A stretch of 38,336 nt of DNA. It comes from a virus. Both the position numbers and the translations under genes were made by a program. The notes beneath the pieces were generated by a model. That model had not been told where the DNA came from and ran no database searches. It was given only the letters and a program-made list of their open reading frames with translations. Below are positions 1-38,336 of this stretch, piece after piece. Positions within the stretch are counted from its first letter, which is position 1, and each line of letters starts with the position of its first letter. The stretch spans positions 1 to 38,336 of the IMG/VR virus record IMGVR_UViG_3300025070_000094; one strand, written 5' to 3'.

Positions 1-55
1 TGGCTGTATGGGCATATGTTATAATATAACAATTTCAATTCACTAAATTTATTTT

Positions 56-65
56 TGTGATCACA
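56..65. promoter_or_regulatory. Palindrome TGTGATCACA, candidate operator
   Basis: TGTGATCACA is a perfect 10-base palindrome. Its centre lies 32 bp, about three helical turns, from the centre of a longer version at 86-99. The half-site resembles TGTGA of CRP/FNR sites, but there is no 6-base spacer, so it is not a standard CRP site. Binding by a phage or host repressor is inference. Confidence 0.45.
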
Positions 66-85
66 TTTTGACTCTTGTTTATTCT

Positions 86-99
86 TTTGTGATCACAAA
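86..99. promoter_or_regulatory. Palindrome TTTGTGATCACAAA, candidate operator
   Basis: This is a perfect 14-base palindrome with the same core as 56-65. A related partial site (TTGATCACAAA) occurs at 203-213, about 25 bp upstream of the -35 box of the promoter at 237-265. Three related sites in one intergenic region suggest a protein-binding array. The binding protein is unknown. Confidence 0.5.
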
Positions 100-236
100 C
101 GATTCGTATGGACCTGCCGATTCGCTTTGAGTGTCAAGTAAAAATGTTTGTCAAGCCCTAATTTAATACCAAAGTGTTGCATTTATGTCACATAACGACA
201 GATTGATCACAAATTGTTACAAAATGTAATTAGGTG

Positions 237-265
237 TTGACATTAGGTGGGACCCTTGGTATAAT
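237..265 (+). promoter_or_regulatory. Consensus sigma-70 promoter
   Basis: TTGACA at 237-242 and TATAAT at 260-265 are separated by exactly 17 bases, a perfect match to the housekeeping sigma-70 consensus. It points rightward toward the terminase genes, with a leader of about 410 bases. The perfect palindrome at 269-280 covers the predicted start point, so the promoter may be repressible. It is probably read by the host polymerase without phage help. Confidence 0.8.
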
Positions 266-268
266 ACA

Positions 269-280
269 CGAATCGATTCG
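269..280. promoter_or_regulatory. Palindrome CGAATCGATTCG at predicted transcription start
   Basis: This perfect 12-base palindrome begins four bases after the TATAAT box of the promoter at 237-265, so a bound protein would block initiation. It also contains two GANTC sites, the target of the alphaproteobacterial CcrM methylase. Either role is inference. Confidence 0.45.
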
Positions 281-474
281 GTGGGTGAGGTACACCCCTA
301 CATCTATAACATAAGAAAATTAGTTCAGGTGTGTCAAACTGCCGCATATAACAAAGTGCAACAAAGTTGTAACAAAAGTTTATAACATCGGCTACCCACT
401 TAAGAATCACCTATAAAACAACAAAAAAGATTCGTTCTAAAACAAAGGCTTATAAAATAGTTTAAAATTGTGTG

Positions 475-505
475 TTACAAACCACAAAAAAAGCACTTAT
501 ATAAT
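475..505 (+). promoter_or_regulatory. Conserved phage promoter P1 (late operon)
   Basis: TTACAA (475-480), a 17-base spacer (481-497) ending AAAAAGCACT, then TATATAAT (498-505). The same arrangement occurs at 31490-31518 and 36237-36265 on the other strand. The 11-mer GTGTTACAAAC around the -35 box is identical in the 31.5-kb copy. It reads toward the terminase and head genes. The phage-encoded sigma-like protein at 36268-36813 is the obvious candidate reader, but the boxes are close enough to sigma-70 that host polymerase could also use it. Confidence 0.7.
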
Positions 506-588
506 AGTAAGAAAGCTATACTTAAGTATATAACTATAGTTTTCAGCATATATAGTTTTTTCTTCTTTAACTAGTAAAGAAAAAACAG

Positions 589-609
589 ACATAAGTTTAA
601 TACTTATGT
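589..609. promoter_or_regulatory. Operator-like palindrome ACATAAG-N7-CTTATGT
   Basis: ACATAAG (589-595) and CTTATGT (603-609) form an inverted repeat that extends to 8 bp if one further base on each side is counted. The same two arms with the same 7-base gap occur at 36199-36219, in front of the candidate regulator gene. It lies about 80-100 bases downstream of the predicted start of P1, so it would sit in the leader of the late transcript. Confidence 0.55.
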
Positions 610-684
610 ATAGAGACAATATCCTAAATTGTTTTGTCGTTCTCATTCAACCAAGACGTAACTTTCCAACTGTAGAATCAGAGT

Positions 685-1143
685 ATGGTTTTGCCGATGG
701 ATGAGAGCCACAAAGCAATTTTACCTGTCGTTAAGAACATGAGCATCCAAGCAATCCCATATAGTGAAGTTATAGCCAAGAAGGTTAAAGAGGGCATACG
801 TAATGGTGTGTCTGTTAAAGATATACTTGCGTCTATACAAAAGTATCAGAATGCCCCTAGCTCTACAGCTACCTTCTATAAGCTCTACGGACAAGACATA
901 GCTGACACCAAAGCTGATATTGTAGGTCAGATAGGTTCTGTCGTTATACAACAGGCTATTGATGGTGACTTTAAGTCTCAAGAACTGTTCCTACGTTCTA
1001 AAGGTGGTTGGTCACCTACGTCTACTGTTAATGAAGTTGAACAGTCAGAGAACCCCGACGAAGACGAATCAGCTATTGACTCCCTAATTACCCTCTTAGG
1101 AAAGACTAACCCCGATGCAACCCCAAGCGAAGATAACAGCTAA
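685..1143 (+). CDS. Terminase small subunit (probable)
   Basis: The 152-residue product is probably the DNA-recognition subunit of the packaging motor. The assignment comes mainly from position: it directly precedes and overlaps the large terminase by 29 bases. Residues about 40-70 look like a helix-turn-helix region, followed by helical sequence typical of oligomerising small terminases, and the C-terminus is acidic and probably disordered. The ATG at 685 has no strong Shine-Dalgarno sequence, and a second ATG at 697 is possible. Small terminases diverge rapidly, so similarity alone would not settle it. It is the first gene of the rightward late operon. Confidence 0.65.
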   Translation: MVLPMDESHKAILPVVKNMSIQAIPYSEVIAKKVKEGIRNGVSVKDILASIQKYQNAPSSTATFYKLYGQDIADTKADIVGQIGSVVIQQAIDGDFKSQELFLRSKGGWSPTSTVNEVEQSENPDEDESAIDSLITLLGKTNPDATPSEDNS

Positions 1144-2473
1144 CATCTTAAGAGACCTTCCTGATGAGGAAGTAGCTGCTATTCTCAAAGAGCTAGGCCC
1201 AAAGAAAGCGGAAGAGCTAAGACATGACTGGGGATTTTGGGCTAGACCTGAGCAACTGGAGCCTGAAGGTACATGGAACACATGGGTCGCCTTGGCAGGA
1301 CGTGGTTGGGGTAAGACTAGAGCAGGTGCAGAGTGGGTTCGCCATAGGATTAGAAGCGGTGACAAAATTGTACACTGTGTCGCCCCTACAAAAGGTGATG
1401 TCCGAAGAGTTATGGTTGAAGGTGACTCTGGTCTTTTAAGTGTATGTTGGAGTGGTGATGAGACATATCGTGGTAAACACATTGGTTATCCTGTTTGGTC
1501 TCCCACAAACAATAGCTTAACATGGGAGAACGGCAGTAAAGCCGTATTCTTCTCAGCAGAAGACCCAGAACGTCTTCGTGGCCCACAGGCTTACAGTGCA
1601 TGGTGTGATGAGCTTTGTGCTTGGCGTAATGCCCAAGACACTTGGGACATGATGATGTTTGGTCTACGTCTAGGTAAACACCCTAAAGTGTTTGTGACTA
1701 CTACCCCCAAGACTACAAAACTAATAAGAACAATCCTAGACGATGAAAAGACGACGATCAGTACAGGCAGTACGTATGATAATGCTGCTAATCTTGCTGA
1801 CACTTTCCTTGATGCAGTCAGGAAAACCTATGAAGGTACACGTCTTGGTCGCCAAGAACTTTATGCCGAAATACTTGACGAAGCATCGGGTGCTTTATGG
1901 AACAGAACTCTTCTAGCTAAATGCGAGATTGAGAAAGAAGAAGTACCACAGCTTAGTCGTATCGTTATTTCCATCGACCCTGCTGTCACTGCTAATGCAG
2001 AATCAGACATGACAGGTATTGTCGTAGCAGGAATTGACGTAAATGGAACAGCCTATGTGCTAGAAGACCATACTGGTCGCTATACACCACAACAATGGGC
2101 ATCCAAAGCTATACAGTTATATAGAGATCACATGGCTGATCGTATTGTAGCTGAACGTAACCAAGGTGGTGATATGGTACGCCATACACTGCACACAGAG
2201 GATGAAACAGTTCCTGTAAAGCTCGTCCATGCTTCTAGAGGGAAGATGGCTCGGGCTGAACCTGTATCTGCACTATACGAACAAAGTAAAGTAAAGCATG
2301 TGCGGGGATTAAATGATTTAGAAGATCAGATGGTACAGTGGGAACCTTTAGGGTCGATAGGCTCACCAGACCGTCTTGATGCTTTAGTTTGGGCTTTAAC
2401 CGACCTCTCACTTAACGGATATGCAAAACCACAGTTGAAACTAGCGTATTCCAGTGCCAAGGGTTTAATGTAA
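1115..2473 (+). CDS. terL: Terminase large subunit (GTA-type)
   Basis: This ATPase and nuclease pumps DNA into the prohead and cuts it. The 452-residue protein has a Walker A motif GRGWGKT (residues 62-68), a Walker B region AWCDELCAW with D165 and E166, a VTTTP coupling motif near 195, and the RNase H-like nuclease start SIDPA with D288. The N-terminal half closely follows the pattern of gene-transfer-agent terminases of Rhodobacterales (AGRGxGKTRAGAEWVR, then RLRGPQ). It overlaps the small subunit and is followed 4 bases later by the portal. The length is normal for the family. Confidence 0.95.
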   Translation: MQPQAKITANILRDLPDEEVAAILKELGPKKAEELRHDWGFWARPEQLEPEGTWNTWVALAGRGWGKTRAGAEWVRHRIRSGDKIVHCVAPTKGDVRRVMVEGDSGLLSVCWSGDETYRGKHIGYPVWSPTNNSLTWENGSKAVFFSAEDPERLRGPQAYSAWCDELCAWRNAQDTWDMMMFGLRLGKHPKVFVTTTPKTTKLIRTILDDEKTTISTGSTYDNAANLADTFLDAVRKTYEGTRLGRQELYAEILDEASGALWNRTLLAKCEIEKEEVPQLSRIVISIDPAVTANAESDMTGIVVAGIDVNGTAYVLEDHTGRYTPQQWASKAIQLYRDHMADRIVAERNQGGDMVRHTLHTEDETVPVKLVHASRGKMARAEPVSALYEQSKVKHVRGLNDLEDQMVQWEPLGSIGSPDRLDALVWALTDLSLNGYAKPQLKLAYSSAKGLM

Positions 2474-2477
2474 TAAG

Positions 2478-3824
2478 ATGGCAAAGAAACTTTCAGAGAC
2501 AGAAGCAACCCAAGTTTTAGGGATTGCTGGAGATAATACACAAAACGGTCAAATCCGTGCTGACGAGTTTCTGCCTGAACTGCGTGGCAAACGTGCTATC
2601 CGTAAGTATCGTGAGATGCGTGACAATGACAGTACTATTGGTGCTGTTATGTATGCGACAGAGCAAGTACTACGTGACGTAGACATTAAGGTTATGCCAG
2701 CCAATGATACACCTGCAGCTAAACGTGAAGCTGAGTTTGTGGAAAGTATCTTTGATGACATGGATCATACCTTAGATGACCATATCTCTGAGGCTTTGTC
2801 GTCCCTGACATATGGTTTCTCTTGGTTTGAGGTTGTATATAAAAGACGTAAAGGCCCAAACAATCGTTCTGATAAGTCACGGTCTAAGTTTACTGATGGA
2901 CGTATTGGTGTCCGTAAGATTGCATCTCGTGCGCCTTGGACTATTTCTAAGTTTGACGTAGACCAGAAGACAGGTGATGTCTTAGGTGTACACCAAGAAG
3001 GTGCAGGGTTTAACAATACTAGCTTCATTCCTACTCGTAAGTCTTTATATTATCGCACTACAGCTATTAACAACGATCCTTCTGGTCGTTCTATACTACG
3101 TAATGCGTATACTTCTTACGAATATCTTAACAACCTACAGAACATCGAAGCTATCGCAGTTGAACGTGAACTTGCAGGTATTCCTGTGGCTCGTATTCCT
3201 GCTGAGTACCTCAGTACTGATGCTACTTCCGCACAAGCTGGGTTTGTCGGAAACCTGCAGCAGATACTCAGAGATGTTAAGTTTAACGAGCAGGGATATA
3301 TTATCCTGCCCTCAGACACCTACCCCGATAAAGACGGAAGTCCTACCTCCAATCGGCTCGTAGATGTTGAGCTTATGGCCTCTAATGGTAAACGTAATAT
3401 TGAGATTGACCCTATTGTAAAGCGGTATCAGCATGACATTGCTCGTTCCGTACTTTCAGAGTTTCTTATGCTTGGTGGTGGCAACACTGGTTCGTATGCC
3501 CTATCCAAGTCTAAGACAGACCTGTTCCTCCGTGCCTTAGAAAGTTACATCCAAGCTATCGTCGATGTCTTAAATAAACAGCTTGTCGAGAGACTTTGGG
3601 AGCTGAACGGTCTGCCCTATGACCTAATGCCAACAGTAGTTGCAGGTGACGTTGCACCACACGACCTACGTGAGATCGCAGCATTCCTACGCAACCTAAA
3701 TGGCGCAAATATTGATGTGTCGTCACATCCAGAGGTTATCCAAGACCTTATGGATATTGCTGAACTAAGATACGAGCAAGAGATAGATGACACTACACCA
3801 GAAACCTCAGAAGAAGAGAATTAA
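2478..3824 (+). CDS. Portal protein (DUF935/Mu gp29-like)
   Basis: The 448-residue protein would form the dodecameric ring at the capsid vertex through which DNA enters. It resembles the Mu gp29/DUF935 portal group: the segment MRDNDSTIGAVMYATEQVL near residue 47 is the typical N-terminal signature, followed by the mixed alpha/beta clip and stem region. The C-terminus is acidic. The place directly after the large terminase and before head genes fits. The portal family is usually Mu-like, whereas the tail genes here lack a sheath, so the phage is mosaic. Confidence 0.88.
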   Translation: MAKKLSETEATQVLGIAGDNTQNGQIRADEFLPELRGKRAIRKYREMRDNDSTIGAVMYATEQVLRDVDIKVMPANDTPAAKREAEFVESIFDDMDHTLDDHISEALSSLTYGFSWFEVVYKRRKGPNNRSDKSRSKFTDGRIGVRKIASRAPWTISKFDVDQKTGDVLGVHQEGAGFNNTSFIPTRKSLYYRTTAINNDPSGRSILRNAYTSYEYLNNLQNIEAIAVERELAGIPVARIPAEYLSTDATSAQAGFVGNLQQILRDVKFNEQGYIILPSDTYPDKDGSPTSNRLVDVELMASNGKRNIEIDPIVKRYQHDIARSVLSEFLMLGGGNTGSYALSKSKTDLFLRALESYIQAIVDVLNKQLVERLWELNGLPYDLMPTVVAGDVAPHDLREIAAFLRNLNGANIDVSSHPEVIQDLMDIAELRYEQEIDDTTPETSEEEN

Positions 3825-3826
3825 AC

Positions 3827-4192
3827 ATGGCAACTTTAGGAAATGCCGTATTTGACAGTGGACTATCCACTTTAACAAATAGCGGAACACGTATCGACAT
3901 CTGCACGACAGAACCAACATCTTATGCAGAAGCTACTTCGACTTACACACTGGGCAATGCAACGGTTTCAATCGGCTCACCAGCAGATCGTACAGGTGGT
4001 GGACGAGAAGTAACTGTTGGTGCTGTAACTGATGAAAGTGTTACAGGAACAGGTACTGCTGCTTACTACGCAATTTCTAACGGTAGTGATACTGTATATG
4101 CGACAGGAAGTCTTACATCGCCTCAGTCTGTAACAAGCGGAAATACATTCTCTATGGGTGCATTTACTATCGGTATCCCTGATCCTGCTTAA
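3827..4192 (+). CDS. Small beta-rich structural protein
   Basis: This 121-residue protein is rich in Thr, Ser, Gly and Ala, with alternating hydrophobic residues typical of beta strands. It starts MATLGNAVFDSGL and includes ICTTEPTSYAEATSTYTLGN, a pattern I recognise from phage and prophage structural proteins of unknown role. It sits between portal and protease together with two more beta-rich proteins, so a head-associated or head-fibre role is plausible. No enzymatic motif is visible. The gene starts 2 bases after the portal stop. Confidence 0.6.
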   Translation: MATLGNAVFDSGLSTLTNSGTRIDICTTEPTSYAEATSTYTLGNATVSIGSPADRTGGGREVTVGAVTDESVTGTGTAAYYAISNGSDTVYATGSLTSPQSVTSGNTFSMGAFTIGIPDPA

Positions 4193-4214
4193 TTAGTAAA
4201 TTTGGGGGTCTACG

Positions 4215-4883
4215 ATGGGCGTACTATTAAATAGAGCAAAGATGACAACCACCACAACAGGGACAGGGACTCTTACCCTTGGTTCTGCTGTCACTGGTTA
4301 TCAATCTTTTGCAGATGCAGGTCTAACAGACGGTCAGACTGTAACTTACGTTATAGAAGATGATGCAGGTGCTTGGGAAGTGGGTACAGGCACATACACC
4401 GCTTCTGGTACAACATTATCTCGTTCAGTTACAGAGAGCAGTAATTCTGGTGCTGCAATCAACCTTTCTGGTAACGCATATGTCTTTGCTAGTATCTCAG
4501 CGGCAGACTTAGGGGCATTTGCTACTCTTACTGGAACAGAGACCTTAACAAACAAAAGTCTTACTTCACCTAGTATTACAGGAACCATCCTAGAAGATGT
4601 ATACACAATTAGTGGTACATCAGTAACTCTAGACCCCGACAATGGTTCTCTTCAAACACATACTCTCACTGGCGCAACAACTTATACAGACGGTTTATCA
4701 TCAGGCGAATCAATAGCATTGATAATTGATGATGGTGCAGCTTATACTATTACGTGGCCCACTATGACATGGGTTAATAATGCCGCTGCTGCACCTACAC
4801 TTGCCACTGATGCAAAAACTGTAGTTGCTTTATGGAAAATATCTACGACCTTATATGGCGCACTTGTTGGTGATGGAACTTAA
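4215..4883 (+). CDS. Fibre-like structural protein in the head module
   Basis: This 222-residue, Thr/Ser/Gly-rich protein contains the fibre motif TLTNKSLTSPSITG near residue 112. Its C-terminal 80 residues (YTITWPTMTWVNNAAAAPTL and following) resemble the C-terminus of the tail fibre at 18461-19399 (FTVTWPTSVDWPSATAPTL). The two genes therefore seem to share a small beta domain that may trimerise or bind a receptor. A GGGGG ribosome-binding site precedes the ATG. The location between portal and protease suggests a head fibre or decoration rather than a tail part, but this is inference. Confidence 0.6.
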   Translation: MGVLLNRAKMTTTTTGTGTLTLGSAVTGYQSFADAGLTDGQTVTYVIEDDAGAWEVGTGTYTASGTTLSRSVTESSNSGAAINLSGNAYVFASISAADLGAFATLTGTETLTNKSLTSPSITGTILEDVYTISGTSVTLDPDNGSLQTHTLTGATTYTDGLSSGESIALIIDDGAAYTITWPTMTWVNNAAAAPTLATDAKTVVALWKISTTLYGALVGDGT

Positions 4884-4898
4884 TAAAGGGAACTTAAA

Positions 4899-6140
4899 AT
4901 GGTCGGTTTTACCCCTTTATCCTCAGCGACACTAGCGGAAAGCCAAAGTGATCCTATAAGATATACGCTTGCGGCTGATGCTATCCTTACTGGAAACCCA
5001 GCACTAGAAGCTGTCGTATTTACAGAGGGCGAAAATTTCGCTACAGCAGGTATCTTATCTGGTACGCCTGATCTAGCAACAGCAAGCCTAACTCAAGCTC
5101 AGACGCTTGCAGCCAGTGGTTTTATCACAGGCACACCTGATCTAGCGACAGCAAGTCTTGTAGAGGCTTACAGCTTCACCGCTAATAATATTACTACTGG
5201 TGCTGCAGAAGTAAACTCAGCTACCTTAAGTTTACCTCAAAGTCTTTCAGCAGATGGTTTTGTTCTAGGTTCTCCTGTACTAGCTACAACAGAGCTTACA
5301 ACAAAGAGGACTTCTTCTCAAAGGCAGCAAGCTGGTAACTGGCAACGCAGAACTTTTGAAGTACCTGATGGTCGTCTTGTCCAAGGTGAACGTGAGATAT
5401 ATAACCTCTTTGGTGATGTTGTCTCTATTGATCTAAAGTCAAAGTCTCTTATTAAGTTTGGTAAGTCTGGTGATCTTTCTGCAGATACTTTAGAGACAGT
5501 CTGGACTGTAGGTGGACATGAAGTTTACGTTACAGATAATACTATAACACATATCTCATCTTCTTCTGCCTCAGATAATCAAGCTATTTTCATTGAGGGG
5601 CATACTGTAACTGGTACAGGTGCAAACTCTCAGTTTACTTTCTTAACTCAGGTTGCAAGCCTTAATGGACAAACACCTGTAGAGTTAAACATACCCTTAG
5701 CACGTATTTCTCATATCTACAACAACGGAAGTACAGAATTGCAAGGAAGAGTTGTTGCCTACGAGAACACCACAACTGTCGGTGGCATACCTTCAGACGC
5801 AACAAAAATTCACATTGATATTCCTCAAGGATTACAAGGTTCACTTAAAGGTGCAACAACATTCAGTGATGAAGACTACCTTATTCTCACTGGGGGGTTC
5901 GGCTCTGTAAGTAAGAAGCAAAATGCTGCAGTAGACTTTTACTTAGAAGTTCGTAAAGCTGGTGGTGTCTTCGTTCAACAAGCTGCTGTAAGTGCCTCTT
6001 CTGGAAGTTCTTGGGAAGTAGAACTAGACCCTGCCGTTATCATACCCAGAAATGCTGATGTACGTATTACAGCGGAAACAGCTTCAAATGGTGCTGTAGT
6101 ATTCGGGGTCTTCAAAGGTTACATAGCGAAAGTCATCTAA
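4899..6140 (+). CDS. Repeat-bearing structural protein, possible head fibre
   Basis: The N-terminal third of this 413-residue protein has five imperfect repeats of about 23 residues, beginning near 31, 54, 78, 100 and 123 (core SGTPDLATASLTQ). This looks like a beta-helix or fibrous shaft. The rest is a beta-rich globular region with a segment NLFGDVVSIDLKSKSLIKFG near 168. No enzymatic motif is visible. It follows the fibre-like gene at 4215 and ends one base before the protease gene, so it is probably a virion component of the head module. Confidence 0.55.
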   Translation: MVGFTPLSSATLAESQSDPIRYTLAADAILTGNPALEAVVFTEGENFATAGILSGTPDLATASLTQAQTLAASGFITGTPDLATASLVEAYSFTANNITTGAAEVNSATLSLPQSLSADGFVLGSPVLATTELTTKRTSSQRQQAGNWQRRTFEVPDGRLVQGEREIYNLFGDVVSIDLKSKSLIKFGKSGDLSADTLETVWTVGGHEVYVTDNTITHISSSSASDNQAIFIEGHTVTGTGANSQFTFLTQVASLNGQTPVELNIPLARISHIYNNGSTELQGRVVAYENTTTVGGIPSDATKIHIDIPQGLQGSLKGATTFSDEDYLILTGGFGSVSKKQNAAVDFYLEVRKAGGVFVQQAAVSASSGSSWEVELDPAVIIPRNADVRITAETASNGAVVFGVFKGYIAKVI

Positions 6141-7322
6141 ATGCCTAAAACAGCCCTCAAAAATAAGATGGAAGCTCACAACAAGAAGTCTAAGCATAAG
6201 GTGACTATGCGTATGCTAGAGGCTGTCTATGATCGTGGTGTTGGTGCATACCGTACAAACCCTGCAAGTGTTCGTCCTAACGTCAAATCACCTGAACAGT
6301 GGGCTATGGCTCGTGTCAACAGCTTCCTGCGTATCGTAAGCGGCTCTAAGTCTGCTAACCACGATAAAGACCTACTACCTTCGTCGCATCCATCCTCATC
6401 CAAAAAGAAGATGCTAAAGGCACAATATGCTAACGATGTCTTCACGACAGAGATGGAAGCACGTAGCCGTTCTATGGACATGGGTTGCGGTGGAGCTATC
6501 CACGTACATGAGGTCGAAGGACAGGCCGTTTATATGCCCTGTGGAAGCCATGAAGAGTATCTAGACTACTACCGTACCGAAGATGAGCAAGAAGACGCCT
6601 CAGTGGATCGCTTAGAGGCTCTCAGGGTCATTGTACAGGAAGTGATGAAGGAAGAATTTGCCAAGGCTGAATACCAAGGCGAAAAAGTAACTTTAAACAA
6701 GCCACGCAGATTGTCAGGTGGCAACAAAAAGTTTGAAGTTTTTGTGCAAGATGGCGACAAAGTAAAACGAGTTACCTTTGGTGATCCTAACATGGAAATC
6801 CGTAGGGATGACCCTAAAGCAAGAGCTAACTTCCGTAGTCGTCATTCGTGTGATACCAAGAAAGATAAGACAACAGCAGGTTACTGGTCTTGTCGTATGT
6901 GGGAAGGAGGCACTAGCGTGTCTGAACTAACAAAATCAGTCGAGGGTCAAATCCTCAAAGCTGACGAAGAACAACGCATGGTCTATGGCTGGGCATCAGT
7001 AGTAACCGAAAAGGGTGAACCTGTAGTTGACCGCCAAGGCGATGTGATAGAACCTGAAACACTTGTTAAAGCTGTAAATGGCTTTATGGAACATGTGCGT
7101 GTAGGTAAAGAAATGCATAAAGGGGATCAGATTGGAGCAGTAATCCATTCTATGCCAGTCACTAAAGAGATTGGTGAGTCCCTTGGCATACAGAGTGACC
7201 GTGAAGGTTGGATCGTAGCGTTTAAAGTATATAACGATGACGTTTGGGCCAAGGTCAAATCTGGTGAATTAGCGGCCTTCTCTATTGGGGGTCGTGCAAT
7301 CAAGGAGGACTATAGTGCCTAA
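6141..7322 (+). CDS. Prohead maturation protease, XkdF-like, with extra N-terminal domains
   Basis: The C-terminal 130 residues match the XkdF-like putative serine protease family: MVYGWASVV, then DRQGDVIEPETLVKA, EMHKGDQIGAVIHS and FSIGGRAI. These would cleave the scaffold and capsid during maturation. Two further regions precede it: residues about 20-75 (YDRGVGAYRTNP, QWAMARVNSFL), resembling a DUF5824-like domain, and residues about 185-255 with RDDPKARANFRSRHSCDT and YWSCRMW, a Cys/His-containing module seen in phage capsid assembly proteins. At 393 residues it is much longer than a bare protease. It overlaps the scaffold gene by 8 bases. Confidence 0.8.
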   Translation: MPKTALKNKMEAHNKKSKHKVTMRMLEAVYDRGVGAYRTNPASVRPNVKSPEQWAMARVNSFLRIVSGSKSANHDKDLLPSSHPSSSKKKMLKAQYANDVFTTEMEARSRSMDMGCGGAIHVHEVEGQAVYMPCGSHEEYLDYYRTEDEQEDASVDRLEALRVIVQEVMKEEFAKAEYQGEKVTLNKPRRLSGGNKKFEVFVQDGDKVKRVTFGDPNMEIRRDDPKARANFRSRHSCDTKKDKTTAGYWSCRMWEGGTSVSELTKSVEGQILKADEEQRMVYGWASVVTEKGEPVVDRQGDVIEPETLVKAVNGFMEHVRVGKEMHKGDQIGAVIHSMPVTKEIGESLGIQSDREGWIVAFKVYNDDVWAKVKSGELAAFSIGGRAIKEDYSA

Positions 7323-8112
7323 TTTATTGAAACAGCTTGAACTGGATGAATTGTCCCTTGTGGATCGTCCTGCCAATGCACAGGCAATGGTCTCCTTGTT
7401 CAAGCGTGATGATTCCAATGGAGATAACATGGAACAAGAAGTAGACAAAATGTCAGATGACCTAAAAGCAAAACTAAAGCCATACATGGATAAAGGTATG
7501 TCGGAAGAAGATGCTATGAAGGCTTATGAAATGGACATGAAGAAATCTGAAGCAGTAGAGATTGACGAACTTGATGTTGTCAAAGCTGAAAACGATGCTC
7601 TTAAAATTCAGAACGAAGACCTTCGTAAAGCTCTTATCGACAACGGCTTTGTAATCAAAGCTGACACAATCGAAAAGAAAGTTGAACCAGAATACATTGA
7701 GTATGAAGGTGAGCAAATCAACAAAGCTGATGTACCTGCTGTAATTCTAAAAGCCTTAGAAGAAGCAGAGTTTGCAAAAGCTGATGCTGAACTAACAAAA
7801 CGTGCAACAGAAGCACTACCACACTTTGCAACAGACGTTGCTAAATCTCTAGTCGCAGAGTTTGGTGAAGTAGAATCTGTCATGGAATCACTGAAAGCTG
7901 CAGACGCAACTTTTGCTGAGACTATGGAAGAAGTTGGTAAATCAGACGCAGATGGTGAGTTTGCTACTGCTACTGATAAACTAGAGACCCTTGTTAAGTC
8001 TTACATGGACGACAACAAAATGAAGAAGAGTGACTACGCTAAAGCATACGCTGCCGTAGCTAAAACCGACGAAGGTAAAGCTCTTATTAACAAAAGCTAT
8101 AAAGGGGAATAA
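7315..8112 (+). CDS. Scaffold protein
   Basis: The 265-residue product is highly charged and helical, as expected of an internal scaffold removed by the protease encoded upstream. Residues 1-30 (LELDELSLVDRPANAQA) carry the typical pattern of the segment downstream of XkdF-type proteases. A coiled-coil stretch lies around 75-110. I chose the GTG at 7315 because AAGGAGG ends 7 bases upstream. The frame is open further upstream from 7285, but that has no ribosome-binding site and lies inside the protease gene. Confidence 0.75.
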   Translation: MPNLLKQLELDELSLVDRPANAQAMVSLFKRDDSNGDNMEQEVDKMSDDLKAKLKPYMDKGMSEEDAMKAYEMDMKKSEAVEIDELDVVKAENDALKIQNEDLRKALIDNGFVIKADTIEKKVEPEYIEYEGEQINKADVPAVILKALEEAEFAKADAELTKRATEALPHFATDVAKSLVAEFGEVESVMESLKAADATFAETMEEVGKSDADGEFATATDKLETLVKSYMDDNKMKKSDYAKAYAAVAKTDEGKALINKSYKGE

Positions 8113-8114
8113 TT

Positions 8115-8486
8115 ATGGCTGTAATGCAATCCCGTGACACACGGACATTCATTGCTGGCGAAGACCTATCGTCGGCGCAATTCAAATTCGTAACACTAGA
8201 ATCAGATGGTCAAGTTGACCTAGCTGACGCTGCAGGTGAGAACTGTATCGGTGTTTTGATTAACGACCCAGCGGCTGCAGAAGCAGCAACTGTTGTTATG
8301 TCTGGTAAAGTAATGGTAACTGCTGGCGGTACAATCGCTGCAGGTGCTGCTGTTGCCACAGACGCTTCAGGTGACGCTGTAACCGCCGCTTCCACTAATA
8401 TTATTATGGGTTACGCAACTGAGGCGGGTGTTGATGGTCAAATCATCGCTATCGAACTCATCCAAGGCGGCAACGCTGCGGCGTAA
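8115..8486 (+). CDS. Capsid decoration protein (DUF2190-like)
   Basis: This 123-residue Ala/Gly/Thr-rich beta protein has the layout of DUF2190-like or head-stabilising proteins: an early RTFIAGEDLSSAQFKFV strand pair, then GVLINDPAAAEAATVVMSG and AGGTIAAGAAVATDASG. These proteins usually trimerise on the capsid surface. It lies between scaffold and major capsid, the usual place. It starts 2 bases after the scaffold stop and is probably co-expressed with the capsid at high level. Confidence 0.75.
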   Translation: MAVMQSRDTRTFIAGEDLSSAQFKFVTLESDGQVDLADAAGENCIGVLINDPAAAEAATVVMSGKVMVTAGGTIAAGAAVATDASGDAVTAASTNIIMGYATEAGVDGQIIAIELIQGGNAAA

Positions 8487-8510
8487 TCAGCAATAGGAAG
8501 GATATAGAAA

Positions 8511-9491
8511 ATGCCATTGCTAACACCAAATTCGGTACATATTGATCAGCCGTTAACAAACCTGACCATTGCTTATGTACAAGACCAAACAAACTTCATC
8601 GCTGACAAGGTTTTCCCTGTTATCGGTGTAGACAAACAGTCAGATAAATACTACATCTATGACCGTGACAACATGAACCGCACAGGTGACGTTAAGGCTC
8701 TTGCGCCTCGTACAGAAGTCAACCGCATCGGTATGTCATTGTCAACAGATAGCTTCTATGCAGACGTATACGGTCTAGGTATGGACTTCGATCAGCAAAC
8801 ACTTGCTAACGAAGATGCTGCTCTAGACATTCGTGCTGCTGGCGCACAAACTCTGACAAACCGCCTGTTGATCCACCGTGAAGAGCAGTTTGCTTCAAAC
8901 TTCTTCGCAGCTTCAATCTGGGGTTCAGAATCAACACCATCAAACTTGTGGTCAGACTACACAAATGGTACACCAATCGCAGACGTAACAACTGCTCGTC
9001 GTACTATGCAGCTTAAGTCTGGTGGCTTCAAGCCAAACACAATGGTTGTCGGTAAAGAGGTGCGTGACATCTTGATCAACCACCCAGACATCCTAGCACG
9101 TTTGAACGGTGGTGCAACTGTATCAAACACTGCATTGATCACCAACGCTAAGTTGGCTGAAATCTTTGAAGTAGAAAACTTCTACGTCATGGAAGCAGTG
9201 AAAAACACATCTGTAGAAGGTGTTGCAGAAAGCAATGCGTTCATCGGTGGTAAACATGCTCTATTGGTACACGGCCCAGCGGCAGGTGGACTAATGACAC
9301 CAATGGCTGGTGCAACATTTGCATGGAACAACCTATCAGGTGTCAACAACTTGGGCGTAACTGTAGAGTCATTCTCTGACGATGCACTTAAGCGTCAACA
9401 AGTTGCAGAACACATCCAAGTTAAAATGTCATACGACATGAAAGTCACAGGCGCAGACTTGGGTTACTTCTTTGACACAGTTGTTGCGTAA
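8511..9491 (+). CDS. Major capsid protein
   Basis: The 326-residue protein has no catalytic motif and sits directly after scaffold and decoration genes, the canonical capsid position. Its N-terminus (LTNLTIAYVQDQTNFIADKVFP) and the later YYIYDRDNMNR match a capsid group common in marine phages, presumably with the HK97 fold. A good ribosome-binding site (AGGAAGG) lies upstream. A G/C-rich hairpin follows the stop codon, as after the other abundant structural gene, the major tail protein. Confidence 0.85.
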   Translation: MPLLTPNSVHIDQPLTNLTIAYVQDQTNFIADKVFPVIGVDKQSDKYYIYDRDNMNRTGDVKALAPRTEVNRIGMSLSTDSFYADVYGLGMDFDQQTLANEDAALDIRAAGAQTLTNRLLIHREEQFASNFFAASIWGSESTPSNLWSDYTNGTPIADVTTARRTMQLKSGGFKPNTMVVGKEVRDILINHPDILARLNGGATVSNTALITNAKLAEIFEVENFYVMEAVKNTSVEGVAESNAFIGGKHALLVHGPAAGGLMTPMAGATFAWNNLSGVNNLGVTVESFSDDALKRQQVAEHIQVKMSYDMKVTGADLGYFFDTVVA

Positions 9492-9501
9492 GATAAAACT
9501 C

Positions 9502-9525
9502 TGGTGGGGGCGTAAGTCCCCATCA
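9502..9525 (+). promoter_or_regulatory. Hairpin after the major capsid gene
   Basis: TGGTGGGG (9502-9509) pairs with CCCCATCA (9518-9525), 8 bp with one G-U pair and an 8-base loop. No T-tract follows, so it is not a classic terminator. It may stabilise the 3' end of the abundant capsid message or cause partial termination. The start codon of the next gene is about 30 bases further. Confidence 0.5.
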
Positions 9526-9555
9526 AACCCGACTATAAACAACGAGGAAGATGAT

Positions 9556-9945
9556 ATGGCCCGAAGACCAATGCCCTTCCAGTTTGACCGCCCTGTATTT
9601 GTCCGTATTCCCTTTGATGGGCATAAGAGACACTTTGAAGCAGGTGATGAGTTCAAGTGGAAAGAGTTAGGTGTAGACGAAATTCGTGTAGAGATACTCT
9701 ATAACAAAGGTTGGTTGCACCACAACTCTGAGATGGAAGTAAAGACAAAAGTCGGTGATGGACTAGAAGAACTAGATGTTGCAGGACTACACGATGTTGT
9801 AGACGCAATCAATGCTAAAGTTAAAGATAAGTCCCAATCACAAGCAGACTTTGATAAGAAAAAATGTAAGAAGTCCAAGATTGCTGATAAACAACGTGGG
9901 CTTATTCGTAGTTGGCGTAGAACTTACGGACACTTGGAGAACTAA
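9556..9945 (+). CDS. Hypothetical protein of the head-tail module
   Basis: The 129-residue product starts MARRPMPFQFDRPVFVRIPFDG, then FEAGDEFKWKELG, a small beta-barrel-like N-terminal region, followed by a Lys-rich, probably helical C-terminus. I chose the ATG at 9556 because GAGGAAG lies just upstream. The open frame from 9472 would run back through the capsid stop and the hairpin. Its place between capsid and connector suggests a head completion or accessory role, but I recognise no family with certainty. Confidence 0.6.
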   Translation: MARRPMPFQFDRPVFVRIPFDGHKRHFEAGDEFKWKELGVDEIRVEILYNKGWLHHNSEMEVKTKVGDGLEELDVAGLHDVVDAINAKVKDKSQSQADFDKKKCKKSKIADKQRGLIRSWRRTYGHLEN

Positions 9946-9947
9946 TC

Positions 9948-10415
9948 ATGGCTTGGAGCTACGACGAAACTGATCTTGGAACTACGACTGCATCTGGTCG
10001 TTTAAATTCTGTACGTCTGCTTCTTGGAGACACAGATACAAATGATCAACAAGTGCAGAACGAAGAGATTACTTTCGGTCTAGCCCAAACTAATGATAAC
10101 GTATACTTTGCTGCTGCATGGTGTGCAAGAGTTGTCGCTGCCAAGTATTCACGACAAGTAAATACAAGCCTAGATGGTGCATTAAGTGCAGACTATACAG
10201 ACTTAGCCAAGCAGTATGCAAACCTAGCAGAGAACCTAGAGTATCAAGGCAAGAAAGCTGGTGCTGTAGTAGGTATCAAAGCAGGTGGCATCAGTAAAGC
10301 TACGATTGATACGGTACGTGCCAACACAGATCGTGTTACACCTTCATTCCGTCGAGACCGCTTCCGTAACCCACCTAGCTACAGTGGTGATGAGTACGGC
10401 TCAGATTACGATTAA
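9948..10415 (+). CDS. Head-tail adaptor (probable)
   Basis: This 155-residue protein has the SVRLLLGDTDTND pattern near residue 20, followed by helical sequence (FAAAWCARVVAAKYS), characteristic of phage head-tail adaptor or connector proteins that bind under the portal. The C-terminus is Arg/Pro/Asp-rich and probably flexible. It is the first gene of the connector series leading to the tail genes, and starts 2 bases after the previous stop. Confidence 0.65.
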   Translation: MAWSYDETDLGTTTASGRLNSVRLLLGDTDTNDQQVQNEEITFGLAQTNDNVYFAAAWCARVVAAKYSRQVNTSLDGALSADYTDLAKQYANLAENLEYQGKKAGAVVGIKAGGISKATIDTVRANTDRVTPSFRRDRFRNPPSYSGDEYGSDYD

Positions 10416-10426
10416 GGAGAATTACA

Positions 10427-10786
10427 ATGGCTACTTTCAGAGCTTACGATCTCCTTAAATTGGTTCAGGATCATGGACAAGAGCTAACACTACGAAAAAA
10501 GACAACTGCAGGAACTTATGATCCTGCTACAGGTTCAGTCTCAGGTTCAGCAACAACAGATTATGTAGTGGAAGGTTACTTCTTTAATTTTTCCACTGGA
10601 CTACCTATCGGTGATGAAATCAGACGAGGTTCTCGCCGTTGTGTAATTCCTGCACTGGGCTTGGCAGTAGAACCAGATGATGAAGACCAGATCATAGGAC
10701 AAGGTGATACAGTTTCTGTCGTTAGGGTAAATACAATCTTCTCTAATGGTGTTAAGATTTGTTATATCTGTGAGGTCTCAGAATAA
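10427..10786 (+). CDS. Head closure protein (probable stopper)
   Basis: This 119-residue beta-rich protein begins with an N-terminal helix, then LTLRKKTTAGTYDPATGSVS and further strands ending CEVSE. The size, composition and position between adaptor and gp10-like protein fit the head-closure or stopper family that seals the connector after packaging. An AAGGAG site lies upstream, and its stop overlaps the next start by one base (TAATG). The assignment is mostly by gene order. Confidence 0.55.
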   Translation: MATFRAYDLLKLVQDHGQELTLRKKTTAGTYDPATGSVSGSATTDYVVEGYFFNFSTGLPIGDEIRRGSRRCVIPALGLAVEPDDEDQIIGQGDTVSVVRVNTIFSNGVKICYICEVSE

Positions 10787-11199
10787 TGCCTAAGATACAA
10801 GACACTTTCAGCAGACTTAAAGGCCAACTAAATGATATGGCTGAAGAACAAGTCAAAGAAAGACTTGTAGATATGGCTGACTATACTACTCGTATTTCTC
10901 CTGTTGATACTGGTGCATATGTAACCTCTTTCTCTATAACAACTGGTGCTGGTCGCCCAAGAGGAAAAAGCTCAGAAAATAGACTTAAAAACCAAAACCC
11001 ACAAGTTAAACAGGGTGAAGGTTTTGATTTACTTATGGGTGATATAGCCAAGTTAAATATTTCAGACAGACTTGCTAGTGGCAACATGAGGGTTACTCTT
11101 CGTAATAATTCACCACATGCAAGAGATGTAGAGGATGGTGCTAACTGGCGTTCAAGTGGTTATCACGTATTCGCAAGAATTAGGAGAAAGTTTGGATGA
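10786..11199 (+). CDS. HK97 gp10-like neck protein
   Basis: The 137-residue protein shows the recognisable pattern of the HK97 gp10 family: an N-terminal helix, RISPVDTGAYVTSFSI near residue 40, and later RVTLRNNSPHARDVEDGA. These proteins act at the head-tail interface or in tail completion. The stop overlaps the following gene's start by 4 bases (ATGA), consistent with translational coupling in the connector cluster. Confidence 0.75.
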   Translation: MPKIQDTFSRLKGQLNDMAEEQVKERLVDMADYTTRISPVDTGAYVTSFSITTGAGRPRGKSSENRLKNQNPQVKQGEGFDLLMGDIAKLNISDRLASGNMRVTLRNNSPHARDVEDGANWRSSGYHVFARIRRKFG

Positions 11200-11618
11200 G
11201 CATTTACAATAATATTCGTGCTGCTCTAGAAAGCCATCTTTCCACTACAGCCGACCTACCCGATATTGCCTATGAGAATGTCTCTTTTGACCCTACAACA
11301 GGGTCTAGCTTTCTTAAGGTAGCCTTTGTGCCAGTTTCCCGAAGACCTGCTGTACGAGGCTCAAATCCACAGCAACGGTACGATGGTGTTTTCCGTGTAT
11401 TCTGTTATACACCAGAAGGTAACGGCCCTGCTGCTGCTGATGACCTAGCTAACAAGGTAATGGATGCCTTTGATGCTACAACAGACATCTCTTTTACACC
11501 AGCAGGTGGAGATGAAATCATAGTTTCTGTAGACTATGCAGAACGAGATAGTGGGTTTGTAGATACACCTTGGTATTACGCAACAGTGAATATCGGTTGG
11601 TACATCTTCGCCCAATAA
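11196..11618 (+). CDS. Tail terminator/completion protein (DUF4128-like)
   Basis: The 140-residue protein has the alpha-beta pattern of tail terminators: helix SIYNNIRAALESHL, strand YENVSFDP, FLKVAFVPVSRRP, then YDGVFRVFCYTPEGNGPAAA and a final strand pair. Such proteins cap the tail tube and join it to the head. It precedes the major tail protein, as is usual in siphoviruses, and starts with an ATGA overlap with the gp10-like gene. Confidence 0.7.
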   Translation: MSIYNNIRAALESHLSTTADLPDIAYENVSFDPTTGSSFLKVAFVPVSRRPAVRGSNPQQRYDGVFRVFCYTPEGNGPAAADDLANKVMDAFDATTDISFTPAGGDEIIVSVDYAERDSGFVDTPWYYATVNIGWYIFAQ

Positions 11619-11629
11619 AGGAATTGCTT

Positions 11630-11785
11630 ATGTATACAGCAAAACAAAACTTTGCCTGTCAAGGTAAAACATACAAAGAGGGAGATAAAATCCCTGCTAA
11701 AATTGCCAAAGGACTGCCTGAACACTTGGTAGAATCTCCAAAGGCTAAATCAACAACTATTCAAGAAATCTCTGAAGGAGAATAA
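11630..11785 (+). CDS. Small hypothetical protein
   Basis: This 51-residue protein starts MYTAKQNFACQGKTYKEGDK and then has IPAKIAKGLPEHLVE. It looks like a small beta-hairpin plus helix, resembling the short proteins often found next to major tail proteins. The ATG at 11630 has AAAGGAA upstream; the longer open frame from 11570 overlaps the tail terminator gene and lacks a site. Function unknown. Confidence 0.6.
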   Translation: MYTAKQNFACQGKTYKEGDKIPAKIAKGLPEHLVESPKAKSTTIQEISEGE

Positions 11786-11787
11786 CT

Positions 11788-12702
11788 ATGGCTTTTGCAC
11801 AGGGTAGCCGTTCCAGTCTCGCTTATATTGCTGAGACAGCATTTGGAACAACACCAGCGTCACCAACATTCGCTAAGTTGCCATTCAATACACACTCTAT
11901 TGACTTATCAAAAGATCGTGTTGAAGGTAACGAAATTCAATCAGACCGTATGACTCGTGTTGACCGTCATGGCAACAAACAAGCTGGCGGTTCAGTAGAA
12001 GTAGACCTTCGTAAAGGTGACTTTGACGAGTTTATCGAAAGTGCTTTCTTTAGCTCTTTCTCAACAGACGTTGTTAAAGTTGGTACAACACCAAAGTACT
12101 TCACAATCGAAGACGCTGCTGAAGACATCTCACAGTTCCGTACATTCACTGGTATGGCTGTATCTGGTATGTCAGTTTCCATCGCCCCTAACCAAATGGT
12201 TTCAACAACCTTTGATATGGTCGGTAAAGACATGACACAAGCTGCAACAACAGCTTCAACAGGTGGTACACCAACTGCTGCTTCATCTAACCAACCATTC
12301 GATAGCTACTCAGGTACTATTTCTGATGGTGGATCATCTATTTCTATCGTGACTTCGATTGACTTCTCAATCCAGAACTCATTAGCACCTACATTCGTTG
12401 TTGGTTCTGATGCTGCTCAGTCACTAGAGTATGGTCGTGCGGTTGTTGAAGGTACAATGACTGTCTACTACGAAGACTCAACATTGATCAACAAATTCTT
12501 GAACGAGACTGAAAGCACAATCGAAGTATCTGTGGACGATCCTACAGGTGCTAACAGCTACACATTCTTGTTCCCACGAGTTAAGTACAACGGTGCATCT
12601 GTCCCAGTACAGAACCCACAGTCACGCTTGATCACAATGCCTTTCGTTGGTCTATATGACGCAACAGAAGACACAAACATCAAACTGACACGTACATCGT
12701 AA
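11788..12702 (+). CDS. Major tail (tube) protein
   Basis: This 304-residue beta-rich, Ser/Thr-rich protein begins FAQGSRSSLAYIAETAFGTT, a typical start for siphoviral tube proteins. It contains DLSKDRVEGNEIQSDRMTRV, common in this family. Rings of it would form the tail tube around the tape measure. It lies between the tail terminator and the chaperone pair, the standard place. A ribosome-binding site (AAGGAG) precedes it, and strong structured RNA follows it. Confidence 0.85.
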   Translation: MAFAQGSRSSLAYIAETAFGTTPASPTFAKLPFNTHSIDLSKDRVEGNEIQSDRMTRVDRHGNKQAGGSVEVDLRKGDFDEFIESAFFSSFSTDVVKVGTTPKYFTIEDAAEDISQFRTFTGMAVSGMSVSIAPNQMVSTTFDMVGKDMTQAATTASTGGTPTAASSNQPFDSYSGTISDGGSSISIVTSIDFSIQNSLAPTFVVGSDAAQSLEYGRAVVEGTMTVYYEDSTLINKFLNETESTIEVSVDDPTGANSYTFLFPRVKYNGASVPVQNPQSRLITMPFVGLYDATEDTNIKLTRTS

Positions 12703-12703
12703 T

Positions 12704-12752
12704 CCTCTAGCTAGAGGCGGGGGAGCATCGGTGTCGGGTCTGGTGTTCCCCC
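12704..12752 (+). promoter_or_regulatory. Tandem hairpins after the major tail gene
   Basis: CCTCTAGCTAGAGG (12704-12717) is a perfect 14-base palindrome. GGGGAGCA-type sequence at 12719-12727 pairs with TGTTCCCCC at 12744-12752, 9 bp with one G-U. No T-tract follows. GTCGGGT (12733-12739), in the loop of the second hairpin, is complementary to CCCGAC (12765-12770), ACCCGA (12773-12778) and ACCCGA (12794-12799). The last lies between the ribosome-binding site and the start codon of the tail chaperone. This suggests alternative folds that stabilise the upstream message or limit chaperone translation. Confidence 0.5.
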
Positions 12753-12801
12753 TTCAATAACCACCCCGACAAACCCGAATCATCACAAAGGAGACCCGAT
12801 T

Positions 12802-13203
12802 ATGGACTTGATGAACATTGGTACTACCAAAGAAACTACAGACGTTACTTTGTATAACCCAGTAAACTCTGAACTATTGATTAACGAAGATGGCTCAGAG
12901 ATGACAATTACAATTTGTGGCCCATACTCAAAGAAATATAAGGCCATTTCTCACGCACAACAGAACCGTCGATTGATGAAAGCTCAACGTACTGGTGGTA
13001 AGCTAAACCTTACTGCAGAAGAGATTGAAGCATCAGCATTAGACCTTTTGGTTAAGTGTGTAGAGTCTTGGAACATCACAGTAGGTGGTGAACAGCCTGA
13101 GTGCAAAGAAGCTAAAGTACGTGAACTATTTGAACAGTTACCTTGGGTACGTGAACAAGTAGATGCAGCTTTAGGTGATGCACAGGCTTTTTTGGACAAG
13201 TAA
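12802..13203 (+). CDS. Tail assembly chaperone G
   Basis: The 133-residue product is the short form of the tail chaperone that coats the tape measure during tube assembly. It has the usual features: small, acidic and mostly helical, placed between major tail protein and tape measure. Near its 3' end lies the slippery heptamer T TTT TTG (13188-13194), from which a -1 slip enters the open frame leading to 13562. The gene has a strong AAGGAG site at 12788-12793. Homology to lambda gpG is by role and arrangement, not by sequence. Confidence 0.8.
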   Translation: MDLMNIGTTKETTDVTLYNPVNSELLINEDGSEMTITICGPYSKKYKAISHAQQNRRLMKAQRTGGKLNLTAEEIEASALDLLVKCVESWNITVGGEQPECKEAKVRELFEQLPWVREQVDAALGDAQAFLDK

Positions 13204-13240
13204 GGGCAGAACTAGAAGAGTTTGCTGAACACTCTTTTAG
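13188..13240 (+). promoter_or_regulatory. Programmed -1 frameshift site with downstream hairpin
   Basis: T TTT TTG spans 13188-13194 in the zero frame (codons TTT, TTG). The -1 frame is closed by TGA at 13176 and opens just before the slip site, then stays open to 13562. A hairpin of 10 bp with one G-U pair (13212-13221 with 13231-13240, 9-base loop) begins 17 bases after the heptamer. The stop codon of the zero frame is at 13201-13203. Confidence 0.8.
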
Positions 13241-13562
13241 AATGGGTAGGAAAGTTAAGGGAAAATCAACCGAAGCTGACCACCTAGCCCAAGCAGCAAA
13301 ACAAATGGGGAAGAGTTTAGACGAGGTAGAACAGTTTAACTCTGATGCACTCTTCCCTGATGTTGCTGCACATATCTGGTCGTCATTCCTAGAACTACAC
13401 GAAGGTAGAACTTATGGAATGTCAGGGCCAAATCCTATATCCTACGACATAATTAAGGCTTGGTGTGACCTTACGAGTATCACGCTTTCACCGTGGGAAA
13501 TAGAAACTATAAAGTCCCTTGATAACTTGTGGATCAAAACTATAGGCGAAGAGAATGGCTGA
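13194..13562 (+). CDS. Tail assembly chaperone T segment, made by -1 frameshift
   Basis: This frame is translated as the C-terminal part of a G-T fusion of about 253 residues (131 from G, 122 from here). After the slip the sequence continues GQVRAELEEFAEHSFRMGRK. There is an internal ATG at 13242, but it has no ribosome-binding site, and the coding pattern clearly extends upstream to the slip site. The T part, with KAWCDLTSITLSPWEIETIK near its end, would contact the tube protein. Its stop overlaps the tape measure start by 8 bases. Confidence 0.78.
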   Translation, partial: GQVRAELEEFAEHSFRMGRKVKGKSTEADHLAQAAKQMGKSLDEVEQFNSDALFPDVAAHIWSSFLELHEGRTYGMSGPNPISYDIIKAWCDLTSITLSPWEIETIKSLDNLWIKTIGEENG

Positions 13563-16500
13563 CTTAATCGAATTAGATGTAGTAGTTAGAAATAAAGGAC
13601 TCAAAGAGTCTATTTCCACTACTGAACGTCTAGAACGTCAGATAATCAAGGCATCTAAAGCTCTTGATCAAAACCGCATTTCTCAAGAAAGATACAACAA
13701 AATTCTCTTATCAGCTAAAAGAGAATATGAAGCACTTGGTCTGAAGAGTCAAAAAGCTACTGCTCAAGTAAGACGTTTTGCTGATGCACAAAGGGATTTA
13801 AGCACTGCTGTAAATGCAGGTGGTGTAGCTGCACAACAAACTGCCAGAAAAACGAATCAACTTGGCGTTCTAATGCAGCAAACTGGTTATCAAGTTGGTG
13901 ACTTTGCGGTACAGGTGCAATCTGGTACGAATGTTATGGTCGCCCTTGGTCAACAGGCAACACAGCTTGTTGGTACATTTGCCATGCTTGCTAGAAGCAC
14001 TGCAGCTATTGCTGCGTTCTCTGCGCTTGGTGTTATAGTTCCTATTGTTACAGCTATAGCTGGTGCTTTTATGAGAACAGCTAAATCTGCAGAAGAGGCT
14101 GAAGAAAAAGTTTCTGGGTTGGCGAAAACCCTTAAGGACTTTAGGCAAGAACAACGTGCGCTTACTCAGGGTATAACAACTGATCAACTTGCCCTACAAG
14201 ACCGTATTCGTGCGATTAAAGAGCTTCAAGAAGGGTACTTACAAGTCCTCAAAGACATAAATGAAGAGAACGACAAATCAAAGATTATGAATGTGGACTT
14301 GTCTGCCGCCGAAAGATTTGGTGGTTTATTCGGGTCAATCACGAGTCGCTTTGAAGGTGCAGATGTAGAAGAGAAAATAAGACTTCTTGGTGACCTCTTA
14401 GTTAAAGCTGCAGCACAAGAACAAGAACTGCAGATTAAAATAAACACTGAGTATTTAAAACGTGTACGTTCTATGGAAGAGGCTAATAAACTTGCCGCTA
14501 TAGAAAACAGATTTGGTCAAGATCATGTCAAGTATAGAAATGAAGTTCGTAGACAAGCTGAAGTTGCATTAGAGCTAGAAATCAAACAAGCTGGTATTAC
14601 TGATCTTGTAGCCAGAAAACTAAGAGATAGACTTAAATTCGAGTATGATCTTATTGATGCCAAAGCGGATCAAGATGAACTAGATAGATTGGCTTTAGCT
14701 AGACAAGAGGCTATTACAAATAGCACTAAAGCTGCCCTAGCTGTCACAAAAGAGATGACTTCAGCCATTGAAGATAGAGAAGCGGCTGTTAAAGAGATAC
14801 AAAAAACCCATAATGATGAATTACAGAGTCTCAAGAACCAGATAGAGCTTATTAAAATAGAAGCTCAGTATGGTAAAGATAGCTTAGAGTTAGAGAAAGC
14901 TACTGCAGCACAGGCCAGAGAAGCCTATGAACAATCTCGTATTGACGCAGGTATGAAAGGTAACCTTCTCGAATTAGAGATGGCTACATACGATGAATTA
15001 CAACGACAGAAGAAAACACTAGAAGATATAAACGAAGAGGAAATTAAAAGACTGGCTGCAGTTACTCTTCGTCAAAAAATGATGGATAAGCAGTATTCTG
15101 GTCGTGGGGGTGATCCTCGAAAGCAGGGTTCAGACTATATGCAGTCTCTAGAATATCAGACTGTTGAAGAGATCATAGAGGAACTGACTGGCTCTGGAGA
15201 AAAAGCTGCTAGAGCTATGGAAGAGCTTAACGACAAAATCAGGGAATTAGAAGACGCTGCTGACCCATTTCGTGAATACAACAGGGAATTAGAGGACTTA
15301 GACAAACTACTTAAAGCAGGTAAGATTAGTCAACAGGCTTACAACAAAGCTGTAGACGACCTTAACGAAGGTCTGGGTGACTCAATACAAATCATTGGTG
15401 ATGTTGAACAAGCGTTCTCAGATTGGATGAGCAGGGGCTTTGACGACTTTAAAACCTTTGTCGGTGACATTCTTAATTCGTTTAAGCAAATGCTTGTTGA
15501 CATGGCTGCTGCTGCATTACGTAATAAAATCCTAATCCCTATTACTACAGGCATGGCTGCTGGTTTTGGTAGTTCTGCTGCTGCATCGACTATGGCTTCA
15601 GGGACAGGTTCTTTTGCTTCAGGCACTATGGGTGCTTCTCTAGCCGCTGGTGCATCCGCTATGGGCAGTGGCTTTATGGCAGGTGTCCAAGGGTTCATGG
15701 GCGGCGGTATCTCAGGGTACGGCGCAACACTATCTGCAACTGCTGCTAATGCTGGTACTATGGCTACTATCGGTGCTGCCTTACCTGCTGTAATTGCTGT
15801 CGCTGCAGTCGTCGGACTACTAACCAAGAAAACCAAACTACTCGACAGTGGACTAAGAGCTACTGTTGAGGGCTTTGACGTAGCTATTGAAACTTTCCAA
15901 CTTACACAAAGTAGTCGCTTGTTTGGTTTACTTAAAGGTAGTAAAGTTACATCTTACGAAGCTGCAGATGCAGAACTAGCTGACCCACTGATCAAAGCTA
16001 TCGGTGATATGCAACAAAGCATTGTTGATGCTGCAGGTACTCTAGGTATTGGTGCAGATGCATTTGATAACTTTAGCTATCAGTTTAAGTTATCACTTCA
16101 AGGTCTAACCGAAGAAGAAAAGCTACAGAAGATTAACGAAGAGATCACTAAGATGGGTGATAGCTTTGCTTCTTTGTCTGGTCACTTCGAGACTATGAAT
16201 GAGCTTCTAGCTGCTGCTACTCAACGATATGACCTAGAGACAAGAGTTCTACAGTTACTTGGCAATGAGACTGAGCTACTCATCCGTCAACGTGAAAGAG
16301 AACGTGCAGCTACACATGAGCTAAACCGTGGTATGCTTGATCAAGTATATGCACTAGAAGATGCTTACTCTGCTGTAAACTCTGCTTTTGCTACGGTACA
16401 ACGGTCTATAGAAGCACGTAAGGCTGCTATCACTAGTTCCTTCAACGACATCATGGATGCTATCCAAGGTCGTCTTGCTGCTGCACAATCTGCTGTAGGT

Positions 16501-17550
16501 GTAAGTGGTGGTATCTTAAGTTCTCTTGAGGGGGCTTCTGGTACATCTGGTATGACCAGAGGTGCAGGATTAGCCTACCTACGTAGTCTACGTGGTGCTT
16601 CTCGTATCTCTGACCAGAAAAAACTAGATGATGCTCTACAGGCTATTGCTGAACCATCAGAAGGTCTATACACTAACTTTGTCGATTACCAAAGAGACTT
16701 TGCAGATCAAAGAAACCTTATTCGTGAATTAGAAGAGAAAGCTGGTCATCAGTTAAGTACAGATGAACAAACTCTACTAGAAATCCAGAATGAGGCAGAT
16801 GCTGCACAAGCTCGTTACGATGGTCAGATTGATAAGCTAGATGAACAACTAGCACAAGCACAAGAGCAACTTAATGCTCTATATGGCATCAACACCTCTG
16901 TTAAAGATGTAAGTGCTGCAATCGCTGACTTGAGTGCTGCTGTACAGGCTGCTTTAAGTGCGCAAGCTGCTGCTAAAGCTGCCCTAGCTGGTGCTGGAAC
17001 AGGGGGTGGTGCAGGAGCAGGTGTACAAGAGGCTAATGCTGCAGGACAACAAATTCTAAATCAACTAGGTCAGTCAGGTATTGCTGAACGTAAGAGTGAT
17101 GGTGCTAAGTTCCAGAAAGTAAACATTCGTGGTTCCTCACAACTACTGCAAGTTGCATCAGACTTAGGTGTTCAAACATCAGGTAAGACTGGCGCACAAA
17201 TCCAGCAAGCTATCTCTAATGCAGGTAACTTGGGTGTTAATATGGATAACGCCACAAGAGCCTTACAGTTTGCTATGGGTGGTAATTTTGGTGGTGGTCT
17301 GCGTATGGTTGGTGAACGAGGCCCAGAACTTGAAGCTACAGGCCCATCACGTATCTTTAGTACTAAGCAAACTGCAGAGTTGTTCCGTAACCCAGAGCTT
17401 GTCGCAGAGGTTCGTAGCTTACGTGAAGAAGTCGCTGGTCTACGGACTGAAAGCAGACAACTACAAGCAAGTAATTCTAAGTATGTCAAGCGGAACTACG
17501 ATATTAACCGCAAGTGGGATACTGAAGGTCTTCCAGCTACAAGGACTTAA
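13555..17550 (+). CDS. Tail tape measure protein
   Basis: The 1331-residue protein sets tail length; at roughly 0.15 nm per residue it predicts a tail near 200 nm. Residues 1-130 and about 280-620 are coiled-coil-rich. A hydrophobic segment (AIAAFSALGVIVPIVTAIAG) lies near 150-170, and a long Ala/Gly/Met-rich hydrophobic region near 650-760 could insert in the host membrane during DNA delivery. The C-terminus has MVGERGPELEATGPSRIFS, a motif common at tape measure ends. I see no lytic transglycosylase or peptidase motif. It is the largest gene in the window. Confidence 0.93.
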   Translation: MADLIELDVVVRNKGLKESISTTERLERQIIKASKALDQNRISQERYNKILLSAKREYEALGLKSQKATAQVRRFADAQRDLSTAVNAGGVAAQQTARKTNQLGVLMQQTGYQVGDFAVQVQSGTNVMVALGQQATQLVGTFAMLARSTAAIAAFSALGVIVPIVTAIAGAFMRTAKSAEEAEEKVSGLAKTLKDFRQEQRALTQGITTDQLALQDRIRAIKELQEGYLQVLKDINEENDKSKIMNVDLSAAERFGGLFGSITSRFEGADVEEKIRLLGDLLVKAAAQEQELQIKINTEYLKRVRSMEEANKLAAIENRFGQDHVKYRNEVRRQAEVALELEIKQAGITDLVARKLRDRLKFEYDLIDAKADQDELDRLALARQEAITNSTKAALAVTKEMTSAIEDREAAVKEIQKTHNDELQSLKNQIELIKIEAQYGKDSLELEKATAAQAREAYEQSRIDAGMKGNLLELEMATYDELQRQKKTLEDINEEEIKRLAAVTLRQKMMDKQYSGRGGDPRKQGSDYMQSLEYQTVEEIIEELTGSGEKAARAMEELNDKIRELEDAADPFREYNRELEDLDKLLKAGKISQQAYNKAVDDLNEGLGDSIQIIGDVEQAFSDWMSRGFDDFKTFVGDILNSFKQMLVDMAAAALRNKILIPITTGMAAGFGSSAAASTMASGTGSFASGTMGASLAAGASAMGSGFMAGVQGFMGGGISGYGATLSATAANAGTMATIGAALPAVIAVAAVVGLLTKKTKLLDSGLRATVEGFDVAIETFQLTQSSRLFGLLKGSKVTSYEAADAELADPLIKAIGDMQQSIVDAAGTLGIGADAFDNFSYQFKLSLQGLTEEEKLQKINEEITKMGDSFASLSGHFETMNELLAAATQRYDLETRVLQLLGNETELLIRQRERERAATHELNRGMLDQVYALEDAYSAVNSAFATVQRSIEARKAAITSSFNDIMDAIQGRLAAAQSAVGVSGGILSSLEGASGTSGMTRGAGLAYLRSLRGASRISDQKKLDDALQAIAEPSEGLYTNFVDYQRDFADQRNLIRELEEKAGHQLSTDEQTLLEIQNEADAAQARYDGQIDKLDEQLAQAQEQLNALYGINTSVKDVSAAIADLSAAVQAALSAQAAAKAALAGAGTGGGAGAGVQEANAAGQQILNQLGQSGIAERKSDGAKFQKVNIRGSSQLLQVASDLGVQTSGKTGAQIQQAISNAGNLGVNMDNATRALQFAMGGNFGGGLRMVGERGPELEATGPSRIFSTKQTAELFRNPELVAEVRSLREEVAGLRTESRQLQASNSKYVKRNYDINRKWDTEGLPATRT

Positions 17551-17553
17551 TAG

Positions 17554-18459
17554 ATGCAGATTATTAAACCTGTAACAGTTACCAACAGTATTCTCACTAG
17601 CTCTAATGTTACCGAAGATGACTACGCTGAATGGGCTTCAGGTACTACCTACGCTGATGGTGATAACGTCATTGTCATAGGTACGACACACAAGGTCTAT
17701 GAAAGCCTAGTGAATAGTAACTTAGGTAATGACCCTACGACTGATGATGGTACTAACTGGTTGGAAATCAGTGCGACTAACCGCTGGAAAGCATTTGACC
17801 AGAAGATTAGTCAACCTGTAACTAACCTAAACAGTATTCAGTATGTCTTAACTGATTCTAGTTCTAACATTACCTCTGTCGCTTTATTTGGCCTAAAGGG
17901 TATTACAGCTAACGTAACTGTGGCTGATGGTGCTACAGAGGTATACAACCAAGACATATCCCTGACTGATAACAGAAACATTGTTGATTGGTTTACATAT
18001 TTCTTCGAGGAACAAGTACAGAAAGAACAAGCTCAGTGGTTAGACTTGCCACCTTACCTTGGCTCTACTGTCACTGTAACAGTTACTGCTAACACAGGTG
18101 AAACTGCAGAACTTGGTCAACTTGTCTTAGGGTTCTTGAGTGATCTTGGTACTACAACTTACGGTACATCAATCAGCATCGAAGACTTCTCACGTAAAGA
18201 GACAGATGACTTTGGTAACTTTATTGTTGTTGAAAGAGCATTTGCTCAGTTGGCTGACTTTGATGTACAGTTTGAAACTCAAAACGCAAGAAAAATTCAA
18301 CGGACGTTGGCTGGATTTAGGGCCACACCAATCGTCTATATCGGCTCAGAAGATACATCTTATGGTACGACCATCTATGGTTTCTATCGTAGGTTTGATT
18401 TAACGCTAGAAGGCCCATCGTTATCATTCGGAGCTATCGAAGTAGAAGGATTGACATAA
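17554..18459 (+). CDS. Tail protein with carbohydrate-binding-like N-terminal module
   Basis: Residues about 24-75 of this 301-residue protein (YAEWASGTTYADGDNVIVIG, KVYESLVNS, then DGTNWLEIS) resemble a chitinase-type carbohydrate-binding module (CBM5/12-like). The remainder is beta-rich (WLDLPPYLGSTVTVTVTANTG, FSRKETDDFGNFIVVERAFA) and looks like a tail-tip or distal tail protein. It is the only gene between the tape measure and the fibre genes, so it may fill the hub role. It starts 3 bases after the tape measure stop. Confidence 0.6.
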   Translation: MQIIKPVTVTNSILTSSNVTEDDYAEWASGTTYADGDNVIVIGTTHKVYESLVNSNLGNDPTTDDGTNWLEISATNRWKAFDQKISQPVTNLNSIQYVLTDSSSNITSVALFGLKGITANVTVADGATEVYNQDISLTDNRNIVDWFTYFFEEQVQKEQAQWLDLPPYLGSTVTVTVTANTGETAELGQLVLGFLSDLGTTTYGTSISIEDFSRKETDDFGNFIVVERAFAQLADFDVQFETQNARKIQRTLAGFRATPIVYIGSEDTSYGTTIYGFYRRFDLTLEGPSLSFGAIEVEGLT

Positions 18460-18460
18460 T

Positions 18461-19399
18461 ATGGCATACCCACCCATTACCACACTACCATCCCCACCCA
18501 GTCGTCAAGACCCCACGAACTTTGCTGATGAAGCTGATGCATTTTTAGGTGCATTACCTGACTTTGGTACAGAAGCTAACGCCCTTGCAGCTTATATGGA
18601 AGATACGATTGCTGCTGATGCACAAACAAGTGCTACAAACGCAGCTACAAGTGCCACTGCTGCTGCCACAAGTGCTACAAACGCTGCAACAAGTGAAACC
18701 AATGCAGCTACAAGTGCCACTGCCGCTGCAAATTCTGCTTCTAGTGTAGCTTCGGGTGCTTGGTCATCAGGTGCTTCATATTCTGTCGGGGATGTCGTTT
18801 ATTCTCCTATTACTTACTTAAGTTATCGTGCTATTACTACACACTCTGGAGAGACTACAGACCCATCTAGTGATGCTACTAATTGGGTACAGTTAGGTGG
18901 TATTTCTGGACTTACCGCTACTGCTGCTGAACTTAATAAATTAGATGGTGCAACAGTAACTACAGCAGAAATTAACTACCTTGATATTACTACTCTAGGT
19001 ACATCAGAAGCATCTAAGGCTGTAACTGCTGATGCTAATGGTGTCGTTACTTTTGATAACGGTATCTCTGAAGAATACAATGCGGTAACATCTAGCTCCA
19101 ATGCTACCACTGTAAATTTACGTGATGGTACAAACTTCAGTCATACTTTAACTGAAAATACCACGTTCACATTCAGCAACCCTGCTGCTTCTGGTAAAAC
19201 ATCTAGCTTTACCCTTAAACTTGTTCAGGACGCTTCTGCATCAGGTTTTACTGTAACTTGGCCTACTTCAGTTGATTGGCCTTCAGCTACAGCCCCGACT
19301 TTAACCGCAACTGCATCTGCAGTAGATTATTTTGTGTTTATCACCCATGATGGTGGTACTACATATTATGGATTTACTGCTGGTCAAGCACTAGCATAA
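18461..19399 (+). CDS. Tail fibre protein
   Basis: The 312-residue protein has an N-terminal virion-attachment-like region and then a stalk at about 55-95 of Ala/Thr/Ser repeats (NAATSATAAATSATNAATSE), the pattern of lambda Stf-type fibre shafts. A second CBM5/12-like module follows near 98-150 (GAWSSGASYSVGDVVYSP, then ATNWVQLGG). The motif LNKLDGATVTTAEINYLD, typical of phage fibres, lies near 163. The C-terminal beta domain resembles that of the head-module protein at 4215-4883. It is probably a host-surface binding fibre. Confidence 0.8.
   Translation: MAYPPITTLPSPPSRQDPTNFADEADAFLGALPDFGTEANALAAYMEDTIAADAQTSATNAATSATAAATSATNAATSETNAATSATAAANSASSVASGAWSSGASYSVGDVVYSPITYLSYRAITTHSGETTDPSSDATNWVQLGGISGLTATAAELNKLDGATVTTAEINYLDITTLGTSEASKAVTADANGVVTFDNGISEEYNAVTSSSNATTVNLRDGTNFSHTLTENTTFTFSNPAASGKTSSFTLKLVQDASASGFTVTWPTSVDWPSATAPTLTATASAVDYFVFITHDGGTTYYGFTAGQALA
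18641..18723 (+). repeat. Direct repeats in the fibre stalk
   Basis: The 20-mer GCAGCTACAAGTGCCACTGC occurs at 18641-18660 and again at 18704-18723, 63 bases (21 codons) apart. Related shorter copies (ACAAGTGCTACAAACGC) lie at the start of and between the two. The repeats encode the Ala/Thr/Ser stalk and could allow its length to vary by recombination. Confidence 0.7.
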
Positions 19400-19409
19400 G
19401 GAATACAAT

Positions 19410-21398
19410 ATGTCTAACTCGAAGAAACTCTTACAAGCTGCGGCAGGTAGTGCAGGTGGTGCTGGCCTGAATGTTGAGGAAGTGTTCAGCACTTATTTGT
19501 ATGAGGGTAATGGCTCTACACAAACGATAACCAACGGCATTGACCTTGATGGCGAAGGTGGATTGGTTTGGATTAAGAGTAGAACCGATGCATATAATCA
19601 TTATTTGCACGACACTACAACAAGTGAGCCGTGGCATTTTCTTCAGAGTAATTTAACAGATGCAAGAAATACACACACTGGGAATGAAGATTTAACTATC
19701 AGTGCTTTTAACTCAAATGGTTTTGTCATAGGCAGCGGCAGTGGTGTTAATAATGGATGGGGTGGTAATAATTCTGACTTCGCCTCTTGGACATTCCGCA
19801 AAGCCCCTAAGTTCTTTGATGTGGTGACTTATACTGGGACAGGTTCTGCGCAGACCATTAGCCATAACCTTGGTTCTGTTCCTGGGACTATTATTATTAA
19901 GGGTACAGATTACGTTGAAAACTGGATTGTGTATCATCGTTCTTTGGGAGAAACAAAGTATATCCAGCTAAATACTACTGGTGCTGCATCAACTAGTTCT
20001 AATACTTGGAACAATACTGCACCAACTTCTACAGAGTTTACTGTCAATACTCTTAATGCAGTAAACGAGAGTGGTTATAACTACGTTGCCTACCTATTCG
20101 CCCACAATGACGGTGACGGTGACTTCGGCCCTACAGGGGATCAGGACATTATCAAGTGTGGGAGTTATAGCGGAACATCGCCAGAGATAAATCTTGGATG
20201 GGAACCTCAGTGGATACTTTCTAAAAACGCAAGCACTACAAACGATTATTCTGATTGGATGCTTGTAGATAATATGAGGGCATTAACCGCAGACGGTACT
20301 AATTCGGACTATTTTAGGGCAAATGAAAGCACTGCTGAAGAAAACACTTCCACAAATGCTTTAGCCCCCATACCTACACCAACAGGGTTTAGACTAACAA
20401 GTGCTGGTAGTACCTCTTGGGGTGGTGCCAATACCGACACCTACATCTACATCGCCATTAGACGTGGCCCTATGGCTGTGCCTGAGAGTGCGACTGATGT
20501 GTTTCAAGTTGGAACTGTGCAAAACAACACGCCTAAAGATGTAAGCCCTGCGCCTGACTTTCCTGTTGATTTTGTACTTCATCACGCAGCCGCAAATAGT
20601 TCAACAGGTAATAAATTAGCAATAAATAGATTAGCTAATGATTTGCTTTACACAAACCTAACAGGCGGCTCTTCTTCATATGGCACTTACAGTTCTTACA
20701 GTCCGTTTGACCACATGGATAATGTTCAGCTAACAGGATTAGGTGCTGCAAATGGTGCAGCTTGGATGTGGAAGCGTGCGCCTAACTACTTTGATGTAGT
20801 CGCATACACAGGCAACGGAACAGCAGGGCGTACTGTAAGCCATAACCTTGGTGTTGCACCTGAGATGATGTGGGTTAAGCGTAGGGATGTAAGCAATGGG
20901 TGGAAAGTTTACCATTCGGCTTTAGGTGCAGGTTCTTCTGTCGCTCTAAATGAAACAGTTGGTGAAGAAACTAATGGTAACGGTTGTTGGAATAGTACTG
21001 CTCCGACAGATAGTGTGTTTTCTTTAGGGCCTATTGGAGATGTAAACGCATCAGGCAACACCTACATAGCCTACCTATTCGCAAGCCTAGATGGTGTGTC
21101 TAAGGTGGGTTCGTTTAGTTACACATATCCAAGTGATCTTACTGTGGACTGTGGCTTTTCAAGTGGCCCACGCTTTTTAATGATTAAGAAAACGAGTGCA
21201 ACTGGCGGTTGGATTGTAATTGATACTGAGCGTGGATTTACATCTGGGAATGATCCGTGGTTACAGTTAAATAGCACAGCCGCAGAGAACACATCTTGGG
21301 ATATTGCGGATATTACCCCTACTGGTTCGGGTTTTATCATTCCGTCAAACGGACTCCTTGGGTCTGGTGACTACATCTTTTACGCAGTGAGTGCTTAA
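19410..21398 (+). CDS. Receptor-binding/tail fibre protein with internal repeats
   Basis: The 662-residue, Gly/Ser/Thr/Asn/Trp-rich protein is built from repeated beta units. A unit starting near 132 (APKFFDVVTYTGTGSAQTIS, HNLGSVPG, WIVYHRSLG, NYVAYLFAH) returns near 457 (APNYFDVVAYTGNGTAGRTV, HNLGVAPE, WKVYHSALG, TYIAYLFAS). Partial copies lie at the N-terminus and between. This type is frequent in marine phage tail proteins and probably binds surface glycans. It follows the stalk fibre, ends just before a homing-endonuclease-like gene, and is a likely host-range determinant. Confidence 0.75.
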   Translation: MSNSKKLLQAAAGSAGGAGLNVEEVFSTYLYEGNGSTQTITNGIDLDGEGGLVWIKSRTDAYNHYLHDTTTSEPWHFLQSNLTDARNTHTGNEDLTISAFNSNGFVIGSGSGVNNGWGGNNSDFASWTFRKAPKFFDVVTYTGTGSAQTISHNLGSVPGTIIIKGTDYVENWIVYHRSLGETKYIQLNTTGAASTSSNTWNNTAPTSTEFTVNTLNAVNESGYNYVAYLFAHNDGDGDFGPTGDQDIIKCGSYSGTSPEINLGWEPQWILSKNASTTNDYSDWMLVDNMRALTADGTNSDYFRANESTAEENTSTNALAPIPTPTGFRLTSAGSTSWGGANTDTYIYIAIRRGPMAVPESATDVFQVGTVQNNTPKDVSPAPDFPVDFVLHHAAANSSTGNKLAINRLANDLLYTNLTGGSSSYGTYSSYSPFDHMDNVQLTGLGAANGAAWMWKRAPNYFDVVAYTGNGTAGRTVSHNLGVAPEMMWVKRRDVSNGWKVYHSALGAGSSVALNETVGEETNGNGCWNSTAPTDSVFSLGPIGDVNASGNTYIAYLFASLDGVSKVGSFSYTYPSDLTVDCGFSSGPRFLMIKKTSATGGWIVIDTERGFTSGNDPWLQLNSTAAENTSWDIADITPTGSGFIIPSNGLLGSGDYIFYAVSA

Positions 21399-21399
21399 C

Positions 21400-21930
21400 A
21401 TGACACGTTGTGAGTATAGAAAAGCCTACACTCAGCATAAGTCTAACGCCAAGCAGCGTAGCATAGAGATGCGCATGACGTTTGATGAATGGAAAGATGT
21501 CTGGGTGCAGTCTGGCTTGTGGGAGCAACGTGGCGTGGGAGCAGACAAATACTGCATGTGCCGCCACAATGATGACGGTCATTACGAAGCAGGTAATGTA
21601 TTCATCGCAACCAACAGCAACAATCTGCATGACGGTAACATTGGCAAGGTATTATCCGATGAAACAAAAGCCAAGATTGCAGAGGCCAAGCTAGGCAAAG
21701 AACGTGTTGACATGCAAGGCGATAGCAACCCTATGCACAGCCCAGAGGCTAAAGCTAAAATCTCTGCGGCAGTTGGCGGCTCTAACAACTACAGAGCCAA
21801 GCGGGTCATATCGCCATTTGGTGAATACGGATCAACAACAGAAGCCGCAAAGGATTTAGACATTCCAGCGGTTACAATTCAATGGCGTTGTCGGCATAAC
21901 AAAGCTGGCTGGTCATACGCAATCGCATAA
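21400..21930 (+). CDS. HNH-like homing endonuclease with NUMOD motifs
   Basis: The N-terminal half of this 176-residue protein contains CRHNDDGHYEAGNVFIATNS near residue 50, an HNH-like arrangement, though the usual zinc cysteines are not obvious. The C-terminal half has two NUMOD3-type DNA-binding motifs (SDETKAKIAEAKLG, SPEAKAKISAAVGG) and a NUMOD1-like helix-turn-helix (GSTTEAAKDLDIPAVTIQWR). Such free-standing genes spread by cutting uninserted alleles. The ATG at 21400 follows the fibre stop immediately and has only a weak ribosome-binding site. It interrupts the fibre-chaperone order, suggesting acquisition. Confidence 0.75.
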   Translation: MTRCEYRKAYTQHKSNAKQRSIEMRMTFDEWKDVWVQSGLWEQRGVGADKYCMCRHNDDGHYEAGNVFIATNSNNLHDGNIGKVLSDETKAKIAEAKLGKERVDMQGDSNPMHSPEAKAKISAAVGGSNNYRAKRVISPFGEYGSTTEAAKDLDIPAVTIQWRCRHNKAGWSYAIA

Positions 21931-21957
21931 TCAAACTCATATGAAAGGATCAATCTA

Positions 21958-22470
21958 ATGAGTGAATACAGAAACAGAACAACAGGACTTGTGCAGTCGC
22001 AGGGAGCGTGGAGACAGCACTACAGCAACATGTCCCTGCCTCGTGTATGGAAAGCGGCAACTTTAGACGCACTAGACCTAGACCCAGTGCTACGCAGCCC
22101 AGCGGCTACCGTAGGCGACTACCAGACATCAGTGCGTGATGGTGTTGTCCAAGATGCTAACGGCAACTGGGTGGAGAACTACGTTGCCCGTGACATGTTC
22201 TCAGATTACACCGATGAAGATGGCGTGTCTCACACTAAGGCAGATCAAGAAGCTGCGTATCAAGCAGGGCTAGATGCCACAACTGCCGAAGGTCATCGTG
22301 CCACACGCAACAAACTATTATCTGACAGTGACTGGACACAGATGAACGACAGTCCATTAAGCAATGAAGATAAGACAGCTTGGGCAACCTATCGCCAAGA
22401 GTTGCGTGATATGTCGGACTTGGCATCATGGCCTAATATTGCTGATGATGATTGGCCTGTTAAACCTTAA
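21958..22470 (+). CDS. Tail fibre assembly/chaperone-like protein
   Basis: The C-terminus of this 170-residue protein (NKLLSDSDWTQMNDSPLS, WATYRQELRDMSD, NIADDDWPVKP) carries the familiar pattern of phage tail fibre assembly chaperones, also present as C-terminal modules of fibre-associated proteins. The N-terminal part is less conserved. A GAAAGGA site lies upstream of the ATG. It lies downstream of the receptor-binding fibre, separated only by the homing-endonuclease-like gene, and probably helps that fibre fold or attach. Confidence 0.65.
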   Translation: MSEYRNRTTGLVQSQGAWRQHYSNMSLPRVWKAATLDALDLDPVLRSPAATVGDYQTSVRDGVVQDANGNWVENYVARDMFSDYTDEDGVSHTKADQEAAYQAGLDATTAEGHRATRNKLLSDSDWTQMNDSPLSNEDKTAWATYRQELRDMSDLASWPNIADDDWPVKP

Positions 22471-22481
22471 GGAGAACAACA

Positions 22482-22928
22482 ATGGGATATGTCTTAGGTA
22501 ACCGAAGTAAAGAAAAACTACAAGGTGTTGACCCACGGCTAGTTGCTGTTGTTGAAAGAGCTATTGAAATCTCTGAGCAGGACTTCTCTGTAATCTGTGG
22601 TCTACGTACTGTTGAAGAACAAGAAGCTCTGGTAGCCAAAGGTGCATCACAGACGATGAAGTCTAAGCACCTAGAAGGTAAAGCTGTAGACCTTGCAGCT
22701 TACTGTGATGGCATACGTTGGGAACTAAACTTGTACGACGAGATTGCAGATGCAATGCTCAAAGCTGCTAAAGAACTAGGAGTGACATTACGCTGGGGTG
22801 CTGCATGGCACAAAGCATTAAACGACTGGGATGGGACTGCAGAAGACCTGATGAATGAATACATTGACATTCGTCGTTCTGCTGGTCGTAGACCCTTCAT
22901 AGATGCCCCGCATTTCGAGGTTCTATAG
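22482..22928 (+). CDS. Endolysin, M15-family peptidase
   Basis: This 148-residue protein resembles phage L-alanyl-D-glutamate (VanY/M15-type) peptidases that cut peptidoglycan cross-bridges. Zinc-site residues are visible: SKHLEGKAVDL gives H63 and D70, and DAPHFEV gives H144. ICGLRTVEEQ near residue 40 is the usual substrate-side motif. There is no signal peptide, so release would depend on a holin. It opens the lysis cassette, with an AAGGAG ribosome-binding site. Confidence 0.9.
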   Translation: MGYVLGNRSKEKLQGVDPRLVAVVERAIEISEQDFSVICGLRTVEEQEALVAKGASQTMKSKHLEGKAVDLAAYCDGIRWELNLYDEIADAMLKAAKELGVTLRWGAAWHKALNDWDGTAEDLMNEYIDIRRSAGRRPFIDAPHFEVL

Positions 22929-22930
22929 TC

Positions 22931-23161
22931 ATGTACGAGATGGTAGACTTAATTATGCAATGGCTTGTAGCCCCTGTTATAGTCGTTGTATGGCACCTGT
23001 TTTCCCGATGTAATAAACACGAGACAGAAATAGCCGTACTTAAATCTCAACTAGAATCATCTAAAGTCTCATATGATCGTGAGATGAAAGAGATGAAAGA
23101 AACAATCAAAGCAATATTCCTAAAACTCGACAGTATAGAACAATCACTGCGAGATAGGTAA
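22931..23161 (+). CDS. Membrane protein with coiled coil, lysis cassette
   Basis: This 76-residue protein has one N-terminal transmembrane segment (about residues 8-26, LIMQWLVAPVIVVVWHLF) followed by a charged coiled coil to the end (KSQLESSKVSYDREMKEMK). The layout matches XhlA-like or i-spanin-like phage proteins and some pinholins. It starts 2 bases after the endolysin stop. Its place suggests a lysis role, but which one cannot be decided from sequence alone. Confidence 0.6.
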   Translation: MYEMVDLIMQWLVAPVIVVVWHLFSRCNKHETEIAVLKSQLESSKVSYDREMKEMKETIKAIFLKLDSIEQSLRDR

Positions 23162-23617
23162 ATGGACCCAATTACAATAATCTCAGGGGCCACAGTTGCA
23201 TTCAACGCCCTTAAGAAAGGGTTTGCTGTTGGGAAAGACCTACAGGATATGGGCAGTCAACTAACTAAGTGGGCAGGTCATATGGCTGACTTAGGTCAAG
23301 CTGAGAAACAAGTAAAGAACCCCCCTTGGTGGAAATCCTTGGGTGGTTCAGTAGAGGCTGAAAGTTTGGAAGTTTTTGCTGCGAAGCGTAAAGCAGAATC
23401 CATGAGAAAAGAGTTGAAGGATTATATATCTTTCACGATGGGTCCATCAGCATGGGATGAGCTAGTGGCTATTGAGGCAAAGATAAGAAAACAAAAACGG
23501 GAACATGAGTACCGTAAGGCTGAGTTGCAAGAAGCAATAATTACTTGGACTATTACAGGCTTACTATTGTTGACCTTCTTTGGCGGTCTTGGGCTTATAA
23601 TGTATATGGTAAGATAA
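23162..23617 (+). CDS. Membrane-anchored conserved hypothetical protein
   Basis: The 151-residue protein has an amphipathic N-terminus (PITIISGATVAFNALKKG), a charged helical centre with a PPWWKSLGG motif near 54, and a single C-terminal transmembrane segment (about 127-149, ITWTITGLLLLTFFGGLGLI). It resembles proteins of unknown role in lysis regions of marine phages. The ATG follows the previous stop codon directly. A holin or antiholin-like role is possible but unproven. Confidence 0.6.
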   Translation: MDPITIISGATVAFNALKKGFAVGKDLQDMGSQLTKWAGHMADLGQAEKQVKNPPWWKSLGGSVEAESLEVFAAKRKAESMRKELKDYISFTMGPSAWDELVAIEAKIRKQKREHEYRKAELQEAIITWTITGLLLLTFFGGLGLIMYMVR

Positions 23618-23784
23618 TGTGGTTTTTGATTTGGTTTCAACTTATGAATGGTGAACTTGACTACTACCAAGTAGGCAATACTTATTCATCACTAGAAGAG
23701 TGTAATAAAGAAAAAGAAATAGCTAGTGTTCTAGTGACAAGCAGAAATTCAGGGTTATTTTGTCTTGAGGCTTATAGAGAATAA
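23617..23784 (+). CDS. Small protein with hydrophobic N-terminus
   Basis: This 55-residue protein starts with a hydrophobic segment (MWFLIWFQLMNG), then YYQVGNTYSSLEECNKEKEI and FCLEAYRE. The spaced cysteines and tyrosine-rich strand resemble small exported or membrane-attached phage proteins. The ATG overlaps the preceding TAA (TAATG). An open frame from 23545 exists but lies inside the upstream gene. The protein at 36851-37024 has a similar design (hydrophobic start, then acidic and Cys-containing). Confidence 0.6.
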   Translation: MWFLIWFQLMNGELDYYQVGNTYSSLEECNKEKEIASVLVTSRNSGLFCLEAYRE

Positions 23785-23884
23785 ACTAGGTAAATGGGTA
23801 GTCTTTGATAAAGACGGTAAAATCGTCTTGATAACTAGTAACAAAAGAATAGCAGAGGCTTTAGTAAATGGTAGTAGACTTTGA
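23765..23884 (+). CDS. Possible 39-residue small protein
   Basis: A short open frame starting TTG encodes GKWVVFDKDGKIVLITSNKR followed by IAEALVNGSRL, with a coding-like alternation of hydrophobic and charged residues. It fills an otherwise empty gap of about 80 bases in a tightly packed cassette and overlaps both neighbours. The start is uncertain: the only candidate is TTG at 23765, with a weak AGGG about 10 bases upstream. Confidence 0.35.
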   Translation: MRLIENKLGKWVVFDKDGKIVLITSNKRIAEALVNGSRL

Positions 23885-24188
23885 CATTGATGGTGATGGT
23901 AAGATCACAGCAGAAGAAATAGCCATGAAGGAGCGTATGCTTGAAATAGAGCTACGTGAAGAGAAAGCTGAGTCACAAAAGTTTATGGCTTGGGTAGCTA
24001 TGGGTATGATGATTATATTTACCATATTTCTATTCACCCCTATCATGTCAGATTCACGAGTATCTGCTCTAGCTGATTTACTAGGTTTATTCTATATTGC
24101 TCAGACTGGTGTCGTTGCAGCTTACATGGGTGCTACAGCTTACATGGCTGGTAAGCCTATGGGTAACAAGGTGGCTATGAGCAAGTGA
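23868..24188 (+). CDS. EF-hand membrane protein, candidate holin
   Basis: Residues 6-17 (DIDGDGKITAEE) form a perfect EF-hand calcium loop: D6, D8, D10 and E17 as ligands, G11, and I13 in the hydrophobic position. A charged helix follows, then two transmembrane segments (about 40-60, MAWVAMGMMIIFTIFLFTPI, and about 72-96). The 106-residue length and the place directly before a spanin-like gene fit a holin. Calcium control of a holin is inference. Its stop overlaps the next start by 4 bases. Confidence 0.65.
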   Translation: MVVDFDIDGDGKITAEEIAMKERMLEIELREEKAESQKFMAWVAMGMMIIFTIFLFTPIMSDSRVSALADLLGLFYIAQTGVVAAYMGATAYMAGKPMGNKVAMSK

Positions 24189-24496
24189 GATGGATACTCC
24201 TGACCCTACTATTATCTAGTTGTGGACTTACGTCCTTAATTCCCACTGGTGGGACAAATGTAGCTGCTAATACCCAAGTAGGTGCAGAGAATAACCAGAA
24301 CGTAGGTGTAACCACTTACAACAAACCAGAGATAAAACCAGAAGGGCCAGTCGATACTGTTAATCAAGATAATAGTACGACAAACATATCTGAGATAGAC
24401 CCACTTCTGCTTATACTATTAGTATTGGGGTGGTTGGCCCCATCACCGTCTGAAATGGGAAGGGGCTTACTTAAGCTCTTTAGACGTAAAGAATAA
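24185..24496 (+). CDS. Lipoprotein with C-terminal membrane segment, probable u-spanin
   Basis: The 103-residue protein has a lipoprotein signal (MRWILLTLLLSSC, lipobox LSSC with C13) and a C-terminal transmembrane segment (about 73-87, LLLILLVLGWLAP) followed by a basic tail. One protein linked to both outer and inner membranes is the layout of a unimolecular spanin, which disrupts the outer membrane in the last step of lysis. The linker is Asn/Thr-rich (GGTNVAANTQVGAENNQN). It ends the rightward operon. Confidence 0.75.
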   Translation: MRWILLTLLLSSCGLTSLIPTGGTNVAANTQVGAENNQNVGVTTYNKPEIKPEGPVDTVNQDNSTTNISEIDPLLLILLVLGWLAPSPSEMGRGLLKLFRRKE

Positions 24497-24522
24497 AAAT
24501 ATCCATACTCTGCATAAACTAA

Positions 24523-24560
24523 ACCCCTGAATCCTTAGTTGGACTCAGGGGTCTTTTTGT
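24523..24560 (+). terminator. Rho-independent terminator of the late operon
   Basis: ACCCCTGA-ATCC (24523-24534) pairs with GGAC-TCAGGGGT (24541-24552), about 11 bp with one mismatch and a 6-base loop TTAGTT, followed by CTTTTT. It sits just after the last rightward gene, at the junction with the convergent leftward operon, whose last stop codon lies at 24563. On the opposite strand the T-tract is poor, so it mainly serves rightward transcription. Confidence 0.85.
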
Positions 24561-24562
24561 AT

Positions 24563-24709
24563 CTACTCTTCTGATAGACCTAGTTTGTTCATACACATGG
24601 CTGTACCTTCATACAGCATTTCTATGTCGGCCTCTGCTTTTGTGATCTTACGTAGGCAATATGCATTGGCTAGTAGACTGATCAGCAGGATACCTTCTAT
24701 TACGGTCAT
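24563..24709 (-). CDS. Small membrane protein, last gene of the leftward operon
   Basis: This 48-residue protein has one N-terminal hydrophobic segment (VIEGILLISLLANAYCL) followed by a charged helix (KITKAEADIEMLYEG). Its ATG overlaps the TGA of the DUF3310 gene by 4 bases (ATGA), and GGAG lies upstream. The coding pattern, coupling and fit with the terminator position support a real gene. No function is known. Confidence 0.6.
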   Translation of the reverse strand: MTVIEGILLISLLANAYCLRKITKAEADIEMLYEGTAMCMNKLGLSEE

Positions 24710-24990
24710 TTACGCTCCTGTTGTTGTATTAATGCTTCTAAATACCATCGGGCTTTCTTAAGGTCTTCTACACCATTCTTGTATCGCCAGCGGTGTAAGT
24801 ACTTTGCCACATTCCCACGGTAGTATCCTATTAGTTCCTCATCTGTCAGGAAGTCCTTGATGTACTCAATACACTCAATAACACCAGTACCATAGTGTGC
24901 AGGATTATTTACGTTGTCACGTTCCTTAGATCGTTGTCGTTCCTCTAGGGACATTGGTGTTATCATAGGTGCTTCGCTCCATTCATTCAT
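24706..24990 (-). CDS. DUF3310 protein (T7 gp1.7-like)
   Basis: The 94-residue protein has the DUF3310 signature: NNPAHYGTGVIECIEYIKDF (from residue 28), then YYRGNVAKYLHRWRYKNG and EDLKKARWYLEALI. The family includes T7 gp1.7, a nucleotide kinase-type protein active on dGMP/dTMP, which suits the nucleotide genes in this operon. I chose the ATG at 24990 because GAAGGAG lies 5 bases upstream and it overlaps the phoH stop (ATGA). The open frame extends to 25020. Confidence 0.85.
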   Translation of the reverse strand: MNEWSEAPMITPMSLEERQRSKERDNVNNPAHYGTGVIECIEYIKDFLTDEELIGYYRGNVAKYLHRWRYKNGVEDLKKARWYLEALIQQQERK

Positions 24991-25691
24991 AGGTTCTCCT
25001 TCATAAATACCTTTACCCACTGTGCGCAGATGTCGGATCGTATAATGTCGTCTACACCAAACTCTATGATTGGTACAGGCAACATATGTTTCTTTGCTAG
25101 GTGAATAACTTTAGACAGACCATCAGCTTCTTTCAGGTCTGACTGTTGAATATCACCATTAAGCACAATAGTAGTATCTTCCCCCACTCTTGTCAACAAC
25201 ATCTTCAGTTCATGTGTCGTTATGTTCTGTGTTTCGTCAACAATTATGAAGGCATTATCGAAGCTACGCCCACGCATAAGTGCAAGAGGTGCCATTTCAA
25301 TGTTTCCATTCTTTATGCCAGTTTCCACTGCCCCCTTACCTAAGTGTTTCTCCAATACGTCTAATACAGGTAATGCCCAAGGCATTGTCTTTTCCTGCAG
25401 ATCACCCTTAAGAAAACCTAGCTCTTTACCTACGGCAACGTGAGGTCTTGTGATAACGATCTTATCAATCTCTTTCGTCGTGTAGAGGTCGGCAGCATAA
25501 GTTGCAGTAACATACGTCTTACCAGTACCTGCAGGGCCAAGGATAAAGACCTGCTGATATTCCCTAAGTGCATTTAACAATTCCTTTTGTTTTGTTGTTT
25601 TAGGTAACAACCCAGATGTTTTCTTCTGGGCTGCTCCTTTATATGTTGTTTTTCGTCGGGATCGTTTTGGCTTTTCGGGAAAGTCATCCAT
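24987..25691 (-). CDS. phoH: PhoH-like ATPase
   Basis: The 234-residue protein has Walker A GPAGTGKT (52-59), a TRPHVAVGKELGFLKGD segment and Walker B VDETQN with D152 and E153, all typical of the PhoH family. PhoH is a predicted RNA-associated ATPase, common in marine phages and sometimes linked to phosphate starvation; its role in infection is not settled. A basic N-terminus (PEKPKRSRRKT) precedes the ATPase core. It overlaps the upstream gene by 8 bases and DUF3310 by 4. Confidence 0.92.
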   Translation of the reverse strand: MDDFPEKPKRSRRKTTYKGAAQKKTSGLLPKTTKQKELLNALREYQQVFILGPAGTGKTYVTATYAADLYTTKEIDKIVITRPHVAVGKELGFLKGDLQEKTMPWALPVLDVLEKHLGKGAVETGIKNGNIEMAPLALMRGRSFDNAFIIVDETQNITTHELKMLLTRVGEDTTIVLNGDIQQSDLKEADGLSKVIHLAKKHMLPVPIIEFGVDDIIRSDICAQWVKVFMKENL

Positions 25692-26136
25692 TCAGTTGTA
25701 CTAGCTCCGCTGATGTAAATGGGATATGAAAGAACTGCTCCCCTTTACGAATGTACCTACCTTTTGCTGTACCTAAACTTTCTTGGGTTAATAGTGTATC
25801 CTTGATACGCCACGCCTGTTGTAGGTCTTTACGAAATACATAAAAGTTAAGAACACCATTCTTTCCCTCGTACTTGTCTAGGAGCCTCTGTTTGCGTTCA
25901 GGGATGCGTATTTCAGACCAGTGGGTAGGCCAGTCCCCATCCCAAGCTACCTTAACCTCTGCCTCGTTAAAATAAGTGTAGCCACCCTTCTGAGATATGA
26001 CATCAACAAAGTAATCCTCTTCAGTGTTTACAATCGTATGGCCTTTACTTTCTAGCAGAGATACAAGAGCATCCTTAGCTTTATTGTCGTATGCCTCATA
26101 TAAGGCACGACTAAACTTCTTTCTGACAGGTTTCAT
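25684..26136 (-). CDS. Hypothetical protein, possible PD-(D/E)XK nuclease fold
   Basis: The 150-residue protein has D45 (YFVDVIS) followed by E60-V-K62 (NEAEVKVAW), the spacing expected for a PD-(D/E)XK active site. Next come THWSEIRIPERKQRLLDKY and LNFYVFRKDLQQAWRIK. Similar proteins occur beside phoH in marine phages without an assigned role. The nuclease idea is inference from motif spacing. The gene has GGAG before its ATG and is tightly coupled to phoH. Confidence 0.55.
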   Translation of the reverse strand: MKPVRKKFSRALYEAYDNKAKDALVSLLESKGHTIVNTEEDYFVDVISQKGGYTYFNEAEVKVAWDGDWPTHWSEIRIPERKQRLLDKYEGKNGVLNFYVFRKDLQQAWRIKDTLLTQESLGTAKGRYIRKGEQFFHIPFTSAELVQLNG

Positions 26137-26311
26137 CTTTTCTCCACATTATTTCATGTAATAGCATTTTCTGTTCATAGTCGGACATAATCATCCAATC
26201 TCTGATTTCATCTGTTGTACGAAAGCACCCTGCACAATATCCATCGACTATACGACAGACCTTTATGCAGGGTGACTTAACAGAACCTAAGTTAGGTCTA
26301 CGATTTCGCAT
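26111..26311 (-). CDS. DUF1289 family protein
   Basis: The 66-residue protein matches DUF1289: SPCIKVCRIVDGYCAGCFRT, then DEIRDWMIMSDYEQK. Cysteines C15, C19, C26 and C29 could bind a metal or Fe-S centre. The family is mainly found in Proteobacteria, where its function is unknown. The gene overlaps nrdJ by 25 bases and the downstream gene by 26, so it is embedded in the operon. A host-derived gene retained by the phage is plausible. Confidence 0.85.
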   Translation of the reverse strand: MRNRRPNLGSVKSPCIKVCRIVDGYCAGCFRTTDEIRDWMIMSDYEQKMLLHEIMWRKDETCQKEV

Positions 26312-28185
26312 ACGTCACCAGAACATGCCATTGTCTGCATACCTGCTGTATTGTCCTCTTTCTCATAGTCCGTCAGTTTAGACCAATCAATATCTGTCGG
26401 CATTAACGACAACAATTCCTCATATTCTGATTTGTCGCAGTCCTGATAAGGTGCTTGCTGATATGTATGGTCACTGTGCGGTAGGAATGAAACACCCGAC
26501 ATTTCATCAAAGTGTTCAAACACAAATGCACCTACAGATACCCATTCATCATCACGAACTGACACAGTAATGCTAGGTTTATGTTCGCACCAGTGTCGCT
26601 GATATGTAAGCCATGTCTCTAGTTGTTCAATAGCTGTCATATCATTACGTGTTGTTGCACCTGCAGGAGCTTTCTGTGGGAAACTGAACACTGTTGTTGT
26701 GTCACCTTTCATCACACAAGGCTCGTTAGGTACACCCTGATCAATCAAGAATTGTGTAAGTGGGTCTTTATTGTCGCCACGCACTGTACGGATGTAATAA
26801 GGGCTGTGACGAGCATGTATCCCACTAGCAGAATCAACAAGTTGGGAGACAGTGCCAGAAGGTTTGACACAAGTGATAGCAGCAGAAGTAGGGATACCAA
26901 GACGTTCAGCCCATTCAGCATTAGTAGAGATAGCGACATTTTTTAGATGCTCCAGTGTTTTAGCTAACCCAGCATTTGCACTGGTCATTAGCGGATTGTC
27001 CATGATGCCTGTTAGACTTACACCTAGCAGACGCTCTTCTTCCGTATTATCTGCCCAATCCTTGGATAGGTACGGAAACTTTGTATAGGTAGATTGGATC
27101 GTACCTAAGATAGTCGCATATTTTACCTTGCGTTCTATGTCTTCAATAGTATCGGTTGCACGTACTACGCACTCAGTAAGGTTGCAGAATTGCGCATTTT
27201 TGAGGATGATCTCACTGCAAGGATTCGTCCCGAAGTCACTCTCTGGATTACGACGACCATTCTTTGCGGCTTGCTTCTGTGATGCCTGACGATTAAAGAT
27301 ACCTCGTTCACCTGATTTACTTTCGATCAATGCTGTCCACTCACGCATGAATGTCTCTGCATCTGGCTTATCGGTGTAAGCGACAGAGTTGTTAGCCAAG
27401 GCACGATGTCCATAGTTCTCCCACCATTGACCTGACTTAGCATGACGCATTTTGTCGTCTGACAGGTTAGACAAGCTAATCATAGCACTACGGCGTACAC
27501 CACCTACAACCACAATCTCACCGATCTTACACATAATGTCGTGACACTCAATAGATGTCAGCTTACGTCCTGTAGCATTTAAGAACTTATCGACAGTGAA
27601 GTTGAACAAGTCTACCAAAGGTGCTGGCCCTGATGCACGACCACCAAAGGTCTTCAGTCTAGCACCTGCAGGTCGTACTTTGGATATGTCCCACTTAGGA
27701 ATCTCACCTGACCATAGTAAAGCTAGTAGTTGACGGTATGCTTTAGCCCAACCTTCCTTACTATCCTTCACTACGATTGTTGTCTCAGACTTAAATATCT
27801 TCTCTGGTACTTCTGGTAGCTTTTGGATATACTGTCGTTCAACAGAGAACCCTACCCCTGTACCACACAACAGGATAAACATAGCTTCATCAAAGCGTTT
27901 AGGTTTGTCTACAGCCACGTAAGAACAGTTGTACATACATGTATTGTCTCGTGCTGCTGCTGGCCCTGCGGTCATCATAGATCGCATAGATGGCATAACC
28001 TGTAGGTCTAAGATAGCATCACGAATATCTTTGATGTAACTGTCTTCACCTGTTAGGGGCTTAACGATATTGTCGATATATCGGTCAACTGTCTCTGACC
28101 AAGCCTCACGCTTTTCACCAGTCCAACGGGCATAACGTGATAGTGCAATAAAGTTTTGATAGGGGGTAGGGAGCATATTGTTCAT
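26287..28185 (-). CDS. nrdJ: Ribonucleotide reductase, class II (adenosylcobalamin-dependent)
   Basis: The 632-residue protein resembles monomeric class II reductases, which make deoxynucleoside triphosphates with B12 as radical source. NPCSEI (321-326) gives the catalytic C323 and E325, and C334 follows in QFCNL. C621 and C626 form the C-terminal redox pair (MACSGDVCEIVDL). FILLCGTGVGFSVE near 103 and CVKPSGTVSQLVDSASGIHA further on are typical. The phage would depend on the host's cobalamin. Start and stop overlap both neighbours. Confidence 0.95.
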   Translation of the reverse strand: MNNMLPTPYQNFIALSRYARWTGEKREAWSETVDRYIDNIVKPLTGEDSYIKDIRDAILDLQVMPSMRSMMTAGPAAARDNTCMYNCSYVAVDKPKRFDEAMFILLCGTGVGFSVERQYIQKLPEVPEKIFKSETTIVVKDSKEGWAKAYRQLLALLWSGEIPKWDISKVRPAGARLKTFGGRASGPAPLVDLFNFTVDKFLNATGRKLTSIECHDIMCKIGEIVVVGGVRRSAMISLSNLSDDKMRHAKSGQWWENYGHRALANNSVAYTDKPDAETFMREWTALIESKSGERGIFNRQASQKQAAKNGRRNPESDFGTNPCSEIILKNAQFCNLTECVVRATDTIEDIERKVKYATILGTIQSTYTKFPYLSKDWADNTEEERLLGVSLTGIMDNPLMTSANAGLAKTLEHLKNVAISTNAEWAERLGIPTSAAITCVKPSGTVSQLVDSASGIHARHSPYYIRTVRGDNKDPLTQFLIDQGVPNEPCVMKGDTTTVFSFPQKAPAGATTRNDMTAIEQLETWLTYQRHWCEHKPSITVSVRDDEWVSVGAFVFEHFDEMSGVSFLPHSDHTYQQAPYQDCDKSEYEELLSLMPTDIDWSKLTDYEKEDNTAGMQTMACSGDVCEIVDLT

Positions 28186-28391
28186 TCTTGTTCGTTTCCT
28201 CGTCCACGCATTGTTTTGTCTTCACCTAGCCATACCAGACGGTCAATGTCTGCACGACTAATTCCTATGTCATTTAGTTCCTTGTCACTTAATGCATTAA
28301 GCTGTTTGATGGTATTACGATGTTCTCGCCATGTTGCTAGGTAGTTTACCCAACGCCAGAACCAAGTCATACCTGTTTTCTTCTTACTCAT
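28182..28391 (-). CDS. DUF1127 (YjiS-like) small protein
   Basis: The 69-residue protein carries the DUF1127 pattern: REHRNTIKQLNALSDKELND, then IGISRADIDRLV. These small basic proteins are abundant in Alphaproteobacteria. Some, such as CcaF1 in Rhodobacter, act in RNA maturation and turnover, and others affect phosphate and carbon metabolism. A phage copy could reprogram host RNA metabolism. It starts with ATGA overlap to the previous gene and ends in ATGA overlap with nrdJ. Confidence 0.85.
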   Translation of the reverse strand: MSKKKTGMTWFWRWVNYLATWREHRNTIKQLNALSDKELNDIGISRADIDRLVWLGEDKTMRGRGNEQE

Positions 28392-28587
28392 CTTTATTGT
28401 ACCTCATGTGATCCTCTATAAAATCATACACTACCTGTAAGTCTAACTTAGCTGCTGCACAGTAGAGTACTAATTTCAAACCTTCTTCTTGTAGTAGCTT
28501 GGCACAATTATTATCAAGGTGAAACTGATAGGTTGCACTGCCATCTTCGTGTTCCTCTACAGTCTCTACACCAATCATACCAGTCAT
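28384..28587 (-). CDS. Conserved hypothetical phage protein
   Basis: The 67-residue protein contains DGSATYQFHLDNNCAKLLQE, then EGLKLVLYCAAAKLDLQVVY. The acidic, strand-then-helix pattern is one I associate with small phage proteins in replication regions, without a known function. It starts at a TAATG overlap with the MazG-like gene and overlaps the DUF1127 gene by 8 bases. Confidence 0.65.
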   Translation of the reverse strand: MTGMIGVETVEEHEDGSATYQFHLDNNCAKLLQEEGLKLVLYCAAAKLDLQVVYDFIEDHMRYNKDE

Positions 28588-28949
28588 TACCTTTTGTCTC
28601 CATTTCCACTAATGACCCCACGTTGTTTGCGGTCTTGTAGTTTCTTCAAGTTAGCTGCAGCAAGGTCTGACATACTTACGTTTAAGTCACGACACAATGC
28701 AGCAATATACCACAAGCAATCACCTACTTCATCAGCAATAGCTGCACGATCAAACTTACCATCACGTAATATCTTCTTTACCTTGTTGGCTACTTCACCT
28801 GCCTCTGCTGCTAGTCCTAACGCAGGGTAGATAACCTGATGCTCATGCTTATAGATAGCTGTCTGTGCTGCTGCAGCTTGATATACATTCATTTCCATTT
28901 CTGTCTGGCTGAAGTATTCAAATGCTTCTATATCTTCTTTGCTGATCAA
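28587..28949 (-). CDS. MazG-like nucleotide pyrophosphohydrolase
   Basis: The 120-residue protein has the MazG metal-binding pattern: LGLAAEAGEVANKVKK with E49 and E52, and DEVGDCLWYIAALC with E74 and D77. Such enzymes hydrolyse nucleoside triphosphates; phage versions may clean the nucleotide pool or alter host stress signalling. The start is TTG at 28949, overlapping the upstream TGA (TTGA), with GGAAGGAA upstream. The first internal ATG would remove conserved N-terminal helix sequence. Confidence 0.85.
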   Translation of the reverse strand: MISKEDIEAFEYFSQTEMEMNVYQAAAAQTAIYKHEHQVIYPALGLAAEAGEVANKVKKILRDGKFDRAAIADEVGDCLWYIAALCRDLNVSMSDLAAANLKKLQDRKQRGVISGNGDKR

Positions 28950-29143
28950 TGTATCATTCCTTCCGCTGTTCCTAAGTTTATAGCTGCATATTCTGCAAAG
29001 GCTAGAAACTCTTCTTCACTTACTGTTTCATCTTCCTGACATTTTGACATAAGCAAGTATGTAGCTTTTCGTCGTAGCCCTTCTACATCTTCTTCTTGCT
29101 TTATCATCTCGAAGAGTTCCATATAGTCCATTAGTGGCATCAC
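28946..29143 (-). CDS. Small acidic hypothetical protein
   Basis: The 65-residue protein is acidic and helical (MELFEMIKQEEDVEGLRRKA, SEEEFLAFAEYAAINLG). No family is recognised. It may start at GTG 29143 (GTGA overlap with the methylase stop) or at ATG 29140; GGAAGG precedes both at acceptable spacing. Position and coupling support a real gene. Confidence 0.6.
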   Translation of the reverse strand: MMPLMDYMELFEMIKQEEDVEGLRRKATYLLMSKCQEDETVSEEEFLAFAEYAAINLGTAEGMIH

Positions 29144-29682
29144 ATTAGCCTTCCATAAAATTTAGTCGGGCCTGTGTCGTTCTGATCGAATAGATACCAG
29201 CAACAATTATCCTTACCTGTATGCTTTGAACCTTCAATCCACTTAACTCTACCAACACTGACAACTCTGGAACAGTATGTCATAAGTCTAGCTGACTGTT
29301 TAGTATGCATCCAATCTGCATCAAACAACAACCAAGTAGGACATATGTCGATCCATGTCTCTATGAACTGGTGTAGGAAGTTACGTTCCCACGGTGGGTT
29401 AGTAATACAGAAGTCCATCACCTCATAGCCACCAAAGTCAATATCAAGAGCATTATGCTGAACAATGTCAGGATGTCGTGGTTCAATGTCGCAAGCATAT
29501 ATACAAGTCCCATGTCCGTCTGTAAGATCGTGTACATGTTGGATTAACCGACCATCCCCTGCACAAGGCTCAACAAAGTCGAAAGTCTCCTGCGGAAGAT
29601 GGTCGATCAAAGGTGCAACGGCCTCTATTGGTGTCGGGTAGTAATCTCTTTCAACACGTTCAAAGTTAGACCGTTTACCCAT
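29140..29682 (-). CDS. DNA adenine methylase-like protein
   Basis: The 180-residue protein has a class I SAM-methyltransferase core: FVEPCAGDGRL (36-46) for SAM binding, CDIEP (64-68), and NPPW (95-98), the catalytic motif of N6-adenine methylases. The ERDYYPTP stretch near residue 11 is typical of phage-encoded versions. There is no partner nuclease next to it, so it may protect phage DNA or act in regulation. I chose ATG 29682 (TAATG overlap, GGAG 6 bases upstream) over an in-frame GTG at 29694. Confidence 0.8.
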   Translation of the reverse strand: MGKRSNFERVERDYYPTPIEAVAPLIDHLPQETFDFVEPCAGDGRLIQHVHDLTDGHGTCIYACDIEPRHPDIVQHNALDIDFGGYEVMDFCITNPPWERNFLHQFIETWIDICPTWLLFDADWMHTKQSARLMTYCSRVVSVGRVKWIEGSKHTGKDNCCWYLFDQNDTGPTKFYGRLM

Positions 29683-30029
29683 TACTTTCTCCACTTACTT
29701 ACAAGTTCCATATAGTGTTCCAAACCAACCATAACAACCCACTCTTTTCTATCCCCACGGAAGAAAACAACAGGTTCATATTGACCGTCTTGCTTTGCTT
29801 GTTCAATCCAGTCGTATATGGTTGCTAGGCTCTTTCGTCGCTTTACTTCGATAGACAGGGGAAGAAGGTCTCGTGCCTTTGGAGACAGTTGTATATCTTC
29901 CCCTGACTGGCCCATAGCAGTAGAACGAACATCGTCAGGTTCAAGTTCAGGGAACGTCTTAAGGATAGTATCCCTGATCTCTTGTTGTCCTAGTCGTCCT
30001 TTTGCTTTACTGCTTCGGGCGGTTGCCAT
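29682..30029 (-). CDS. Endonuclease/Holliday junction resolvase-like protein
   Basis: The 115-residue protein has the PD-(D/E)XK pattern of phage junction-resolving nucleases: E17 in LGQQEIRD, D45 in QSGEDIQLS and E61-V-K63 in SIEVKRRKS, then IYDWIEQAKQD. It would cut branched DNA during replication and packaging. The start lies inside the exonuclease gene (40-base overlap), preceded by a GGGAG-type site. Confidence 0.75.
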   Translation of the reverse strand: MATARSSKAKGRLGQQEIRDTILKTFPELEPDDVRSTAMGQSGEDIQLSPKARDLLPLSIEVKRRKSLATIYDWIEQAKQDGQYEPVVFFRGDRKEWVVMVGLEHYMELVSKWRK

Positions 30030-30706
30030 AGCTCTTGCTCCCTACGTCTAAGCCAAAGAAGTCTGGCATTTTCTATTACACGGTCAATGTCACCATTGTA
30101 TGCATCTATACATTTCTTCCACAAGTCCTGTTCTGTTTCTGCACCATCAAGTATCTTATCAGCTTTTACAGGGCCAACCTTATAAAGACCTATGATATTA
30201 TCTGCTGCATCACCAGTTAAGATTTGCTTATAGAAAAACTTAAGTCCTGACCATTCGTCTACGTCTGACCACTCGCCACGACCAAAGTTAAAATGCCTAC
30301 ACGGTATCTGTAACATATCTTTGTCGATAGATGCTACAACCGTGTCAGTGCCAAGTCGGGTTGCTTCTATTGCTATCAGATCATCAGCTTCTTCTCCTTC
30401 ACTTATGATTGCGTTATGTTTATCCACTAGATACTGCCTCACTTGCGGTAGGTGTAATGGTTTAGCTGCATCCTTACGGTTTCCCTTATAGATATGTGTC
30501 TTTGCTACATCATGTCTAAAGTTCCCTTTACCTGTCAAATACACCTTGTAATCATTAGGTGAAGGGAACACTAGAGTTTCCTGCAGGATGTATTGGATAA
30601 GCTCTTCTGCCTTTTCCTCTGCATCTTTAGGTAACTTGTCTTGAGTAGCAAAGGCTGCTCTATAAGCGATAATATCACCGTCGATCAGCACTTTGCCAAA
30701 TGCCAT
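29990..30706 (-). CDS. 5'-3' exonuclease (FEN-like)
   Basis: The 238-residue protein resembles flap/5' nucleases: LIDGDIIAYR at the start, EGEEADDLIA in the centre, ASIDKDMLQIP and LTGDAADNIIGLYKVGPVKA. The aspartates in these motifs would bind two metal ions, and the last motif is the helix-hairpin-helix DNA-binding element. It corresponds functionally to T7 gp6 or the N-terminal domain of Pol I, here separate from the polymerase. It begins at a TAATG overlap with the upstream gene. Confidence 0.9.
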   Translation of the reverse strand: MAFGKVLIDGDIIAYRAAFATQDKLPKDAEEKAEELIQYILQETLVFPSPNDYKVYLTGKGNFRHDVAKTHIYKGNRKDAAKPLHLPQVRQYLVDKHNAIISEGEEADDLIAIEATRLGTDTVVASIDKDMLQIPCRHFNFGRGEWSDVDEWSGLKFFYKQILTGDAADNIIGLYKVGPVKADKILDGAETEQDLWKKCIDAYNGDIDRVIENARLLWLRRREQELWQPPEAVKQKDD

Positions 30707-30906
30707 TAGAAGTCACCCCAAACCATACTGCCATCGTCCTTCTCAAATCCTACGGCCTTAACGTAGGTGAAGCCCATAGCTACAGCAAAGTCTGTGAACA
30801 GGTTAGCTAACTGATAGATGTCTTCAACGTCCTCACGATAGATTGTGATGTTACCGTTGTAACCATCCTCTTCTGCATCAGCTACTGCTTCTAAGTTTAC
30901 ATTCAT
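30706..30906 (-). CDS. Small acidic hypothetical protein
   Basis: The 66-residue acidic protein contains NGNITIYREDVEDIYQLANL and TYVKAVGFEKDDGS. It has no recognisable family. It starts at a TAATG junction with the ssDNA-binding-like gene and ends at another with the exonuclease, so it is translated within this replication block and may act with one of them. Confidence 0.6.
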   Translation of the reverse strand: MNVNLEAVADAEEDGYNGNITIYREDVEDIYQLANLFTDFAVAMGFTYVKAVGFEKDDGSMVWGDF

Positions 30907-31457
30907 TAGGCTACCTCAGTCCATGCACCGATGCTGTTAGTTTCTGCAGGTTCGTAGGCTACATGATCTGTAACACCAATAGCGTTCATACGAACACCTG
31001 AACCATTAGAGTAAACATCAAAGATGACTTTAGCTTTCGTACCATTGCCTAACGGCCCATCATCTTCAAAGCTCCACCACCGTTTGTTATCCTCACCTTG
31101 TGTAAGGTCAACGACAGCAATAGGCCCACCATAGTTTACCTCAACAGGCTTACCTTTGTTGTCGGTGAAAGTCTTGATGTTGTCAGAAACTGACCGTTTC
31201 ATCTTCATAAACTTACCGATGCCAAATTCAGCTTCACCATCTACAATCCGTTGACTGCCCATCGGGCTAGGATTTAAACCTTCTGCAAGTAACTTGTCGA
31301 TGTCCTCTTCATTAGTGAAGTATGCGTTCATTACATACTGACCACCTTTGTCTGCAATTTGCTTTGCAATCGTATTCCCATTCGGGTCTCCCATGTCTGC
31401 ATTTTCTGGGAATACTTTAGCATATTGTAAGACCATTTCCATTTCATATCGTGCCAT
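30906..31457 (-). CDS. Probable ssDNA-binding protein (T7 gp2.5-like role)
   Basis: The 183-residue protein is beta-rich with an OB-fold-like C-terminal half (AKVIFDVYSNGSGVRMNAIG). It begins ARYEMEMVLQYAKVFPENAD, a pattern found in single-strand-binding proteins of T7-like marine phages. It lies between the polymerase and the exonuclease. It lacks the very acidic C-terminal tail usual for such proteins (it ends GAWTEVA), so the call is moderate. It has its own conserved promoter at 31490-31518, suggesting a need for high expression. Confidence 0.6.
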   Translation of the reverse strand: MARYEMEMVLQYAKVFPENADMGDPNGNTIAKQIADKGGQYVMNAYFTNEEDIDKLLAEGLNPSPMGSQRIVDGEAEFGIGKFMKMKRSVSDNIKTFTDNKGKPVEVNYGGPIAVVDLTQGEDNKRWWSFEDDGPLGNGTKAKVIFDVYSNGSGVRMNAIGVTDHVAYEPAETNSIGAWTEVA

Positions 31458-31489
31458 ATGACATTTCCTTTCGTCGAGTCTGGTAATTA

Positions 31490-31518
31490 TATATAAGTGC
31501 TTTTTTCGCAGTTTGTAA
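31490..31518 (-). promoter_or_regulatory. Conserved phage promoter P2 (ssDNA-binding protein operon)
   Basis: Read on the minus strand: TTACAA (31518-31513), a 17-base spacer ending AAAAAAGCACT (31512-31496), then TATATA (31495-31490) and TAATT. The box order and spacing are identical to P1 at 475-505 and P3 at 36237-36265. It lies in the 83-base gap between the polymerase stop and the ssDNA-binding gene, one of the few gaps in the leftward operon. Confidence 0.7.
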
Positions 31519-31540
31519 CACTAAAGTAGAAATTTATTTT

Positions 31541-33382
31541 CTAATGGATGTCTGCGTATGTCCGTCCGAACTGTGCATCTATCCCAAGTGGTACATTTAG
31601 TTGAATTTCTTGGTTTACTTGGTCGATTGCCATAGTCATAATGTTTTCTTCTTTGTCCTCATTCCCCTCTTCTACTAGAGTTATAATTTCGTCGTGGAAC
31701 TGACCGATAGTCTTTAGTCCCATACCACGACATCCCTTAACCCAACTGTCGAAACAGAATACACCTGTACCTTGGTTCAGCGTACTGAAACGATCCTTGT
31801 CAGACCGTAAGCTGTACCAGAATTTAGATACAGGATTCTGTACCCAAGCAGAGCCAAATAGTTCACGAACACGTAGACCCTCTGCCACCTTCTGTACTGA
31901 CCAGTTACGTGACCAAAAGGCATCTAGCAGTGTCTGTGCCTCAGACTTACTCATACCTGTCTCACGGGCCAGTTTAGCGGCTCCTACACCATACGTAGCA
32001 CTGTAGTTTACCACCTTGTAATTCTTACGTAGTGCCTTAAGGCTACGTTCACCTGAATTGTGTTTGTCGATGTCGTCTTGTGTGACAACACCTGCGTGTT
32101 TAGCAAGGTCAAGGTGCGGATCAAACCCATCCTTAGACATTTCAGCGACATAATCAGGATCAAGTGGTTTCATGTAGTGTCTCTTTGTCGTATCCTCTAA
32201 CGAAGTCATATCAGCACCACACAGAGTGTAACCTTCGGGTGCAGTTAGACACCCCCTGATTTCTTTTCCGTAGGGTTTATCAACCGATGGCAAGTTGACC
32301 AGTGGTCTTGCGTGACGAAAGCGTAAGGTGTTAGTGAACCCTGCAACAGTTGCTTGCACGTATCCATCGTTCTCTGTTTCGACCATTGATCTAAGAACTC
32401 CAATACGATGAGAAAGAACAGACAAGCCATCAAGCAGACTAATAGCAGGTTCTTGTTCAACCAGTTCACGTACTGAGGGACAGAGTTCTCCGTCTTTCCG
32501 TACCTGTTCCAATTTCCGTTCATCACCAGTTACCTTATCCTTTAGGTATTTGAAGGTACGAGGCTTCCACCCCAAAGAGAAAAGCCAATCTTTGACCTGC
32601 TCCACACTATTAGGATTTGCTCGTTCTTCTCCTGTTTTGACCACCATAGACAATGTAGAAATCGGTTGGTGTTCTTGCTTGCATAACTGAACCCATTTTT
32701 CGCCGTGACTAGAAAGTGTACCGTCTTTTTTGTACATGACTTTCGGTTTTGTCTTGGTAGTAAATAGATTACGTTTTGGCATAGCATCAGCCAAGGCTTC
32801 TGTCTTTTCATGCTTTAGGTCTTCCCATTCCTGTAGATGGGCTTTTGCTTTCTCTACATCTAATTTCCATCGTAGGGTCTCCTGTTCTCTTGCACAATCC
32901 ATCTTGAACATAAGGTAATCAATAAAGCGGTCTTTCTCCCCACTGTCCTGATACAGTTTGTTCAGCTTCAAGTCCAAGTCACGGTGTAACCGTGTGTTGA
33001 TCTTAACGTCCTCATTGCAGCGGTGGGCATACTCTTCGGGTGTTAGGGTATTCCAGTCCTTGATCACTGGTTTAGGTACTCCATAGTCCTCTCCGTAGCC
33101 CTCAAGCCCATGTCGCATACGATCATGGTTTAGATACCACGACAAAGGTAGAGTGTCGATCAAACGAGACTTTACTTCGATGCCTAACACCTTTTCCACT
33201 GCAGGGATGTCAAACCTGATGATGTTGTGACCAATGAGTGTAGGTGCTTCCGTAAAGAAGATACGCATAGCCTCATAGTCATGGGTATGATGCACATTTC
33301 CATCGTCCCCCTGCCAAGATAAAACGTGTATCTTTGTTAGTTCGTCTAGTAGACCGTCTGTTTCAATATCGAATACTGGCAA
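31541..33382 (-). CDS. polA: DNA polymerase, family A (T7-type) with 3'-5' exonuclease
   Basis: The 613-residue replicative polymerase has the proofreading motifs FDIETDG (D5, E7), GHNIIRFDIP and the third motif near HRCNEDVKIN. Polymerase motif A is ADMTSLED with D391, motif B is KVVNYSATYG with K456 and Y460, and motif C is HDEI (563-566). Tyr at 460, the position of E. coli Phe762, is the T7-like state. It starts at TTG 33382 directly after the helicase stop, with GAGAGG upstream; the first internal ATG would delete the exonuclease motif. Confidence 0.95.
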   Translation of the reverse strand: MPVFDIETDGLLDELTKIHVLSWQGDDGNVHHTHDYEAMRIFFTEAPTLIGHNIIRFDIPAVEKVLGIEVKSRLIDTLPLSWYLNHDRMRHGLEGYGEDYGVPKPVIKDWNTLTPEEYAHRCNEDVKINTRLHRDLDLKLNKLYQDSGEKDRFIDYLMFKMDCAREQETLRWKLDVEKAKAHLQEWEDLKHEKTEALADAMPKRNLFTTKTKPKVMYKKDGTLSSHGEKWVQLCKQEHQPISTLSMVVKTGEERANPNSVEQVKDWLFSLGWKPRTFKYLKDKVTGDERKLEQVRKDGELCPSVRELVEQEPAISLLDGLSVLSHRIGVLRSMVETENDGYVQATVAGFTNTLRFRHARPLVNLPSVDKPYGKEIRGCLTAPEGYTLCGADMTSLEDTTKRHYMKPLDPDYVAEMSKDGFDPHLDLAKHAGVVTQDDIDKHNSGERSLKALRKNYKVVNYSATYGVGAAKLARETGMSKSEAQTLLDAFWSRNWSVQKVAEGLRVRELFGSAWVQNPVSKFWYSLRSDKDRFSTLNQGTGVFCFDSWVKGCRGMGLKTIGQFHDEIITLVEEGNEDKEENIMTMAIDQVNQEIQLNVPLGIDAQFGRTYADIH

Positions 33383-34960
33383 TTATATAACCTCTCGTAA
33401 TGTAAACGTATCGTAGTTGAACCGCATCTTACCTGCTGATCCTTCCTCAGAGGATGGACGGTTCTTCTCAATCTTGAGATACGTTGTGTTGCGTTCCTGT
33501 AGGTCTTCAGCTTCTTTGTCACGATACAAGTCGATGATAACTGATGCACGTTGACCAATCATCTTACAATACTTGAAGTCACCGTTCTCGTTAGTGTGAC
33601 CAATGCTTACGATACCCACGTTTAATTCTGCTGCAAGTTTAGACAGACGTACTGACAGGTCAGCCAACTGTTGTTCTTTGCTTTCCTCAGACGATCCAGA
33701 GATTACATCTTGGATAGGCTCAAAGAAGATAAACTTACATCCACATGCCTGACTAAAGAACCTAATCTGGTCAATCAAATCTTCAGCACTTGCACCATCA
33801 CCCAAGAAGAACTGATAGAAGTTTTCATCTTTGGTGATGTCTTTGATAGCTTGCACTACATCATCACCACGGTTCTTTAGATCAATCAAATCCCTACGTG
33901 TCAGGTTGTCGTTCAGGTGGTACGACACAAGACCAAGTAGTGACCTTAGTTTGGTTTCTTCTAGATGCCATGCAGCAATCGGTATGCCTTTCTGTAGCAT
34001 GTTGTATTCTAGATACCGCATTAGCTCTGTCTTACCGATCCCTGTAGGTGCTTTGAACACTGTAAAATGTCCTTGCATCAAACCAAGTATCTTGTCGTCT
34101 AGTGCCTGAATACCTGTCTCCACGTAGATATGCTCTGGTGTATCGTGATACAACGACAGAAACTGGTCTGCAGTGTTTAGGATATTCTCTGGTGTATACT
34201 TCTTTGCATTCCACCATGCACTCTTAAACTCAGCTTGCGCACCATTCTGTAGAAACTCGTTAGCGTCCTTGTATTTGTCGTGTGGTACACGATAGACCTT
34301 GTTAGGGAATAGTTTAGCCATACGATCAGCAAGAGAATTACCTGCGTCATCTGTATCGACAGACAGGATGATCTTCTCAAATCCGTCCAACCATTCCTTA
34401 CAGTTCTCCCAGAGCTTCTTAGAGGGCGTAGCAGAGGGTAAGGACACAACAGGGTTAGTGTAGCTGCTCTTAAGCATTTGTGCCACTGACAGGGCATCTA
34501 GTTCGCCCTCTGTTACCGTTACCATCTTAGACGACCCAGATGTAAACAGGTTCATACCGAACAGTTCATCACCCTTGAAACCATCTTTGGTGTAAAAGGC
34601 TTTCTCGTCTAAACGACGAACCTTAATTCCCCCGCTGGGGTATACATACTCTTGACGATCTGGGAATGTCTTTACGCCGTAGTCTTCCATTGTCGTAGCA
34701 TTGATACCACGCATGGATTGATAACGACCATCATCCTTACTCTCTATCTTCTTTGGTGTATAATCAATTACTGCCATATCATTCCAATCATTATTCCCAC
34801 TGGTGGGGTATTTCTCTTTTGCCCAAGCGAAGGTTTCTCTCTTCGATGGGTAGCCTTGGCTGCAAGCGTGGCACTTCCCATAACCATCAGTGTTGTAACT
34901 GAAAGCATCAGAAGAGCCACACGACACATAAGGACACGGTTTGTGTGCTAGTTCTGCCAT
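33383..34960 (-). CDS. Primase-helicase (T7 gp4-like)
   Basis: This 525-residue protein unites primase and replicative helicase. A zinc ribbon is formed by C9, C14, C30 and C33. The TOPRIM domain has E151 (TEGELDALS) and D202/D204 (SVDTDDAG). The RecA-like helicase domain has Walker A APTGIGKT (304-311), then FFEPIQDVISG and IGHTNENGD. The size is close to T7 gp4. It is followed immediately by the polymerase gene and would form the replication fork with it. Confidence 0.95.
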   Translation of the reverse strand: MAELAHKPCPYVSCGSSDAFSYNTDGYGKCHACSQGYPSKRETFAWAKEKYPTSGNNDWNDMAVIDYTPKKIESKDDGRYQSMRGINATTMEDYGVKTFPDRQEYVYPSGGIKVRRLDEKAFYTKDGFKGDELFGMNLFTSGSSKMVTVTEGELDALSVAQMLKSSYTNPVVSLPSATPSKKLWENCKEWLDGFEKIILSVDTDDAGNSLADRMAKLFPNKVYRVPHDKYKDANEFLQNGAQAEFKSAWWNAKKYTPENILNTADQFLSLYHDTPEHIYVETGIQALDDKILGLMQGHFTVFKAPTGIGKTELMRYLEYNMLQKGIPIAAWHLEETKLRSLLGLVSYHLNDNLTRRDLIDLKNRGDDVVQAIKDITKDENFYQFFLGDGASAEDLIDQIRFFSQACGCKFIFFEPIQDVISGSSEESKEQQLADLSVRLSKLAAELNVGIVSIGHTNENGDFKYCKMIGQRASVIIDLYRDKEAEDLQERNTTYLKIEKNRPSSEEGSAGKMRFNYDTFTLREVI

Positions 34961-34977
34961 GTGACTCTCCAGTTTGT

Positions 34978-35373
34978 TTAAGACTTACGACGAGATTTGA
35001 ACAACACGTTCTTATCATCTTCGCTTGTTAAGGTATCAAGTTGCTCACGTTGTCTACGCATAATGTATAATGTCGCATCAGTCATATTATTGACACCACC
35101 TTGGAACTTAGCCATGTTCTTTTCAACAAACCGTTCTGCATATTCCATATTACGATCACAGATAGAACCTAGTGCCTCTTGTTCACCAAACTCATTTGTG
35201 TATGGTTTATCCGCAATGTTGATAAATGCTTGTCGTGCAACATAATTCTTTGCATCTTTCACAGAACGTCCACCACGTTTGATTAGCTTCTTTGCATTAC
35301 CAACGGTGGGTTTCATCTCTAAATCTAGACATTGTTGTTTTGCTGTGTTCCATACTGCTGAAATAGTTGTCAT
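34978..35373 (-). CDS. Hypothetical protein upstream of the primase-helicase
   Basis: The 131-residue, Lys/Arg- and Asn-rich protein has stretches such as KKLIKRGGRSVKDAKNYVAR and NNMTDATLYIMRRQREQLDT. It looks helical and basic, so nucleic acid binding is possible, but I recognise no family. AGGAGACCCGAT precedes the ATG; the same 12 bases precede the tail chaperone gene at 12802. It lies between the candidate regulator and the replication genes. Confidence 0.6.
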   Translation of the reverse strand: MTTISAVWNTAKQQCLDLEMKPTVGNAKKLIKRGGRSVKDAKNYVARQAFINIADKPYTNEFGEQEALGSICDRNMEYAERFVEKNMAKFQGGVNNMTDATLYIMRRQREQLDTLTSEDDKNVLFKSRRKS

Positions 35374-35383
35374 ATCGGGTCTC

Positions 35384-36166
35384 CTAGTTTACAACTTTAA
35401 GTTCTGGTTTCTCTGTCAAGAAGTCTTGTAATTCTGGTTCTACAAGGTCTAACACTTCCTTTAACGACAAAAACCATTTTGCATAGTCTCTTGCGATACT
35501 TAATCCTACGTCATCTTGATCATATCCTTCCGTTATCTTATCCAGAAGCACCTGTGCAGCATCTTCTGTATTTCCACTGTACCGCTTGCTGTACATCTGT
35601 GCGATACCTTTAATTGCACCCATAGCCTCTGACACATTGTAGTCTGGTACAGTTGGCATGGATGCCTTACGTTCTTTTACTTTCTCCGCTGCCTGAAACG
35701 GCGTTATCTTTCCCTCATCTAAGTCAGTATTTACATCATTAAACTCAGGTAATGTTCTAGCGTCATTGTAGTTGGCCTTAGTCTCATTTACCTCTGGTGC
35801 AGTCATAGGTTTATCTGACGACACAATTTCTTCACGTAATTCCTCTGGGGCAGATAGGAGTGCCTCTACAGCGTCATGACTAAAGTTTTGTACCGTGTAC
35901 GGTACTTTTCTAATCCTGTTTAATCTTTTACCGTATTGATAAGAAATTCCACAATCATCAGCAAACCTGCCAACAAACCCTGCCATCTTGTTGTTTTCTG
36001 ACAGGTGAATATCAGCAGCCCTGTTCATCCATTCTAGCTTACGATGAAAGGCACTGCCCATATCAACATCAGCTTGCTTAAAGCCCTCAACGCAATCATG
36101 CCAGTTGTAAACGACATCAGAAGATGCCTTAGCCATAAGTTCATCAAAGTATTCGTCATCATCCAT
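35384..36166 (-). CDS. Candidate DNA-binding regulator (autoregulated?)
   Basis: The 260-residue acidic protein has a helix-turn-helix-like segment near 78-105 (GFVGRFADDCGISYQYGKRL, NRIRKVP) and helical flanks including ITPFQAAEKVKERKA. It may be a ParB-like or replication regulator; the family is not certain. I chose ATG 36166, with AGAAGGAAA upstream, over ATG 36202. Its leader holds promoter P3 and the palindrome ACATAAG-N7-CTTATGT. The palindrome recurs before the late operon, which suggests the protein binds both sites. Confidence 0.5.
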   Translation of the reverse strand: MDDDEYFDELMAKASSDVVYNWHDCVEGFKQADVDMGSAFHRKLEWMNRAADIHLSENNKMAGFVGRFADDCGISYQYGKRLNRIRKVPYTVQNFSHDAVEALLSAPEELREEIVSSDKPMTAPEVNETKANYNDARTLPEFNDVNTDLDEGKITPFQAAEKVKERKASMPTVPDYNVSEAMGAIKGIAQMYSKRYSGNTEDAAQVLLDKITEGYDQDDVGLSIARDYAKWFLSLKEVLDLVEPELQDFLTEKPELKVVN

Positions 36167-36198
36167 ACTTATGTTTCCTTCTGTAGTAGTAATAGTAT

Positions 36199-36219
36199 AC
36201 ATAAGACTAAAACTTATGT
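36199..36219. promoter_or_regulatory. Operator-like palindrome ACATAAG-N7-CTTATGT
   Basis: ACATAAG (36199-36205) and CTTATGT (36213-36219) are separated by 7 bases, the same as at 589-609. It lies about 10-30 bases downstream of the predicted start of promoter P3. A further half-site CTTATGT lies at 36170-36176, next to the start codon of the candidate regulator. Binding by that regulator is inference. Confidence 0.6.
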
Positions 36220-36236
36220 TTTACAAGGGACACTTG

Positions 36237-36265
36237 CTTATAAGTGCTTTTTGTTGATTTAGTAA
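36237..36265 (-). promoter_or_regulatory. Conserved phage promoter P3 (regulator operon)
   Basis: On the minus strand: TTACTA (36265-36260), 17 bases ending AAAAAGCACT (36259-36243), then TATAAG (36242-36237). It shares box order, exact spacing and the 14-mer AAAAAGCACTTATA with P1 and P2. It lies just after the sigma-like gene stop and drives the candidate regulator and perhaps the replication genes beyond. Confidence 0.7.
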
Positions 36266-36267
36266 CA

Positions 36268-36813
36268 TCACAAATTGTTACGGATTTTTTCGAGTGCTGC
36301 TTTTTCGTGTCGTGATACCCACATTTTGTTACGACCCATATGAACACCTACATCATCTTGTGTAAGGTCATCCCAGTATCTCATACGAATGATTGCCCAC
36401 TCTTCTTGTGTTAGGTGGCTGACAGCGACAGTCTGAACCCTAGCAAACCATTCTTTCTGTTCGTACAGGTCTTCTGTCGATGGTGCTTGCGACATGTATT
36501 CTTCATACTCAACAGAATCAGCATACAGTGCCTGATGTAAGGCAGTAGCAGTCCAACCATCAACATCATCATCAGCACTCATTGCCTTTGCTTGATGCGA
36601 CTTAGGCACTTTAACAGGTGATCTAGACAAGTTGTAATACTCATTCATCACTGCTTGTGCATGAGAATACAGTAGGTTCTTGTCGGTTTTACCTTCAGCG
36701 ACCATTTCTAGCACTTTTACGACACCTTCAGACACTAGGTCGTCATACTCTTGTGGATCGTTATATTTCCTCGCTAGGGATCGACATATTTTCATAATAT
36801 CATCGTTATTCAT
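36268..36813 (-). CDS. Sigma-70-family transcription factor
   Basis: The 181-residue protein has the two-domain layout of small sigma factors. Residues 5-65 resemble region 2 (SLARKYNDPQEYDDLVSEGV, then VKVLEMV and NEYYNLSRSP). Residues 126-180 resemble region 4, with a helix-turn-helix (LTQEEWAIIRMRYWDDLTQD, GVHMGRNKMWVSRHEKAALE). The linker is acidic. ATG 36813 is preferred because AAGGAG lies 7 bases upstream; ATG 36819 would be only 1 base from it. It would direct host polymerase to phage promoters, the three shared ones being candidates. Confidence 0.75.
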   Translation of the reverse strand: MNNDDIMKICRSLARKYNDPQEYDDLVSEGVVKVLEMVAEGKTDKNLLYSHAQAVMNEYYNLSRSPVKVPKSHQAKAMSADDDVDGWTATALHQALYADSVEYEEYMSQAPSTEDLYEQKEWFARVQTVAVSHLTQEEWAIIRMRYWDDLTQDDVGVHMGRNKMWVSRHEKAALEKIRNNL

Positions 36814-36850
36814 TATCATTCTCCTTTTATTATTAATACTGCAGCTTTTG

Positions 36851-37024
36851 TCAAAATCTTACAGCATCATCATTTTCCACGCAAACTAATTGCATTTGTT
36901 CTTTTACCTGCTCTTCATACAATTCAAAACCATAGAAGCAATCATACATAGATTCATATTCTTCTATAATTTCCACTGAGGGGACACCTTGGTACGCCCA
37001 GACTACAACTAATAACCAATTCAT
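36851..37024 (-). CDS. Small protein with hydrophobic N-terminus
   Basis: The 57-residue protein starts MNWLLVVVWAYQGVPSVEI and continues acidic with two cysteines (YDCFYGFELYEEQVKEQM, LVCVEN). It resembles small exported or membrane-attached phage proteins and has the same design as the one at 23617-23784. The ATG at 37024 overlaps the thyX stop (ATGA), so the longer frame from 37051 is unlikely. Function unknown. Confidence 0.65.
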   Translation of the reverse strand: MNWLLVVVWAYQGVPSVEIIEEYESMYDCFYGFELYEEQVKEQMQLVCVENDDAVRF

Positions 37025-37698
37025 TCGTCTTGATCCATCAGTGCAGCCCAAGATACAGGGTACAGTTTCAACATTTCACCATAGATCACAGATGCTACAA
37101 TGCGTGTTTCTGCTTGTGTATCCTTGGCACAGCGTAGTTTACACATATCAGCCCACGCATCCAGACTACCAGACCAATACCATGAGGTCATCATGTTCTG
37201 TGGTAAGATGGATCGTGCCTGTTCTGGTGAAACACCTTCCTTAATCATCATTTCATATGTCGTCAGTGCATTACGTAAGGTAGCATGAAACATCATTTCA
37301 GCTTCTAGACTAATTTCCATCGGCCCCCCTGAACCCTGTTTAGAGTTCTCAGGTTTCTCACGCCAGTATGGTTCATAGAACTCTGGTTCATGTGTTTTAT
37401 ATCGCCTCGACACTTCGTTTATTCTCAGGAATTTATGCTTAACAAGTTGTCGTGCTACAAACACTGGTGCGTCAACTTTAAACGTGGCGAAAGCATGTCC
37501 AAATGGGGACGTATGCTTGTGCTTGGCTAGGTAGTTGATTAGACGGACGTCCTTCGTACTGAGGGTACGATATTCCCCTGAGTGTACCTGTCCTACCCAG
37601 TCTGATGTTGCGTTGTATGACACTCGTGCGCTATTCACGACAGTCAAGTCATCACCCATATGCTCAATCAGGTCTACGTTGATTTCACCTTTTTTCAT
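37021..37698 (-). CDS. thyX: Flavin-dependent thymidylate synthase
   Basis: The 225-residue protein makes dTMP from dUMP with FAD, NADPH and methylenetetrahydrofolate. The signature is present as KHK-x7-S: K87, H88, K89 and S97 within KHKFLRINEVSRRY; the usual first motif is RHR. HTSPFGHAFATF near 62 and QARSILPQNMMTSWYW further on are typical. It works with the phage ribonucleotide reductase and the DUF3310 protein to supply nucleotides. It overlaps both neighbours. Confidence 0.93.
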   Translation of the reverse strand: MKKGEINVDLIEHMGDDLTVVNSARVSYNATSDWVGQVHSGEYRTLSTKDVRLINYLAKHKHTSPFGHAFATFKVDAPVFVARQLVKHKFLRINEVSRRYKTHEPEFYEPYWREKPENSKQGSGGPMEISLEAEMMFHATLRNALTTYEMMIKEGVSPEQARSILPQNMMTSWYWSGSLDAWADMCKLRCAKDTQAETRIVASVIYGEMLKLYPVSWAALMDQDE

Positions 37699-37825
37699 TA
37701 GGCTGTTCTCCTTTGTGTTTACGTTTTCTGTCAGGGACAGGTTTCTTTTTGTCGGGTACTACCCTTGGTTTGTACTTAGGATGCCTAAGTGCTTTTGCAA
37801 TAGGGTTTGGTCTTTTTATTTCCAT
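37685..37825 (-). CDS. Small basic conserved protein next to thyX
   Basis: This 46-residue gene encodes MEIKRPNPIAKALRHPKYKP, then a Lys/Arg-rich tail. The pattern (R/K)xNPxAxALRxPxxxPxVV recurs in short proteins of marine podo- and siphoviruses, often near nucleotide genes, with unknown function. It overlaps the upstream gene by 10 bases and thyX by 14 bases. Its strong positive charge suggests nucleic acid or ribosome binding. Confidence 0.65.
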   Translation of the reverse strand: MEIKRPNPIAKALRHPKYKPRVVPDKKKPVPDRKRKHKGEQPNEKR

Positions 37826-38034
37826 TCCTTTCTCACTTTCCAGTATACCCAACACTCTGAGCAATGGTCTTTACCTATGAGCAGGTCTATTAACCACACT
37901 AGGTTAGGTCTCTTGTCCTTTTTCCACTGCCAGTTACGTGCAGAGAACGTCTGGTTGTTACTGCCCCCTAGTATTACGTTCAACAACACAGATAGGGCAG
38001 TGATTAGTCTAAAACAATATCTCGTTATTTTCAT
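37816..38034 (-). CDS. Small membrane-associated hypothetical protein
   Basis: The 72-residue protein has a hydrophobic N-terminal segment (YCFRLITALSVLLNVILGG) that could be a membrane anchor or signal. After it come a Trp-rich region (FSARNWQWKKDKRPNLVWLI) and two nearby features, HCSEC and a basic end. GGAG lies 8 bases before the ATG. No family is recognised. A long open frame on the opposite strand is its shadow. Confidence 0.6.
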   Translation of the reverse strand: MKITRYCFRLITALSVLLNVILGGSNNQTFSARNWQWKKDKRPNLVWLIDLLIGKDHCSECWVYWKVRKEWK

Positions 38035-38182
38035 CGTATGGACTCCTGTAGTAGCCTTTAGCCATGCACTCTTTGCGTGGGTCTATGATTTCTTCTAGGT
38101 CATCTAATTCCGTTGTGGGGATCAACCCCATCATCATTAGTTCATTTTCCATCTGGGGCGGTATAGAATACGTGTGATCCAT
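38009..38182 (-). CDS. Small acidic hypothetical protein
   Basis: The 57-residue acidic protein contains MDHTYSIPPQMENELMMMGL, then TTELDDLEEIIDPRKECMAK. I chose ATG 38182 because AAGGAG lies about 10 bases upstream. It overlaps the cell-wall hydrolase gene by 41 bases and the next gene by 26. Function unknown. Confidence 0.55.
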   Translation of the reverse strand: MDHTYSIPPQMENELMMMGLIPTTELDDLEEIIDPRKECMAKGYYRSPYDENNEILF

Positions 38183-38336
38183 ATTTCCCTGTCTCCTTAT
38201 AGTGTTTAGCCCAATAGGGTTTGACGTAGTTTGCATGATAGTGTGTAGCACCAGATGTAATGTCAGGTACAGTACCATTCAAGACATCATACGCAACTAA
38301 TGTTGCCAATGCCCATGCACGAGGTTCTGTTGGTTT
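38142..38336 (-). CDS. Cell-wall hydrolase, SleB-like (partial, cut by window edge)
   Basis: The visible 64 C-terminal residues include PRAWALATLVAYDVLNGTVP and GATHYHANYVKPYWAKHY, matching the C-terminal pattern of SleB-type cell-wall hydrolases (DxxxGAxxYHxxxxxPxWA), which cleave peptidoglycan. The start lies beyond position 38336. The gene would be a second peptidoglycan enzyme besides the M15 endolysin, expressed with replication genes rather than the lysis cassette. Confidence 0.8.
   Translation of the reverse strand, partial: KPTEPRAWALATLVAYDVLNGTVPDITSGATHYHANYVKPYWAKHYKETGKYGSHVFYTAPDGK

Follow-up and report, generated by a model that had tools for sequence, protein, structure and literature searches.

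A candidate paired-box operator beside probable phage sigma-factor promoters in the replication and late leaders of a marine phage

In the OL and OR regions of phage lambda, several similar operators lie near the promoters of two operons and are bound cooperatively by one regulator. The operators of TrpR and MetJ are built from short palindromic boxes in tandem, occupied by cooperating dimers at a pitch of 8 bp. A different arrangement is found in phiEco32 and phage 7-11, whose phage-encoded sigma factors act with dedicated low-copy promoters (PMC4331800). The phage analysed here resembles the last two in combining a sigma-70-family factor with a handful of well-conserved promoters that lie between genes and mark out gene classes. 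In contrast to them, its three promoters per genome switch jointly across relatives with sigma regions 2.4, 3.0 and 4.2, a paired-box element is added to two of them, and no anti-sigma gene was identified here. Similar box copies near the promoters of two operons recall OL and OR and suggest one regulator that binds cooperatively, but these boxes are 8 bp long, oriented, set at a pitch of 11-13 bp and placed downstream of the promoter, and no repressor gene was identified. Short palindromic boxes in tandem are also the hallmark of the TrpR and MetJ operators, although the pitch here is 11-13 bp rather than 8 bp; no TrpR or MetJ homologue is common to the box-bearing phages, and a Trp_repressor match in gp12 of phage CRP-6 is sub-threshold (E 0.012).

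The window, by which we mean the whole stretch of DNA analysed, comprises the 38,336 bases of a phage record. Among its products are a Mu-type portal, terminase, class II ribonucleotide reductase, DNA polymerase A, primase-helicase, ThyX and the sigma-70-family factor; no integrase turned up among the genes examined. The closest relative in culture, Roseobacter phage CRP-6, is 77% identical in the primase and 81% identical in the portal, and it stands for a group of its own among phages of the RCA lineage (PMC6918029). From the right end the replication genes run leftward; the late genes run rightward from base 685, beginning with a probable small terminase (685-1143, plus strand; by comparison with CRP-6 gp65 the start may be 739), after which comes the terminase large subunit (1115-2473). 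The elements described below probably schedule gene expression in the abundant, little-studied marine group of CRP-6-type phages that infect the Roseobacter RCA lineage.

A phage sigma factor and its probable promoters

The motif TGTTAC-N14-GCACTTATA occurs in exactly three exact copies in the window, all of them intergenic and each pointing at a gene; allowing up to two mismatches gives 4 matches against 0.15 expected. One copy precedes the late operon (473-501, plus strand), with the -35 element TGTTAC at 473-478 and the extended -10 element GCACTTATA at 493-501, and another (36239-36267, minus strand) directly follows the stop codon of the sigma gene in the early leader. These are the two copies that the original prediction had placed beside its palindromes. 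The third, which it did not mention, lies at 31492-31520 (minus strand) before the gene at 30906-31457, and no boxes follow it. The 183-residue product of 36268-36819 (minus strand) is a true member of the sigma-70 family, in which both domain 2 and domain 4 are present, as judged from matches to TIGR02937 (E 1.1e-17) and Pfam Sigma70_r4 and from Foldseek hits to sigma factors (prob 1.00). We propose that this factor probably reads the shared promoter.

Matched promoter sets are also present in relatives, with three copies each in G001, G004 and G005, and in CRP-6 two found by pattern and a third seen separately. Across these phages the -35 and extended -10 elements change together at all promoter copies. 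In G005, TGTATA-N14-GTACATATA stands at all three places where the window has its own version. At the late and 31.5-kb copies, the 60-base flanks of the window and G005 are identical at 54-60 of 60 positions, whereas the promoters themselves match at 23 of 29 and 18 of 29; at the early copy the downstream flank differs too, because another gene follows.

These exchanges track three parts of the sigma factor, named here after established sigma anatomy and by aligning them with sigma-B, whose structure is known, an alignment that is weak over this stretch. For region 3.0 and the extended -10, KS[HN] goes with GCAC, VQGK with GTAC and [VA]GG with GTCG. Region 2.4 follows the base before TATA, with YSHAQ, YSYAQ or YSYVQ accompanying T and HKSAA or YKSAA accompanying A, and region 4.2 follows the -35, NKMWVSR occurring with TGTTAC and QVWV with TGTATA. 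When each sigma was left out in turn, residues 50-80 predicted its extended -10 with a score of 16.3 of 18, other parts of the protein reaching 7-9. Residues 131-183 predicted the -35 in 19 of 20 cases; other sigma parts did nearly as well (18 of 20), and shared ancestry inflates the covariation counts, those for the -35 in particular. The first table held 17 sigmas, and three found later (L420, L421 and L422) agree with it. L421 and L422 share a common C-terminal half and differ mainly in residues 29-57; the base before TATA is the one difference between their promoters.

Across the sigmas L265-L291 and L420-L422, regions 2.4, 3.0 and 4.2 covary with distinct promoter bases, and the modules recombine independently between phages. 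This independent recombination, seen in L283 versus L284, argues from sequence that the association of the extended -10 with the sigma factor is functional. On balance we lean towards a private modular transcription code, in which the -35, the extended -10 and the base before TATA would be exchanged together, genome-wide, with the 4.2, 3.0 and 2.4 modules of the sigma factor, and a separate paired-box operator would mark only the replication and late operons. The covariation amounts to a natural specificity table for a compact sigma factor and bears on why phages diversify sigma specificity.

Paired boxes in the replication and late leaders

The original prediction described a 21-base palindrome, ACATAAG-N7-CTTATGT, at 589-609 and 36199-36219. 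Both copies are exact, the whole record holds no others, and the pattern appeared in 0 of 100 dinucleotide shuffles, which rules out a chance origin. Each copy lies 3′ of the shared promoter as claimed, at unequal distances, 87 bp for the left copy and 19 bp for the right one. The third half-site also exists; its position is 36168-36174, within an 8-bp box at 36167-36174, and not 36170-36176. Two of the three promoter-bearing leaders, those of the replication and late operons, share one element besides the promoter, and this element recurs in many relatives, clustered in leaders.

The perfect palindrome is not the conserved unit, as most relatives have direct or mixed pairs. What relatives conserve are two oriented boxes of 8 bp, ACNTAAGT with consensus ACTTAAGT, at a pitch of 11-13 bp; the box is near-palindromic, its third base being free. 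Palindromic symmetry is lineage-specific, and the window's reversed second box, from which the perfect palindrome arises, is an exception among oriented boxes. A scan of viral_contigs with the exact 21-base pattern mixed unrelated contigs with relatives among the matches listed and served only as a pointer.

The window has two pairs in its late leader; its early leader has one pair and, at the start codon, a further single box. The first late pair (520-540, plus strand) comprises ACTTAAGT at 520-527 and ACTATAGT at 533-540, at a pitch of 13 bp. Lying 18 bp past the promoter, where relatives have their first pair, this imperfect pair is the left counterpart of the right palindrome, and the palindrome at 589-609 (plus strand; ACATAAGT at 589-596, ACTTATGT at 602-609) is the second late pair. 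Upstream of the promoter, a single box ACTTAAGA (398-405, plus strand) sits in a conserved context, CTACCCACTTAAG, that is found in 8 others of the 34 representative leaders scanned; the CRP-6 box at this place is ACTATAGT. The early pair (36199-36219, minus strand) consists of ACATAAGT at 36219-36212 and TCTTATGT at 36206-36199, starting 19 bp past the promoter. The third early box, ACATAAGT at 36167-36174 (minus strand), falls between the Shine-Dalgarno sequence and the ATG of a 260-codon gene and is retained in relatives even where the primase comes next, CRP-6 having ACGTAAGT there.

Comparison among relatives establishes the boxes together with their pitch, orientation, position and conservation. 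The 34 de-duplicated late leaders contain 89 boxes (17.8 expected from shuffles) and 23 pairs at 12-13 bp (0.05 expected), with 5 further pairs at 11 bp and none at 8-10 or 14-23 bp. The 18 early leaders contain 53 boxes against 5.2 expected and 17 pairs at 12-13 bp against 0.02; the box consensus was picked from the same data, which inflates these excesses over shuffles but does not explain the sharp pitch. The only pair outside 11-13 bp in the range of 8-23 bp has a pitch of 16 and lies in an early leader. ACTTAAGT is the most frequent palindromic octamer; a literature search on the octamer found no paper. Read along the transcript, variants fall at position 3 of the box 18 times and at position 6 once, and it is on this account that we call the box oriented. 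The pitch shifts by 1-2 bp between lineages, a variation uncommon for a single rigid dimer.

In the genomes counted, the non-coding boxes keep to these two leaders. All 6 non-coding boxes of G001, a complete genome whose ends overlap (125 of 127 bases), lie within the early and late leaders, and so do the five of CRP-6, which has a layout similar to that of the window and a different promoter sequence. The first pair begins 12-19 bp past the promoter in the window, CRP-6, G001 and G004, and in most relatives a second pair or box follows at a distance of 58-76 bp, which is 91 in L095. G007, which encodes a protein of the 260-residue type considered below, has a ACTATAGT/ACGTAAGT pair in its late leader and was for this reason left out as a case of double dissociation between protein and boxes. 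ACTTAAGT boxes are absent from the early and late leaders of G002 and G003. There the two leaders share another 20-base element, TTGTAGGTATGGTAGTAATA, in place of the boxes (L384-L388).

The protein encoded beside the early palindrome

The gene immediately 3′ of the right palindrome (35384-36166, minus strand) encodes a 260-residue protein with an N-terminal part that weakly resembles the ParB DNA-binding domain, a hypervariable stretch at residues 70-105 and a conserved C-terminal domain. It has no match in Pfam, PHROGs or NCBIfam. Foldseek returned a weak ParB-like match (prob 0.77, E 0.36) for a low-confidence model (pLDDT 64), and a helical HTH-like segment is predicted at residues 64-87. 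Its position and these features underlie the original prediction of an autoregulator that binds the palindrome through a helix-turn-helix and also controls the late genes, a reading that we now regard as highly doubtful.

The gene is absent from the complete genome G001, from CRP-6 and from the partial records G004 and G005, all of which retain boxes. G001, a close relative, even has the same late palindrome as the window, and its early leader, which runs directly into the primase, contains three boxes. Where the protein is present, its DNA-binding region and the boxes do not covary: the leader of L004 differs from that of the window by one base and retains its palindrome and third box, together with a different HTH-like stretch in the protein, and L008 shows the reverse, with residues 70-82 nearly all as in the window and diverged boxes. 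L021 and L024 have an entirely different domain as their N-terminal half, and the same leader is found before the primase or before a protein with a different N terminus. Because the boxes are kept without the gene and the HTH region is uncoupled from them, the 260-residue protein is, on these comparisons, probably not their reader. Co-regulation of the replication and late genes survives from the original prediction and autoregulation by this protein does not, which corrects a plausible but probably wrong assignment of an operator to a neighbouring HTH-like gene.

Among proteins of this type (from the window, L004, L007, L008, L021, L024, L027-L030 and L252-L264), the conserved C-terminal domain, about residues 158-260, follows N-terminal parts that resemble DNA-binding regions and are either exchangeable or hypervariable. 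Most of the differences between proteins that are 90% identical fall in residues 70-105, a pattern that looks like diversifying selection on target specificity.

Candidate readers of the boxes

We think there is a good chance that the replication and late leaders carry a paired-box operator beside a phage-sigma promoter. The sigma factor would start all three transcripts, with predicted starts just after the GACGTCATA elements in the three leaders. Two oriented 8-bp boxes just downstream of the start would form the operator, and a candidate DNA-binding protein, of phage or host, may bind the pairs cooperatively. The bound factor would sit between roughly +10 and +30, with a second position some 70 bp further along, and would hold back or time sigma-driven replication and late transcription; activation instead of repression is equally compatible. 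The third sigma operon, at 31.5 kb, would lie outside the control of the box factor. Sigma promoter and paired box together make up a testable unit, in which the paired-box element is of interest and the concerted sigma-promoter code more so.

The sole transcription factor common to the box-bearing phages is the sigma factor, which we consider an unlikely box reader on two grounds, namely that box-less phages have it too and that the geometry is unsuited to a -35/-10 pair. The boxes might instead be promoter elements for the phage sigma or a host sigma, and they do lie near TATA-like stretches such as CTTATGTATACT. This is very improbable, as identical elements 11-13 bp apart are unlike a -35/-10 pair, the TATA-like sequence after the pair is inconsistent, and the window and G005 differ jointly in sigma and promoter with their boxes unchanged. 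Scans of non-structural ORFs in CRP-6 and G001 found no shared HTH or RHH family beyond sigma. This lack of a shared phage candidate would suit a host regulator exploited by the phage, such as, where the pitch is 11 bp, a CtrA-like response regulator; of the lineages with this pitch, L105 and L110 literally contain TTAA-N7-TTAA, the CtrA box of other alphaproteobacteria. The window's pairs, however, have a 13-bp pitch and ATAA cores, most relatives have pitches of 12 or 13 bp with cores of ATAA or GTAA, which CtrA would not be expected to recognise, and G002 and G003, whose late genes are otherwise similar, lack the boxes. A host regulator is thus a conceivable reader but, in our estimate, an unlikely one.

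A reader acting on RNA stays compatible with the data because all pairs are oriented and lie in presumably transcribed leader DNA. The palindrome could form a hairpin in the 5′ leader, akin to a lambda nut site, an HK022 put site or a stability hairpin: every pair is downstream of the promoter, the variants are strongly oriented (18 versus 1), and the window's copies can form a stem of 8 or 7 bp. Compensatory change, however, preserves the stem only in the window-type ACATAAGT/ACTTATGT pair, most variant pairs break it (ACTTAAGT/ACATAAGT, ACGTAAGT/ACGTAAGT), and the conserved single box sits upstream of the promoter. We therefore rejected the hairpin as a general explanation and consider it improbable; a linear motif read in single-stranded RNA is possible. 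The paired-box operator, bound as DNA, is the reading we prefer.

Several further features stood out. Directly 5′ of the small terminase gene, at 655-700 and in the late leaders of relatives, are conserved non-coding blocks, CAACCA..ACG.AAC.TTTC and GCCGATGG, possibly a packaging site. At the left end of the window, TGTGATCACA, a perfect 10-bp palindrome, occurs in two copies (53-65 and 86-98) within 45 bases. Early small ORFs of CRP-6 (L229) and G001 (L382) match DUF1127 (E 2e-12 and 5e-13, respectively) and also DUF1289, at 1.5e-17 in G001 and weakly, at 0.033, in CRP-6; both families are better known from alphaproteobacterial genomes.

Follow-up and report, generated by a model that had tools for sequence, protein, structure and literature searches.

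The locus raises the question of what reads a promoter-like sequence that recurs at three places in a viral genome, one of them directly beside a gene for a sigma-like protein. The window, by which we mean the whole 38,336-base virus record analysed here, is related to the marine Roseobacter phage CRP-6. A first-pass annotation had claimed a small sigma-70-like protein at 36268-36813, three sites that share TTAC(A/T)A, a 17-base spacer, TATA and a common 14-mer, and a dedicated reader of those sites beyond host sigma-70. A scan of the window found the 14-mer AAAAAGCACTTATA exactly at 488-501 (plus strand) and at 31492-31505 and 36239-36252 (minus strand). It was the sole 14-mer with three or more copies, and no 14-mer reached three copies in any of 200 dinucleotide shuffles of the window. 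The full unit TGTTAC-N9-AAAAAGCACTTATA occurred exactly three times and the spacing TTAC(A/T)A-N17-TATA was kept in each, so the description of the three sites held exactly. The next-best match, at 33359 on the plus strand, had 2 mismatches in 15 and lay antisense near the polymerase/primase junction, and a relaxed pattern gave no further convincing site in the window. We define the three as sites A, B and C (Table 1).

Table 1. Coordinates of the sigma gene, the promoter sites and the genes around them
Feature	Position	Strand	Evidence or remark
P0001, two-domain sigma-70-family protein, 181 aa	36268..36813	-	Translation, Pfam and PDB profile hits
Promoter site A, TGTTAC-N14-GCACTTATA	36239..36267	-	Lineage-specific versions at the same place in relatives
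Promoter site B, TGTTAC-N14-GCACTTATA	31492..31520	-	Lineage-specific versions at the same place in relatives
Promoter site C, TGTTAC-N14-GCACTTATA	473..501	+	Lineage-specific versions in L018, CRP-6, L218, L227 and L202
Gene for 272 aa, first downstream of site A	35384..36202	-	No convincing family; replaced in some relatives
DNA primase/helicase, block headed by site A	33383..34960	-	PHROG 239, 1e-102
Family A DNA polymerase, block headed by site A	31541..33382	-	PHROG 17, 8e-110
Gene directly after site B, conserved unknown	30906..31457	-	No Pfam/PHROG match; AF2 pLDDT 41
Gene for 152 aa, first downstream of site C; resembles a terminase small subunit in position only	685..1143	+	No family assigned; overlaps terL and is conserved among relatives
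Terminase large subunit, late operon	1115..2473	+	Pfam Terminase_6N/6C

Site A begins at the first base past the sigma stop codon and heads gene 35384-36202 together with the helicase/primase-polymerase block, site B lies between the DNA polymerase gene and gene 30906-31457, and site C heads the packaging/structural (late) operon, as had been claimed. The gene after site A had been called a candidate regulator, which was not backed: no convincing family was found, and several close relatives (e.g., L003 and L018) carry other genes in its place while the site remains. Site A is better described as the head of the helicase/primase-polymerase block. The claim that gene 30906-31457 encodes an ssDNA-binding protein was unsupported and remains unconfirmed, with no family match and a poor structural model. 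A version of that gene about 30% identical substitutes for it in L011, L015, L024 and L026.

The open reading frame for the sigma-like protein, here called P0001, is real and lies on the minus strand, and that claim held. P0001 comprises region 2 (about residues 5 to 80), a linker, and region 4 (about residues 130 to 181), and region 3 was not detected in it. The region 4 helix-turn-helix matched Sigma70_r4 (PF04545) with an E value of 3e-13 and 49 bits against a cut-off of 24.1, satisfying the family criterion. Region 2 scored 19 bits against PF04542, under the curated cut-off of 24, and was aligned to SigB region 2 via a VxVP motif, a weak match; the assignment is tentative, with support from the covariation of residues 41 to 80 with the -10 word described below. 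A profile built from 25 relatives matched SigF, SigB, FliA and RpoD in the PDB. Foldseek comparison of the AF2 model gave sigB in an RNA polymerase-promoter complex as the top match, with modest scores and a low TM, the latter likely due to floating domains. Because the overall TM was low, our residue mapping rests on sequence alignment.

P0001 resembles the group 3 and group 4 sigma factors (SigB, SigF, FliA, ECF) in combining a putative region 2 with a region 4 and in its best PDB sequence and fold matches (SigF, SigB and FliA), but differs from them in lacking a detected region 3, in being phage encoded and in having no bacterial or prophage relative in a search of GTDB genome contigs. Assignment to the ECF sigma factors (group 4) in particular was considered and rejected: the two-domain layout fits, but PF08281 scored 15.7 bits, below its cut-off of 25.7, and PF04545 was the better match. 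We conclude that P0001 is very likely a phage sigma factor of the sigma-70 family, with core binding and transcription start inferred.

To place the motif among relatives, we compared the window with CRP-6, the closest isolate, and with IMG/VR contigs; most relatives are metagenome contigs. The replication and terminase genes of CRP-6 are homologous to those of the window, and CRP-6 gp14, annotated as hypothetical, is a diverged homologue of P0001. Variants of this one sigma lineage range from about 28 to 99% identity. The plain 14-mer occurred in at least 120 IMG/VR stretches and was too unspecific, and the full motif was used instead. When 2.9 million viral contigs were searched exhaustively for exact matches to TGTTAC-N9-AAAARGCACTTATA, 27 stretches were returned, all beside the terminase, polymerase or sigma genes of this phage group. 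The first-pass annotation had proposed asking whether relatives without the sigma gene keep the motif. That check was run, and the full motif was found only in this phage group. Two relatives, L242 and L244, show 87 to 88% identity in the terminase and about 51% in the polymerase, together with other replication genes; no sigma was detectable between polymerase and terminase, although the contigs are fragmentary and a sigma elsewhere is not excluded. Both carry TTGACA...TATATA at the two places checked, that is, TTGACA-type promoters instead of the motif.

Within the group, the -35 and -10 words of the sites differ between lineages. CRP-6 has GTTGAC-N14-GACGTCATA at the three matching places. 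L018 is about 98% identical to the window in the polymerase, the site B gene and terL but only 72% identical in the sigma, and all three of its sites are altered to TGTATA...GTACATATA. The -10 word is GTCGTTATA in L010 and L162, GTATTTATA in L009, GCTGTTATA in L016, GTACTTATA in L017, L021 and L163, GTACATATA in L018, L022 to L026, L164 and L264, GTGCCTATA in L218, L219, L228 and L202, GTATCCCTAT in L227 and L235, and GCCCCTAT in L159 and L160. Across the group, no fewer than eight different -10 words and four -35 words can be matched to the sigma of the genome that carries them.

The -10 word agreed between unlinked sites of one genome in 15 of 16 lineages, against a permutation mean of 1.7 (p ~5e-6). 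Agreement within genomes exceeded that between genomes only at -35 positions 4 to 6 and -10 positions 2 to 5, and not in the spacer (p=0.21). The permutation p values are optimistic, as the lineages are related and not independent, and the word lists behind the covariation and position-wise tests were transcribed by hand from printed sequences. The only discordant genome was L008, in which the sigma-adjacent site has GTCGTTATA and the polymerase-adjacent site B (5519-5547) has GTACATATA; a chimeric assembly, a recent recombination, a real exception and a phage in transition from one sigma type to another are all possible. Separately, site B of L117 (upstream of 5378, minus strand) pairs TGTATA with GCACTTATA, a pairing whose sigma has not yet been seen.

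The concordance could reflect shared ancestry or an assembly artefact, with linked blocks of diverged DNA travelling together. In its favor stand the relatedness of the sequences, the predominance of metagenome contigs among them and the discordant genome L008. Against it, flanks and spacers do not follow the word changes, the sites are kilobases apart with genes between them 98 to 99% identical, the isolate CRP-6 shows the concordance too, and single words reappear in combination with other partner regions (GCAC in L020; GTACA in L018, L022, L164 and L264). We consider this explanation very unlikely. Alternatively, the three repeats could be promoter-like operators or signals for replication or packaging, as the repeat is exact, intergenic and present in three copies. 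All three copies, however, point into a downstream gene block and keep the -35/-10 spacing, and they covary with the sigma gene and not with replication or packaging genes, which all but excludes that possibility. The reading we retain is that the sites are promoters matched to the phage sigma.

The distance between -10 words correlated with distance in sigma residues 41 to 80 (Spearman 0.69; Mantel p 5e-4); residues 1 to 40, 81 to 145 and 146 to 181 showed no such correlation. The distance between -35 words correlated with residues 146 to 181 (0.64), but also with residues 81 to 145 (0.60), and the -35 correlation was weaker in a nine-lineage test (p=0.026). Serine or lysine at residue 50 paired with T or A, respectively, at -10 position 5 in all 14 lineages tested, and -10 positions 2 to 4 were best tracked by residues 72 and 76. 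Aligned by eye, residue 72 would correspond to RpoD H455, which contacts the extended -10, and this is a lead only. For the -35 word, the top associations were recognition-helix residues 163, 164 and 167, which fall on R584, E585 and R588 of E. coli RpoD provided that the alignment runs without a gap to its last pair (178=599). In RpoD, those three residues read the -35 element.

Closely related genomes localize the changes further. Between the window and L008, codons 41 to 80 of the sigma gene carry 16 nonsynonymous and 5 synonymous changes, and codons 1 to 40 carry 1 and 2. The sigma genes of L163 and L164 differ mainly in codons 31 to 60 and their sigma-adjacent -10 words differ exactly at the T/A base; L021 and L022 likewise differ mainly in codons 31 to 60 and at the one T/A base of the -10 word. 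The differences between sigmas are mosaic, and therefore cassette recombination is suggested.

The code also held outside the lineages from which it was drawn: L162 to L164 fit it out-of-sample. Moreover, for the odd L008 site, which combines TGTTAC with GTACATATA, the code called for an NKMWVSR helix and a KSAA...VPVQGKA cassette in the matching sigma. A pattern search for TGTTAC with GTACATATA led to L264, the sigma of which has HNKMWVSRKEK and YKSAAIQMNEYYNIRKHTVFVPVQGKAKG, and both sites of L264 read TGTTAC and GTACATATA, the predicted combination. For the unmatched pairing in L117, the code predicts a QVWV-type helix with a PKSxxA cassette. We conclude, from sequence, that the reading cassettes of the sigma and the promoters change together in a cassette-like manner, in many cases with about 98% identity retained elsewhere in the genome.

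One could still suppose that host sigma-70 itself reads the sites, as common promoters of the form TTACAA-N17-TATATA, and that the conserved GCACT is the target of another phage protein, an activator or a repressor, distinct from the phage sigma. The hexamers and spacing are indeed sigma-70-like. The words, however, change in step with those sigma residues that should recognize the -35 and -10 elements, a separate regulator leaves unexplained the -35 word TGTATA and the matched changes at residues 163, 164 and 167 (L018, L163/L164), and the gene adjacent to site A is swapped in relatives while the site is unchanged. This explanation is thus very unlikely. The dedicated reader that had been claimed is strongly supported by comparison, because the -35 and -10 words covary with sigma residues and across unlinked sites and because the L264 prediction was met; transcription and temporal order are inferred. 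We conclude that the phage sigma, acting on the host core enzyme, very likely directs transcription from sites A, B and C, although, in the absence of transcription data, its binding to core, the initiation events and their timing are matters of inference.

In the mechanism we propose, host sigma-70 would first transcribe the early genes, including the sigma gene in the leftward operon. The phage sigma would then bind host core RNA polymerase and bring it to the three sites, firing the helicase/primase-polymerase block from A, the gene after the polymerase from B, and the packaging and structural genes from C. The region 4 helix (residues 163, 164 and 167) would read the -35 word TGTTAC, and the end of region 2 (residues ~44 to 76, above all 50, 72 and 76) would read the extended -10 word GCACTTATA. 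Production of the sigma would thereby switch transcription to replication and late genes. Word switching is inferred to arise probably from cassette recombination, with selection against reading, or being read by, co-infecting relatives as a plausible driver. A bolder version holds that cassettes (one for the -35, two for the -10) have been exchanged repeatedly and all three promoters rewritten each time, such that co-infecting relatives are mutually unreadable and each phage keeps a private channel with a readable residue-to-base code; on the present evidence, we lean slightly against it.

Two further sequence features lie near the sites. Positions 237 to 265 (plus strand) contain TTGACA-N17-TATAAT, an extended sigma-70 promoter matching at 12 of 12 positions and aimed at the late operon. 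It lies about 208 bases upstream of site C and is conserved in L003 and L018. No plus-strand open reading frame of at least 50 residues lies between it and site C, and it is possible that it yields a noncoding early transcript. In addition, a second lineage-specific element is present downstream of sites A and C, at 589-609 (plus strand) and at 36212-36219 and 36167-36174 (minus strand) in the window. The bases common to the A and C copies number 26 in L218/L219 (with 2 mismatches), 21 in CRP-6 and 18 in L018/L003, against nulls of at most 9 to 12. In the window the element is ACATAAGT, one copy of which is palindromic, and sharing between A and C there does not exceed the null; ACNTAAGT shows enrichment in the window (18 versus 7.6). 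The element could be an operator or a 5′ untranslated region element of an unknown regulator.

There is precedent for phages that encode a sigma factor with late promoters of its own: gp47 of phage 7-11 and gp36 of phiEco32 are late sigma factors of this kind (PMC8948821, PMC4331800). The earlier suggestion of a switch not previously described thus holds only for this phage group (PMC8948821). Like those phages, the window pairs a phage sigma, here inferred to act on the host core, with a few phage promoters before middle or late blocks, and in both cases promoters stand at matching genome places in relatives while the consensus differs (PMC8948821). By sequence only, the defining combination of a phage sigma and few phage-specific promoters before non-early blocks is met. 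Whereas gp47 and gp36 share about 15% identity and are judged to have been acquired independently, here one sigma lineage has many variants, and the window group switches words within near-identical genomes, the -35 and -10 separately. A tblastn search of 50,697 phage records with P0001 listed neither phiEco32 nor 7-11. By analogy, then, the window system may work like the late-sigma system of phiEco32 and 7-11, and on that search it does not count as a homologous member.

T7-type single-subunit RNA polymerases and their promoters co-diverge between relatives, and the window group is similar in that transcription specificity and promoter set change in concert. The protein is different, however, and here it is the host polymerase that would be redirected, by a sigma whose two reading modules are independent. 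The words "sigma" and "promoter" do not occur in either of two papers on CRP-6-type roseophages (PMC6918029, PMC8528129), and phage sigma/promoter coevolution of this kind was not described in the literature searched, from which most subscription journals were outside the scope. We conclude that what is new here is the fast, modular and readable co-switching of one sigma lineage and its promoters between otherwise near-identical genomes. Further sigma/promoter pairs or hybrids were predicted to exist among phiEco32-like phages (PMC8948821), and the pairs of the window group fit that prediction. The group offers a natural experiment on how individual sigma residues are matched to promoter bases, testable with native parts, and supplies sigma/promoter pairs that are candidates for mutual orthogonality. 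It also suggests a route by which an abundant marine phage group may take over host transcription.
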